A stretch of 64,000 nt of DNA from Balamuthia mandrillaris (taxonomy: Eukaryota > Discosea > Longamoebia > Balamuthiidae), in assembly GCA_031835245.1 (NCBI GenBank), contig JAVKOQ010000038.1, positions 144,001 through 208,000 on the forward strand, in the 5' to 3' direction. The first letter of the stretch is position 1, and each line of letters starts with the position of its first letter. Under the pieces are notes generated by a model. The model worked only from the letters and a program-made list of their open reading frames with translations, was not told the DNA's origin and made no database searches. Below, in pieces: positions 1-64,000 of this stretch. The position numbers were made by a program, and so were the translations under genes.

Positions 1-36
1 TTGCACAAAAACAAAAAATAAATAAATAAAGACCGA

Positions 37-3000
37 ATGAGCGGCACTGCGGGAGAAGGTTCCTCCGGCGCGTGGAATTCCTCCACCAAACGGCTGAGCA
101 GGGGCTTCACTCCAGGCATCATGCCCTCCGCCAGGGCCAGGGGCAACTTCGTGCGGGCGAGCGTCACGTTGAAGAAGCAAACCCAGACCAGCCGCACCTT
201 CTCGGTGCCTCGAACAAGTACTGTTCTGCTTCTCCTTTCTTGCCTGCCATTCTTTTTTTGTGGTTTTCTTCCTTCCCTGGCTTCTCTCTATTTCTTACTC
301 TTTTTCTTCCTTTTGTTGTTTCCTCCCTTTCAAATAACAGGAGCAAGTTCTTCCTCGTCTAGCTCTTCGGCCTCTTCCTCCTCTCCATCTTCTTCACCCT
401 CTCCCACCACCAAAAACTCAGCCGCCCTCTACACCATTCCCATCTTCAAAGAGCCTGAACTTCCCGCTTTTCTTCAACAATCCCTCGCTGAGAATGGTGC
501 AGAGTCTGCGGACTCCTCCTCCTCTTCCTCTTCTTCTTCCTGCTATCCCTCTTTCCCGGTGTTCTTGGGAGGGGATGGCACTCTTTACGACCTTTACTAT
601 CTCCCCTACGACCCCTCCAAGCCTCACCTCGGCTACATGGAGAGGCAACGCCCTCGCTCCGAGCGAGAGCAGCGGTTGATGAAGGCTGCTCAGAACTTGT
701 TGTCGTATCTGCAGCAACAAAAGAGCGACAGCAACAACCTCTTCTTGACGTTTCCCAAACCGGAAGACCCTCGCTTCTTCACCATGTTCGACTATGAGCA
801 GAGCTTGGTGGATTGGAAGAACGAGGTGGCCCGACAGCTGGCCCACCTGCAGCTCCCTGTGGTCATGGGACGATACTACCATCGCCCGCGAGTGGTGATG
901 GCTGCAGAGACGGCCGCCACCATGACGGAGGAAGAGGAGGAGCAGCCCGCAACACAGAAAACAACCAAGCCAACCCCACCTTCTCCTCTGACCACTGCTT
1001 CCACTCCCTCTCCTCCTTTAGTCTCAACTGGTGCATCAGTTGCTTCTGAGAGCTTGACCTCCCCGCGAACGTCTCTTCTTCGGAGCAACTTTTTGGCTGC
1101 TTCAGCGGCCGCTGCTCCCTCTTCTGCTTCTGCTTCCTCCACGCCTAGTACTTCTTCTCCCGCTTCTGCTTCTGCTTCTGCTTCTCCTTCTGCTACATCT
1201 GTTGCGCAAGAGCAAGAGAAAGGAGGAGGAGCATCGCCAGAAGCAGAGGTCCTTTCTTCCAGTCAACAACAACAACAAGAACAACCTCCGCTCATCCGAT
1301 ATCTCTCGGAGCCGGACCTCTTTAGAAAGCTTCACCAAATGGACATGGCCAAGAAAGCCAACGGTAGCCTATGCGACACCCTCATTCAACAGAGAAGTCA
1401 GGAAGTGACACAGCAGCAGCAAACGCAACAACAAACCAGAGGGCTTATGGGTCAACGTCACCTCTCTTCCTTTGCTTTGCCCCTTGCCTCCTCCACTGCT
1501 TCCTTTTCTGCTTCCGCTTCTTCTTCGGGCGGAGAGGAAGAGGATCCATTGCAAGGCTTTGATAGCGAGGTGAGAAAGTTTACGTTTAAGGAGGATCCAT
1601 GGACAGCGCAGCTCATCATGGCCGAACCTCGTCCCGAGTTTTATGCCACGTTTGAAGGTTGCTCTTCTGTTCTTCTTCTTTGTCGTTGCTCGCTGGTTGT
1701 CCTTTTGCGTCGGCGTTAAGCAACTTACTCTCTCTCTCTCTTCTCTCTTTCATGAACTCAAAAGAATATGAGTTTGCTATGAAACGATGGGCTCATTTGG
1801 TGTCAACAACGCTGCCCCTGATCCCTCCACATCCATCCCAACTGAAGACCATTCTATCTATACCTACTGCCAAAGAGGTATTTCTTGTTCTTGTTCTTGT
1901 TCTTGTTCTTGTTCTTGTTCTTGTTCTTGTTCTTGTTCTTGTTCTTGTTCTTCTTCTTCTTCTTCTTCTTCTTCTTCTTCTTCTTCTTCTTCTTCTGCTT
2001 CTTCTTCTAAAATACTATTTTACACAGAGGGAAGCCCATCAACTGCAGCAACAACAATCCAGAAAGTTTCGCTCAAGGCAACGCGTTAAGAAAGAGGATG
2101 AGTCCTCACCTTCCACGACACCGATCGACCTCAAAGTCCGCACGGTGCTCGTCGAAAACGTGGTCGAAGATCCTCTCTACAACAACTTTGTCTACGCCCC
2201 CACTAAACCCGACGACAGCAACAACAACAATGGCATAACAATAGCCAACAAGTCCTCTTCTTCCTCCTCTTCGTCCTCTTCTTCTGCAAATGTAACTTCA
2301 GATGAGTCCTCATCTTCTACTTCTTCCTCCTCCTCATTAGCTTCTTCAGGAGGAGGAGGAGGAGATAGAGAAGAGAAGAGAGAAGAGGAAACCCTGAAAG
2401 AGGAAAGCGTCTCGTCTGCCGCGTTGGCAGATTCCAGGGCAGGCCATTCCTCCAACAAATGGTTTCAGCTGCCATCACAAGCCCAAGCCATTCTTACTCA
2501 GCAGCTGGACAAGGTTCTGCAATCGAGGCTGAACCAGCGGAGAATGACCAAGTATTATAACAAGCCCGTCCTGCCGCGCATTCATGGCATCTTCTCGCCG
2601 AGCAACACGTGGGAGAGCAGCGCCTCCTTCTCCATGCCCATCAAAAAGGTTGGCCTTGTCTCCTCTCTGCTTCTTTGTCTGTTAGGCGTTGGTTCTAACT
2701 TGACTCGGACGTTCCAGGAAACAATCATCGAGCTAAGAGCAGTGCGTCGTCCAGAGCTGACCGCCAAGATGATAGCCAGCTGCATGGACTGCCCCGCACA
2801 GATCGGCGACCGGCCGGTGGAGTTCCGCCTGCCAGTGGACGACATTGGCCCGCTGCAATTCCATAAGCTCCTCCACGGCGACCGCCAGTACCAGCACTAT
2901 TGGATGAACCAGCTGCGCATCATCCATTACACCTCCCGTCACGACCATCTGCACAGCTGGTACCATCCCACGCTGCCGCCGGAGGTCCACCAGAAGCACC

Positions 3001-3462
3001 GTCAGGAGCTGGACGAGATCGTGGAGCGGAAGGCCAAGGAGAGGATGAGCCCCTCAGCCTTCATCCGCGCCATGCTCGTCACGCCCATGTTCTTGGAGCA
3101 CTTTCAGGACATCTTCAGCGAGCACACCTCGAAGGGAGAGGAGGAGCTGGACCAGTTGGTCTGGGGCGAGGGCAAGGTCACGTTCATGCAGAGCTTGTTG
3201 AACGTGATGGAGCCGGACACGTTTGCCTCGGATGTGTTGCCGTTGTTTGATGAATGCCGTTCCATGCTCACCAGAGCAAAGGTTGGCTTTTTTTTATACA
3301 CTTCTCCTCTTCTTTGTTTATTGTAACAACTGGTTTTGTTGGGGTTTGTAGTTGTCGTTTCTTGTGGCACAGGTGTTACAGTCGAATCGCTCCAAAACTG
3401 TGCTAGACTATCTGCTTTCCACCCATGGTTGCTCTAGTTCCTTCTTTCTATCTTGCTTTGTT

Positions 3463-3516
<54 letters not shown>

Positions 3517-6146
3517 CGTTGCTCTTTGTTCGAACTAACAATACTGCCTCGAATGAACCAATGCAGATCTTCGTGGGCTGAACCATTTGGCTATAGCGAT
3601 GATATTCTTTAGCGAGGTGCCAGCAGTCATTTGGCCGTATCATCGCTCCACTATCGAGCTCGTTCGTCACGTCGTCAAGCTTCAACAACAGAAGCAACGA
3701 CAAAAAGGAGGAAGCGGAGAGGGAGACAAGGAACTGGAGCGATTCATGAACACGTTGCAAGATAACATCATTGCCTTCTTTGAGTACTATTACTTGAAGA
3801 TCGTGTTGGAGAGGATTCGCTCCCAAAAGTTCATTTACCTCTCTGTCTTTTCTTTCCTTGAGGAGAAGTATAAGGTACTTGGTTTGTTTTGTTATGTCGT
3901 GGTTTATTTTTCCTGTCTGGCTGCTAACCATCCTTTTGTTCTCTTTGCAACTAAATAGAATGCCCTTCAAACGCTGTGCAAAAGCTTGGAGGAAAACTCT
4001 CGTGAGTTTGTTCTTTCATGTATAATACCTGGTATAGGCTACCATACTGCCCGGATCAGCCTCTTTTGGAGTTTTGTGTTGATTCAGCTCATGTCCGACT
4101 CTTCCGCTGATATCAGAGTAGATTCCTTCTTCTTCGTTCAGAGTTTTTTCCATCTTTACTTCGTTTTAACTCATGCCTTGAAACAGAACTGCCTGAACTC
4201 TGCTGATATAATAACCCACATTCGCGCGCTGTGTTTCTCCAAGTTTGTTCATTGCCAGGTCATCCTCCCTTCTTCTTGCTGGTGATCGCTTCTCTATTAG
4301 TTTCACCGCTTGACTCTCTCTCTTTTTACAGTATGTTGCACGGCGACTATTCTCCATTCTTCAAAGCCAAACTTGGGAACAAAGCCTGTATGACTATTAT
4401 CGAAACTCTTCGGACACTCTTCTCCGCGATCTTACCGCCCTCCCTCGTTCCTTAACTTCTTCGTCCTCACCCTCCGCCTCTTCGCCCAACATCCCCGAAG
4501 ACATTCCATCTTCTCTTATCGCCATTCTCACCTTTGAGCTCTGCAAGTCTGTTCTTGCAGACAAGCTACTGAATGTACTTTCTTATGGCAACAACAACAG
4601 TCCCGCTACAACAACCTCTTCGATGATCGAACGTTACAGCTTTCTCCTAAACGAAAGCGTCATGAAGCAATTGTTAGAAGCGGTCGTGGTGGTCAACTCA
4701 TCTTCTTCAACTTCCTCTGTAAGTTTGAGACAAAGCACGGAGATGATAACGGAGCTGTTGGCGGACATGACCCAAGTACTGTACAAGTTAGGATTGCTGG
4801 TGATGACGGCTGACAACGATAAGAAAGCGGATAAGAAGGTTACCACCACCGCCATGCTAACCTCTGGCAATCCTGTCGTCTTGAACTTTAGTGGTAACTG
4901 AACCGTTGCAGTCATTCTTTTTTGGTTTTCGTTTATGCTAAGTAGACATTCTTTCAAAAAAGACATCGGAAAGATATTGGCTTTCATGCAGCGCATCACG
5001 TCTTCCTCTGAAAGGGCTTATGCTGTCAAGTCCCGTATCCTTTATTCTTCCTCCTGTTCTTCATTTTTCTGTTGTCTCGTTTCGCTCTTCATAGTGAGTA
5101 TTCAGCCTTCACCTTCACCTCACAGACTTGTTGCGAGTTCTGCAAAGCTTCATGAAGCTGCCTGGCACCTTTGCGTACGCAAAGAAGAACGGGGTCTTCT
5201 ATCCTCTGTACGATATCGATGCCTTTTTTCCCCATTTGCTTCTTCTCTGTATTCACAACAACAAATACAGGTTGGCAGAGAGTTGCAAAGATGGCAGTCA
5301 CATGGCTTTCAACAAGAACGCCTGGAAGGTGTTCTACTTGGTGATCGTTCACCACACGGGCGTTATGGACTGGCTCATCTCCAACCAAAAGCTGATGAAC
5401 CAGTTTCTCTCGGTGGTTGGAACAGCCTCCCACAATGTTGCTGTCATTAACGGGCTGCATTACCTCAGAAAACTGTTCCTGATGGTCACCAACTATCAAG
5501 AACGGCAGCAACAACAAATGAGTCAAGAGGAAGGACAAGGTTCTTCCGCTTCCTCCTCATCCTCTGTCCCTTCTGGTTTTGGAAGTGGACCCGTCCCTGG
5601 ATCGCCACTGCATCCACAGTCACCACTCCAAACATCACAGCTGCAAAAGAAACAACCTTTCAACAGCAACGCAAGCAGCAGCCTCAACAACCACAATCCC
5701 GGTGGCAACAACCTCGGCACTAGCCCCAACAATAACAACTGCATCAAGAAGAAGAAAGATCAGTGGAGGAAGGAAGAGAAGGATCCATTGAGAACGTTTG
5801 AGAAGGACGTCAAGAACTTGGCCTCTCATTATGTCTCTCGGCACATGTTTGTGAACGTGCACATGCTTTACATGAGGATGAAGGAAGGAGACCCTGGCGC
5901 CTCCTTTCAGGAGCTGGCTCGTTTTTACAGGGCCATTGTGACCAACCCTTCCTGCGCAAAGATATTGAAGAACCTAAAGTCGTCCGAGAAGGTTTGTGCT
6001 CTTTGTTTGTAGTTTAGCAATCACTGGATAACTAAAGAGCCTTGCCTCCTCCTCAACAGAATGTGGATTACAAGAAAGGGCTGGAGAGGATGAGCAAGAT
6101 GTTTGATGTTGTGGAGGAACAGGCTCCTCTTGTAGTTCACAATTGA
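37..6146 (+). CDS. Large uncharacterised protein, about 14 exons
   Basis: I do not recognise the family. The spliced product is roughly 1,600 residues. The start is chosen at an ATG preceded by an A-rich leader (the pattern before most starts here). The first third is low complexity (Ser, Gln and Pro runs). The rest looks globular and helical, with blocks rich in His, Trp, Leu and Phe around 2719-3283 and 5130-5992. Likely exons: 37-218, 340-1657, 1774-1876, 2029-2648, 2719-3283, 3351-3427, 3567-3872, 3959-4001, 4089-4121, 4187-4258, 4333-4871, 4933-5035, 5129-5992 and 6061-6146. Each join keeps frame, for example the last gives EK|NVDYKKGLERM. No signal peptide, membrane span or catalytic motif is visible. 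A HEAT/ARM-like scaffold is possible but is only inference. It ends tail-to-tail with the YqeY-like gene. Confidence 0.75.
1877..2005 (+). repeat. Intronic (GTTCTT)n then (TTC)n microsatellite
   Basis: A run of GTTCTT hexamers passes into TTC trimers. It fills an intron of the large first gene, just before the acceptor near 2028. On the sense strand it forms one long pyrimidine-biased tract. Confidence 0.95.
3464..3513 (+). repeat. Intronic (CT)n microsatellite
   Basis: About 25 CT dinucleotides lie in an intron of the first gene, between the donor near 3428 and the acceptor near 3566. CT is on the sense strand. Confidence 0.95.
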
Positions 6147-6334
6147 AGAAAACGCATTTTTTGTTTTGTAGCCTCTCCTCCTCCAGCAAGCCATTCCATC
6201 ACCTCCTTCTGTTGGTGGCGTGTCGTGTGCGCCTGATCAAGTCTCTCTCCATGTCTCCCAAGGGCATCCATGTCCAGTTGCAAACCCTTGTCCACTGCAA
6301 CAAGGTCACACCCACAAGGGACCGGCCGGTCCTT

Positions 6335-7048
6335 TTATTTTGGTGGCAGTAGGAGCTGCTGAACGAGCGCCCCGATCTGCTTCTTGGAGGCAGAGTCGCC
6401 GAGCTTCTGCAGGGCAGCCTCCATCACCCTCTTCGTGTCCCTTGGGGAGGTGGCCCCGGTCTCCGCCACGGCCTCCCTCACCGCCTTCTCCACCTGCTCC
6501 GCCGTGGCCTGCCGGGGGAGGTACTCCTCCAGGATGGCCGCCTCCGACCTCAGCTGAGCCGCCAGGCCCGCCGCCCCCATGCGCTCGTTCTCCTGGATGG
6601 CCTGCTGGATCTCCTGGAGGAGGTCCCGCACGACGGCGATGCTCTCGCTGTCGTCCAGATTTTTGTCGGCGGCTGCGGCCTTCTCCTTGTAGGTGATCTT
6701 GGTGCGCATCTGGCGGATCACGTTGGTTCGGAGCTGGTCCTTGGCCTTCATGGCGGCCTTGAGGTCGTTCATCAAGCGGTCTTGAAAGGAAATGGGAGGA
6801 GGAGACGACTCCGCGGCGTAGAAGCGACGAGAGAACCCCTCGCCAAAGGACGGCGAGCGGATCGTGTTGGCGAGGGGAGTGGCTAGTGGGGAGAACGTAG
6901 TAGAGGAAGGAGCCACGCCGCCGTTGCGGCTTAACACAAGGGTAAGCCTGCGTAGGCCAGCATTGCCCTCCGAAGCGAATGCAGGATGCCTGCCACGGAC
7001 GCCAAGCTTTGCTCCCACCGGAGCGCAACCGCTGTTGAGCCTTCTCAT
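6335..7048 (-). CDS. YqeY/AIM41-like protein, mitochondrial
   Basis: Single-exon gene for 237 residues. About 75 N-terminal residues are rich in Arg and Ser with almost no acid and end in RRFYAAESS, as expected for a mitochondrial presequence. The rest is a YqeY domain: FQDRLMNDLKAAMKAKD, then a helix with LQEIQQAIQENERMGAA, EEYLPRQATAEQVEKAV, and a C-terminal KKQIGALVQQLL. YqeY resembles the tRNA-binding tail domain of GatB, and the yeast mitochondrial homologue is Aim41. A role near mitochondrial aminoacyl-tRNA amidation or translation is inferred from the family. The length is normal for a YqeY domain plus presequence. It lies 108 bp downstream of the next minus-strand gene. Confidence 0.9.
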   Translation of the reverse strand: MRRLNSGCAPVGAKLGVRGRHPAFASEGNAGLRRLTLVLSRNGGVAPSSTTFSPLATPLANTIRSPSFGEGFSRRFYAAESSPPPISFQDRLMNDLKAAMKAKDQLRTNVIRQMRTKITYKEKAAAADKNLDDSESIAVVRDLLQEIQQAIQENERMGAAGLAAQLRSEAAILEEYLPRQATAEQVEKAVREAVAETGATSPRDTKRVMEAALQKLGDSASKKQIGALVQQLLLPPK

Positions 7049-7156
7049 CTTTCCTTTCTTTCTTTCTTTTAGCTATTTTCTTGGAAAAGCTATAGCAAAA
7101 CTGCAGCACAGCCGAGCACATCAAGAGGAGAGGAAGAAGGGGCGTTGCCCTCAAAC

Positions 7157-8173
7157 TCAAAAGAAGGAGTCGGAAGAGGTGTCCAGGCCGGACATGAGAG
7201 CGGCGAGGTCCTGATGGCTTCCTCCTGGGCTTCGAGGGAAAGGTTGTTGTGGTGGCCGTGCGGGTGCCAGCTCATCAAATGCCTCTGCAAAACTGTCCTC
7301 CTCTTCGTAGACCTCCAACAAGGACCGGTCTGAGCCCGCCTGTTTGTTTGTTGTTGTGAGTGGAGAGCGAGAGAAAGAGGGAGAAGGGACACAAACCTCA
7401 TCCTGCTCCAAGAAATAGTCTACAGCTTCATCAAACTCATCCTCTCCTTCCTGCATCCCAAACTCGCCTTCTTCTTCTCCTTCTACCACTTCCTCGTCAT
7501 CCTCTTCTCCTTCCTCCTCCTCCTCATCCTCCTCCTCTGCAGCAACTCGAAAGTTTCCTCTGTCAGCACCGCTTCCTCCGCCAGGTATTATGACTTGCCC
7601 GTCTTTCTTTCGAACAATGATCCCGACCGGAGGTCCACACTTTACCGTCGCCACAGCATTCAGCTACTCTTCAAAAAAAAAATAATTTGTTTGTAAAAGA
7701 GTGATAAAGTGGAGAGAAGAAGAAGAAGAAGAAGAAGAAGAAGAAGAAGAAGAAGAAGAAGAAGAAGAAGAACAAGAAGAAGAAGAAGAAGAAGAAGAAG
7801 AAGAAGAACAAGAAGAAGAACAAGAAGAAGAAGAAGAACAACAAGAAGAACAAGAAGAAGAACAACAAGAAGAACAAGAAGAAGAACAAGAAGAACAAGA
7901 AGAACAACAAGAAGAACAAGAACAACAACAACAACAAGAACAATAACAACAACAACAAGAACAACAACAACAGGAACAAGAAGATGAAGATGAAGAAGAA
8001 TAAAGAAGAGAAAAATATATAACCTCGTTCTCATACTCTTTTTCCTCTTTCAACAAAACGGCTTCTTCGTCCAGCTCATCGAAGGACGGCATCCAGTGCC
8101 GTTTGGGCAGCAACGGCGGACGCAAACGCGGCTGCCCCGCAGAGAAGAAGAACCCTGGTTGCCTTCCCGCCAT
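7157..8173 (-). CDS. Acidic hypothetical protein, three exons
   Basis: Family not recognised. Exon 1 (8173 to about 8025) encodes a basic N-terminus followed by WMPSFDELDEEAVLLKEE. A 360-nt intron made largely of GAA/GAAC repeat separates it from exon 2 (about 7664-7408), which carries VKCGPPVGIIVRKKDGQ and then an Asp/Glu-rich stretch. Exon 3 ends LMSGLDTSSDSFF. Both joins are in phase (E|LNAVATVK and DE|AGSDRSLL). The spliced product is about 190 residues with no signal peptide or membrane segment. The conserved-looking block before the acidic tail suggests a small adaptor, but no function can be assigned. Confidence 0.65.
7711..8003 (-). repeat. Intronic GAA/GAAC microsatellite
   Basis: Nearly 300 nt of GAA trimers interspersed with AAC/CAA units occupies intron 1 of the acidic hypothetical gene. 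On that gene's sense strand it is a TTC/TTG pyrimidine-biased tract. It opens long false reading frames in several frames. Confidence 0.95.
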
Positions 8174-8411
8174 TTTTTGTTGTCTCTTTGTTTTTTCGAA
8201 TTCATTTTCGATATTTGCACTAATTTTTCATTTTGTTTACAATTTTTTCTATTTAATTTCGATATTTGAACTATTTTTAATATTCGTACAATTTATTTTC
8301 TATATTTGCAATATTTTAATTTTTGTACAATTTATTTCCAAATGTTGCGATTATTTGTACAAAAATTTTCGAGAAGAAAAAAGAAGAGAGAAGAGAAGAA
8401 GAATGAACAGT
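8174..8411. promoter_or_regulatory. AT-rich intergenic region, putative promoter
   Basis: Strongly AT-rich block between the stop of RFX and the start of the acidic hypothetical gene. It holds two TTTCGATATTTG-type elements (around 8208 and 8258) like those in other 5' regions of this window. Promoter role is inferred from position. Confidence 0.45.
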
Positions 8412-10170
8412 TCAGTAGGAATAAAACTCCTCGACGTCGTCCATGCCGGACAAGATAGATGTCGGAGGCTGGGTCGAATCATAAAAGAACGGAACGTAGG
8501 AAGGATCGCTCAACGCATCACCTTGTTGCGGGTGTGGGGGTTGAGGATGTTGTTGACTCTCTCCCTCCTCTGGCGCCATTACAAAAGAATGTACATTGGC
8601 CCCTTGTTCCGCTTCTCCTTGCATCTCTTCCAAAAAGTTATTATTGTGGTCCGTTTGGTGTTGGTGATGATACAAGTCCATGGGTGGTTGAGGTGGGTGA
8701 TGTAAAGAAGCGTGAGAAGCCGATGAAGTATGCGCCGCAGAAGGGTAATGATGTGGTGGATAGGAAGGAGCGGCATTCATGTCATCTTCATCAATGTTAT
8801 TGTTGCTGTTATGTTGAACGTTCTCGTGGTAAGAGGGAGGAGAAGGTTGGGACGGTGGAGGAGGATAATCATGATACGAAGAAGAAGAAGAAGGGATATG
8901 AAGCTGTGATGAAGAGGAAAGTTGTCCTTCCTGTTTGATGTTGTTGTCATGATGGTTATGGTGATGAACGTCTGGATTTTGTTCAATCTTGATATAGCTC
9001 GTTTCCGTAGAAATTTGGGAGTTGTTATGTCCGTAGTGCTGCTGAACATAAGTTAACAAGCACGAAAGAAGAATAACAAAGAAACAAGAGCAAGAGATTG
9101 GAGAAGAAAGATGAGTGTTGGGTTCGATAGTTTCCAACAACCACAAAAGTAGGCAGAGGAAATTTGATGGAACCAAAACTAACCAACAAACACTTTTTGT
9201 TTGAAAAAGTATGTTTGTTTGGTACATTACTGTGGCACAACAAACACGCCCATGACCCACAAATTTGTTAATCGAAATAACAAAAAGTCACGGGTTCTAG
9301 CGTGTGCTCTTCAAAAAAAAAAAAAACAAAAAACAAAAAAAGAAAGAAAGAAAAAAGAAAGAAAAGTAATAGAAGCAGCGAGGACAGAGAAGAGAAGAAA
9401 GAGCTAGAGAGCAAGAAAAGGTACCATGCTCACAGGAACAAAAGGCGGAGAACGTTCGGTCTTCACAGGAAGTAGAACTGATTGCTGCTGTGCCTGTTGA
9501 GCACGGCCAATGTGTTTGTTGTAGGAAGGCGGACCGGAAGAAGGAGAAGAAGAATGAGGAGGAGGAGAGGAAGCAGGAGAGGAGGAGGCAGGAACAGCAG
9601 CGGTGTAATGTTGGTGTTGTGGTTGTGGATGATGCATATATGCTTTGGGTGAAGCAGGGGCGACTGGTGAGTCCACACAACCAGGACAGTTAGCGTGCGC
9701 TCCTCCTTCTGTTGATTGGTGTGTCGAAGGAGGCGTTGTTGGTGACGGGGAAGAAAGTCTATTACTACTATTATTGAAGGATGAATGAAAGGATGGTGAG
9801 GAAACAGGTTGTTGCTGTTGGGGGAAGTAGGGCGGTTGTTGCTGAGAAGCTGTCGTGTTGCTGCTGTTGCCATGAGGCGAAGAAACAGGAGCGTAATAAT
9901 AGTCAGGCATGCGCTGTTGTTGATAAAATTGTTGTTGCTGAGGTTGATGCTGTTGTTGGTATTGTTGATGTTGTTGGTATTGAGGTGGTGGATAAGGGGA
10001 GCGAGGGCTTGGGAGATGTTGGATTCGATTCTCGATGTAATGAGACAAATAGGCGTTGAACAAGACGAACAGTTGATGAAACGGTTCTTTAGATTCAGGG
10101 AGAGAGAAGGAGAGGGAGACAGAGGGAGAAGGAACGAAAAGTTGTTAGATGTAAATTTGAGAGAGAGAGG

Positions 10171-10210
<40 letters not shown>

Positions 10211-10425
10211 CGGATGTAAAGAAAGGAGTACTTACCAATGCTTGGTGCATCACGACAAGTGAGATCTCGCATAATAAGAGAAGTATAAAGAGACCAATTG
10301 AAAAGCAATTGGTAAGCAGAAGAAACAGAATCAGAGTGCAATTTCATATCTGGAAGTCTATATGACAGCCTCGCCATCGCCTTTGGTTGTTTGATTTGAT
10401 CAGTGGAGTGGAAAGCGGTGGAAAC

Positions 10426-10474
<49 letters not shown>

Positions 10475-12270
10475 GGTACCACAAGATAATTGTCAGCAAA
10501 ATGACGCAACCACTGCATACATTGCTCGATGGTAAAACCCTGGATCATCTCTCGTATGCCTTCCGTAACTGTAGTAGTTTAGAGAGAATTAAATTTAATG
10601 AATAGAGAAACGAGGGAGAAGATAAAGCAACGAAGGAGACGAATGAAGGGGAAAAGAGGACAAAAGTCCCAGTGTACCAGAGAGGATGACAGATTTGTTT
10701 GACGAAAGCATACCAACGGGACATTCCACAAACGTCTTGTCCTGAATTATATCTATCTCTACATCATCCCAATCTACTACCATTTGAGATCTCACACTCA
10801 AGGGAGAGAACATCTCTCTCGTCTTTTGCACCAACAGGCCTAAACGGCAGTTCTTACGGAAGCGAATGGAAAAGTGGAAGGCTTCTTGCAGTTTCCGTGC
10901 CGCCAAGCTCTGGTGACAGCATCGGGTGCCCTCTTGAACCCATGAAGTTACGGTCTTGGCAAAGTGAACAAGAGCCTCCAAGTGACCTTTCTCGAACGGT
11001 TGCAATTCGTTCTCAAAAAAATAGTCAAATATACTCTGGTGTAGAAAAGAAAATGAGAAAAGAAAGAAAAAGAAAGAGAAACGACGAAAGAGAAAGAGGA
11101 GGAGAAACAACGAGAAAAAAAAACGTACAGAATACACAAGTTTGTCTTTCTCGATAATAAAGTCGGAGAGTATGATCTGAAGGTCTGTCAAGAGGAGACC
11201 TTCTACCTCCTTTACCCAAAAAGCTTTTAACGAAGTTTCGGCCTTCCAAAGAAGAACAAAAAAGAGAAAGAAACAGAAATTCAGTTTATAAAAAACCAAA
11301 AGAGAGAGAGAGAGAGAGAGAGACCTGATCAAAGTTCAGACCGCATACGGAAGAGACAAGGAGTTGACAATGTACATGGTAGAGAACTAAAAACTGGCGC
11401 GCCTTCTTCAAGTTTTCCTCCTTGCTGTCCGCTAGCAGCGCCTCCAGCTCCCTGTCCCCCAGCTCAAAGTTGGGCAGCGTGGGAGGTTTCCTCGAAGCAC
11501 GATCGCCGTGTGAATAAACCAAACGACTGAAAGGAGGATACCAAAGTTTTAAGAAAAAACTCAACAAAGACGAAAAGGAGGAATGTAACCTTCCGTGAGT
11601 CCGTCGCCGACGTTTCAGCGGGCTAGCAACTCCACTGCCGCCACTAGAATCGTTCATTGGGGTCAACGAGGTATCGCTTGAACTTCTATTCCGCGTGGAG
11701 TGCGTGGTCATGCTTCGCGGTGAAGAAGGCAAGTTGCTAGAGTTACCATCTCCTCCCCCTCCTTTTTGTCCCGAAGACGACGACGAAGACTTGGAGCTGC
11801 GTTGAGCGACCCTTCTGCCGGTCTGCACTTGAGAAGGCATTTCCAAGGTGGAGACCGCGCTGAGACGGATGCCGTGGTAGTGGTGCTTGGTCTTGCCGCG
11901 CGGACCCAGGCGGCGGGTCTTCAGCTGCGGAAAGACGGAGCGGATGATCTTGCCAAAGTTGGCCATGTTGGTGCACTGCAGGTGGCTGGCTATGCAGAAC
12001 TCCTGGTAGTGCTGGTAGACCAGGTGCTTGGGCAGGCAGCTACTGTCGCTCTCCTCATAGTTGTGTTTGATCCTATTCAAGTTTAAAAATATCTAAGTGA
12101 TGAAGAAGAAAGAAAAGGAGAGAGGGGAAAAAAAAAACAAACCAGTCGATAACACGAGGAAGAGCCTCTTTCTTGGAGATCTTGGTCATGTTGGAGGAGG
12201 GCACGGCCTCCTCCCGCTCGTCGGCGTCCAGGTTGAGGTGGGACATGCCCTCCCCTACCATATCCATCAT
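8412..12270 (-). CDS. RFX-family winged-helix transcription factor
   Basis: Nuclear DNA-binding regulator of the RFX family, which binds X-box sites. Exon 1 (12270-12143) joins exon 2 (12072-11590) in phase as RVID|WIKHNYEESD. This gives a full RFX DNA-binding domain with FGKIIRSVFPQLKTRRLGPRG and HHYHGIRL. Downstream exons give the conserved RFX central region: QAETSLKAFWVKEVEGLL, FEKGHLEALVHFAKTV, a block ending DWDDVEIDIIQDKTF, then IEQCMQWLRHFADNYL and the dimerisation-type end FHQLFVLFNAYLSHYIENR. The last 400 or so residues (exons about 10094-9425 and 9043-8412) are Gln-, Pro- and His-rich and probably an activation or interaction region. There are about nine exons; several introns contain CT repeats on the sense strand. 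The start is the ATG after an A-rich leader. RFX proteins are known from opisthokonts and Amoebozoa, which supports the taxonomic guess. Confidence 0.93.
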
Positions 12271-13276
12271 TTTGTTTTTTTTTTTTTGTGCTTTTCTTCT
12301 TCTTGTGTGCAAGTTCTTCGGATTCGAAGGAGAAGGAGAAGGAGAGAGAGAGAGAGAGAGAGCGGAGAAAAACGGCGCAAACAAAAACGTAACAACAAAA
12401 AAATATATAATAATGATCTAGATCAAAAAATCACCGCTGCACTCCCCCCTCTCCTCTTTACTTTTTTTTTCTTTGCAGAATTTTTTTTGTGTGTGTGTTG
12501 GGTAGAAGTAGTAGGTCCGGCCAACACACACCAATCAACGATGCATCCAAAATAAAACGAAAAAAAAAAAAATCAAAAAATTCCTGATGAGACCACTCTT
12601 TTTTCTTTCATCCACTACTGGCTACTGCTACACTTTTCTTTTGTTCTGTTTTTTTCTTTTCTTTCTCTTTTTTACTACTTTTTTACTACTTTTTTTTTTT
12701 CTAATCGTTTGTATTTCTTTTCGCTACTCTTTTTTAATATTAGTATTATTCTATTGCTTTGGGGCGATTTTATTTCTCTCTATCACACTCGACACCCCTC
12801 CTTTGAGTTGGGATGGGTGCGCCAGCAGTGCAGGGGTTTGTCCGCCGAGAATCAGGGAGAAAAGGGAACGATCGAATGGACCATTTTTTGCCGTCCCGGA
12901 GGAACAATTCAAAGTGGCGGAGTTTTCGGTGAAGGAAAATAGCCGAGATATTTATCCGGAAAATAAATGATCGTTCTGATTTGGAAATTTTTAGAGAGAT
13001 CCTTACGGATTTATGGAAAAACAACATCTCGCAGATTTGCTTTCTATGGAAAAAGTAGCCTAATAGATTGTCCGTCTTTTATTAGGCAACAAGCCAATCC
13101 TCCGCTATCCGCTGGGATGCTGCGGAAGTGGAGGACCCAGCGCCGAGGACGTGTTGTTGCATCCATTGCCACCGGGCCGCCGGCACACACCATCGCTGGA
13201 GGTGATGCGACGGTGGCTCCTTGTTATCGCCAAAGATCTGAGTGATTCGATATCCGCATAAATCGGAATAGAGATA
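12271..13276. other. 1-kb intergenic region upstream of RFX
   Basis: No gene is supported here. It contains a short CT repeat in the RFX leader (12342-12362), T-rich stretches to about 12770, and a more GC-rich patch near 13090-13220. No open frame has convincing composition. It must hold the RFX promoter and the 3' flank of RPAP1. Confidence 0.6.
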
Positions 13277-16200
13277 CTATTGGGTTTTTTTTTTTGTGTT
13301 TAGTGGTTGCGCAGAACAGAGCGAAAAGAAGCAGAAGAGCAAACCAACCTTATCTTCCGCTTCTTCGATGATTCGGTGCAGCATTTCCGTACGCCACCAA
13401 ACTTGCTTCGCTCCTGCTTCTTTCTGTTCTTCTTCCTCTTCCTCATTTTGTACGGCGGTGTCTTCATCATCAAAGATGAATGCAGCCAAGTGGTGAACAG
13501 CAATCCAATAAAGATGTTTGCAGCGAGAAGGTCGAATCTTGCCGCCCACCAACGCGCTTTCATAGATGGTGAGCATGTCCCTGTCTTGCTCTTTCGGAAG
13601 AAGATACGCCTCAAAGCTCGGCAGCAATTGTCCTTCTTTCCCATCTTCTTCGTTTTCCTCATCCGCCATTCCGTATTGTGGATGTTCAGGAAGAGAGAGA
13701 AGATAGAGCGAGTCGTTGAGTTGATTCCAAAGGGTTCTCCTGTACTCCACGCGGTAACGAGTCTGGAGGAAGAGGAAGAGGTACTGAGCGAACACTTTGT
13801 GCCCGAACGAAACGGACTGAAACTGATCCAACAGTCGAACAAAGAAGTTGTAAAAACTCTCTCCGATATGTTGTTCAAAGTCTAAAAAGCCGTTGGTCAT
13901 TCGTCTTGACGAGGCTGAGGTAGAAGAAGTAAGGAAAAGAACTAAGAGTTGTTGTAAGAGAGCCATAACGGCGTTGTCAAAGAGTTGGTCGGTTGGGCAG
14001 ATGAGAAATGCTTTCATCACGTGATAACATTTTATGGCTGGATTGATGTTTTGATGTATATCTGTTTAAAAATGTTCAAAGTGAGTAAATTAAAGTCGAA
14101 AGGCTGCAAGCAGAACGAAGAAAAAGACTGAAGACAACAACGGCTGAAAGAAAGAAAGAAAGAAAGAAACGACAAGAAAGAAAGAAAGAATGAATGAATG
14201 AAGAAAGAAGGAATAGGGCGAAAAAAAAGAAGCGCGAAAAGGTACATGAAGTAGGATCCAGCTCAAGGCTGTACAGAAAAGCTAACGTGCTTTGAACCAG
14301 CTCCAGCGAAGTCAAAATGATTTGTTCTGGTTCCTCTTCGAACTCAGCCCCCGGTGGCAGAGGCGTCATCTTGGAGAGCTGTTCGTAGTAATAAATAAAG
14401 GGAAGGAAAGGCCACTCTGGCGTCATATAAGTCAATAGCTGCTGACGAGCTGTTACCGCAGTAGCTAAAGAGGATGACAAGCAACACAAGGAAGCAGGAG
14501 GTCCTGCTACCATTGATTCTGTAGGCAGGTTTGTTTGTTTTTGTTAGTTAAGATAGAAAAGAGGCGTGATAAGCAGTCACGGGAGAACAAGAACAGAGAA
14601 AGAAAGAGAAACGAAGGAGAAACCTGGCTCAGGTCGTATAAATTCATCAGCAACGAACTTAAGAAGCTCTCTTCTGATAGTCTTGGCGGTAATGTGGGAT
14701 TCGACGGAGGACGCAGCTCTGTCTTCTTCCTCCATCTCAGATTGCTTCACACGAGATTGAAGAGGAGATGGTTCTGTTGACAACAGTCGCATCGCTATAG
14801 CCAATCGATCTACTTGTTTGCTCAGAGAAGAAGAAGTACGAAGCTGATCAAGATAGGGTAAGGAGCAATAGAGATACGTTTCCTCCAAAACGATATCATG
14901 CAAGACTTGATAGATCCTCCAATCATGCTCCGGAAGCATAAGAGAAGGAACAGAAGTAGTTTCTTGTTGTGCCACGCCTTTCTCATTGAAGAGAAGAGCT
15001 ACTCCTGCTGTATGAGCCATAATAGCTCTTGGAGGGATGTTTCCAGAAAGACTGTTGAATGCACAGGAGAAAAGTTGTTTGCGTTCATTTGCTTGTTGGT
15101 TGTTCTGAACGAAGAAAAAAGTTGTTGGCAAAGAGCAGAAAATAAAAACTGAGAAAAAAACCATACCTTATCCTGTTCTTCCTCTGTTGTGACGTTGTCA
15201 TTGCTGTAGTCAAAACGCGTGTCTGCAAGTTGAAGCAATTGCAATAAATGAAGAACGAGAGATTGTTGGATGCGCATAGTAAACCCATAAAACCAATTTC
15301 GGTGGCTGTAACCTAACATTCCTCCATCTGCTTTCTCTGCACAAAAGTTCATTGGCTATTGTTTAAACAAATGTAATTAAGTTTCATTTCAGAGGGGAGG
15401 AGAGAGGGAAACATGGAGAGAGAAACGTAACTGGATTATGAGGCAAGCTCGTCAACAAAGAGTTTAACGAGGGCAGAACCTCGGAAACACAGCGTCGAAG
15501 CCAGTCCTCATCCTTATCTTCCTTCTCATTTTTTCTTTCGTTTGTTTGTCGCGAAGAGGGAGAACGACCTAAAGCATGGCATATCTCCAAGATGTGATGG
15601 AACAACTTACTAAACCCCAACACAGCATTACAAGCATTACCAGCAAGAAGGAACGATCGTAACGCATTATTGTCGTCGTTCGGAAGAAATGTCTCAGGAA
15701 GAGCATCAAGAGAGAAGCAGAAAGAGCATCACAAATTAAAGTGTTGAGATGGAACAGAAGAACTTGACTGTGATCCAACAAAGGAACAACGTTGGTCCAA
15801 GTGACGGATAGTTTTGGAGACGTGAATCGAGCAGGTTCTGCTGCGACATTTGTCAAACTTGCAAAAAAGTTGAAGAGCGTTTGTGTTCGTTGACAATGTT
15901 GAGCAGAAATGATGGTCTTTTGTGTGGTTGAAGACGACGCAGAAGATGAAGCAGAAGAGGCAGACGATGAATGAAAAAAGGAGAAAGGCTGCATATGCTC
16001 AAAGAGGATAGGAAAGATGTCGACATAGAGACCCGTGTTCAATCCATAAGTGACACAAACATTCCACAAACGAATACTCTCTATGAAGAGAAGTTGATGA
16101 ACATCTCTTGCGTTTGTTGTTTCTTCTTCTTCTTTTTTGTTGCTGGTGGAGATGACAATGAACCGCTTCGTACAATCGATCAATCCATCACGGCTAAGAG

Positions 16201-18936
16201 TGAAAGCGACGGTGCGATCGGCTTGACAAAGAACGCGAACAAGTTTTATGGCCGATGGTAATGGAGTTCCATAATAGACATCGTTGCCTTCAGACTGTTC
16301 TTCTTGGCTAGCAAATGGAGATACTTCGATGAATTCTTTTCGAAGAACCTCTATCAAACGTGGACACTATTTAATTTTATTAGGCGAGATAAGTTAATAA
16401 AAAATATTGAATGGACAAAAATGAAAGCCAGAGAGAGAGAGAGAGAACCTGAAATACAGCTCTGGCAGCAGCAACAGAATGTCTTGCTATACGTATGAGG
16501 ATTTCTAGGATAAGGGGAACAACAGTAGGAATCCGAACAACCTCCAAAATATACCTTTTTAAACAAAACAGTCGCATTAGAAGAAATGATTGAAGTAGGA
16601 GGGTAAGTAAACGCACCGCAATCGCGACAATAGTCGCATTCGTAAGACAGCATGAATAACATCCTTTTCCGCCAAGTCGACATCCTTTTCGAGGTCCACG
16701 TTGACTTCCTCCTTTATATCAAAACTAAGATCAAGAGTTGTCGATGAAGAGTGGCCATCATGGTCATAACTTTCGAATGTAGTGTCATATGGATTTGGAG
16801 CCAAAGGAAAAGTCTCAAGACCTCCATACCATTCGCAAAACTGATCCAATATTCGTTCTTCTATTTTTTGTTTCCCGGTCCAACAAAATCAGACCAAAGA
16901 AACGGCACAAGGAGGAGAACAAGAAGAAAAGAAGTACCTAGAGGATCACACAGGAGCGCGTGAAGAGCTCGTACAGCGCTAGCCAAAACGTTGGTATTCT
17001 TATCGTCCAACGCCATTCTCAACAGCAACGGCATTCTTGGATTCATTTCGTGCAACACGAATCGTTGAAGCAGCATTCTTGAGGAATTATCCTCTTTTGC
17101 CTGTGTACTCCTCATTTGTCTCAAAATCTCTGAGAAAGTATTCAAAGCGATAACACGTTGAGAGGCGACTTGACTTCTGCTCAACAAGACAAGTTCTTCG
17201 ATAGTGTATCCAGCTTTCTCTGGCTCTTTGCCGTGATGATGCAATGCTGCATGAGTCGGAACGTCTTGCTTTCTTCTCATTTCTTCTTCTTCGCTCATAT
17301 CTGGTCGCCATAAAACATTTCCTCCAAAGTCGAATCGCCAACAAGCAACTCCAAATGTTGGTGCTGATGAAGAAGAGGAAAAAGAGAGAGTAGCGGTTTT
17401 GTCATCTATGTTTCCTATCCACTCTTCCTTTTCTGGTTCTCTTTCAGGAAGCGGAGAAATTGTAGTTGGTTTGGTTTGGAGTTCTTGTTTGATTCTTTGT
17501 TCTATTTCTTTCTTAGAGGGCCATTTTTGACGTACTTGTTGTTGCAATTGTTCACTTATTCTGCTTGCTTTGAAGGGACGATGATTCTTTACCGTTTTTG
17601 TTGTTTGTTCTTCTTGCGATGATGACCTCTTTCTCCCAAGGGGTATCAATTCCACTACATCTGGAGAAGGTGCCTTCACATCTAGATCTCGTTCAACCTC
17701 TCGTTCTTCTTCAAAGCCTGCTCTCTGGAGTTCCATTGATCCAACAACATCTTTGCCCTTTTCTTGTTCTGCTTCTTCCTCGTTTACTTCTTCTATTACT
17801 ACGTTCATACTCTCTTCGTTTCTCTTTTGTTCATTTTCGGCTTTGCTGAGGTTTCGCGAAAACAAAGAAGAAGAAGAAGAAGAAGAAGAAGAAGAAGAAC
17901 AAGAAGCAGCAGCAGCAATGTTCCGGTTTTGACCTCGTTTCTTCAACAGAGCGACTAATGCAGGGTCGAAGGAGCGTGCTATCTCTTCTTTGGCTTGTTC
18001 TATTTCTTCAGCGGACATTGTGGACAACGTTTTAGCTGTTTCTTTGCGAACTTCTTCCATCATACCTCCTTCATTCCTTGGTGTCACGAAAGAAGATGAG
18101 GACACCTTGTTTTGTTCTTTTACTGTTGCAACGTTTTTCTTCGTCATTACTGCTGTTGAGCGGTGTTTTGGTTGTTGCTGACGAAAGGCAGAACGATGGA
18201 GTACTTCTGGAAATCCGGTGCGAGGAGAGGAGAGGAGAGACGGTGGAGGAGCGAATGAAAAGGAGGAAGCGTCTCTCTCTACGATGTTTGTGAGTACTGT
18301 AAACAAGTCATCCTTAGCGTCTTGTTCTGATGTGTTTTCAGGATTAGCAAGAAAAGAGAGAATGAAGAAGAGAAAAAGCAGAGGGCGAGTGAAGGGATGA
18401 GCGAGAGGAAAGAAGGAGAGCAAAGAATCAGATAAACAGAGGAGAAAGGAGCAGAAAGAAGAGAAGAGGGCAGAGAGGTACCTTCCAAACGTTGCATTAC
18501 TTCGGCGTCCGTCTCCGCGACAGGTTCTGCCTCTCGTCGGCCTCGTCGCTGCTGCGCAAAGCGAGAGGCGGTGGAGCCCTGTCCCCTCCTCCCTGACATA
18601 GGATGAGCGGCAGGACTCAAGCTGGGTGGCAACACAGGCAGCTCTCCCAACGAGACGACATCCTTTTCCACCACCACTTCCTCTGTTTAACCACTAGTGT
18701 GAGGGAAGAAAGATTGTAGCAAAGAGAATAAAACAAAGAGAGAACCAACCAGAATGTTGTGATGCTGAAGAAGAAGAGGCGGAGGAGGAAGAGGGAGGTG
18801 AAGGGTTGATGCGCTTCACAGTGGCGGCAGCTCGCTCGCCAGAGCGAAGGAACTGCTGCTGGTAGCGAATGAGATCCTCCTCTGTGGTTTGATTTCTGAG
18901 TGCCTCTCGCTTGGATGGATGTTGTTGACCTGACAT
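13277..18936 (-). CDS. RPAP1-like RNA polymerase II-associated protein
   Basis: RPAP1 (plant MINIYO/IYO) assists RNA polymerase II assembly, nuclear import and elongation. The start at 18936 gives an N-terminus with EEDLIRYQQQFLRSGERAA, matching the opening of animal RPAP1. Next come FTVLTNIVERDASSF, then the RPAP1_N signature TMSAEEIEQAKEEIARSFDP with LVALLKKRG, and RPAP1_C with ACWRFDFGGNVLW, LHHHGKEPEKAGYTIEEL and LLSRSQVASQRVIALNTF. The remaining exons down to 13277 form a long helical region with SIRLWNVCVTYGLNTGLYVD and HLAAFIFDDED near the end, as in the C-terminal half of the family. There are many introns; the longest open stretch is 18423-16861. Several low-complexity Ser/Glu inserts are specific to this copy. 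Overall size is compatible with the usual 1,300-1,500 residues. Confidence 0.92.
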
Positions 18937-19196
18937 GTAGCGACAGCGGCGTGTTGTGTGTTTGTTGCACCTGTTCTCTCTCTTTTGTTTTATTCCAATG
19001 GATTTGTGATCTGCTTTTCTCTCTTGCACTCCTTTTCTTTTCTTTTTCTTTTGTTCGTATCGAAATATTTCACAAATTATCATCGAAATGAACGAATATT
19101 TCGTCCATTTTTCACGTCGTCATGAGATTTATACGTGACGACACGAGCCGTTCCGATCGACAATTCCATCAACTTTTATCGTAACTTTTGCCGCAA

Positions 19197-20027
19197 CTAA
19201 CAACAGGAAGAAGAACCAGAGGTGACGGAAGGTTGTGATGCCGAAGAAGAAGAAGAAGAAGAAGAAGACGAGGAGGAAGAAGACTGTGCGACGGTGCCAC
19301 TTCCACAACCGACAAACAACCCGAAATGAGTGGATCGGTCTCCGATGACCGTAAAGTGGGGTGCTAGCCGCGTCTTTGCCAGCATCGAGCATGTATTGCC
19401 ACAAACAGGCACGACCTTGCCTTTGGCGAAGACGTGGTTTTGATCCAACACAAACTCGTTGCTGCAACTTTGGATGGTCCCTTTGTAGATGACGGCTTGG
19501 CCATAGTCCTCGCATGCTGGTTCCAGGTCATCCAGTTTGAAGAGTCTGTATGTGCTGGAGAAGAACTTAATGTGGCCTTTTTTTTTTCCATCCATGAGTC
19601 ATCAAAACAGTCATCGGCAACGTTCGTGAAACACAAAGAACAGCACAAACATCAATGAACACAAACCAAGTTTCTCTTCCAACCGTGCATTGCCAAGGGA
19701 AAGGACCCTATCCTCCACTAAGCGAGGGTCGCCAAAACCGACTCCTCTGGCCATCCACAAAAAGTCGTTGCGGTAAAGGGCACCGCTGAGGCACTCTCCC
19801 CAAAGCACTGGATCTTTTTGAAGGGGCTCGGGGACTCTTCGGTCCGCGTAGACGTCCGAGAAGTAGAGCTCTCCGCCAGGTTTGAGGAGGCGGTGGGCCT
19901 CCCGCAGGACCGCTCGTTTGTCTGGACAAAGATTTATCACACAATTCGAGCTGTATGTTGGTTGTGTCCGTTGAGTTCAGCAGTTTAAGAAGGAGAGAAG
20001 AGAGGAGAAGAGGAGCAGAGAGAGAGA

Positions 20028-20062
<35 letters not shown>

Positions 20063-20565
20063 CATGGAGGATGAGAGGGAAAGTAGGAGAGAAGGGCATA
20101 CATGATGAGGTCGAAACTTTCATCCTCAAAGCCAAGTTCATCCAACTTCTCAATGAAGCCCAACTTGAACTCCACATTGGGCTTGTCATAGCCAAACGCC
20201 TTGGTGTGGTACTCCACGTGCTGCTTGGCCACTTTGACCTGATTGTAGGTCATGTCCACGCCCACGACGTGCCCCTCCGCTCCCACCAGCTTGGACAGGA
20301 TGAAGCAGTCCTGCCCGCTGCCCGAGCCCAGGTCCAGGACGCGAAGGCCTCTCAGCAGCTCGACGTCGGCGGGGACGGTGAGGCCGCAGCCGTAGAACTT
20401 GCTCCGCACCTCGTCGTGGATGAGGGAGAGGGCCTCACGAATGGGAGCAGGGGGACGCTGCTTGCCCCCAGAGGGCACGCAGCAGGCATTGGTCTGGAGG
20501 TCCCGGTTGTCGGTGAGGCGCTCCCCGTAGTATTCCTGCACGCTGCTACGCTTTTCTTGCTCCAT
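19197..20565 (-). CDS. arsM: Arsenite S-adenosylmethionine methyltransferase
   Basis: Cytosolic enzyme that methylates arsenite using S-adenosylmethionine, for arsenic detoxification. Three exons: 20565 to about 20102, 19953 to about 19672, and 19614-19197. The SAM site is LRVLDLGSGSGQDCFILSKL, followed by VGVDMTYNQVKVAKQHV and the post-splice SNCVINLCPDKRAVLREAH. All four cysteines corresponding to the animal AS3MT catalytic set are present: in QTNACC, FYGCGL, SNCVIN and LWGECLSGALY. The C-terminal part has FSSTYRLFKLDDLEP and ends in a Ser run followed by SSCC, similar to the terminal Cys pair of animal AS3MT. Length is about 330 residues, close to normal. A 16-bp palindrome lies just upstream of the start. 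Confidence 0.95.
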
Positions 20566-20579
20566 GCTGTGGGTGTTTA

Positions 20580-20595
20580 TTCGTGTCGACACGAA
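20580..20595. promoter_or_regulatory. Perfect 16-bp palindrome upstream of arsM
   Basis: TTCGTGTCGACACGAA reads identically on both strands and ends 15 nt before the arsM ATG. A related 10-bp core, GTGTCGACAC, occurs at 23782-23791 upstream of the cupredoxin gene. It may be a binding site for a dimeric regulator; this is inference. Confidence 0.45.
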
Positions 20596-20985
20596 GAGTG
20601 TTATCCTAAATAAGTAAATTATGCCAAAAATTTGGGGAATGCATAAAAGAGAGAAAGAAGCAGAGAGAGGGAAAACAAAACGGGGTGGTTTGCCGTGGGA
20701 GGTTCCAGCTTGCAAAAATGAATATGACCGCCGCGAAGAAGTATACAAGCAATCTGGAAAAGGGTGAGCTCGGGAGAAAGGAGTAAAAAAATAGTGTGCA
20801 GTCGTAGCAATCGGGGAGAAAGAAAGATATGGCCATCCATATGGGTAGGAGGATGTGGGATGTAAGAAGTTAAACACCGGAAATAGGAGCGTTGCAGGGG
20901 TCGTGTTGTGGAGCGCTCTCAATGTGGCATACAGCGGTGCCCCACGTTGCGTCACGGCGATGCCTGCCTGTGCACTCTATTTTAT

Positions 20986-21502
20986 TTATTCATACCAATT
21001 GTACCACGCATTATCGTTTGTGTTTCTTTCTTGTTGCATGTCAGCTCTTTCTTTTGGTTCCTCCTCTATGATACAACGCCGTTCACTTTCGGCTTCAGGA
21101 ATGGGATTGTAAGACTCGAGCCCCTCTTCCGAGTCTTTCAATTGCTCAATGTGTGCGCGACAGTAAGGGCAGACCGGACGGGACCAACCCAGAAAGCAAC
21201 CCCTGCAAACGGCGTGGCGGCAAGGTACCATCAGCAGGTCCGACACGTGTTCCAGGCAGATCCCACACGCATGCTCTCCATCATCGGCAATCTTTTTGTT
21301 CCACGTTTCTTCTGCTCTTTGCTGACAACTTTGTTAGTCCGAGTCCAGCTATTTTGTTTGGGGAAGAAGAAAAAATGGCCACCTTCAAGTGGTTCAGGTC
21401 GTTCGGGTCCCTTCGTTGTTGTTGTTCATCATTTTTGCTATCAACAAAGTAACTGGCGAAATAAGACAAATAGGCTCCCATTTTGTGGAGTGGAACGACC
21501 AT
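20986..21502 (-). CDS. Small C3HC4 RING-finger protein
   Basis: Two exons, with the join at HLK|QRAEETWNKK removing about 70 nt near 21390-21320. The RING has CGIC, an 11-residue spacer, CRHAVCRGC, an 8-residue spacer and CPYC: a complete C3HC4 pattern, so a ubiquitin ligase role is likely. The first ATG is at 21502. A second in-frame ATG at 21481 begins MGAYLSYF, which fits an N-myristoylation consensus (Gly2, Ser6). The product is about 150 residues. It is head-to-head with the glycine-zipper gene, sharing 266 bp of 5' sequence. Confidence 0.75.
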
Positions 21503-21768
21503 ACTGATGGTGCCAGGATGCGTTGGCCACTCGTTGAATCTTTGTCTTTGTATTTTTTTTTTCAAGCAAAAGAGATAATAATTAGGTAGTTGTGTCTTGT
21601 GCCCGGTTAGTTTCCCTCCAATCAGAGGAGGCTGTTGGGCAATTGTGTCCTGGACAGGGGAACACCTTTGTTCATCCCTACTCACTTCCAGCAGAAGCTC
21701 CAACGCCTTCCTCTATTCCCTTCAACGCAAAACACCAGAAAACCAGACAAACATACTTTGAGTGGGAA

Positions 21769-22256
21769 ATGCAGAATCCCTCTGGCAGCACTCTAATGCA
21801 GAAAATGGAGGCGGTGAAAATGGTGTTGGACATGTTCAACACGTTGGTGAGGGACTGCCCGGAGGCAGCCAAGGCCGTGGGCCAGTTCCTTCAACGGGTC
21901 TTGGAGAGGCTTGGCTTCGTGAAAGTGGCTGTGGCCACCCTTTGCGGTGTGGCTGGAGGGTTAAAATTCGGACCAATTGGTGCAGCGGTGGGCGCACTAG
22001 GAGGATATGTCGTTGGCCTTATTATTGATGGGGTTCGAAAATATTTCTTCTGGTTTGTTATGTTCTCTCCCTTCTCCCTTCTCTTTCAGATTTCTGACCT
22101 CTTCATCGCAGTAACAAGAAGCCCACTGTAGAAAAGTTTATTAGTGAGGCGACAAAGGAGTTCGTCTGCTCTGAACCAGAGCAACAAGAACAGGTTTGTG
22201 ACCTGTTGCGTGCTCTTTTGGATAGTTGTGAAAACGCAAAAACCAAAAAAAACTGA
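21769..22256 (+). CDS. Small glycine-zipper membrane protein
   Basis: Family not recognised. Exon 1 (21769-22050) and exon 2 (22104-22256) join in phase as KYFFC|NKKPTVEKF, giving about 145 residues. The N-terminal half is an amphipathic helix (QKMEAVKMVLDMFNTLV). Residues about 50-85 are hydrophobic with regularly spaced glycines (GVAGGLKF, GPIGAAVGALGGYVVG), typical of a glycine-zipper membrane segment. The C-terminal half is soluble and has Cys residues. Glycine zippers pack helices in membranes or form channels; any such activity here is inferred only. Confidence 0.7.
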
Positions 22257-22315
22257 TTGAACCAGTTTGCTTGTTTGTGATCACTTTACTCACATGGACG
22301 AAGAAAAAGAAGAAG

Positions 22316-22317
<2 letters not shown>

Positions 22318-22356
<39 letters not shown>
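22318..22356 (+). repeat. Intergenic (GA)n microsatellite
   Basis: About 19 GA dinucleotides lie in the 287-bp gap between the glycine-zipper and F-box genes. GA is on the strand of the flanking genes, unlike the intronic repeats. Confidence 0.95.
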
Positions 22357-22360
<4 letters not shown>

Positions 22361-22543
22361 TGAAGAAGGCAAAGCCGGGCTCAAAGCTAAACGTCGGAAA
22401 TGTCTGTCGGTTCTGTCGATAATCCATGAAAATCATTAAAAAAATTATAGTTTTTTCCATGTCGTCCCGAATATTATTTCAACGAAAAATCGAACACCAA
22501 AAAAAAAACTCTTCGCATAAAACACAAAAAAAACGAGGCCTCG

Positions 22544-23486
22544 ATGCAAGAGGTGGAGGGAGCGGCTCCGTTGCTTTGCGAACTGCCCTCCGAGGTCCTC
22601 GTCCACATCTTTTCGTTCCTGCCTCCCAAAGCCTCAGCAACGGTCCTTCCGTTGGTTTGTTCTCGCTTTCATGATCTTTACCAAGAAAACACGGTTTGTT
22701 TGTTTGTTCATCTTTTTCTTCATCTCTCGAGGAGGCCTTAAGCGTGTTTATTTATTTTTTTAATTTTTAAAAGCTTTGGCGAAAGTACTGCGAGAAAACA
22801 TGGGACCGCTTGCATCCGGTGAAAGAACGGCCGCAAGCTTGGAAAAACTACTTTCGAGCCCGCTCTGAAAGTAAGTTCTCGTTCTTTTTTTTTTTGTTTT
22901 TATTTTGGTAAACAAAAAAATAACAAAAAATAACAAAAAAATAACAAAACAAAAAATAAACAAAAAATAAACAAAAAATAACAAACTAAAACCCAAAAAA
23001 CTTAAACAAAAAATAACAAAAAAAAACATCCCAAAAAAAATAAATAAACATAAAGCGCTGCAACTTTTGATCACTCTCCGAACGGACTGTCAGTTCATTG
23101 CAAGGGTCAGTCGCTATGACGGCGTGGAGGCACTGTACAACATCGTTTCGGCGCAGCTGGGAACTGAGCTGGGCGCTCGACAAAGCTTGGTGATCGATCA
23201 ACTTGGAAAAGCTCTGCGATACAACACTCGAATAGGTGACTATCCAATTCATAATGGTTTGTACTTGCGTTCTTTTTTTCGGCTTTATCTTCTTGTTCTT
23301 GTTCTTGTTCTTCCTTCTAGCCTCTTGCTTCGTTCTTCTTCTTTCTTTTTTCTTCTTTCGTCTGCTTCCTCCTTCATCTTCTGTGTTGTTTGATGTTGGA
23401 GATGTGCTCTAAAATGAAGTGATTTTTTTTTAAAAAAAAAACAAACGACAGGTAGCTCGTTGACGTTACGGGGCAGTCTGTTTTGA
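22544..23486 (+). CDS. F-box protein
   Basis: Substrate-adaptor type protein of SCF ubiquitin ligases. Exon 1 (22544-22693) encodes LPSEVLVHIFSFLPPKA followed by LPLVCSRFHDLYQENT, a canonical F-box. Exon 2 (22774-22871) continues LWRKYCEKTWDRL, which completes it. Exon 3 (about 23056-23255) gives LITLRTDCQFIARVSRYDG and LVIDQLGKALRYNTRIGD. A short exon 4 (23452-23486) ends SSLTLRGSLF. All joins are in phase. The product is about 160 residues with no LRR, WD40 or Kelch repeats, so the substrate-binding part is short and unassigned. The intron at 22872-23055 is A-rich with AACAAAAAAT-like repeats, an exception to the pyrimidine-rich introns elsewhere. Confidence 0.85.
22903..23047 (+). repeat. 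AAC/A-rich intronic repeat
   Basis: Degenerate tandem units of the type AACAAAAAATA fill an intron of the F-box gene. Confidence 0.85.
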
Positions 23487-24094
23487 ACATTCTTTGTTTT
23501 TCTCACTTATCTCGTTATCTTCTTGTTTATATAACCTTTTTATTCCTGTGCTTCTCTTTCATCATTTCAGATTCGTCGTTTCTCCTTCATCATTTTTTCT
23601 CTTTCGTTGCGTCTCTTTCATCCTTTTTCTCTGTCAGCGTTCCTCATTCTCTTTCACTTTCCTATCACTGAGTTCTTCATGTATGCATCCCATGTTTCCT
23701 CTGCCACGAAAGGTCATCTCTCTTGTTTGCTTGTTCTTAGTTGAAGCGTCGTTTGTCGACATAAAAACAACAGTTTTCCTCGTGTCGACACAACAATTTT
23801 TCATGACGACATTGAAAAACGTGTACCCTCCATTTTGGTGGGGCGGAGAAGCGACGGAGAACACAGAGGCATTCCACAACGAGGTTACGGCAGAGCGAGA
23901 GCAAAACATGTTGAGTTGGAGTGCCAACTTTGTTGTAAGGCCCACATCACATCACAGAGAGAGATAGAGCGGTGATTGCTGAGCGTATGTATGGTTCTAC
24001 ACGTAAACTCGCTGTAAGTTTGCATTAGAACTCGGTCGTTGTATTGGCCGCCCTCCACACAACCCTTCGTGTTCAAAACAATAATATGTAAACG
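23487..24094. other. 600-bp intergenic region before cupredoxin
   Basis: No convincing gene. The first 200 bp is T/C-rich. Two short GTCGAC palindromes lie at 23754-23761 and 23782-23791. The rest leads into the TATA box of the cupredoxin gene. Confidence 0.55.
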
Positions 24095-24103
24095 TATAAA
24101 TAG
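24095..24103 (+). promoter_or_regulatory. TATA box of the cupredoxin gene
   Basis: TATAAATAG lies 55 nt upstream of the ATG at 24158, in an otherwise mixed-composition 5' flank. This is the clearest core promoter in the window. Confidence 0.7.
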
Positions 24104-24157
24104 TGCGTCCCTTCCTCCTTACCTCTTAAGCTTCCCAAACAATCGACGACACGCACA

Positions 24158-24773
24158 ATGACCACCACCACCAAATCGACTCTCTTTGCGCTCTTCCTCA
24201 TCGGCCTCTTCTGCTGTACGTTTCCCCCTTTCTTTTCTCATGCGGCTCAACTGATCCCCATTCCCCAATATAGTCCAAGCTGTGGTTGCCCAAGAAGAAA
24301 CCGCAACGGCTGAAGGAGGAGACAAACCGGAATGTCCCGCTGACTCTGGAGCCACTCCCATGGGCACGCTCCACCTGGTCATTGTGGCTCCCAACGGCGA
24401 GCTGGTCTTCCAGCCCAACACCCTCACCGTTTCCCCCGGAGATACCGTCATGTGGCTCTGGGATGCCGACGGGCACAACGTGGACCAAATCACTGGGTCC
24501 GAAACCTGCGAGGAGCCTTCTACCCTGCTGCTGGAAAGTCCCATCAGCAACCGAGGCTACAACTACCGCTACGTGGTGAGGGAGGAGGACGTGGACACCA
24601 CCATCTTCTACAAGTGTGACCCCCACTGCGATGAGGGCATGCGTGCCCAGCTGAACGTTGTGGCCAGGAGCCCTGAGGGCGAGTTCCCTCTGACCGCGCC
24701 GAACTGCTTTCCCGAGATGATGGACGGAGAAATGATGGCCGGCGAAGAGGGCGAGATGGGTCAAGTCTCCTAA
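24158..24773 (+). CDS. Secreted plastocyanin/azurin-like cupredoxin
   Basis: Two exons (24158-24216 and 24275-24773). The N-terminus TKSTLFALFLIGLFC is a signal peptide, completed across the splice with a likely cleavage after VVAQ. The mature domain carries FQPNTLTVSPGDTVMWLW, then DGHNV, and CDPHCDEGM. The first His plus the C-x2-H-x4-M spacing is exactly the type-1 blue-copper ligand set of plastocyanin and pseudoazurin, so it should bind copper and transfer electrons outside the cell or in the secretory system. The tail is unusually Met- and Glu-rich (PEMMDGEMMAGEEGEMG). An AATAAA signal lies at 24838. The precursor is about 185 residues. Confidence 0.92.
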
Positions 24774-24837
24774 AAGTGAACAGAGTGGGTTCCGAAAGCC
24801 TCAATCTCTCTCTCCCTCTGCTCTTTCTCTTTGCGCC

Positions 24838-24843
24838 AATAAA
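24838..24843 (+). terminator. AATAAA polyadenylation signal
   Basis: AATAAA lies 65 nt after the cupredoxin stop codon, in a CT-rich 3' flank. Confidence 0.6.
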
Positions 24844-24865
24844 AAAATTAAATTTAAAAAGTGAT

Positions 24866-24938
24866 CGCCCTCCGTGGGGCTCGAACCCACGACCACAAGA
24901 TTAAAAGTCTTGCGCTCTACCGACTGAGCTAGGAAGGC
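24866..24938 (-). tRNA. tRNA-Lys (anticodon UUU)
   Basis: Reading the minus strand, GCCTTCC pairs with GGAGGGC (one G-U) in the acceptor stem. The D arm is GCTC-AGTCGGTAGA-GC. The anticodon stem CAAGA/TCTTG encloses the loop CTTTTAA with anticodon TTT, and the T arm has GGTTCGAGCC. Length is 73 nt without CCA and without an intron. A run of five T follows on the sense strand (24856-24860), a Pol III terminator. Confidence 0.97.
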
Positions 24939-25178
24939 TTGTTGAACTAGAGTTCTCTTAAATGAATTATCGACTTTTCAGCAGCTCTGCGCTATTCACT
25001 TGAGGGTGTATTATTTTTGGTGATTCTATCTAGTCTCGAGGCCCCTGGGACCATGGCTTTGGAGACTTTGGAAGGGCCTGCTAATGATAAAGGAGGGAGG
25101 TTGGTGGCGTTGGCGAAAGGGGCATTGGAAGAGGAGGGAGGTTGGAGCTGATGAGAAAGTTGGCAATGGTTTTACTAC

Positions 25179-26057
25179 TTAGTTGGGTTTGTACTGACGG
25201 ACGAGGTTGGAGAGCAAAAGGCCACGGCTGCGGTTCATTTGTTTCTTGAACTCTGGCGCACGGAAGGAAGCGCGTGCTGCGTTCATCACTTTTTTTTTGT
25301 AGATGCGTTAAGAAGTAACAAAACAAAACAAAACAAACGACAAAGTGTAAAAGTACCTTTTTCGTGGATAAACGCCCGAAGCAATTCTGGGTCTTCGAAG
25401 ATGGGCGGATTTGGCAATGGAGGACCAAAGAAAGGAACGGCTTCTCTGGGAAGAACTGCCACCCGATATATGAACTTTGTTGTTGCCTTTTCTTCCTCTG
25501 TTTGTTCGGTTGTCACAGCGGTTGCGTGCACCACAATAAACACCTCTATTTAAAAAAAATGAGTGAAGGATAATAGCAAAGTTAAGAGAAGAGAAGAGGT
25601 GTAGCAAAAAAAAAAAAAAAAAGAAAAAGAAAAAGGATACGAATATATTTGGAGGTGATGATGCGAGGATTGAACGGAGTGGTGCCATCATGGAAGACAA
25701 TGACCACAGAGTCATTTCCCAAGTGTCGTTTTCGTTCTATCTGTTGTGGATCTCGTGAACTGTGTGGCAACATCTGACAAACATGAAACCTATAAGCAGG
25801 GAATGAGAAGAATTATGAGTTTTGCATTCTGGCGAGAAGAAGGAAACTTTAAAGAACGGAAGGATAAAAGTACATGATAGGATGCTTCTTTTGTCTTGCA
25901 TAGTCTATCCATTCATAATATACAGAGTGTGTCCCAGTTTGATTATCTTTGTTGTGTTTTATTTATAGAGTTGAAAAGCATAATTAGACTACTTGTGGAA
26001 AGAGAATGAAGAGAAGCAGAGAAGCAGAGAAGCAGAGAAGCAGAGAAGAGAGAGAGA

Positions 26058-26088
<31 letters not shown>

Positions 26089-26224
26089 GTTGAATATACA
26101 TTTAACATCTAAGCCAGCAGCATAACCTTCCCATCCTTGAAGCGCGATTGTGTCTCCCAAAATATTCAAAAAAGCCTGGTAGGCCTCCGGAATATCCACT
26201 ATTTTTCAGATGATTAGCTGAGGG

Positions 26225-26258
<34 letters not shown>

Positions 26259-29200
26259 GAGAGAGAGAACGAGGGCAGAAGCGAACCGTTTCCAAATATT
26301 TCATCCTCATCACTTTGTCCTTCCGAATAATACAGCACTCCGCACTTGAACTGCGTTACTTTCTTCTTCTGCTCGTATTGTAACAATTCATTCTGCAAGG
26401 AAAGAGCGGAGGAATAACGCTTCTCTTCTTCTGGACTTGAACCCACATTCGGAGCCTCCGCCATTGAGCTTATGGGAATGTTGTATAAATGCCGTTTGTC
26501 CACAAACGGGAAAATGTGCTGAAGCGACTCCCAAAGTTCTTTTGGAGGCACGTTTGGAATGATCATCCTAAACTCATCCAATGACGTTCTGAGAAGGATA
26601 TGAAATTTTTCTGTTGTATCTGAGGAGGGAGAAGAGGAAGCTGAGGAAGAGGAGGAAGATGCAGGAGCTGATTTCGTTTTAGCATCAAAAGGGAGGACAC
26701 TGATGCATATGGGACCGTAGTCGGGTATCTCTCCGAGATAGGTCTCATGTCCTTTTTATTATCAGTAAGGTTTAGTCAGAAGCAAGGAAGGGAAAGAGAG
26801 ATAGGAATGACAAGGAAAAATAAAACAAAGCTCAAGAAGTAGATACGTTTTCCATAGAACGTGTTCTTGTACAAGTTGGAAGGATATGTTCGTTTCAGCA
26901 AGGTGGGTTTTAGCCGTCCTCTGGAAACGGATAAACTTCCTGATCTGCTGCGAGAATTTCCTGGCGAAGTAGAAGAGGAAGCTTCTTTCGTGTGTTCAGA
27001 GGTTGTGTGGCGATTACGACTTCTGGAAGGGGTGACTAAAGGGCTGTTAGTAAGAGCGATGCTGCTTTCAACGTTGGTTTCGGTGGGAACGGCCTCTATT
27101 CGAAAGCCTTCCCCTGGAATTACTATTCCCGAGTTCACAACCACGTGCTATTTAAATATAGGGAGAGAACGAGGGAGAATGAAATGAGATAAGAAGGAAA
27201 TAAACTCAATAGAGTCGGGAACATACTTCGTACTCATCTTCATCTGTGCTCTCAGACGAACAATCATTTAGTGTCCACTAAAAGAGATAACAAAATGTTA
27301 GCAAAGATCACACCATAAGAAAGAACTTAAAAAGGCGTACATCATAAGGCATATACTGCACGGTTATGCTGAGAGATTTGTTGGGTGCAGTTTTTTCTTT
27401 GTGTTTTTTATCGTTGTTATTGCTGTTGGCGTTAAGCAAGCTTTCTAGTGCTTGGTGTTTGGCGCTGTCTTGTGGCAAGTACCGCAGCATCCAATTCAAT
27501 AGGTCCTGTTCGAGTGCGCCAAAATCCCCGGCATACCATTGAAAGACTTTGGGACATTGAACGACACCCCATTCAGCATCAACCTCAATGGAGTTCACGA
27601 ACCGGGCCATAGCTCTGCAAAAATAAGCACAAAAATTATAACGTTAACGGAAGAAAACGAACAGGAAGAGTGGCAAACAAAAAAAAAAAAAAAAAACCGA
27701 AAAACCGAAAAACCGAAAAAGAGAAGATAAGACAAAAGTGAGACAAGAGAGCAGGCAGGAAAGAAGGACTGAAGGAAAGAAGGTAAGAAGCAGGTAGAAG
27801 AAACGGTAATTACTGTTCCAGTTCGGAGTCAATGGAAGCAGCACTGTACACAGAGAGCGATGGGCTGGACTTTGATCCATCACAAAGTGCAGCTAGAACT
27901 CTCGGATCCACTCGTTTCTTCAAGCTGAAAGCTCGACGAGGGTCATCTCCTTGAAACCGTGCCACGTCGATGATGGGAGGATGTCTATTACCTGCATTTT
28001 GTGTCAGCAAAAAAAAAAGGTTACTGTCTCGGCCTCTGTCGGTTTCTATTGAACAATGTAATGTACCTCGAAGGATACCATGATGAATGTCCCACAGGCC
28101 ATATTTATGAGGTCCTATCATGTACAAACAGCCAGTGAAGAAATCCGGTCGTCCTTCCGGAGGGCCTGCAATTCATCCTTCATTAAAATGTTCTTTGAAA
28201 GAAATGAAGCAGCAGAAACGAACATCACAAAGAAGGAAGAGAAAACTATGAACGTGAAGCAGAACAGGAACACGAACAAGAACAAGAAGAAATAGAAGAA
28301 TATGAGTTCTGGAGAGGGAGGAGTACAAACCCCCAACAGTAATAGCATGAATGACCATAATGTTGTACACATTGATGAAGAACGCCTTGGTCTGATTGGT
28401 GTCAAACACGGAGGGGTCCACGTGCTGCAACTCCTGAGCCCACGCCAAATAGCGCTTAAACTCAGGACCTTGCGCCAAGGCGGCATAGTCAACGGCCCTA
28501 CCCTCCTCCTTCACGTAGTTTTGCAGCAAGCTCGTGAGGTGCTCCTGCAGGGCCTCGGCAATGGCCAGCGAGGTCTCCGCAGTTTTGACAGAGAGAGTAA
28601 CGGGGTTTTTGATGGGGTAAGTCATTGAGGAGAGGTAGGCTCCTAGTTGTCTTGCCATGTTGAGCACTTCCACTTCTACCTTTTGTTGCTCTTATTAACC
28701 AAATAAAATAAAATGAAGGATAAAAGGAAAGAACGAAAGCATTGACAAAGAAGAAGCAGAAGAGGCAGGGGTAGAGGCAGAAGAAAAGAAGAAGAAGCAG
28801 AAGAACAAGAAGCAGCAGCAGCAGAAGAAGAAGAAGAACAAGAAGAAGAAGAAGAAGAAGCACAAGAAGAAGAAGAAGAACAAGAAGAAGAACAAGAACA
28901 AGAACAAGAACAAGAAGAAGAAGAAGAAGAACAAGAACAAGAACAAGAACAAGAAGAACAAGAACCAGGAGGAGAAGGAAGAGACGAAGAACAAGAACAA
29001 GAAGAAGACAAACACGAAAAGAATAAAGAAAGAAAAATAAAACATTTAACCAAACGTGAGCTAATAAAGTACTTTGTAACGATAGAGCGCAGCAGAGTTG
29101 GAAAAGGGAAGATCAGCCTCAGAGTCTTTGGCGTTGACAAAATGGCCTTTCTCCAGCAGCAGCTGTCCTATGGTGTTGGCTTGACGTTCATCGATGCCAT

Positions 29201-29575
29201 ACGTTTTCATAAGCCACATCACCAATTCATATCCTTTTTGATTGATTCCGGATTGTTACAAAAAAAAAAAAAAAAAGGAGGACAAAAAAAGAAGGAAAAA
29301 AAGAGAAGAAGAAAAAGAAAGAAAGAAAAGACAAGAAAGAGAAAGACAGGAAAAGAGAGAGAAGGAAGGAAGGAGGTTGAACCTTTGAAACATTTCTTGT
29401 AGGACCAAAAGAAAGAGCCAATGTCCCGGGCCACAAGACCGATTCGTGGATCTCTGAGGCGCGCATAAACCTCCTCCAACTCGTAGGCACGCGCTCCTTC
29501 GTCCTCTTTGCTGTTGTTGTTGTTGTTGGCGGCGGAAGGGCCACCCCCAGAGGGCAGCTTCAGCTGTTGCTTCAT
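25179..29575 (-). CDS. DEP-DUF547-Rap/RanGAP domain protein
   Basis: Multi-exon signalling protein, probably a GTPase-activating protein for a Rap/Rheb-type small GTPase. Order from the N-terminus: a DEP domain split by introns (IGSFFWSYKKCFKG, YELVMWLMKTYGID, TIGQLLLEKGHFVN); a DUF547 domain (FFINVYNIMVIHAI, GLWDIHHGILRG, DPRRAFSLKKRVDPRVLAA); a Ser-rich linker; and a C-terminal RapGAP domain (VTQFKCGVLYYSEGQSDEDE, YQAFLNILGDTIALQGWEGY, FHVCQMLPHSSRDPQQIERK, RHLGNDSVVIVF). The Asn in HLGND is at the position of the catalytic Asn thumb of RapGAP proteins. The stop follows NLVRQYKPN at 25179. DEP domains target membranes, and DUF547 has no settled function. The start at 29575 is the first ATG of the exon; a further upstream exon cannot be excluded. 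Introns contain long GAA/GAAC and GA repeats. Confidence 0.88.
28780..29022 (-). repeat. Intronic GAA/GAAC microsatellite
   Basis: About 240 nt of mixed GAA, GCA and AAC units inside an intron of the DEP-RapGAP gene. On that gene's sense strand it reads as TTC/TTG, which gives spurious poly-Ser, poly-Leu and poly-Phe frames. Confidence 0.95.
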
Positions 29576-29771
29576 TTATTTCTTGCTGGCTCTCCTCTTC
29601 TTCTCCCAACAACTGGTATCAATTTTTTGTCGGAATAATTCAGATTGTTTGCTTAATAAGGATAACATTATTAAATATTGAAGCAATCGCATTAAATATA
29701 CGATAATTCGTGTTATTTATTACGCTGATCGAAACTTAGATCAATCTAAGGCGGATATGATTTCCTATTGG
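29576..29771. promoter_or_regulatory. AT-rich region upstream of the DEP-RapGAP gene
   Basis: AT-rich block of about 200 bp between the DEP-RapGAP start and the stop of the next minus-strand gene. It contains several ATTAAATAT and ACGATAATTCG elements. Promoter role is inferred from position. Confidence 0.4.
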
Positions 29772-32609
29772 TCAGAAATAGTGGCGCAGCAAAAGGTGGC
29801 ACAATTGCTCTTTCAGCCTTTCGTAGTGGTCGGCCTCGTGGCTCGCCGTTTGTGAGGGTGTCGTTCGTCGCAGGTCTCCTGAAGAGGCGTTCGTCTCCTT
29901 CCCTATCTCTTCTCGGAAAGCATCGGCGACCGGCAAGGGCTCTCCCTCATTCTGTGTTGTAGGCGAGCGATCTTTGTCAACGCGGTTTTGTGCTGTGCTG
30001 CTGCTCCTTGCATGCACGTCAACATCTTCGACGACCTCAGCTCTTGGCGCTTTGTTGTTGGCGTCATTGCTTCGTCCGGGTTGGAACGGGATTGTGTATG
30101 GCTCGATTTGTCCCTCGTCGTAGATGCCGAAAGCCTCACCAAATTTTCGTTTTAAGGCTGGATTGCAATGTAGTGGTGTGAGAGAAGGAGACGAGAGGTC
30201 AGGGTTGGGATGAGTTTTCGCGGTTTGTTGCGGTTGTTGTTGCTGTTGGGCTTTTGCGTATGGGAGTGCTTGTTGACCTTGTTGTTCTGTGTGTGCCGGG
30301 TCCAGTACTTGCTCTGCTAGTTGCCGTTTTTGTTCGTCATGTTCTTCATATTCGTCCTCTTGCTTAATGACGTCTAGCCCTACTTTGTCTGTTTTTTGTT
30401 GCTCTCCTTTCGCTACAATCACGTTTTCTATTTCTCCAACCACGTTCAGGAGTTTGGTATCATGGTCTCTTGCGACATTGTTTAGTCGTTGTGCAATGTC
30501 GTATGATTGTATGCTGAAGGGTAGTAAAAGGGAGAGGAGTCATCAAATACGCTAATAGGAACGCAAAAAAACCTACAAAACACAAGAACAAATATAAAAA
30601 CAACTTACTCTGCTACTTGCTCCTCTTTCATTTCGGCGTTTAAAGTTTCGATGGTACTCCGATACGGCGGCGTTAATCGTTTCTCTCCAACTGTTAAGAG
30701 AGCGGCAGCAGAGGAGACGAGAACAGGGAAGGAAGCACAGGAAGAACCAGAAGAGACAGGAGAAGTCAGCTCTTGGGTTTGAGAGCGGGCGGTAGTTGAG
30801 ACAGTGGTAGGTTTCTTCGTTGTGTCGTTGATCATTGTATAATCTTCGTCTTCGTCATCATCGTCATCATCGTCATCAGCGTGGTCACCGTTTAACACAA
30901 AAAGCTCACCCTCCTCATCCTCCTCCTCTTCCTCCTCCGATTCCTCCTCCTCTTCCTCCGATTCCTCCTCCTCTTTCTCCTCTTCCTCCGATTCCTCCTC
31001 CTCTTCCTCCTCTTCCTCCGATTCCTCCTCCTCTTTCTCCTCTTCCTCCTCCTCCTCCTCCTCGGAAGTTTTCCCGTTGGTGAGTTGTCTGTTGTCAGCC
31101 TGCACGTTCTTTAGCCTGTCGCTGTTCGCTTTTTCGATGGCGTTTTTCAGCCTCAAACTTCGTCGGAGTTTGCGCGGTTCCTCACCAACGTTGGGCGGTT
31201 CGTTGACTTTTTTCTCGTGTTCGCCCTCAGAAGCTCGCTTCTTGTACCTGCAGATATTGTTTGTTCGGTAGTTTCTGGGTATCCGTTTGTTTGCTCTCAC
31301 GTACTTCGTGAGCACGTTTCTCTCGTGCAAGGACTCCCAGTGCTCAGTCAGCACCGAGGTCCAGTGGGTCCAGAATTCGTCTGGAGGCTTGTATTTTGCG
31401 GAAGGGAAGTCGATGCTGTACATCTTGGTAAGCTGTATTGAAATGATAGAGGGGCCTAGGATAGCCTTCTCAATGAAGTGGCTACTCTCTTTGCCCCAGT
31501 GCTTTTCCTGTCTTTCGCCCCTTTTCCAACATTCTTCCAGATAGCTTGAAAACTGAAGCTCCATCGTTCGACGACGACGCCAAACTTGGTTGTGTTTGCG
31601 CGTTTGCCAAACCTTCCAAAGTTTCTTACTCAACGCCTCACACTGGTGACTAGCCGCAATATGCTGGCTAACCCATCCCTCGAAGAGGATTTTCCATCCA
31701 CTTGGGGTAACAGTGGGATACCGATCAAGCCAGCGGCCCGCTTCATCTGCTAGAACTTTTTTCTTTCGTGCGATAAATTCCTTTCTTTGCTTTCGTGTGA
31801 GGCCTGGAACATGAAGCCGTTCAGATGTTGAACTCTTCGGAGCTGGGTCCTCCGCTTTTGCTGTCAAATCTGATATGATCTCCGCTCTCAATGCTGCTTT
31901 AATCTCCTCAATCAAAGTTCCTTTTATCTCCGCCATCAGGGTTGCTTTAATCTCCTCTTTTAACTCCTTGAATATCTCGGCTTTTATGGCTGCTTTGAAG
32001 AGAGGAGCAGCAGGGTTAACAAATGTGCGTAAACTCTGACTGAAAATTACCCAAAAACTCACACCCGTTCCTTGTTTCTCACCTCGTTTATGTTCCTGTG
32101 CTTCTTCATTTACAGCGTGGGCCGCTTGGTTGTAATTAAGGTTGGTGAGAAAAGTATCATCGTAGAGAAGAAGAAGCAGAAAAAGAACAACAGGAATAGG
32201 AACAAGACGAAGGAGAACAGGAGGAAGAGGAAGAAAAGGACAGCAGAAAGAATGACAAGAAGAAGAAGAATGAATACAACACAAAGCAACATAGACTCCA
32301 CTACCACAATGACGACACTTTCATGAAAAAAAACAGGACACGAACAAGAAAGAAGAACTGTACCATTGCTACCTTCATCAACTGGCGAGGCTTGGCCAGC
32401 ACCTGCTCCTACCACTTCGTGTGCATCACCTGCAGAATGGTTTTGCCCCAGGTGCTTCTTCTCTTCCAACGAACAAAAACGTAGCCGCTCCTCTTCCAAC
32501 TTTTCTGCAGTAGAGTCTAAGTCATCGTTGTTAGAGCGACCGCTTCCACCTCTTGTTCTGCTTCACAACAAGCCTGCCTACCTGAACGAGTACGGCCTCT
32601 CTTCGACAT
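29772..32609 (-). CDS. Uncharacterised Glu-rich, probably nuclear protein
   Basis: No family recognised. Exon 1 starts MSKRGRTRS at 32609 and joins DSTAEKLEEERLRF in phase after a roughly 75-nt intron. The main exon then carries four back-to-back eight-residue helical repeats (IKEEIKAT-like: IKATLMAE, IKGTLIEE, IKAALRAE), a basic segment (LTRKQRKEFIARKKKV), and a Trp-rich globular block (GWKILFEGWVSQHIAASHQ, KKLWKVWQTRKHNQVWRRRR, DEFWTHWTSVLTEHWESLHE). A roughly 70-residue Glu/Ser tract and an Asp run follow. A strong GTAAGT donor near 30610 leads to the last exon (IQSYDIAQRLNNVARDHDTK onward), which ends HLLLRHYF at 29772. Basic clusters and acidic runs suggest a nuclear protein. The 5' end is head-to-head with the TDRD3-like gene (324 bp apart). 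Confidence 0.7.
30905..31065 (-). repeat. Coding CTC/TCC repeat (Glu/Ser tract)
   Basis: A trinucleotide-rich segment that encodes a long Glu tract with interspersed Ser in the uncharacterised gene. It also opens a false proline-rich frame on the plus strand. Confidence 0.9.
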
Positions 32610-32933
32610 TGGAAGAAATAAGGCCTTCCTTTCCCTCTCTGCTACACAAAAAGTAACAAACAACAACGAGAGCGTGAGTACCAGCCCAGCCCCTTCTTCT
32701 TCTGTGTTTTGCTGTGTGTAAACAAAGAAGAGGCAAAAAAACAAGAACTTGGTTGGTCTCGCTACGCTCTTTTTTCAAACCACCAATGCGCAATCAAAGA
32801 TTAATTAATAAAATTGACTTTTTTCCTGGAAATTTAATTCGAATTTTGTAGAGCGAGGTGACATCAACGTTATCTAAAAAAAGATAGAGCTGATGTCATG
32901 AGAAAATTTGAATAAGAACGAAGCAAGTTTCTG

Positions 32934-33121
32934 ATGGAGGCTGCATCGACGTCGTCGAACAAGACGGGCGACTTGTTGTCTATCCTGCAGAAAGAAGGGT
33001 TTCATATCTCGGCTGAGAGTGTGCACGCATGCGAAGACGAAGCGGTGTCAGCCCTCCAAAGCGGAAATCTGAACGCCTTTCGCCAAGCCGTGCTGAACGT
33101 ACGCATCACCTTGGAGATTAG

Positions 33122-33161
<40 letters not shown>

Positions 33162-33607
33162 CACTTTTTATCTCAGAGCGACCTTCGCAAAATTGGCGAG
33201 AACGCTTTGCCTAAAGGAAGTGATCGCCAACCTGATGGCGTGGTAAGCATGGTCTTCTTTGATTTTTGTTGTTGTTCTCTCTTCAACGGAACTTACCGGT
33301 CGTGCTTTCTTTTTTTGCTTTTGGGTCAGATTGAAGGTCCTGTGGTGCTTCAGATCAAGTCAATAAAGAACGTGGCTGTGCCACAGGAACGTGACGACGC
33401 GGGCGGAGCCGAGAGTTTGCTGCGCGTGACCCTGTCCGATGGCCACACCACCATCAGTGCCGTCGAGCTTACGCCTGTACCAAAGCTTTCGTACGACTTA
33501 TATTTCTCTGTTCTCTTTCTTCTCTCTTGACTTCCTTCACTCTTTCATTCTTGTTCTTCTTCTTCTTCTTCTTCGTCATGTGGCACCCTTGTGCGTTCTT
33601 CTATCAC

Positions 33608-33653
<46 letters not shown>

Positions 33654-35374
33654 ATCTGACGTCTCACTAATTGGACAACTGGGCAAAGAATGAAAACGCC
33701 ACCAGGCACTAAAGTGTGTTTAAAAGGAGCAAGGATGGTAAAAACGTTTGTAGCGCTAACGGCAGCATGTTGCACTGTGTTGGGAGGAGAAGTCCCTTCT
33801 TTGATGGCTGGTTGGGCTGTGGAAAGGGTTTTGTTGCATCTCCTTTTCTCTTCTCTGTATCAATTTCACTCATCAAAAACAAACTCATTTTTTGGTTGTT
33901 TTCGTAACTTGTAAGAAACGGCAAGTTATTGACGATAAGGATGGCCCTCCTCCTTTTACGCCTGTTCCAGTGGTATGTTTATTCCTCTGCTCTCTTCTTG
34001 TTTTTTCTACTCCCCGTATCCTTTTCTTCGCACTTGCTTTTTTTTTCTCATGGGATTGCATTCCAGCAAACCAAACCACCAACCACCAAACAAGCACCAC
34101 CACCATCGAATCGCAACAAGCAGCAACAAACAGACAAAAAAACGGGAGGAGGAAAGCAGGGACCGCAACAAACAGCAACTAGCAACAAAGGAGCTCCTTC
34201 CGCCAACACACAAACCCAAGCAACAAACACAACTAGCAAAAGCAACAACGCAGGAAGAGGAAGAGGTAAAGGAAAAGGACAACAGAGAGTATCAGCTGGA
34301 CAAGAAATATCACAGCAGCACCAAAAACAACCACAACCACAGCACCGACCACAACAACAACCTCCACAACAACGACAACGATATCAATTGAAAGACGTTA
34401 CTCCCCAACACACGCAACCCGCAGCAATAACTACATCAACAGGAAAACCTGAAAAAAAACAAAACTTACCTTCACAATATCAACAACAGCCTCCAAAAGC
34501 AACCGAGTATGAAGAAGAAGCGGAAGAAGAAGAGGATGAAGAGGAAGAGGAAGTTATTTACCCTCAATTTCCCATCGACATGGAAGTCTTTCTTTGTGAT
34601 TGCAAGATCGCCGGCGTACGTCTTCGCTCCCTTCCACCTTTCTTTGCTCTTTTGCTTCAGCTCTTTGCATTACGCTCACCCTCTTCCATTCTCAGATAAC
34701 CGTGGAGCCACCGAATCACAGAACACCTCAACACACGTTGCAAGTTGCTCTGTCCGACCCCTACATCACCGTCATGGTATATAGTTAAATCTCTCCATCT
34801 TCCTTTTCCCTCCATCCATCAAGATGATCTTCTCGCCTCTGATCATTTTCTCCAAAACACGAAACACCAAAAATAACAAAACTCTTCAACAAAAACCACA
34901 AAAAACAAACCAAAAAAAAAAAAAGGAGTGATAAGCGATGAGCTCTATCCTTTGTTGGTGGGAACCACCAAAGAGCAGATGATGGGCGGCATCCACACAC
35001 CCCAAGGCCAAAACTACGTGCACCACGTCCTTTCCTCGGTGCAGACCTCTCTCTTGGGTCGTCCGGTGTTGGCGCAGCTGCATGCCTCTCAACTCCCTCT
35101 TCACCACGGTTCCTTGGTCACTGTGTTGGACTTGGAGTTTGTGGACCCTTCTCAACTACAATCACAACAACCGCACCACCATCAGCGTGGCGCAAGGCGT
35201 GGCAGAGGAAGCCGCCGCGGTGGAACTCGAAGACGGGGTGGAGGACGAAGAGGCGGAAGAAGAGGTGGCGGCAGGGGCACCGGAGGAAGAGGTGGTGGCG
35301 GTGGCGGCGGTCCACAACAACGCGGAGGTCGAGGAGGCCGAGCACGAGGACGAGGCGGAGGTCAAAGAGGGTAA
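32934..35374 (+). CDS. TDRD3-like OB-fold protein with RGG tail
   Basis: Likely partner of a type IA topoisomerase. Spliced exons 32934-33096, 33177-33242 and 33330 to about 33490, plus a fourth from about 33689, read GFHISAESVHACE, SDLRKIGENALPKG, IEGPVVLQIKSIKNVAVPQE, LLRVTLSDGHTTISAVEL, TPPGTKVCLKG and LGGEVPSLM. These match the N-terminal DUF1767/OB fold of animal TDRD3 point by point (RMI1 is the paralogous family). Then come a Gln/Pro/Thr-rich linker and an acidic patch. A second OB-like region follows (YPQFPIDMEVFLCDCKIAG, HTLQVALSDPYITVM, ISDELYPLLVG, SLVTVLDLEFVDP). The tail is an Arg-Gly-Gly box of about 60 residues. No Tudor or UBA domain is visible. TDRD3-TOP3B acts on R-loops and mRNA in animals; a similar role here is inferred. 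One internal splice (near 33800-33916) is uncertain. Confidence 0.88.
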
Positions 35375-36392
35375 AATTTACTATTGCAAAGAGCACAATA
35401 GGGGGGCATGGAAGACGCGGCAAATAGATGGAAAACTCGGGATGAGAGCATTGGGAAAGGTGTTGCCAACAATAAAAAAGGGGCGAGCAGGCGGAAGAAT
35501 TGACGTTTTGCGGCAAACGTCATAGTCTCACAGTCTCACGCACCATCATACTCATCCTTCAGTGTTCCTCCCCCGACCTTTAAAAAGAAATTAGCAATAG
35601 GTCGCCAAAAGGAGAGACCGACCTGAGAATGGAAATATCTGCCCAGCATCTAGAAACCTCGGACAATCTCCCGATACACCTTTCCTATCTCCACCTGGAG
35701 ATTAATTTTTGATCATCAGCTCGTGAACCGGAGGAGAGATTTTGCCAGGATCCATCGAAGTGATTGGAGCTCCCGTAAAATACACATCGCATAAGCATGT
35801 CTTTTTTTGCGCAACTAGGTAAAATAGTAAAAACAACAAAAAAGAAAGGAGGAGAGATATCTCGGAGAAGTGTTTCACTCTTGTAGCGCGGAAGCACGGG
35901 AAGCTTTTTGTCGCTCTCTCTCTTCCTGCCCTCCCATTTGTTCCTTTCCTCCTCCCCTTTACGGATGCACGCACACAAAAAAAAAGAGTTGTGGGAGCTG
36001 GAAAAAGTGTCATCTTGCGCTATTTTATTTTTATTCTCTGTTTGCTTGGTGGTTGGTCGTGACAAAGCACAAGTAACACACAGGGCGCGCGAGAGAGAGG
36101 GGGGAAAAAAAGCGTAGACGTGAAAAAATAATAAAACAACGAGAAGCTCAAAGGTAAGCGGCCATTAGGTTCTTCCCCCCGTGCCCCTCTCTTTGGTTTG
36201 TGGTCTTCCCTTCTTACCGTTTTTTTTTTTCCGTGTGCAAGAAAGCAAGAACCGGAGGGAAAAAAAAAACTAAGTTGCCTTCGTCCGTGGTGGTTTTATT
36301 TTTTTTTTTCCGCTGTTGGACCATTTGTTTGTTGACGTAGGGAAGAGGCGACATCCACTCTATTTATTTCTTTGTCCCCCCCTTCCAGTTGG
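35375..36392. other. 1-kb gap, with leader of the histidine kinase gene
   Basis: The right part (about 36100-36392) looks like the 5' leader of the histidine kinase gene. It has a possible 5'-UTR intron from a GTAAGC donor near 36153 to the acceptor CCTTCCAG ending at 36387. The left part may hold a small minus-strand gene, listed separately. Confidence 0.45.
35702..36065 (-). CDS. Possible small two-exon gene
   Basis: The minus strand has a coding-like terminal exon ending TGAPITSMDPGKISPPVHEL followed by MIKN and a stop at 35702. It is preceded by a roughly 65-nt intron with a good pyrimidine tract and a TTTACCTAG acceptor. The donor at AAGA|GTGAAAC joins in phase to LPVLPRYK upstream. The start is unclear; a frame in the same exon could begin near 36065. 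A competing splice phase would give a shorter tail. The product would be about 90-100 residues with no recognised family. Confidence 0.3.
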
Positions 36393-39300
36393 ATGGGCGC
36401 TTGGGACCCCACAAGCTCCGCTATCTGCTCCTTGGGTTCCGTGCTTGCTTGCACTCTCGGCAGAAAACGCGATATCAACCCGCTCCACTATCCACCAGCT
36501 CAGCCACAAAGACCATCACCATCGCCAGCGCCACCATCAGGATATCCTTCTCACTATCAGCAAGAAGAACCATCACTGTCATCGATAATTGATGGACCCG
36601 AGATGCCTCGAGGCCATCAGCAGGAAGAGGACAGCCAAGGGCTAGCATCCTTGACTTCTCCCCCAGCCCCGCAAATGGAAATGTTTCGTCGTCGACGCTC
36701 TCTCCCCTCGCTTCCTTCTCAGGAAAACTCGTACAACAACTATCATCACAACCAGTCACAATCCTATTCTTCTTCTTCTCCTTCCCCACCTTTTTCTTTT
36801 ACATTTCATGACATCGATGATGGGGATTTGGACTCTGAGCCATTGCAGCCATCAGAGTATGCCGTCCTGCGGTCAGACAGTTTTGACTACCGTGTGGAAG
36901 AGAGGAGTGTGTCCCTTGCATCGGCGGCCGTGACATCTCGCAAGTCAAGCGCCACCTACGAGCAATTCAGTCAACGACAACAACCCCTCTTTGGACTTCG
37001 ACCGAAATCACTTTCACGACGAAGATCAGCCAATGTCTCTTGGACTTCTTCTCTTTCTTCCTCTTCTGCGAAGACGCAGAATCAGATGGAAGAGGACGCG
37101 CAACAAAAACGAGCCTCCTCCTTATTAGGAGCCAAAGCAGATAAGTACTCGATGCTCTTCCGGGCCGAACTGGAAACCACCATCGACCGCTGCCACTTTG
37201 TGATATACTTGGTGTGGCTATTGCATCTCGTCTCTTTTGTCTTGCTTTCCACGGGGCCATTTTGGACGGATGAGGCGAAGGGAAACACGGAGTACCGACG
37301 GGGATTTTTCCCTTGCATGCCAATAGCCATGCAATTGATTTTTCTGTTTGCGGGACTGTTCTCTTCCAGTCAGCTAATTGCAGGTATCTAGTCTGATCTT
37401 ATGTTATTACACCTGTTCTTGCTCCATCCTTTTGCACTATTTTTATTATCCCTCCTCTTTGTTATTCTTCCTTTTTTAAACAACCGGCGGCTTACCTTTC
37501 TTTTGCTTGTCGCACTGCGCTTTTAGGCAAGCACGACAAGCCGACCATTCATAAACTTGTTCGAGCCGCAACGCCGTTTCTCTGCATAACTATGCAATTT
37601 CAGTGCAACCATCTAGCACAACAAGAGATAGCAGAGTACATTTTCCCCTTTTGCCGCTGGTTACTCAACGGCAGCTACTTTTACTTCCACTCCATCTCCT
37701 CACTCCTCATCTTCGATTCCTTCCATTGCTTTGGAGCTACTGCTGGGATTGGAATTGGTGCCTTTGTAGCCTTTTGGCTCACCTTGCTACAAAGTCTCTT
37801 CTCCCTCCCTCAGACCCAACACAACGCGCTCACTCTCCTCTTTTCGCCGGAAGTAGGGTACGCTTTATTTCATTCCGCAGTAATATTCTATTGCCTTTGG
37901 GTTCTAACATTTTGTTGCAATGCATATGATAGTCCCCTTATACCTGCGATTGTAGTCGGCCTGTGCATGATGCAGTCTCGCACGATGAACACGACCTTTG
38001 AAGCCCTTAAGATGGCCAAAATTGAGGCCCAAAAGGCCAACTACACCAAATCCCTCTTCCTTGCCAACATGTCCCACGAGCTGCGCACCCCTCTCAACGG
38101 TATCATCGGCATGACGGAGACCCTCACCAACTCTACCAATCTCGCCTCCAACGAGCAACAGGACTGCGTCAAAGTGGCTCGTTCCTGTGCCAACAAGCTC
38201 TACCGAAAGATCAACAACATTTTGGAGTTCACCACTATTGAGGGAGGCAGTCTTTCCCTGGACCACGTGCCCTTCCACCTGCCTGACCTCATCAAGCAGG
38301 TCATACTTGACGCTGCCGCTGTACACACCAGCAAGAAAAAAGGCATTCGCTTCCAGTGCAACTTGGAAGGACTGGTTCCGAGAACTGTTTTGGGAGATCC
38401 CATTCGCTTGCGCCAGGTTCTCTGGAATCTAGTTACCAACGCCATCAAGTTTACTCCCTCTGGCGGCCGTGTGGAAGTGTTCTGCAGGGCCAAAGCCAAC
38501 TACAAGCATGAAGCAAACTTCAACGAATTTAGAAACGAGAGCGGAAGTGGGAACGAAAGCGAAACAGAGAGAAGGGAAGAGGAGAACAGTGTGAAGAGGA
38601 GGAGAAGGAGAGCGGGAAAGCCGGTACTTTTGGAATTTGAGGTTAGGGACACGGGGATTGGCATCTTGCCAGAGGCCATGGGGCGCCTCTTCCGGCCGTT
38701 CACTCAGGCGGATGCCAGCACTACACGCAAATATGGCGGCACAGGGTTGGGGTTGTGCATTTGTAAATCGATTGTTGAGAAGATGGAGGGTGATATCAGC
38801 GTTTGCAACAACGTAACTGGGGAAAACGGCACGAGTTTCTTCTTCACCATCAAACTTCAAGTTCCTGATGTGGAAGAAGAAGACGAAGAAGAAGAAGAAG
38901 AAGAAGAAGAGGAGAGGGGAAGAAAGCGAGCAAGCAAGGAACGAAAGTGTACAGGAAGGAGGAACTCCAGGCGGACTTAGTGGCCTCAGCGATGACGAAA
39001 TAGAAGAAGAGGAAGAAGAAAAAGAAGAAGGAGGAGTAGCAGAAGATAAAAATAAGGAACAGAAAGAACGATCAATTATGGAATGTAATGGCGTGGTACA
39101 TTCATCGCCTTTCTTGCAACGCTGTATCGAACCAACTTCTGATAGAAGGGCAGATGAAGAGCAACCTCAGCGCACCAAAACTACCACCAACACACCAACA
39201 GCAGAGACTGAAGAGCGAAACGCTCTTTCCTCTGCTTCTTCTTCGATTCTTCGGATTCTTCTCGTGGAAGACAACAAGGTCAATCAGATGGTGACCAAGC

Positions 39301-40004
39301 GGATGCTGCACCAGCTCTACGGAATGGGCTCCCATCCTCTCGAAGTGGACGTTGCCGTCAACGGGGAAGAAGCCGTCAAGATTCTTACCACCGCCACTCA
39401 CCCTCATCGGCACCTCACATCCATTCCACCCAACACACATCATCATCGTCCTCACTGCAGCTGTTATTCGTTGGTGTTGATGGACATACAAATGCCGGTG
39501 ATGGACGGGGTGGAGGCCACAGAGCTGATAAGACGGGCAAACGTGGCGCGGCCCGATGGGCAGTATTTGCCCATCATCGCGCTCACCACGCACGTCTTTC
39601 CGGAGGAGAAACGCCAGTTTTTGGCGGCAGGGATGGATGACCTCATTGCGAAACCGATGCGGAAGTCACAAGTGGAGAGCGTGTTGCGGCTGTGGCTCCC
39701 GGACTTGTATATTACTGATAGGAACGAGTTTGACGGCGGAGAGAGCAAGGAAAAACAACAACAGCAAGATGAAGAACAGGATAAAGGAAAGGAGAAAAAG
39801 AAGAAGAGGAGGAGGAGGAGAGGAGCTGCACGAAGCACAGGATGTGTTGTTTTTAAGCAAACAACAAACATAATTATCGATATTTATGCCATATATATAC
39901 TCAATTATTACAACTTATTAAATTTATTTCGAAATATCGATGCAACATTGTTTTTTCCAACATTATTGTACCTATCCCCGATTATCGATGATACTATTTT
40001 TTAA
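36393..40004 (+). CDS. Membrane hybrid histidine kinase with receiver
   Basis: Two-component sensor. The N-terminal 250 residues are Ser/Pro/Gln-rich and presumably cytosolic. About six membrane spans follow (for example VIYLVWLLHLVSFVLL, IAMQLIFLFAGLF, GIGIGAFVAFWLTLL, LFHSAVIFYCLWVLTF), with an intron at 37384-37526. The kinase core has the H-box MSHELRTPLNGIIGM with phospho-accepting His, the N-box LRQVLWNLVTNAIKFTPSGG, G1 DTGIGI and G2 GGTGLGLCI. The receiver has ILLVEDNKVNQM, the phospho-Asp in VLMDIQMPVMDGVEAT and the conserved Lys in AKPMRKSQ. The kinase frame stops at 38980, and the receiver lies in another frame that is open from 38868. They join only if an 85-nt segment (38870-38954) is spliced out or the GAA run there hides an indel. 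The receiver frame then runs into AT-rich sequence before stopping at 40004. Confidence 0.85.
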
Positions 40005-40057
40005 AAAATTTTTCGAAGAAGAAAAACAATTTTTTTGTTGTGTGATTCAAAGGGGAG
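39865..40057. promoter_or_regulatory. AT-rich 5' region of the HELLS gene
   Basis: Contains TTATCGATATTTA (39883), TTTCGAAATATCGA (39927) and GATTATCGATGA (39979), which resemble elements in other 5' regions of the window. It overlaps the extreme C-terminal codons of the receiver frame. Promoter role is inferred. Confidence 0.4.
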
Positions 40058-42818
<2,761 letters not shown>

Positions 42819-43112
42819 CCGGTCTCTTCTTTCGAACGAACACGTCAGCCAACTTATCTACCAAAGATCAGATCCGTAAATACATCCCATGACGTCGTGG
42901 CAACAACAATAACCATGACGTCGTGATGTTTTGCGTTTTCCCGCCCTTTTTTTCGCAGAAAGAAAGAAAAGAGGTGAAAAAGAAATGTGTGGCGGCAACA
43001 CAAGAGAGAGAGATGAATCCGCGAAAAGATGAACCCCAGAGTTATATTTATTTCAATTTTTTTAAAAAAAAAACAAAGAAGAAGAGTCTAAAATTAAACC
43101 TAAATAATAAGA

Positions 43113-44668
43113 ATGGATAGCACGCAGCCCACAACCAGAAGGCAAATATGGGGAGGCATCACCAGCCGAACGGACCTGTTTGCAGAGATTCTCAGGCGAG
43201 GTTCTGCCGCCCGCGACGCTTCCTCCTCCGCCACTTCCGACGCCACAGCACCTGCTACGACGACGACAAGTGCCACCACGAAGACCAAACGAGCCATCAA
43301 AGGGTTTCATGCTGCCCCTTCAGGGGCATTGCTGCTGCTGAGCCCTCTTCCAGCCGACAAACACCAGGAAGCTGAGGCAGAAGAGACCGGTCTCGCTTCA
43401 TTGGCTTCGTTGCAGGATACTTGCCTCCACTTCTTCCTGGATGCACTGGTGGATGGCGGAGAGACGCCTCGTAGCTCCATCGTAGCAGCGGCCGTGGCTC
43501 GCCTGGGCGTGGACCTGAGGCTGCGTCTCCTGGAAATGCTGGTCGAGCTGAGGGCTGTCACCGATGAAGCGCTTGACCTCTTGTTGGATGCTTCTCTGAA
43601 GCAATTGTCCTTGGCCCGTTGCGTGTTGGTTTCGAACGCTGGTACTTAGTCCTCTGATCCCTTTCGCTCTCTCTCTCTCTCTCTCTCCTCTCCTTTCTCT
43701 CTCTCTCTCCTTTCTCTCTCTCCCTCCCTCTCCCCTTGCTCTCTCTCCCTTCTCTCTCTCTCTCCCTCTCTTCCTCTGCTCTGCTCTGTTTCCTTCTCTC
43801 TTCTAAGGTATGAGCATAAAAGGATTGGAAGCTATAGCGAAGAGGTGTCCCAACATGGAAGACCTCAATTTGGCGCAGCTGCATCGCCCGACGGTGGACG
43901 GCCTGCTCAGCCTTCTTAGTGGCTGCCCTCGCTTGCACTGCTTGCAGTTGGCCGGATGGCAGCAACTAGATGACCATACACTATCTCAGCTGCTGGCGGA
44001 GGCACAACGAACAGGTCACAGAACCACTCTAACTGCTCTCACTTTGAAGAACACGGGCATTACTTCCAAGGGTTTAAGCTTATTGGCAGGCAGCAATGGC
44101 ATTGTTGACCGCTCGGTTGCAAGTGGCGGAGAGAAGGTTGACGATGGTGAGGCCTCTTCTATTCCCCTTCCGAACTTGGAGGTAATAGATCTTAGATGGT
44201 TGAAGGATTGGGATGGAGAAACGGTGGCGGCCGTAGCAAGGCAGTGCAAGAAGCTGCATTCCATCGACGTGGCCTGGTGCAGCAACATTGTGGATGACTC
44301 GTTGCTTGATAGGCTTGGCAAGGTATATCACTTTTGTTGTTTTTGTGCTTTGTTACCTCTCCTTTCTTCCCCACCATCCAATCTCTTCTCCCTTTTCTTT
44401 CACCGTCTCCATAAGCTTTCTTCTCACTCTCGCCAAAACAAAAAGGCATTCGGAGAGCGATTGCAACACATCAACCTGGAGATGTGCTTCTCTATCTCGG
44501 ATGCAGGTGTGGACAGCTTGTGCCAATATTGCCCAAACCTGAAGCACTTGCGATTGAAGAACTGCCAACACTTGACGGACCAATCCTTGTATGCTATCGG
44601 CAGATTTTGCAAGTCCCTCGTTGCTTTAAACATTTCAGGTACTATTCTTCTTTCTTTCTTTTTCTCTC

Positions 44669-44706
<38 letters not shown>

Positions 44707-45056
44707 CTCTCTTTCAGTTTCTCATACCACCACCAACAATAGGATGTACCGGTTGTACATGGGAAGGAGTGAAAGCCATCCTTCGCAGCAACGGCCCTTC
44801 CATCCAGGCTCTCAGTCTCCTCGGTGTAAACCTCTTATCCTCCTCTTCGCAAGAGGAAATGCTCTCCCACTTGTTATCCTCCTGTCCCGCCCTCAAAGCG
44901 CTGGACTTGCCAGGGGAGGAGGATCACCAACCCCTCTGCGAGGAGCGCGGGGTGTACGTGGTGAGGAGAAACCAGCTGAGGGGCGGCCCGGATTTCACCC
45001 ACCCTCTCCTGGACTATTCGGTGTATGACAGTGAGACTCCTGTCACCACCATTTGA
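43113..45056 (+). CDS. Leucine-rich-repeat protein (AMN1/FBXL-like)
   Basis: Four exons (43113-43642, about 43809-44320, 44446-44638, about 44742-45056). The N-terminal 170 residues are Ala/Thr-rich, then helical. The rest is Cys-containing LRRs of the FBXL/AMN1 type: LEAIAKRCPNMEDLNLAQL, LLSGCPRLHCLQLAGW, LEVIDLRWLKDWDGETVAAV, LHSIDVAWCSNIVDDSLLDR, LQHINLEMCFSISDAGVDSL, LKHLRLKNCQHLTDQSLYAI and LVALNIS. No clear F-box is seen. Such repeats are protein-binding scaffolds, often in ubiquitin ligases, but without an F-box the partner is unknown. Introns hold CT repeats on the sense strand (43668-43800 and 44669-44712). Confidence 0.85.
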
Positions 45057-45591
45057 TGACCTCCTTTGTAAGACCAACACCACACACACTTTTCAACTGA
45101 GAGTCAGAGAGAAGCAAGGCAATTTCTTTTGTAGTATGATAAAGACTCGTGTTAAACTTTAAACGATGAGTAGAATGAAGAAGAACATTCGCCACCATTC
45201 TAGGACCTTCTTCTCCTCAACCAGGAGAATGGATGATGTGCGAATGTTGTGGGAGATCATCGGTCGGAGCAGCTTAAGTCCACAAGACCATATGCACGAA
45301 CAGCCAAGCGGACTGTGCTCAAGCAAAAGACAAGCAAAGAAGACCGGGTAAACTTATGTTTACGATCGTACAGGCACGTGGTGCAAAAGCATCTGCGCCA
45401 ACAGACCAGTCTCACATGAGGTGATGGTCCAAGTCTCCCGGTACGTCCAGAGCTTTCAGCGTTGAACAAGAAGACAATACGTTGAAAAGAACGTATTCCA
45501 ACAAGGCGTGTAGGTTGTGCGACGAAATCAGCTGCGGATTTGTGGCGTGTGTGGCCAACATACTTCCGATATCTCCATTTGTAGTTGCGAC
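45057..45591. other. Convergent intergenic region with a hairpin
   Basis: No gene supported. It lies between two convergent stops. It contains a 9-bp perfect inverted repeat, AACATTCGC (45184-45192) and GCGAATGTT (45240-45248), enclosing an inner hairpin TTCTCCT-CAACC-AGGAGAA (45211-45229). Confidence 0.5.
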
Positions 45592-47436
45592 TTACTTTTT
45601 ATTTGATGTTCCAAAAAGTTCGTCAAATATCTGTGAGACTTTTTTAGTATTCTGTATTTCCACCTCCTGTGCCGCTCTTCCTGCTCGCTCTGTATCGTTA
45701 CCATCGTTGGCCAGCAAAGGCCTCATCGCCACATCCATGCTGTTGAGCAGTGTTTCCGCCTCCTTCCCTCTTCCCGTCCTACCCAACAAATCCACCATGC
45801 GGTTGTAATGCTCCGCTGCGGGTTGCACAGCATGCTTCTCTCTCATGGCGGCAAAGCAGGATGCGCCCTCCTCCACTAGTCTTGCCTGGTTGTATGCATT
45901 CAGCAATTTGAAGGTGATGACATCAGGCTGCATGCCTTGTTGCAGCATGTCATCAAACGTAGCTAGTGCTTTTCTCTCTTGACCATTCCCTCCATATGCA
46001 GCAATCATTGAGTTCCATGTCACTATATTCCGTTCCTTCATCTCCTGGAACACAGCACGTGCATCCTCCACCTGCCCGCACTTGCCATACATGCTGATCA
46101 GGGCGTTTGACAGAACCACATCGGGAAGGAAGCGTTGGCGGAGGAGCTGAGCGTGCACCTGTTTGCCCACCTCCAAGTCCTTCTCTGTTGCACAGGCCTT
46201 CAGCACACTGCTGAAGGTGAAAGCATCTGGTGCCACACTTGCCTGCTGCATCTGATGAAACAGCGCCAGGGCCTTCTTTCCCTCTCCAAAATTTGTTTCT
46301 GCTGTAATCATTGAGTTCCACGTCTCCACGTTGCGTTCCTTCATCTCTTGGAACACAGCACGTGCATCCTCCACCTGCCCGCACTTGCCATACATGCTGA
46401 TCAGGGCGTTTGACAGAACCACATTGGGAAGGAAGCGTTGGCGGAGGAGCTGAGCGTGCACCTGTTTGCCCGTCTCCAAGTCCTTCTCCGTTGCACAGGC
46501 CTTCAGCACAACACTGAAGGTGATGGTGTTAGGTGCCACGCCTGCCTGCTGCATCTGATGAAACAGCGCCAGGGCCTTCTTTCCCTCTCCAAAATTTGTT
46601 TCTGCTGTAATTATTGAGTTCCACGTCGTAAAATCCCGTTCCTTCATCTCTTGGAACACAGCACGTGCATCCTCCACCTGCCCGCACTTGCCATACATGC
46701 TGATCAGGGCGTTTGACAGAACCACATTGGGAAGGAAGCGTTGGCGGAGGAGCTGAGCGTGCACCTGTTTGCCCACCTCCAAGTCCTTCTCTGTTGCACA
46801 GGCCTTCAGCACACTGCTGAAGGTGAAAGCATCTGGTGCCACACTTGCCTGCTGCATCTGATGAAACAGCGCCAGGGCCTTCGACCCATGGCCACGCTGT
46901 GTGTAGGTTTGGATTAAGGCATTCCAAACCCCTACCTCCTGCTTCTCCACCGCCTGCTTTGGCATCTCATCAAACACTGCACTATCTAGATCCACTCTCC
47001 CACACCTCCCATAGGTGCTAATGAGGGTGGCAGCCGAGGAGCCAAGAGCGGGCTTGGTAGAAAACTTTGGGCGAGAAGGAGAGAGGCTGAGGAGGTGGGC
47101 GTGCAGCCGCTGGCAGACCAACAAGGCTTGCTCTTCTCTGCACCGCTTGAGCAGGTCCGTGTAGGCCTTATCCTTTGCTCGTACGGCTGCCCTTTCCATC
47201 TCCTCCAGCACAGCGCTCACTGCCGTCTCCTCAAGGCGGCCGGCTGCTTTTGCCAGCTTTTGTAGCTGCTGGGTGAAGTTCCGGCTCGCCCGTGCCTCCG
47301 CCTGGCTTTCTCCTTCTCCCGTGCTTGCCGTCCCACGGTTCCGCGTCTTGGCTTTGCTTCTTCTCTTCTGCTTTCGTTGGTCAGGTGTTTGGGTGTCTGT
47401 GGACAGGTGTGAGCAACAACGACAGAAAAAAGACAA

Positions 47437-47472
<36 letters not shown>

Positions 47473-47628
47473 AAAAGAGAGCGTACCGTGTAAGCGGAAG
47501 GAGGTGTGATATTTACAGGAAGGAGGCGCAAGGGAGAGATGGTGACCACCAGGTACTAGCGCCAACCGCAGCCACCGTTGCATTGGGAAGGGCTTTGGAT
47601 GGTCCATCGCTCTGGGCAGCCGCAACAT
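45592..47628 (-). CDS. PLS-class pentatricopeptide-repeat protein
   Basis: Probably a mitochondrial RNA-binding protein. Exon 1 (47628 to about 47485) encodes a basic N-terminus (MLRLPRAMDHPKPFPMQRWL) suited to import. The rest is one exon. It carries a coiled region (LQKLAKAAGRLEETAVSAVL), then repeats in the plant PLS order: P (TWNSIITAETNFGEGKKALA), L (TFSSVLKACATEKDLEVGKQ) and S (VVLSNALISMYGKCGQVEDA). Three nearly identical 101-residue modules lie at about 46916-46614, 46613-46311 and 46310-46008. It ends with an E1-like segment, AEHYNRMVDLLGRTGRGKEA, and then a short unrelated tail. PLS-E proteins act in organellar C-to-U editing in plants, usually with a DYW deaminase domain. No DYW, HxE or CxxC deaminase motif is present here. 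Confidence 0.92.
46008..46916 (-). repeat. Three near-identical 303-bp PPR modules
   Basis: Within the PPR gene, a 303-bp unit occurs three times in tandem with few base differences, including silent sites; segments such as the one encoding LSNALISMYGKCGQVEDARA are almost unchanged. The period is visible from recurring GAGTTCCACG at about 46009, 46312 and 46615. Confidence 0.93.
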
Positions 47629-47822
47629 CTTTTCGTTTTTTCTTGTGTCTTTCTTTGCGATATTTTTTCTTCCTATTCAATTATTATTGTTATTATTTGA
47701 TATTCTACTTGCGTATGGACCAATGCAAATTCATACTTCCTCTAGATCTCACAAGATCCCAGAAAATCGACAGAAAATAGTAACAAAAAGAAAGAAGAAA
47801 AATATTATCGAAAAGAAGAAAA

Positions 47823-47878
<56 letters not shown>

Positions 47879-47890
47879 GAGAGAGAAACC
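47629..47890. promoter_or_regulatory. Bidirectional promoter region, PPR and xylulokinase
   Basis: 262 bp between two divergent starts. It is AT-rich around 47650-47720 (GCGATATTTTTTC, TTTGATATTC). It has an ATATTATCGAAAAG element near 47802 and a (GA)n run at 47826-47873 that forms the leader immediately before the xylulokinase ATG. Confidence 0.45.
47826..47873 (+). repeat. (GA)n run in the xylulokinase leader
   Basis: About 23 GA dinucleotides lie immediately upstream of the ATG at 47891. GA is on the sense strand, opposite to the intronic repeats. Confidence 0.95.
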
Positions 47891-50346
<2,456 letters not shown>

Positions 50347-50372
50347 ACTACATAATGAAAGAATACAAGCTT

Positions 50373-51183
50373 TTAAGCAAGAGTTGGAGCGCCGCAAGAA
50401 GGACAGAATCGACCTTGTGGCAAAAGACTTGTTCCACACTGACCACAAAACTTTGCTCCTCCCCCACTCATCGACAAAGAAGATGGAGAGGAAGAATAAG
50501 AAGGCGCAGAGGAGTAAGAAGGCGCAGAAGAATAAGATGGAGGCGATGAAGAATAAGAAGCAGGCGCAGAGGAGGTCAAGGCAGAACGCTCAGCAGCCTC
50601 TTTCTCTCTCTTCTTTTGCTCTTTCTTCAGCTTCTTCTCCCGCTTCTTGCGGTCCTCCTCCTCCGCCTGCTTCTCCAGCCAATCCCCCAGCTTGTGTAAC
50701 TTCTTGCCCAACGCTTTGGAGGCATTTCCGCCACCTCCATCGCTCTCTTTTTTGTAAGAAGAAGAAGGAGAAGAAGACGAAGAAGATGGAGAGGAAGAAG
50801 AAGAGGATGGAGAGGAGGAAGAAGAGTTATTGACGAGCTTGCCGGTGAGCTTGAATTTGGGTTTGGGGATCTTGTTGCTGCTGCTGCTGCTTTTGGAAGA
50901 GCTCCAGCCGGAGGGAGACTTGGTGGTGTAGGTGGTTTGCTGCTTGGCCGTTTTGAGCTCTCCGGAACCGGTCGTGCCCACGCTATACCTGTTTGTTTTT
51001 TTTGAAAGCATCAAAAAAATATGCATAGAAAAGTTTGACTAAAGGTTATTTTTTTTAAAAAAAAAAAAGTAAAGAGGAGAAAAACGTGCATGGCGTTGTT
51101 GCCATAGCCGTAGCCAGAGGCAGAGTTGGCACCGACGGAAGCGCCCGTTCTTCGGAAGCCTGTGTTCTCTTGCGCCGCTCTCA
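50373..51183 (-). CDS. Basic, Ser-rich zinc-ribbon protein
   Basis: Family not recognised. Exon 1 starts MRAAQENTGFRRTGASVGAN at 51183 and ends NNAMH. A roughly 50-nt intron, with acceptor TTTAG, joins in phase to SNFSMHIFLML. The middle has Ser/Lys-rich and Ser/Pro runs and a charged helix (KLHKLGDWLEKQAEEEDRKK). Near the C-terminus are tandem SYSSAP-type repeats. It ends with one zinc ribbon, CGQC, a 10-residue spacer and CPSC, of the type used in many small zinc-binding proteins. About 255 residues. It converges on xylulokinase and is head-to-head with the CECR2-like gene. Confidence 0.7.
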
Positions 51184-51466
51184 TGCTATGCTGTTCTCTC
51201 TTTGGTTTGTTTTATTTATTTTTTTATTGTTGGAAATAATTTCGCATTTTATCCTATAATGAATTAAATATCGAATAAATGCTGAATTATTTTCCATATA
51301 TGCACCTTATTGTCGACATTTTCTTAAATATCGAATATTTTACATTCCAATCTAGGATTATCGACATTTTTCACAAGTTTTGATAAATTTCCATTTTATT
51401 CATTTCAAATATCGAATATTGTGAATAAATATTGACCAATTGAAAGAAAAGAAAAGAAAAAAAGAA
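51184..51466. promoter_or_regulatory. Bidirectional promoter with three AAATATCGAATA motifs
   Basis: A 283-bp AT-rich spacer between divergent starts. It carries AAATATCGAATAAAT (51266), AAATATCGAATATTT (51326) and AAATATCGAATATT (51407), plus GTCGACATTTTC and ATCGACATTTTTC. The repeated, evenly spaced motif suggests factor binding; this is inference. Confidence 0.5.
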
Positions 51467-53898
51467 ATGAAAGCCGCACAAGCGAAACGAAACCACCGCA
51501 ACCGCAACGACCAGGAAGGAGAGCTTCAACAGAGGTGGGAGTTCTCCACGATCTGTGCCTTCCTTCAAGTCTTTAGAGATAGCCTTCAGCTTGAGTCATT
51601 CAACCCTTCCGTACGACGTCGTTTAATCTCTCGCTGTCTCTCTCTTCTCTCACTCTCTTCATGAAAGCATTCATGGCCTCGTCATTGATTGATTTTTCTC
51701 GCTCTCACAGTTGTTGGAGAAAGCACTCGTTGCTCCTCCTCCTTCTGTTGCAGCGTCTAAAGAAGAAGAAGAAGCAGAGGTAAGCGCGATCTCTCCGGCG
51801 ACAACGAATGGCGGTGAGGGACATCGAGAAGAAGCGGAAGAAGAAGAACAGGGAGAAGAAGGGCAGCGTAAGGCCGGCAAACGACAGCTGGAGGAAGCGC
51901 GCAAATATTTGGTCGATCTGCACCTGCTCCTGCTGAGGCCCATTTATAGCGGCAAACTGAACCTCTCGTATGTGTTCTTCTTCCCGCCGTGCTCATTCTC
52001 TTTTGTCAGTGTGCTCTCTCTTCTTCTCTCTTCTCTTCACTCCTCTCTCCTCTTCTCTCTTCTCTCTCTTCTCTCTTCTCTCTTCTCTCTTCTCTCTCTT
52101 CTCTTCTCTCTTCTTTCTTCTTTCTTCTCTCTTCTCTCGCTCTATTTCTTCTATTCTCTCTTCTCCTCTCTGCTCTCGTTCTATCTTCTGGTGCCTCTCT
52201 TCTCCACTTCTCTACTGCACTGCTTCTCTTCTTTCCTCTCTGTTTGTGGTTCCTCCTCTATGGTTCTCTCTTCTGTGCTTCTGTGCTTCTCTCTCATCAT
52301 CAAGTCAAAAAAAAAAGAGAGCAAACATGGCAGAAAGTGCTTGAAACGAAGATCGGACGTCACTGGGACGAGTTTGAGGACTTTTTCGACTCGAATCCGC
52401 TATCCGACTCGTCTTACTGGGACTTGCCGTTGTACACCAAGGTATCAAACCGTGTTTCTCTATCTGTTCTGCTTCTCCTGTCTCTTCTTCTGCTGCTTGT
52501 TTACTTTCTCGTTTGTTCCTTCTCTTCTATACTCTCTCCTTTCTGTTCTCTATATGTTTATTTGTTCCTCACGCGCTTGCTATATGTAAAGATAATCATT
52601 CTCAAAGCTCTGTGTGACTGGCAACTGGACCGTAATAACGCCCTCATCGAAGCCATTGAAAACGAACCTGAAACATCTCCGAAATGGGTATATCTTTCTA
52701 TCTTTCTATCTTGCTTTCTGTTCCTTTTTTCTCTTTCTTTCTTTGGTGACTTATCTTTTTTGTTTGCCGTTATCCCATCAAGAGGTCAACTGAGGAATTA
52801 GGAATGGATGGACAACAAAACAAGTATTGGTATTTTGGAGGGAAACTTCTCTTCCGTGAGGAACGTTGCAGACTTGCCCGCACAGGACCTGCTGTCCCGA
52901 TAGTGCCTGGCAAGTGGGAAGTGGTACTTTAGCCCTTTTTTATTTCAACATTGTCTTCTCCGTTTATTTTGGTATTAACATTGTTTTCGTTTACTCTTTT
53001 TCGTTTGGTCAAAAGGTGGCAAGTACTGCGGAAGAGATCGAGTTTTTGGCTTTGACGCTGTCAGAGGCTGACGATAAGGAAGACCGCGCTCTTGCTGAAA
53101 TGTTGCTGGATGATATTATTCCCCCTCTCGTAGCACAACGCACGGTTCGTTTTTCTTTCTCTGAGAAAGACCGTTGTTCCCTGCTCGCAGATGCTTGTTG
53201 CTGCTTTCTTTCTAACACTTATTCAACAGAAAGAAGAAAGGGCGATGAACAGACGTCTACGGACACAAACGACAGGCGGCATCGATCCTCGCAACGTCAT
53301 TCAAGAGGGACAAAGAAGGTCCGCCCGCTTGAGAAACAAAGTGGACTACACCTACAACGACACGGAAGTTGACAAGTTACTCAAAGAATATGATAGAGAG
53401 TACAAGAAAGACAATTCCTCCTCCTCTTCTTCACCATCCACAAAACGAGGACTTGCACCAGAGAGAGCACCAACCAGGCAAAGCAAACGGTTACGCAGCA
53501 AACAAGCTGGAGAAGAAGAAGAGGAAGAAGATAAAGATTATGAAGCAGAAAGAGAAGAGGGAAGAGGGACGAACGGAGCGAAACAAAGCAGACGACACGA
53601 AGAAGAGGAAGAAAGTTCAGAAAGTGCAGAAGAAGAAGAAGAAGAACAAGAACATGTGGAAGAAAGCGAAGAAGAAGTTCAAGAAAGTGAGGAAGAAGAG
53701 GAAGAAAGAGTGGCGCAACTCAAACAAGAGAACGAAGAAAATGGGGGCGACGTAAAAGTAAAAGAGGAGGAGGAGGAAGAAGAAGAACAAGCATACGCTG
53801 CACAAAATGGAGTCAACATCAAAAGGGAAAAAGAAGAGCAGAAAGAGAACGAAAAACAAACGAAGCCACAAGTCAAACGCGAACCAATGGATCACTGA
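51467..53898 (+). CDS. CECR2/RSF1-like chromatin-remodelling accessory protein
   Basis: Probably a nuclear partner of an ISWI-type remodeller. Likely exons: 51467-51610, 51711-51966, 52322-52440, 52593-52686, 52782-52924, 53015-53143 and 53230-53898. The N-terminus has WEFSTICAFLQVFRDSLQLE (DDT-like start). Then come ETKIGRHWDEFEDFFDSNPL, WDLPLYTKIIILKALCDWQL, NNALIEAIENE and ELGMDGQQNKYWYFGGKLLF. The last resembles the WHIM-like block of CECR2 and RSF1 (LG-D-----YWYF). The C-terminal third is Lys/Arg-Glu-rich with SKRLRSKQAGEEE and acidic runs. No bromodomain or PHD finger is present, unlike animal CECR2 or RSF1, so the assignment is to the N-terminal architecture only. The start follows an A-rich leader. 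Confidence 0.75.
51995..52318 (+). repeat. Long CTCTT-rich intron tract
   Basis: More than 300 nt of irregular CTCTT/CTTCT units fills an intron of the CECR2-like gene, ending near the acceptor at about 52321. Confidence 0.85.
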
Positions 53899-54398
53899 TC
53901 GATATGGAATAATAAAGACTCAGTGAGTGGCAACAAAAAACGCACGAAACATCAACACAAAACGCTTTTTTTTTGGCAATAGGTTTTTCATCTGCATTTC
54001 TTTCTTCCATTGCCGCCCCCATTTCTTCCATCTCTCCTTCGTTTCTTCCCTTTGCGACTTCTTCTTCGAAAGAAACAACAAAAACATTACCAACAAAAAA
54101 CTACTTCAAGGGGGGACACATTTTGTCCAGCCGCATCTTCCTCTTTTTCGCACGTATCCAAATTGGACAATCGTTGCCGACCGATCCGCACGCTTGGTTT
54201 CGCAACGAAGGAAAAATCCCGAAAACACACCAACTTTCGGCCAGTTTGGCCACGAGATTTCGAGGTTGATAGCTATAGTGGACCAATGGGAGGAGCATGG
54301 TGGATTCCACTTTGAAAGTGAGGGAGAAGTGTCGGACTTTGGAGCCCGCTTTCAGGAGGACCGAGGTTTCAGGCATTACCTCAAGGATCGGCCCCAAG

Positions 54399-54407
54399 GA
54401 TAAATAG
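54399..54407 (+). promoter_or_regulatory. TATA-like box of the heptad-repeat gene
   Basis: GATAAATAG lies about 80 nt upstream of the ATG at 54486. It shares ATAAATAG with the cupredoxin TATA box. The leader between is ACAA-rich. Confidence 0.5.
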
Positions 54408-54485
54408 CTCCACGGTTCTGTCTTCCCCAATCCAACATCAACAAACAAAACAATAAACAACAAACAACAAAGAGCAAGCAAAAGG

Positions 54486-55514
54486 ATGAAGTTGCTGTTG
54501 ACAGTGGCCTTGCTGGCGTTGTTCGCCTCTGCTTCCCTGGGACGAGTGAACTATGGCTCCGGAGATGTGACCTACGATGGAGATGACGTGACCTACGACG
54601 GCGGGGACGTCTCTTACGATGGTGGAGATGTGAGCTATGATGGCGGCGATGTCTCCTATGACGGCGATGTGACCTACGATGGCGGTGATGTTTCTTATGA
54701 TGGCGGCGATGTCAGCTACGACGGTGGTGATGTTTCCTACGATGGTAGCGACGTGTCTTACGATGGCGGTGATGTGTCTTACGACGGTGGTGACGTGACC
54801 TACGACGGTGGTGATGTCAGCTACGATGGAGGAGACGTGTCTTATGATGGTGGTGATGTGTCTTACGACGGCGGTGACGTGACTTACGATGGTGGAGATG
54901 TGTCCTACGATGGAGGAGACGTCTCTTACGACGGTGGTGGTCTCTTATGATGGTGGTGATGTGTCCTACGACGGTGGTGACGTCTCTTACGACGGTGGTG
55001 ACGTCTCTTATGATGGTGGTGATGTGTCTTACGACGGCGGTGACGTGACGATGGTGGTGATGTGTCCTACGATGGAGGAGACGTCTCTTACGACGGTGGT
55101 GATGTCTCTTACGATGGTGGTGATGTGACCTATGACGGAGGAGATGTGTCCTACGATGGTGGTGATGTGTCTTACGATGGCGGTGACATCGAGTATGATG
55201 GTGGCTGCTACTATGATGACAGCGACGTGACCTACGACGGCGGTGATGTCTCTTACGATGGAGGAGACGTGACCTACGATGGCGGTGATGTCTCTTACGA
55301 CGGCGGGGACGTGTCCTACGACGGAGGTGATGTCTCTTACGACGGAGGAGACGTGACCTACGACGGCGGTGATGTGTCTTACGATGGCGGAGACGTGAAC
55401 TACGATGGTGGAGACGTGGCGTACGACGGCAGCGCGTACGAGGGTGGCAGCGATGTGGTGAACTACAAGGATGAGACCTCTGCTGCCTCCTCCACCTCCT
55501 CTTTCTTCTTCTGA
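54486..55514 (+). CDS. Secreted tandem-heptad protein (SYDGGDV repeats)
   Basis: No family recognised. The N-terminus KLLLTVALLALFASASLG is a signal peptide. The mature protein is almost wholly a seven-residue repeat, (S/T)YDGGDV, about forty copies including variants (TYDGDDV, SYDGSDV, a Cys-bearing EYDGGCYYDDSDV). It ends in a non-repeat tail, NYKDETSAASSTSSFFF. The composition is Tyr, Asp and Gly, very acidic, with no basic residues in the array. The reading frame stops at 54950 after a 2-bp loss relative to the repeat. A second irregularity of 4 bp lies near 55047, and a frame continuing to 55514 is open from 55062. A GT...AG segment, 54940-55080, would restore the heptad register exactly if spliced. 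Acidic Tyr/Gly repeats suggest calcium-binding, adhesive or wall material (inference). An AATAAA signal lies at 55733. Confidence 0.85.
54549..55440 (+). repeat. 21-bp tandem repeat array
   Basis: A roughly 890-bp array of 21-bp units encodes the heptads. Copies differ mainly at third positions (GAC/GAT, GGC/GGT, TCT/AGC), so the protein is more uniform than the DNA. Confidence 0.95.
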
Positions 55515-55732
55515 ACGAAGAAGACGTTGGATCTGAAAAAAAGTGATGCTCACTATGCTCCTCACCGGAACAAACAGGAAAGAAAATAACAAAAAGAGTT
55601 ACAACGACGTCCTTTTTGTTTAGAACCTCTTTTTTTTTCTTTCTTGTTCCTTTTTTTAAAAGATGAAGTTTTTGTTTTGTTGTTTCTTTTTGTATTGTCT
55701 TTAGAACCTTTTCTTTTAACTTTAAAGTTTTA

Positions 55733-55738
55733 AATAAA
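55733..55738 (+). terminator. AATAAA polyadenylation signal
   Basis: AATAAA lies about 220 nt after the heptad-repeat stop, in a T-rich then A-rich 3' flank, 53 bp before the convergent stop of the MYND gene. Confidence 0.5.
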
Positions 55739-55790
55739 CAACAACAACAAAAAAAAAAAAAGAAGGCCTTCATTCTATAGTGAATGTCAT

Positions 55791-56783
55791 TCACGACGAA
55801 GAAGAAGAGGAAGAGAGTTGAACCATGGTTTGCCACCAGAGCCTGTGACGAGCCTGACAATCCCTGAACATAGCTTCCACAGAGGCAGCCGTGCCATCGA
55901 ACCTCTTCAAAAGCTGCGGGTGAGGGTTGAAGCACTGCGACATCCTGTCCCTGTTGACCCGGATGAACCAGTCGGCGGTGCCGCCCCTCCAATGGAGATC
56001 CACCATCTGCTTGACCAGCGGAGCCAGCTCGCTCGGCTGTGGTCTCTTGGTGTTGATCTGGTTGCGCACCCTCTGGCGCAGGTCGTGGGCGGGGCTCTCC
56101 TCGATGATGTCCGCTGCGTCGTCGTGGCCGTTCATTCTGGCCGCTTGGAAGGAGCGCATCCCAGAGAAGCCTCCCTGAGCCATGGTGTCCGCCCCTGCCT
56201 CGACCAACGTTCGGACCATCTCCACCCTCTTGGCCTCGTCCTCCTTCAGCACGTCGTCCGTGCCAGGGTGGGTGCAGGCATAGTAGAGGGGCTTGTTCTG
56301 GTACCAATCGTCCGCGTTGACGAAGGCCCCGTTCTCCAACAACAGACGAACAGCCTCGGTGTTGCCGCTTGCCACGGCCAAGTGCAACGCCGTCTCTCCG
56401 TGTTTCTCCCTGGCCACGTTCAACAACAGAGGAGCACCGGGCTGCTGCTCGCATTTTTTCTTGAGGGCAAGGACGTCCCCTTTGCGTGCTGCCTCGAAGA
56501 GCTCCTCGTCCCGCGGGGTGGGATAAAGCAAAGCAGGCTCCGAGGGAGAGCAAGGGGCGTACCAGGGGTTGTTGATGCGGTCCCCTGGCCCGGTCCACAT
56601 GGAGCAGAGCAAGGCGCTGTGGTCCTGTTGGTCGGCCGTTTGGCAGGCGTCGCTGCAGTAGTAGCCGGCGGAGCAGGTGGCGCAAGGAGGTCGCCCGCCC
56701 ACCGGTTTGGTGAGGCAGCGCTGGCACAAGAGCTCCACCGGAGAAGAGGAAGAGGCGGGGGCGGAAGCGTTGCTGGATTCCAT
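55791..56783 (-). CDS. MYND zinc finger-ankyrin repeat protein
   Basis: Single-exon gene for 330 residues. The MYND finger at about residues 20-60 reads CQRC, CATCSAGYYC, SDACQ, then H and LC: a complete zinc-ligand set used for protein binding. Ankyrin repeats follow: DEELFEAARKGDVLALKKKC, HGETALHLAVASGNTEAVRL, NKPLYYACTHPGTDDVLK, and VEMVRTLVEAGADTMAQGGF. The C-terminal 90 residues (VKQMVDLHWRGGTADWFIRV, FRDCQARHRLWWQT) are unassigned. The start is the first ATG after the frame opens. It is likely an intracellular protein-interaction adaptor; the partner is unknown. Confidence 0.92.
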   Translation of the reverse strand: MESSNASAPASSSSPVELLCQRCLTKPVGGRPPCATCSAGYYCSDACQTADQQDHSALLCSMWTGPGDRINNPWYAPCSPSEPALLYPTPRDEELFEAARKGDVLALKKKCEQQPGAPLLLNVAREKHGETALHLAVASGNTEAVRLLLENGAFVNADDWYQNKPLYYACTHPGTDDVLKEDEAKRVEMVRTLVEAGADTMAQGGFSGMRSFQAARMNGHDDAADIIEESPAHDLRQRVRNQINTKRPQPSELAPLVKQMVDLHWRGGTADWFIRVNRDRMSQCFNPHPQLLKRFDGTAASVEAMFRDCQARHRLWWQTMVQLSSSSSSS

Positions 56784-57097
56784 GGGTAAGTCTCCGGCGC
56801 AAGAACGAGAGTCTCTCTGTTCTTTTTTGTTTTGGTTCTATAATGTGTTTCAATAAGTGGCCAATTACCAGCCGGACCACAAGCTTGTGGGGCTCACAAG
56901 TCAGATAACGTTGCAGAAAGAGAGCAGCAATACCAGAGCCAAGGATCGCCTAACCCCTCGACAGAGGCTAAATGGAGTATTGCTTGCCCCGAGAAGAATG
57001 ATAGATAATTTTCTTTAAAAAAAACAACAACAGACTGTTGAGATAGCAAGGAACAATGCACCGATGCAATGCTGAGTTTTGTAAGCCATTTTCTGCA

Positions 57098-57245
57098 ATA
57101 GGTTCAGCCATAGATAGGGCAAACAGACGAGAATGGCCCAACCTTGCCTTGGGTGTTCCTCATCTTGTTCACTTGTAGCAGTTTCGTCTTCATCGGCACA
57201 CTGGATTGGACAATTGGTAATAAGGGTGGAGAAAGAAGTGTCTCG
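57098..57245 (-). pseudogene. Decayed copy of the C2 gene's last exon
   Basis: Sequence around 57098-57245 aligns with 57571-57675, the terminal exon of the C2 gene. Shared stretches include AGCC-TAGATAGGG, AAGAATGG/GAGAATGG and TTCATCTTGTTCAC/CTCATCTTGTTCAC. Small indels break the frame. It lies about 480 bp downstream of the intact exon on the same strand, so it is a partial tandem duplication relic. Confidence 0.6.
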
Positions 57246-57572
57246 AGGGACGAAAGCACAAGCCATCCGCTGCTAGTAACGTTCCTTGCCCTATCAACTA
57301 TCAGGTGGGTTGTGTTTTGAGAAAGAGAGGCAGGAAGAGGAGGGTAACCCCCGCGCTGTGTTCTTCAACTTGCTAAAGGAGGGATGAAGAGAGAAGAAGC
57401 AAACTGCGATCGGTGAATTACAATCTTTGTTGGAAAGGTACAGCGCATACGCTCACTGAAGAACGGAAAAGAGAGAACAGAGGGGAGAGGGGCAGAGGAG
57501 AAAACAAGGGCGAGAGTAGAAGAGTGGGAACTAAAGGTGGCGTGAAGCGGATGAGTGCAATAGTTTGTGTAT

Positions 57573-57979
57573 TTAGCCGTAGATAGGGAAGAGGGACAAG
57601 AATGGCACCACTTCCGTGTTCTTCATCTTGTTCACCACCAAGTTCACTTCGTTGTGTCTCACTGGATAGGGGAGATCTGTTTTGGTTTGTTGGTTAAAAT
57701 ATATACGAGAGAAGCATAGAAGCAGCGAACAGAACGTGAGAGAGAGAGAGAGAAGGAAGTGGGGAATTAGAAAATGTTCGAACCATCAACAGCGGCTTTC
57801 ATGGTAAGCTTCAAGTTGCCGACAACTTTGGGCTGCCCATAGAAGGTGTAAGTCCTTTTCTTCGTGCTGGCATGGGTTATGTCGGTGATGATAGCATTAC
57901 GCTGAGAGTCTTCATAAGTCCAATAGCCCTTTTATTTTGATAGAGAAAGGGTAAGCAACGCAAGCAATTTAGAGAAGAA

Positions 57980-58025
<46 letters not shown>

Positions 58026-59119
58026 GAGAAAAGCAAACCAAGTCGGCATTGGAACTGTCCCAATCATTCTCCAAAGCAGCATGATCAGACTTGAACCAAA
58101 TGGTCTGAGAGCTGTCAATGCACTCCACGTTGTTCAACGTTCTCTTGGCCTGGTCGTAGCTCAACGACCCCTTCCATCCGTGCTTGCTCGTGACGTCGCT
58201 CATTGGCACATCGCTGATGTTCTCCACGTCGGAGCAAAGGAAGGAGATGGCTCCAAAGTTGTGGAAGGCCTTGATGTCGTCCAGCTTTGTCTCGGCGTAG
58301 ACCTGATAGTTGGCCGCCACGAAGGGGGTGGCGCTGGTCCTTCTGCGGATGCGGTAATGCTTGAACGGAGGAGCGAGGGCCATAGAGATGAACTTGCCTT
58401 GGTTGTTGTGGGTCTCCAGCAAGTGAATGTCCACCTGTGTTATTTTTTGCACTGTTAGTACGCCCTCAGAGAAAGCAACAAGAAAGAGTAAAACAGAGCA
58501 GAGAGCATAGGAGACATACGCGTTTGTCTTTCTCGTACTGAAGACCACAAACCACGCCGGTGGCGTTGTTGAAGGCAGTGACAGGGAAATAAAGCATCTG
58601 CTTGGAGTCATCCGAGTAGAATGAAGCCACTTTGCTGAGACGAGCCTTTTACATGGTGATCGCGTGTTGTCAGCTTTCTTGTATCGAAACATGCCGAAGA
58701 GAAGAGGCGATCGACAGAGAGAGGGGAGAGAGAAAGAGGAAGAGAGAGAGAAAGAGAGAGAGAAAGAGAAAGAGAAAATGGAATGAGCAGAGCAGAGCAT
58801 GAGCGAGGAGAACCTTCAAAGAAGTATAGCTCAAGATGGCAGCAATGCTAACAATGATGTAAGGCTCTCCACCCTTCTTCTTCTTGAAGCCCTTTTCCAG
58901 CGTCAAGGGCACTTGCAACTGTTTTATTTGTTTCGTGAGAAGGGAGAAGCGGGAAGAGAGAAGCAGAGAAAAAGGAGGAGAAGGAGCATACGTGTTTGAT
59001 CGGCAAGTGTTGGTTGCTCAATTGGATGAGGCCAGTGGCCACCATGTCATCCTTCCCCACTGAATCCGAATCCCTTTTTGTTATTGTTCGTTACACGTCG
59101 TCCTCAAAGAGAACGAGGC

Positions 59120-59155
<36 letters not shown>

Positions 59156-59445
59156 ATTTTTTTAAAAAACGAACCACACTTGGACGTTGATAGAGGTGCG
59201 ATAGGCCTCCCCATAGCAGAGGGTCTCCTTCCAGTTGGGGTTGAAGTCGCTCTTCTTGACCGAGGTCTTGTCCCAGTGAACCCCTCCGGAGGCTCTGTCA
59301 AAGCCCAAGCGAACGTAGGCGTCGATCTTGCCAAACGTGTCCGCCTGTTTCAGTTTGACGAAATGCAAAATCAGATTTTGTTTTTTGGAATCGAAAAGAA
59401 GGAAAGAGAGAAGAAGAAGAAGAAGACGAACAAAGAACAGAGAAG

Positions 59446-59477
<32 letters not shown>

Positions 59478-59631
59478 AAACCTTTGGCAAGTTTCGACCG
59501 CCGTGCACTTTGACGGTGATCATCCAGGAGGGCTGCCCGCCGCCGCCGCCGCTGCTGCCGCCCGAAGGAGGAGCACCCCACCCAGGAAAACCGCCACCGC
59601 CGACGCCACCACCGTAGCCAGGAGCTTGCAT
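57573..59631 (-). CDS. C2-domain protein with Gly-rich N-terminus
   Basis: The start at 59631 gives a Gly/Pro-rich head (MQAPGYGGGVGGGGFPGW). A C2-like domain follows, split by introns: WMITVKVHGGRNLPK, ADTFGKIDAYVRLGFD, TSVKKSDFNPNWKETLCYGE, TSINVQV, GLIQLSNQHLPIKH and LQVPLTLEKGFKKKKGG. C2 domains bind phospholipid, often with calcium. The downstream half (VDIHLLETHNNQGKFISMAL, FGAISFLCSDVENISDVPMS, DSSQTIWFKSDHAALENDWD, TYTFYGQPKVVGNLKLTM) is not recognised and has no catalytic motif I can name. The last exon ends VVPFLSLFPIYG at 57573. There are about eight exons; introns carry GA repeats (CT on the sense strand) at 57983-58022, 59125-59150 and 59448-59473. Confidence 0.8.
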
Positions 59632-59649
59632 TGTTGTTGTTGTTTTTCT

Positions 59650-59785
59650 CTTATCTTTATAAAAAAAAATGAATAAAAAAAATAATATAAATAAATAAAT
59701 AAATGAATAAAATAAACAAATAAATAAAGAAATAAATGAATGAATGAACGAATGAATGAATGAAAGAGAAATAAAAAATAAATGC
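59650..59785. repeat. AAAT/GAAT tetranucleotide repeat
   Basis: Degenerate AAATAAAT and GAATGAAT units immediately upstream of the C2 gene start. The following 59820-60000 is CT-rich; no gene is seen between 59632 and 60073. Confidence 0.9.
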
Positions 59786-60073
59786 GTTCATGGAACGAGA
59801 AAAACGCTATAGTGCAATCTCTCCAATTGGTTGGAGCGGTTGCTTGGGAGAGTTCTGCCGGTAACCCGTTCGCTTAACGAGCCGCTCTCCTGTCCTTACC
59901 CTCCTCTGCTCTCCTCTCTGCTTCCTCTCGCTCGCCTCTCTGCTATCCTCTCTGCTGCTCTCTTTTCTCTTCTCCCTTCTCTGCTTGCGCAGCTGAGAGC
60001 AAAAGGGTCGTTTCTATTATCTTATATTAATAAATACAAAAAAAAGAGAAGAGTCGTATCTAAAAGTTAGCTG

Positions 60074-63000
60074 TTAACTCGCATTCGTTGCTTCGGCTTC
60101 ACCCTCTCCTCCATCTCCAGTGGACGAAGGAAAGTGATGAAGGGCGTTGAGCAGGAAGCGGGTTTCCAGCGGAGTGTTCTCCATGATCTGACGTATGTTG
60201 TCGTGCGGGCAGCGCAGGAAGAGCGGGGCGAACACCACGGCGATGTTGTTGAGCGTCATTTTGGTGTGGGGGAGGTGCTGGGGGTGGGCGAAGCGGCGGA
60301 GGAAGGCGCAGAGGGTGGCCATCACTTTGCCCTCGATGCTTTGGGAGAGGCCCTCCAAGAAGAGCACGATTTGCTCGGGATCGTCGCTCATCTTCAGACA
60401 ATCCTCGCTGTATTGTTTAATGTAGGTTGGTAGGATTAGTTCCAGAAGAAGATGAAGAAGAAGAAGAAGCAGAACAAGAACGAGAAGAACAAGAAGAACA
60501 AGAAGAACAAGAAGAACAAGAAGAACAGGAACAAGAACAAACAAAAACATACTAATACTGAGGGCCAATCAGTGGTGGTGTAAGCTCATGCAACCACGCT
60601 TTCAGCAAACAAGCCACATCATGAACGCTGGCATCCTCAAAGTTGTACTTGCCGGCGTCCGCTCGGGCGCTGAGCTTGGCGATAGCGATACTGTCGCCGT
60701 TTACGCGGAAGACGCCCTCGGTGCCTAGTCCGTCTTTTTGGAGGACGCTATCCAAACATTTGGTCAGGATCAGTGGAAGCGGCGCGGTGGGATCGATGCT
60801 GTTTTGGAACTCCATCACCTCCGCCAAAGAGCAGCCAAAGATAGACTTCCGGAACGGAGCGGACTGTTGTGTTTATAATTGTGAGTAACGAAAGGGAGAA
60901 AAGACAGAGGAGATAAGCAAAGAAAGAATGATAAGAAAGATACTAAAAGAACAAAGAAGAAAGGCTTACCCTGGCCATATCAATGTCAGAAAGAGAGGGA
61001 ACGAGCACCCGCGGAACGGCGTATCTCTTCGAGTACGTGACCAACTTTTTCCAACAAAACTCCGCCATGATTGCAATGTTCAACGCGATCTCTTCATCTT
61101 CTTTCGAGCAACAACCAGGTCGAGGGGTGGCGGAAGGCAACGAAGATGAAGAAGATGAAGCTGCATCTGATGTACTTTTATAGTTTTTAAATCCTTCTCT
61201 TGGCCCGTTTCTCTTTCGAAAGATGCTTCTTCGTTTGGTGGTTTCTTGCTGTTCGTTTTGAAAGACTGATACAGGAGTATTGCTGGGAGAATGAATATCC
61301 TCTTCTGAGGATGATGGTTCGATTGACATTCGAGAAACAGAGGGAGAAGATGGTGAAGAAGTATAAGTATGAAGATTGCTTGAAGAAGAGGCGGAAGAAG
61401 AGGAGCCATTGGGAGGAGAACGAATTTTCTCGGGTCTTGAATGAGTGGCTACATATTTGGTTAGATACTCTTCCAAGTCTTTTGTTGGTGGAAACGTTGC
61501 TGTTATAATTTCAAAGAGAGAAGGAGGTTAAGATATCGTTTAACCTCTATTTTCAAAAAAAAAAATGAGGTTTACATACAAACAGCAATGGTTAACAACT
61601 CCCATCCCAGCACGCAGCTCTCTCTGTAAGTGGCAAAGAACAAACGAAACAACCGGTCAAAAGAGCGAAGAGAGAGAGAGAGAGAGAGAGAGGCAAAATA
61701 GAAAAGTAATACAAGCAAAAACGTGAGACAAGAATGTAAACAACAAGATCGGAAAGGAAGGGAGAAGTACAAGCGCGGGTTGTCGGTAGTTTGTTTGCAG
61801 ATCTGCAAATAGATCTCATCACGAAGTTGAGGCGTGTTAACGGCTTTGGCCATCAACTCTCTTGCCGTCTGCTCGCGGACGGATTGCTGCAAATGAACGT
61901 ACTGAGATGAGCTGCTGTGGTCTCCCATATAGCGCTGTATTACTGTGCAAAGCAAAGTTTTTAAAAAAACATAACAAAAGCTTTTCAGGAGGAGGAGGAG
62001 GAGGAGGAGGAGGAGAAGGAGAAGGAGAAGAAGAAGAAGAAGAAGAAGAACAAGAAGAAGAAGAAGAAGAACAAGAAGAAGAAGAAGAAGAACAAGAAGA
62101 AGAACAACAAGAAGAAGAAGAAGAAGAAGAAGAAGAAGAACAAGAACAAGAACAAGAACAAGAACAAGAACAAGAACAAGAACAAGAACAAGAACAAGAA
62201 CAAGAACAAGAACAAGAACAACAACAAGAACAAGAACAAGAACAAGAACAAGAACAAAGGAATCTTACGCTGGAAACTGGCGAGCGATTCTTTCGTGATT
62301 TTCGTTTTGGAGTGTTTGAGCAAAGAAGTGGAAATGGGATCCTGTTTTGTTTTCATAAGAACGCAAACAAGTCATTATACTACAAAAAACTAGAAACAAA
62401 AAATAAGCAACAACGAATGCCGAACCTTTGAAAATCTCAACACCTCCTCCGCAGGAATGCTTCGCCGAAACAGTCTTTTCGGTTTGTTAAAGTACTGATG
62501 AGCATAGCCCTCGAGTTGAAATCTCAAGATGTCCTTCTGTACCATCGGGCTCAGCGTATTCGTTCTCCATCTTCCAGTAACTTGTACTTCACTAAGGTCA
62601 GTAACAGGTTCGTCTCCGCCAACGCTTTGGCTTCGTTGAAAATCAAAGTTGTTTTCTTTTTTGGTGAGTTTTGGGGTGGAAGGAGAAGATAAGGAATCTT
62701 GGAAAGGGTTTCGTCGAAGGCTTGCTTTAAGCGGTGGTAGTTGTGGCGATTGGGGTTGCTGACTTTGGGTGGTAAGCAGTGGTGGAGGAGCCAATCCAAC
62801 CAGCACAGCTCTTGCGCCACGAATTGCTGTCATCCATTCCATCATTTCTTGTTCTATCATTTAACGTAAGTAAGTACTTATAAAACACAAAGAAAGGGAA
62901 GCACGAAAGCATAAGAGAATGAAGAACAAGCATAATAACCTGTTTCAGCCCGAATATGAAGAGTACGAGAAGGAGTGTTGATGCAGAAGCAATTAGAGCC

Positions 63001-64000
63001 TTTGCTGGGAACAGCTTCCACCGTGAAGCAATCGTTGAGCTTTAACCGTCCTTTTGGTGCCAACTCTCCTTTATGGCTGTAATACTCGAGCCAAGCTTGT
63101 GTTCTTGGATGACCTCGTTGGTTGCCGCTACCACTCTTCGAATGTTGATTACCTTGATGTTGGTCATTTGTACGAAAGTAAGAATCTGCTTTCAAAGGAT
63201 TCTGCGTGACGACCACTCGTTCACTCATCTTGAAGTAACGCTTCTTCCATCCAGTTGTTATCTTGTGTGCTTTGCCTGGAAGTTTAAAGAGATAACCTTC
63301 TTTGCGATAGGGATTGATGGTAGAACTTCTACTAGCTCGTCCTCCCCTGTTTTCATTTTCCTCCTCTTCTCTTCCGCTTCTTTCTTTTTCCGAAGAAGCA
63401 ACAGCAGATGTTTCTTCGTTTGGCTCATCGCTTTCTTTCTTTGCGGCAAGTTCTGAGTTGCTTCGTTCTTTGGCGCAAAGAAACTGTTTCGTACGAGGAG
63501 AAAGTAGTACGCTTTCTGTTGCTGGAGAAGAAGAAGCAGAAATAGTTGTTGAAGAGGAAAAGGCGGACTTTGAAGCAAAAGAAGTGCCGATGGGTTCTCC
63601 TTTGAGAGCAGAAAGCCAAAGCAGGAGACAAGGTTCATCCGGTGTTTGTAAGTACAGTAAAGGGCGGTTGGTAGAATCCTCCTGTTCTTCTTCATCCTCT
63701 TCTGCCGCAGGGAGAACGGAAGAAAGCAAAATGCAAGACGGTATTTGCGAATAGGCGAGTGGTTTGAATTCTCTACGCAGGAAGCTAGCTATGCAAAGAC
63801 TTGTGTTGTTGTCGTTACTCTCTTCAGCCTTCTGCTTTTCTTCTTTTGTTGTTACCTGCTTCTCTTTGTGAGATCCGACAGAGATATCGCTTTCTTCTTT
63901 CTTTCCTTCGTCTTCTTCGTCCTCTTCTTCTTCTTCACCTCTATCCTTATACGCTTCTTGTTCGCTCCTATAACAGTAGAAAGCTTCGTGTGTGAGCAAC
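60074..64000 (-). CDS. PH-PH-MyTH4-RhoGAP protein, 5' end outside window
   Basis: Cytoskeletal regulator that should stimulate GTP hydrolysis by a Rho/Rac GTPase. The N-terminus lies beyond 64000; the window opens inside a first PH-like domain (LTHEAFYCYRSEQE, later RPLLYLQTPDEPCLLLWLSA). A second PH domain follows: YRKEGYLFKLPGKAHKITTG, WKKRYFKMSERVVV and EMMEWMTAIRGA. The MyTH4 domain has IQRYMGDHSSSSQYVHLQQS, QLRDEIYLQICKQTTDNP, SCVLGWELLTIAV and FPPTKDLEEYLTKYV. RhoGAP has LDSVLQKDGLGTEGVFRVNG with the Arg finger in VFRVNG, VACLLKAWLHELTPPLI and MTLNNIAVVFAPLFLRCPHD, ending ATNAS. PH-MyTH4-RhoGAP resembles ARHGAP39/Vilse without its WW domains, at least in the visible part. Introns contain long GAA/GAAC repeats. 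Confidence 0.92.
60437..60545 (-). repeat. Intronic AAGAAC repeat
   Basis: AAGAAC/AAGAAG units in the last-but-one intron of the RhoGAP gene; pyrimidine-rich on its sense strand. Confidence 0.9.
61986..62262 (-). repeat. Intronic GAA/CAAGAA microsatellite
   Basis: About 275 nt of GGA, then GAA, then AAGAAC units in an intron of the RhoGAP gene. It opens long false Glu/Gln and Leu/Phe frames. Confidence 0.95.

Follow-up and report, generated by a model that had tools for sequence, protein, structure and literature searches.

Two short units in a heptad-repeat gene of Balamuthia mandrillaris are probably residual assembly deletions rather than signs of an intron

Results

The window analysed here is a stretch of 64,000 nucleotides from the Balamuthia mandrillaris genome (C37:144001-208000, in an assembly of 64.79 Mb in 775 contigs), and coordinates below are those of the window. 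At 54486..55514 on the plus strand it carries a gene, apparently of a single exon, that encodes a secreted heptad-repeat protein and was recognised by translation, by parsing of the repeat into units and by a family search in the same genome. The product starts with a signal-like N-terminus, followed by about 40 DV[ST]YDGG repeats (21 bp each) and a short C-terminal tail ending in SSFFF. A TATA-like element (ATAAATAG, 54400..54407, plus strand), picked out by eye 5′ of the ATG at 54486, is a possible core promoter. The 21-bp tandem array, outlined by TRF, the unit parse and wraparound alignment, occupies 54564..55412 (plus strand), and the open frame runs from the ATG until a stop at 54948-54950. 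Leading into this stop is a 19-bp unit (54939..54957, plus strand) directly 3′ of the unit at 54918-54938, and a 17-bp unit at 55042..55058 (plus strand) returns the frame. The unit parse thus locates both defects reported in a preliminary description of the locus, which had 2 bp missing at about 54940 and 4 bp near 55047; neither break is present in an intact paralogue, L002. The repeat register is kept between the two breaks and the first frame resumes 3′ of the second, which can restore it because the gaps total 6. The array has in-frame variants of its own (one unit of 18 bp at 54648-54665, and 60 bp of degenerate sequence at 55164-55223) and consists otherwise of 21-bp units; the two short units plainly lie outside this pattern. 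On the minus strand, a 687-aa open frame (54817-56880) spans both frame breaks and an ankyrin/MYND gene, and probably exists because the repeat is free of stops.

The gene product is likely to be a beta-solenoid-like secreted structural protein, as judged from structure prediction and a domain match. Modelled without an alignment, its N-terminal 154 residues formed roughly one strand for each heptad; of five models, the best had a mean pLDDT of 79 and a pTM of 0.71, and the other four had pLDDT values of 38-66. A Pfam search placed the beta-helical domain PF21930 above its cut-off (E 1.1e-7), and Foldseek returned no match in the PDB at E ≤ 0.001. Protein searches with an intact paralogue (P0001; 7986 candidates sharing most words) and with its residues 1-60 (559 candidates) likewise gave nothing at E ≤ 0.001, low complexity limiting both, and there was no match among plasmid records. 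The literature searches found no mention of YDGGDV, nothing on the subject of Balamuthia secreted or cyst-wall repeat proteins, nothing on residual assembly indels and, among the matches listed for haplotypes and repeats, none on Balamuthia. Within B. mandrillaris itself the secreted heptad-repeat proteins form a large family, with no outside relatives at E ≤ 0.001 in searches limited by low complexity.

Residues 1-83 of the window gene have at least 186 matches in the same genome (150 of 476 first-look candidates were scored), and 25 sites match a degenerate start motif exactly. Contig C438 is the alternative version, reversed, of C37:197.1-235.5 kb; the main aligned blocks are 82-95% identical, and L003 is the positional counterpart (allele) of the window gene on it. 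About 30 kb from the window gene there is an inverted paralogue, represented by L004 on C37 and L002 on C438; L005 (on C403) shares 99.2% identity with L004. In L002, L004 and L005, all from the same assembly, the frame is open throughout without breaks. In L003 a single 19-bp unit (unit 16) shifts the frame, which is not regained; its heptads and tail are kept in the shifted frame. The breaks in the two positional alleles differ both in place (unit 19 in the window gene, unit 16 in L003) and in the bases that are missing. The L002 array is 91.5% identical to that of the window gene, and the length differences between the two are confined to 2 nt, 4 nt and a complete unit of 21 nt. Over residues 1-83 (54486-54734) the window gene matches L002 completely and shares 96% identity with L003, its positional allele; ectopic exchange and an assembly phase mix are alternative explanations.

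The preliminary description had drawn attention to 54940..55080 (plus strand), as either an intron born inside the repeat or the product of two deletions or assembly errors, with a lean towards the second. Its observations on the ends are accurate: the segment is 141 nt long, starts with GT and ends with AG, and its excision leaves a perfect heptad junction. As the gaps total 6, the length is a multiple of 3. We scored differences within the segment by codon position, reading it in its local register. Against L002, the differences at positions 1, 2 and 3 numbered 1, 0 and 15 (38, 38 and 39 sites); the corresponding values were 1, 0 and 11 against L003 (41, 40 and 41 sites), 0, 0 and 8 against L004 and 0, 0 and 10 against L005 (44, 43 and 44 sites in each case). 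The lack of codon constraint that would mark a spliceosomal intron is thus seen in none of the comparisons with L002-L005, and the remainder of the gene shows the same third-position bias. The substitution pattern indicates that 54940-55080 is coding repeat in its own register and has evolved as protein-coding sequence. Since a very young intron would also show third-position bias, this test rejects an old intron and not splicing as such. Across the whole gene, synonymous and non-synonymous differing codons numbered 65 and 3 of 331 against L002, 61 and 10 of 318 against L003, and 64 and 7 of 331 against L004, with 0 stops in each, and there was neither relaxed constraint nor a further disabling change relative to these three relatives. 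Decay of this kind would be expected of an old pseudogene; a frameshift of very recent origin could lack it.

The GT..AG ends of the segment do restore the frame, but they are uninformative. The 48 GT and 8 AG dinucleotides flanking the two breaks form 384 bracketing pairs, of which 131 leave the frame open to the end and 24 give a perfect heptad junction. Ten of these 24 span 60-300 nt and two of them 141 nt, the second lying 3 nt upstream at 54937-55077. As a control, 500 random break pairs, 108 nt apart, were placed in each of seven intact arrays; for 64-100% of them, one or more GT..AG pairs no longer than 300 nt enclosed both breaks and preserved the register. The GT..AG fit follows from the repetitive structure itself. 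The C+T content of the segment (47%) is below that of four introns picked by eye in a neighbouring gene (64-77%). Its GTCTCT start ranks 250 of 256 in GT-hexamer enrichment, a ranking dominated by repeats which we did not use as evidence.

To place the two breaks in the context of the family, 42 arrays were scored by wraparound alignment, with 2 duplicate loci and 8 contig stretches excluded and 4 loci skipped for low score. This sample is not random, as L037-L041 had been chosen for suspected breaks or as counterparts. Gaps in array-end tails (both insertions and deletions) and gap pairs summing to 3 were set aside. Net interior frame-changing gaps remained in 6 of the 42 arrays, namely L001 (the window gene), L003, L019, L037, L038 and L039, and the 14 interior events in these six, by our count, were all deletions of 1-8 nt. 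L019 and L039 each have several tiny deletions within about 30 nt. The clearest case is L039: over 872 nt it is 99.3% identical to L041, and the only length differences between the two are gaps of 2, 1 and 1 nt, which fall within about 30 nt and all belong to L039. A near-identical intact copy was found for L039 only; the nearest aligned intact copies are 91.5% identical for the window gene and 90.3% for L019. L037 and L038, 91% identical and on different contigs, are both broken. Their arrays are of 61.7 and 63.3 units, whereas seven arrays of 62.9-94.4 units (L042-L044 and L048-L051) have no net interior break, so array length alone is not the cause. Outside the arrays, we compared 20 ORFs of at least 600 nt on C37 that match C438. 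Five were without a frame-changing gap, four long ones had such gaps only in their first ~325 or last ~110 nt, and the other 11 had them elsewhere; because many of those 11 may be non-coding, the comparison gives weak support.

Discussion

Our results are best explained if the window gene, apparently free of introns, is an ordinary member of the large secreted heptad-repeat family of Balamuthia mandrillaris, and we consider it probable that its short units are residual deletions of a hybrid assembly, the stretch between them being normal coding repeat. Because that stretch has evolved as coding sequence, a sequencing or assembly fault is its most likely explanation, and not an intron. On this account, deletions of 2 and 4 bases surviving in a long-read/short-read hybrid assembly would produce the 19- and 17-bp units, the repeat array making short reads hard to place and so presumably leaving long-read deletions uncorrected; the cell would still have the bases that the assembly lacks. 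This assembly probably corresponds to the Nanopore and Illumina hybrid of what we infer to be strain ITSON01 (PMC10471605). That study describes a hybrid genome of approximately 65 Mb, built with MaSuRCA from Illumina and Oxford Nanopore reads (BioProject PRJNA975899) and annotated with Funannotate, and its table figures are 841 scaffolds and 65.20 Mb, compared with 775 contigs and 64.79 Mb here. The lean of the preliminary description towards deletions or assembly errors is borne out by the coding constraint, by the uninterrupted counterpart in L002 and by the ease with which GT..AG pairs restore the register. Its description of the segment as intron-like finds no support in the same observations.

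The principal competitor is that the deletions are real. The window allele and some other copies would then carry recent frameshifts while intact sisters cover the function, as in birth-and-death evolution of a repeat family. Slippage removes bases from repeat arrays, broken and intact copies stand side by side here, and both positional alleles, the window gene and L003, are broken. The last point also counts against an assembly artefact, as do the broken state of both L037 and L038, the seven long arrays free of a net interior break and the exact repeats of 25-68 nt that adjoin the breaks at the loci examined. Set against real frameshifts are the absence of stops and the few amino-acid changes relative to L002, L003 and L004, the preservation of the L003 heptads and tail in a shifted frame, the resemblance of the clustered tiny deletions in L019 and L039 to read error, and the fact that 14 of 14 interior frame-changing events are deletions. 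The lack of decay in the window gene, together with deletion-only and clustered interior events, would favour uncorrected long-read deletions. We therefore rank real frameshift alleles second, as a rather unlikely though by no means negligible explanation.

The other readings fare much worse. A spliceosomal intron at 54940-55080, born within the tandem repeat and joining two units in register upon excision, would account for the GT..AG ends, the 141-nt length and the exact register once it is removed. Against it stand the third-position bias (which speaks against an old and not a very young intron), the coding nature of the corresponding L002 stretch, the many bracketing pairs that keep the frame open or give a perfect junction, the high proportion of random break pairs that are equally well served in intact arrays, and the low C+T content beside the introns next door. 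We regard this reading as very improbable, and a young intron in the window gene as unlikely. Just as improbable is a combined account, in which very recent real deletions occurred and splicing now removes the 141-nt GT..AG stretch of coding repeat, an intron supplied by the array thereby rescuing a frameshift allele. Programmed ribosomal or transcriptional frameshifting across both breaks could make use of the register held between them and the first frame regained after the second. Such a mechanism would require two distinct shifts separated by about 100 nt, the size and place of the breaks vary among copies, and intact copies have no need of it; this we consider the most improbable of all.

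Three known systems can be compared with this locus. Frameshift errors of long-read and hybrid assemblies in tandem repeats resemble the present case in that small deletions fall in arrays whose frame is otherwise clean, and in that a near-identical copy can lack the deletions, as with L039 and L041; for the deletions in the window gene such an origin is a probable one. Frameshifted alleles of tandem-repeat gene families share the co-occurrence of intact and broken copies but differ in that the window gene is without relaxed constraint. Exitrons and intronised exon segments are likewise GT..AG stretches of coding origin inside an exon, with a length divisible by 3; unlike them, the window gene is unreadable in its unspliced form, and the comparison is one of genomic sequence.

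A possible parallel is found elsewhere in the window. At 45592-47628 on the minus strand, a 678-aa open frame corresponds to the deposited PPR protein P0007 (446 aa). The protein departs from that frame by one plausible intron of 90 nt and by the omission of exactly two repeat units of 303 bp (606 nt). The 606-nt skip has 155 possible junctions, of which 2 are GT..AG and 3 are GC..AG, and probably reflects either an intron wrongly called in a tandem repeat or exitron-like splicing. The deposited model may thus have fallen into the same GT..AG trap. If the intron in the heptad-repeat gene were real, it would be the birth of an intron caught in progress. As matters stand, the locus calls for caution with 21-bp coding arrays in general: a register-restoring GT..AG pair is usually at hand, and a frame break with a fitting GT..AG pair is consequently no evidence for an intron.
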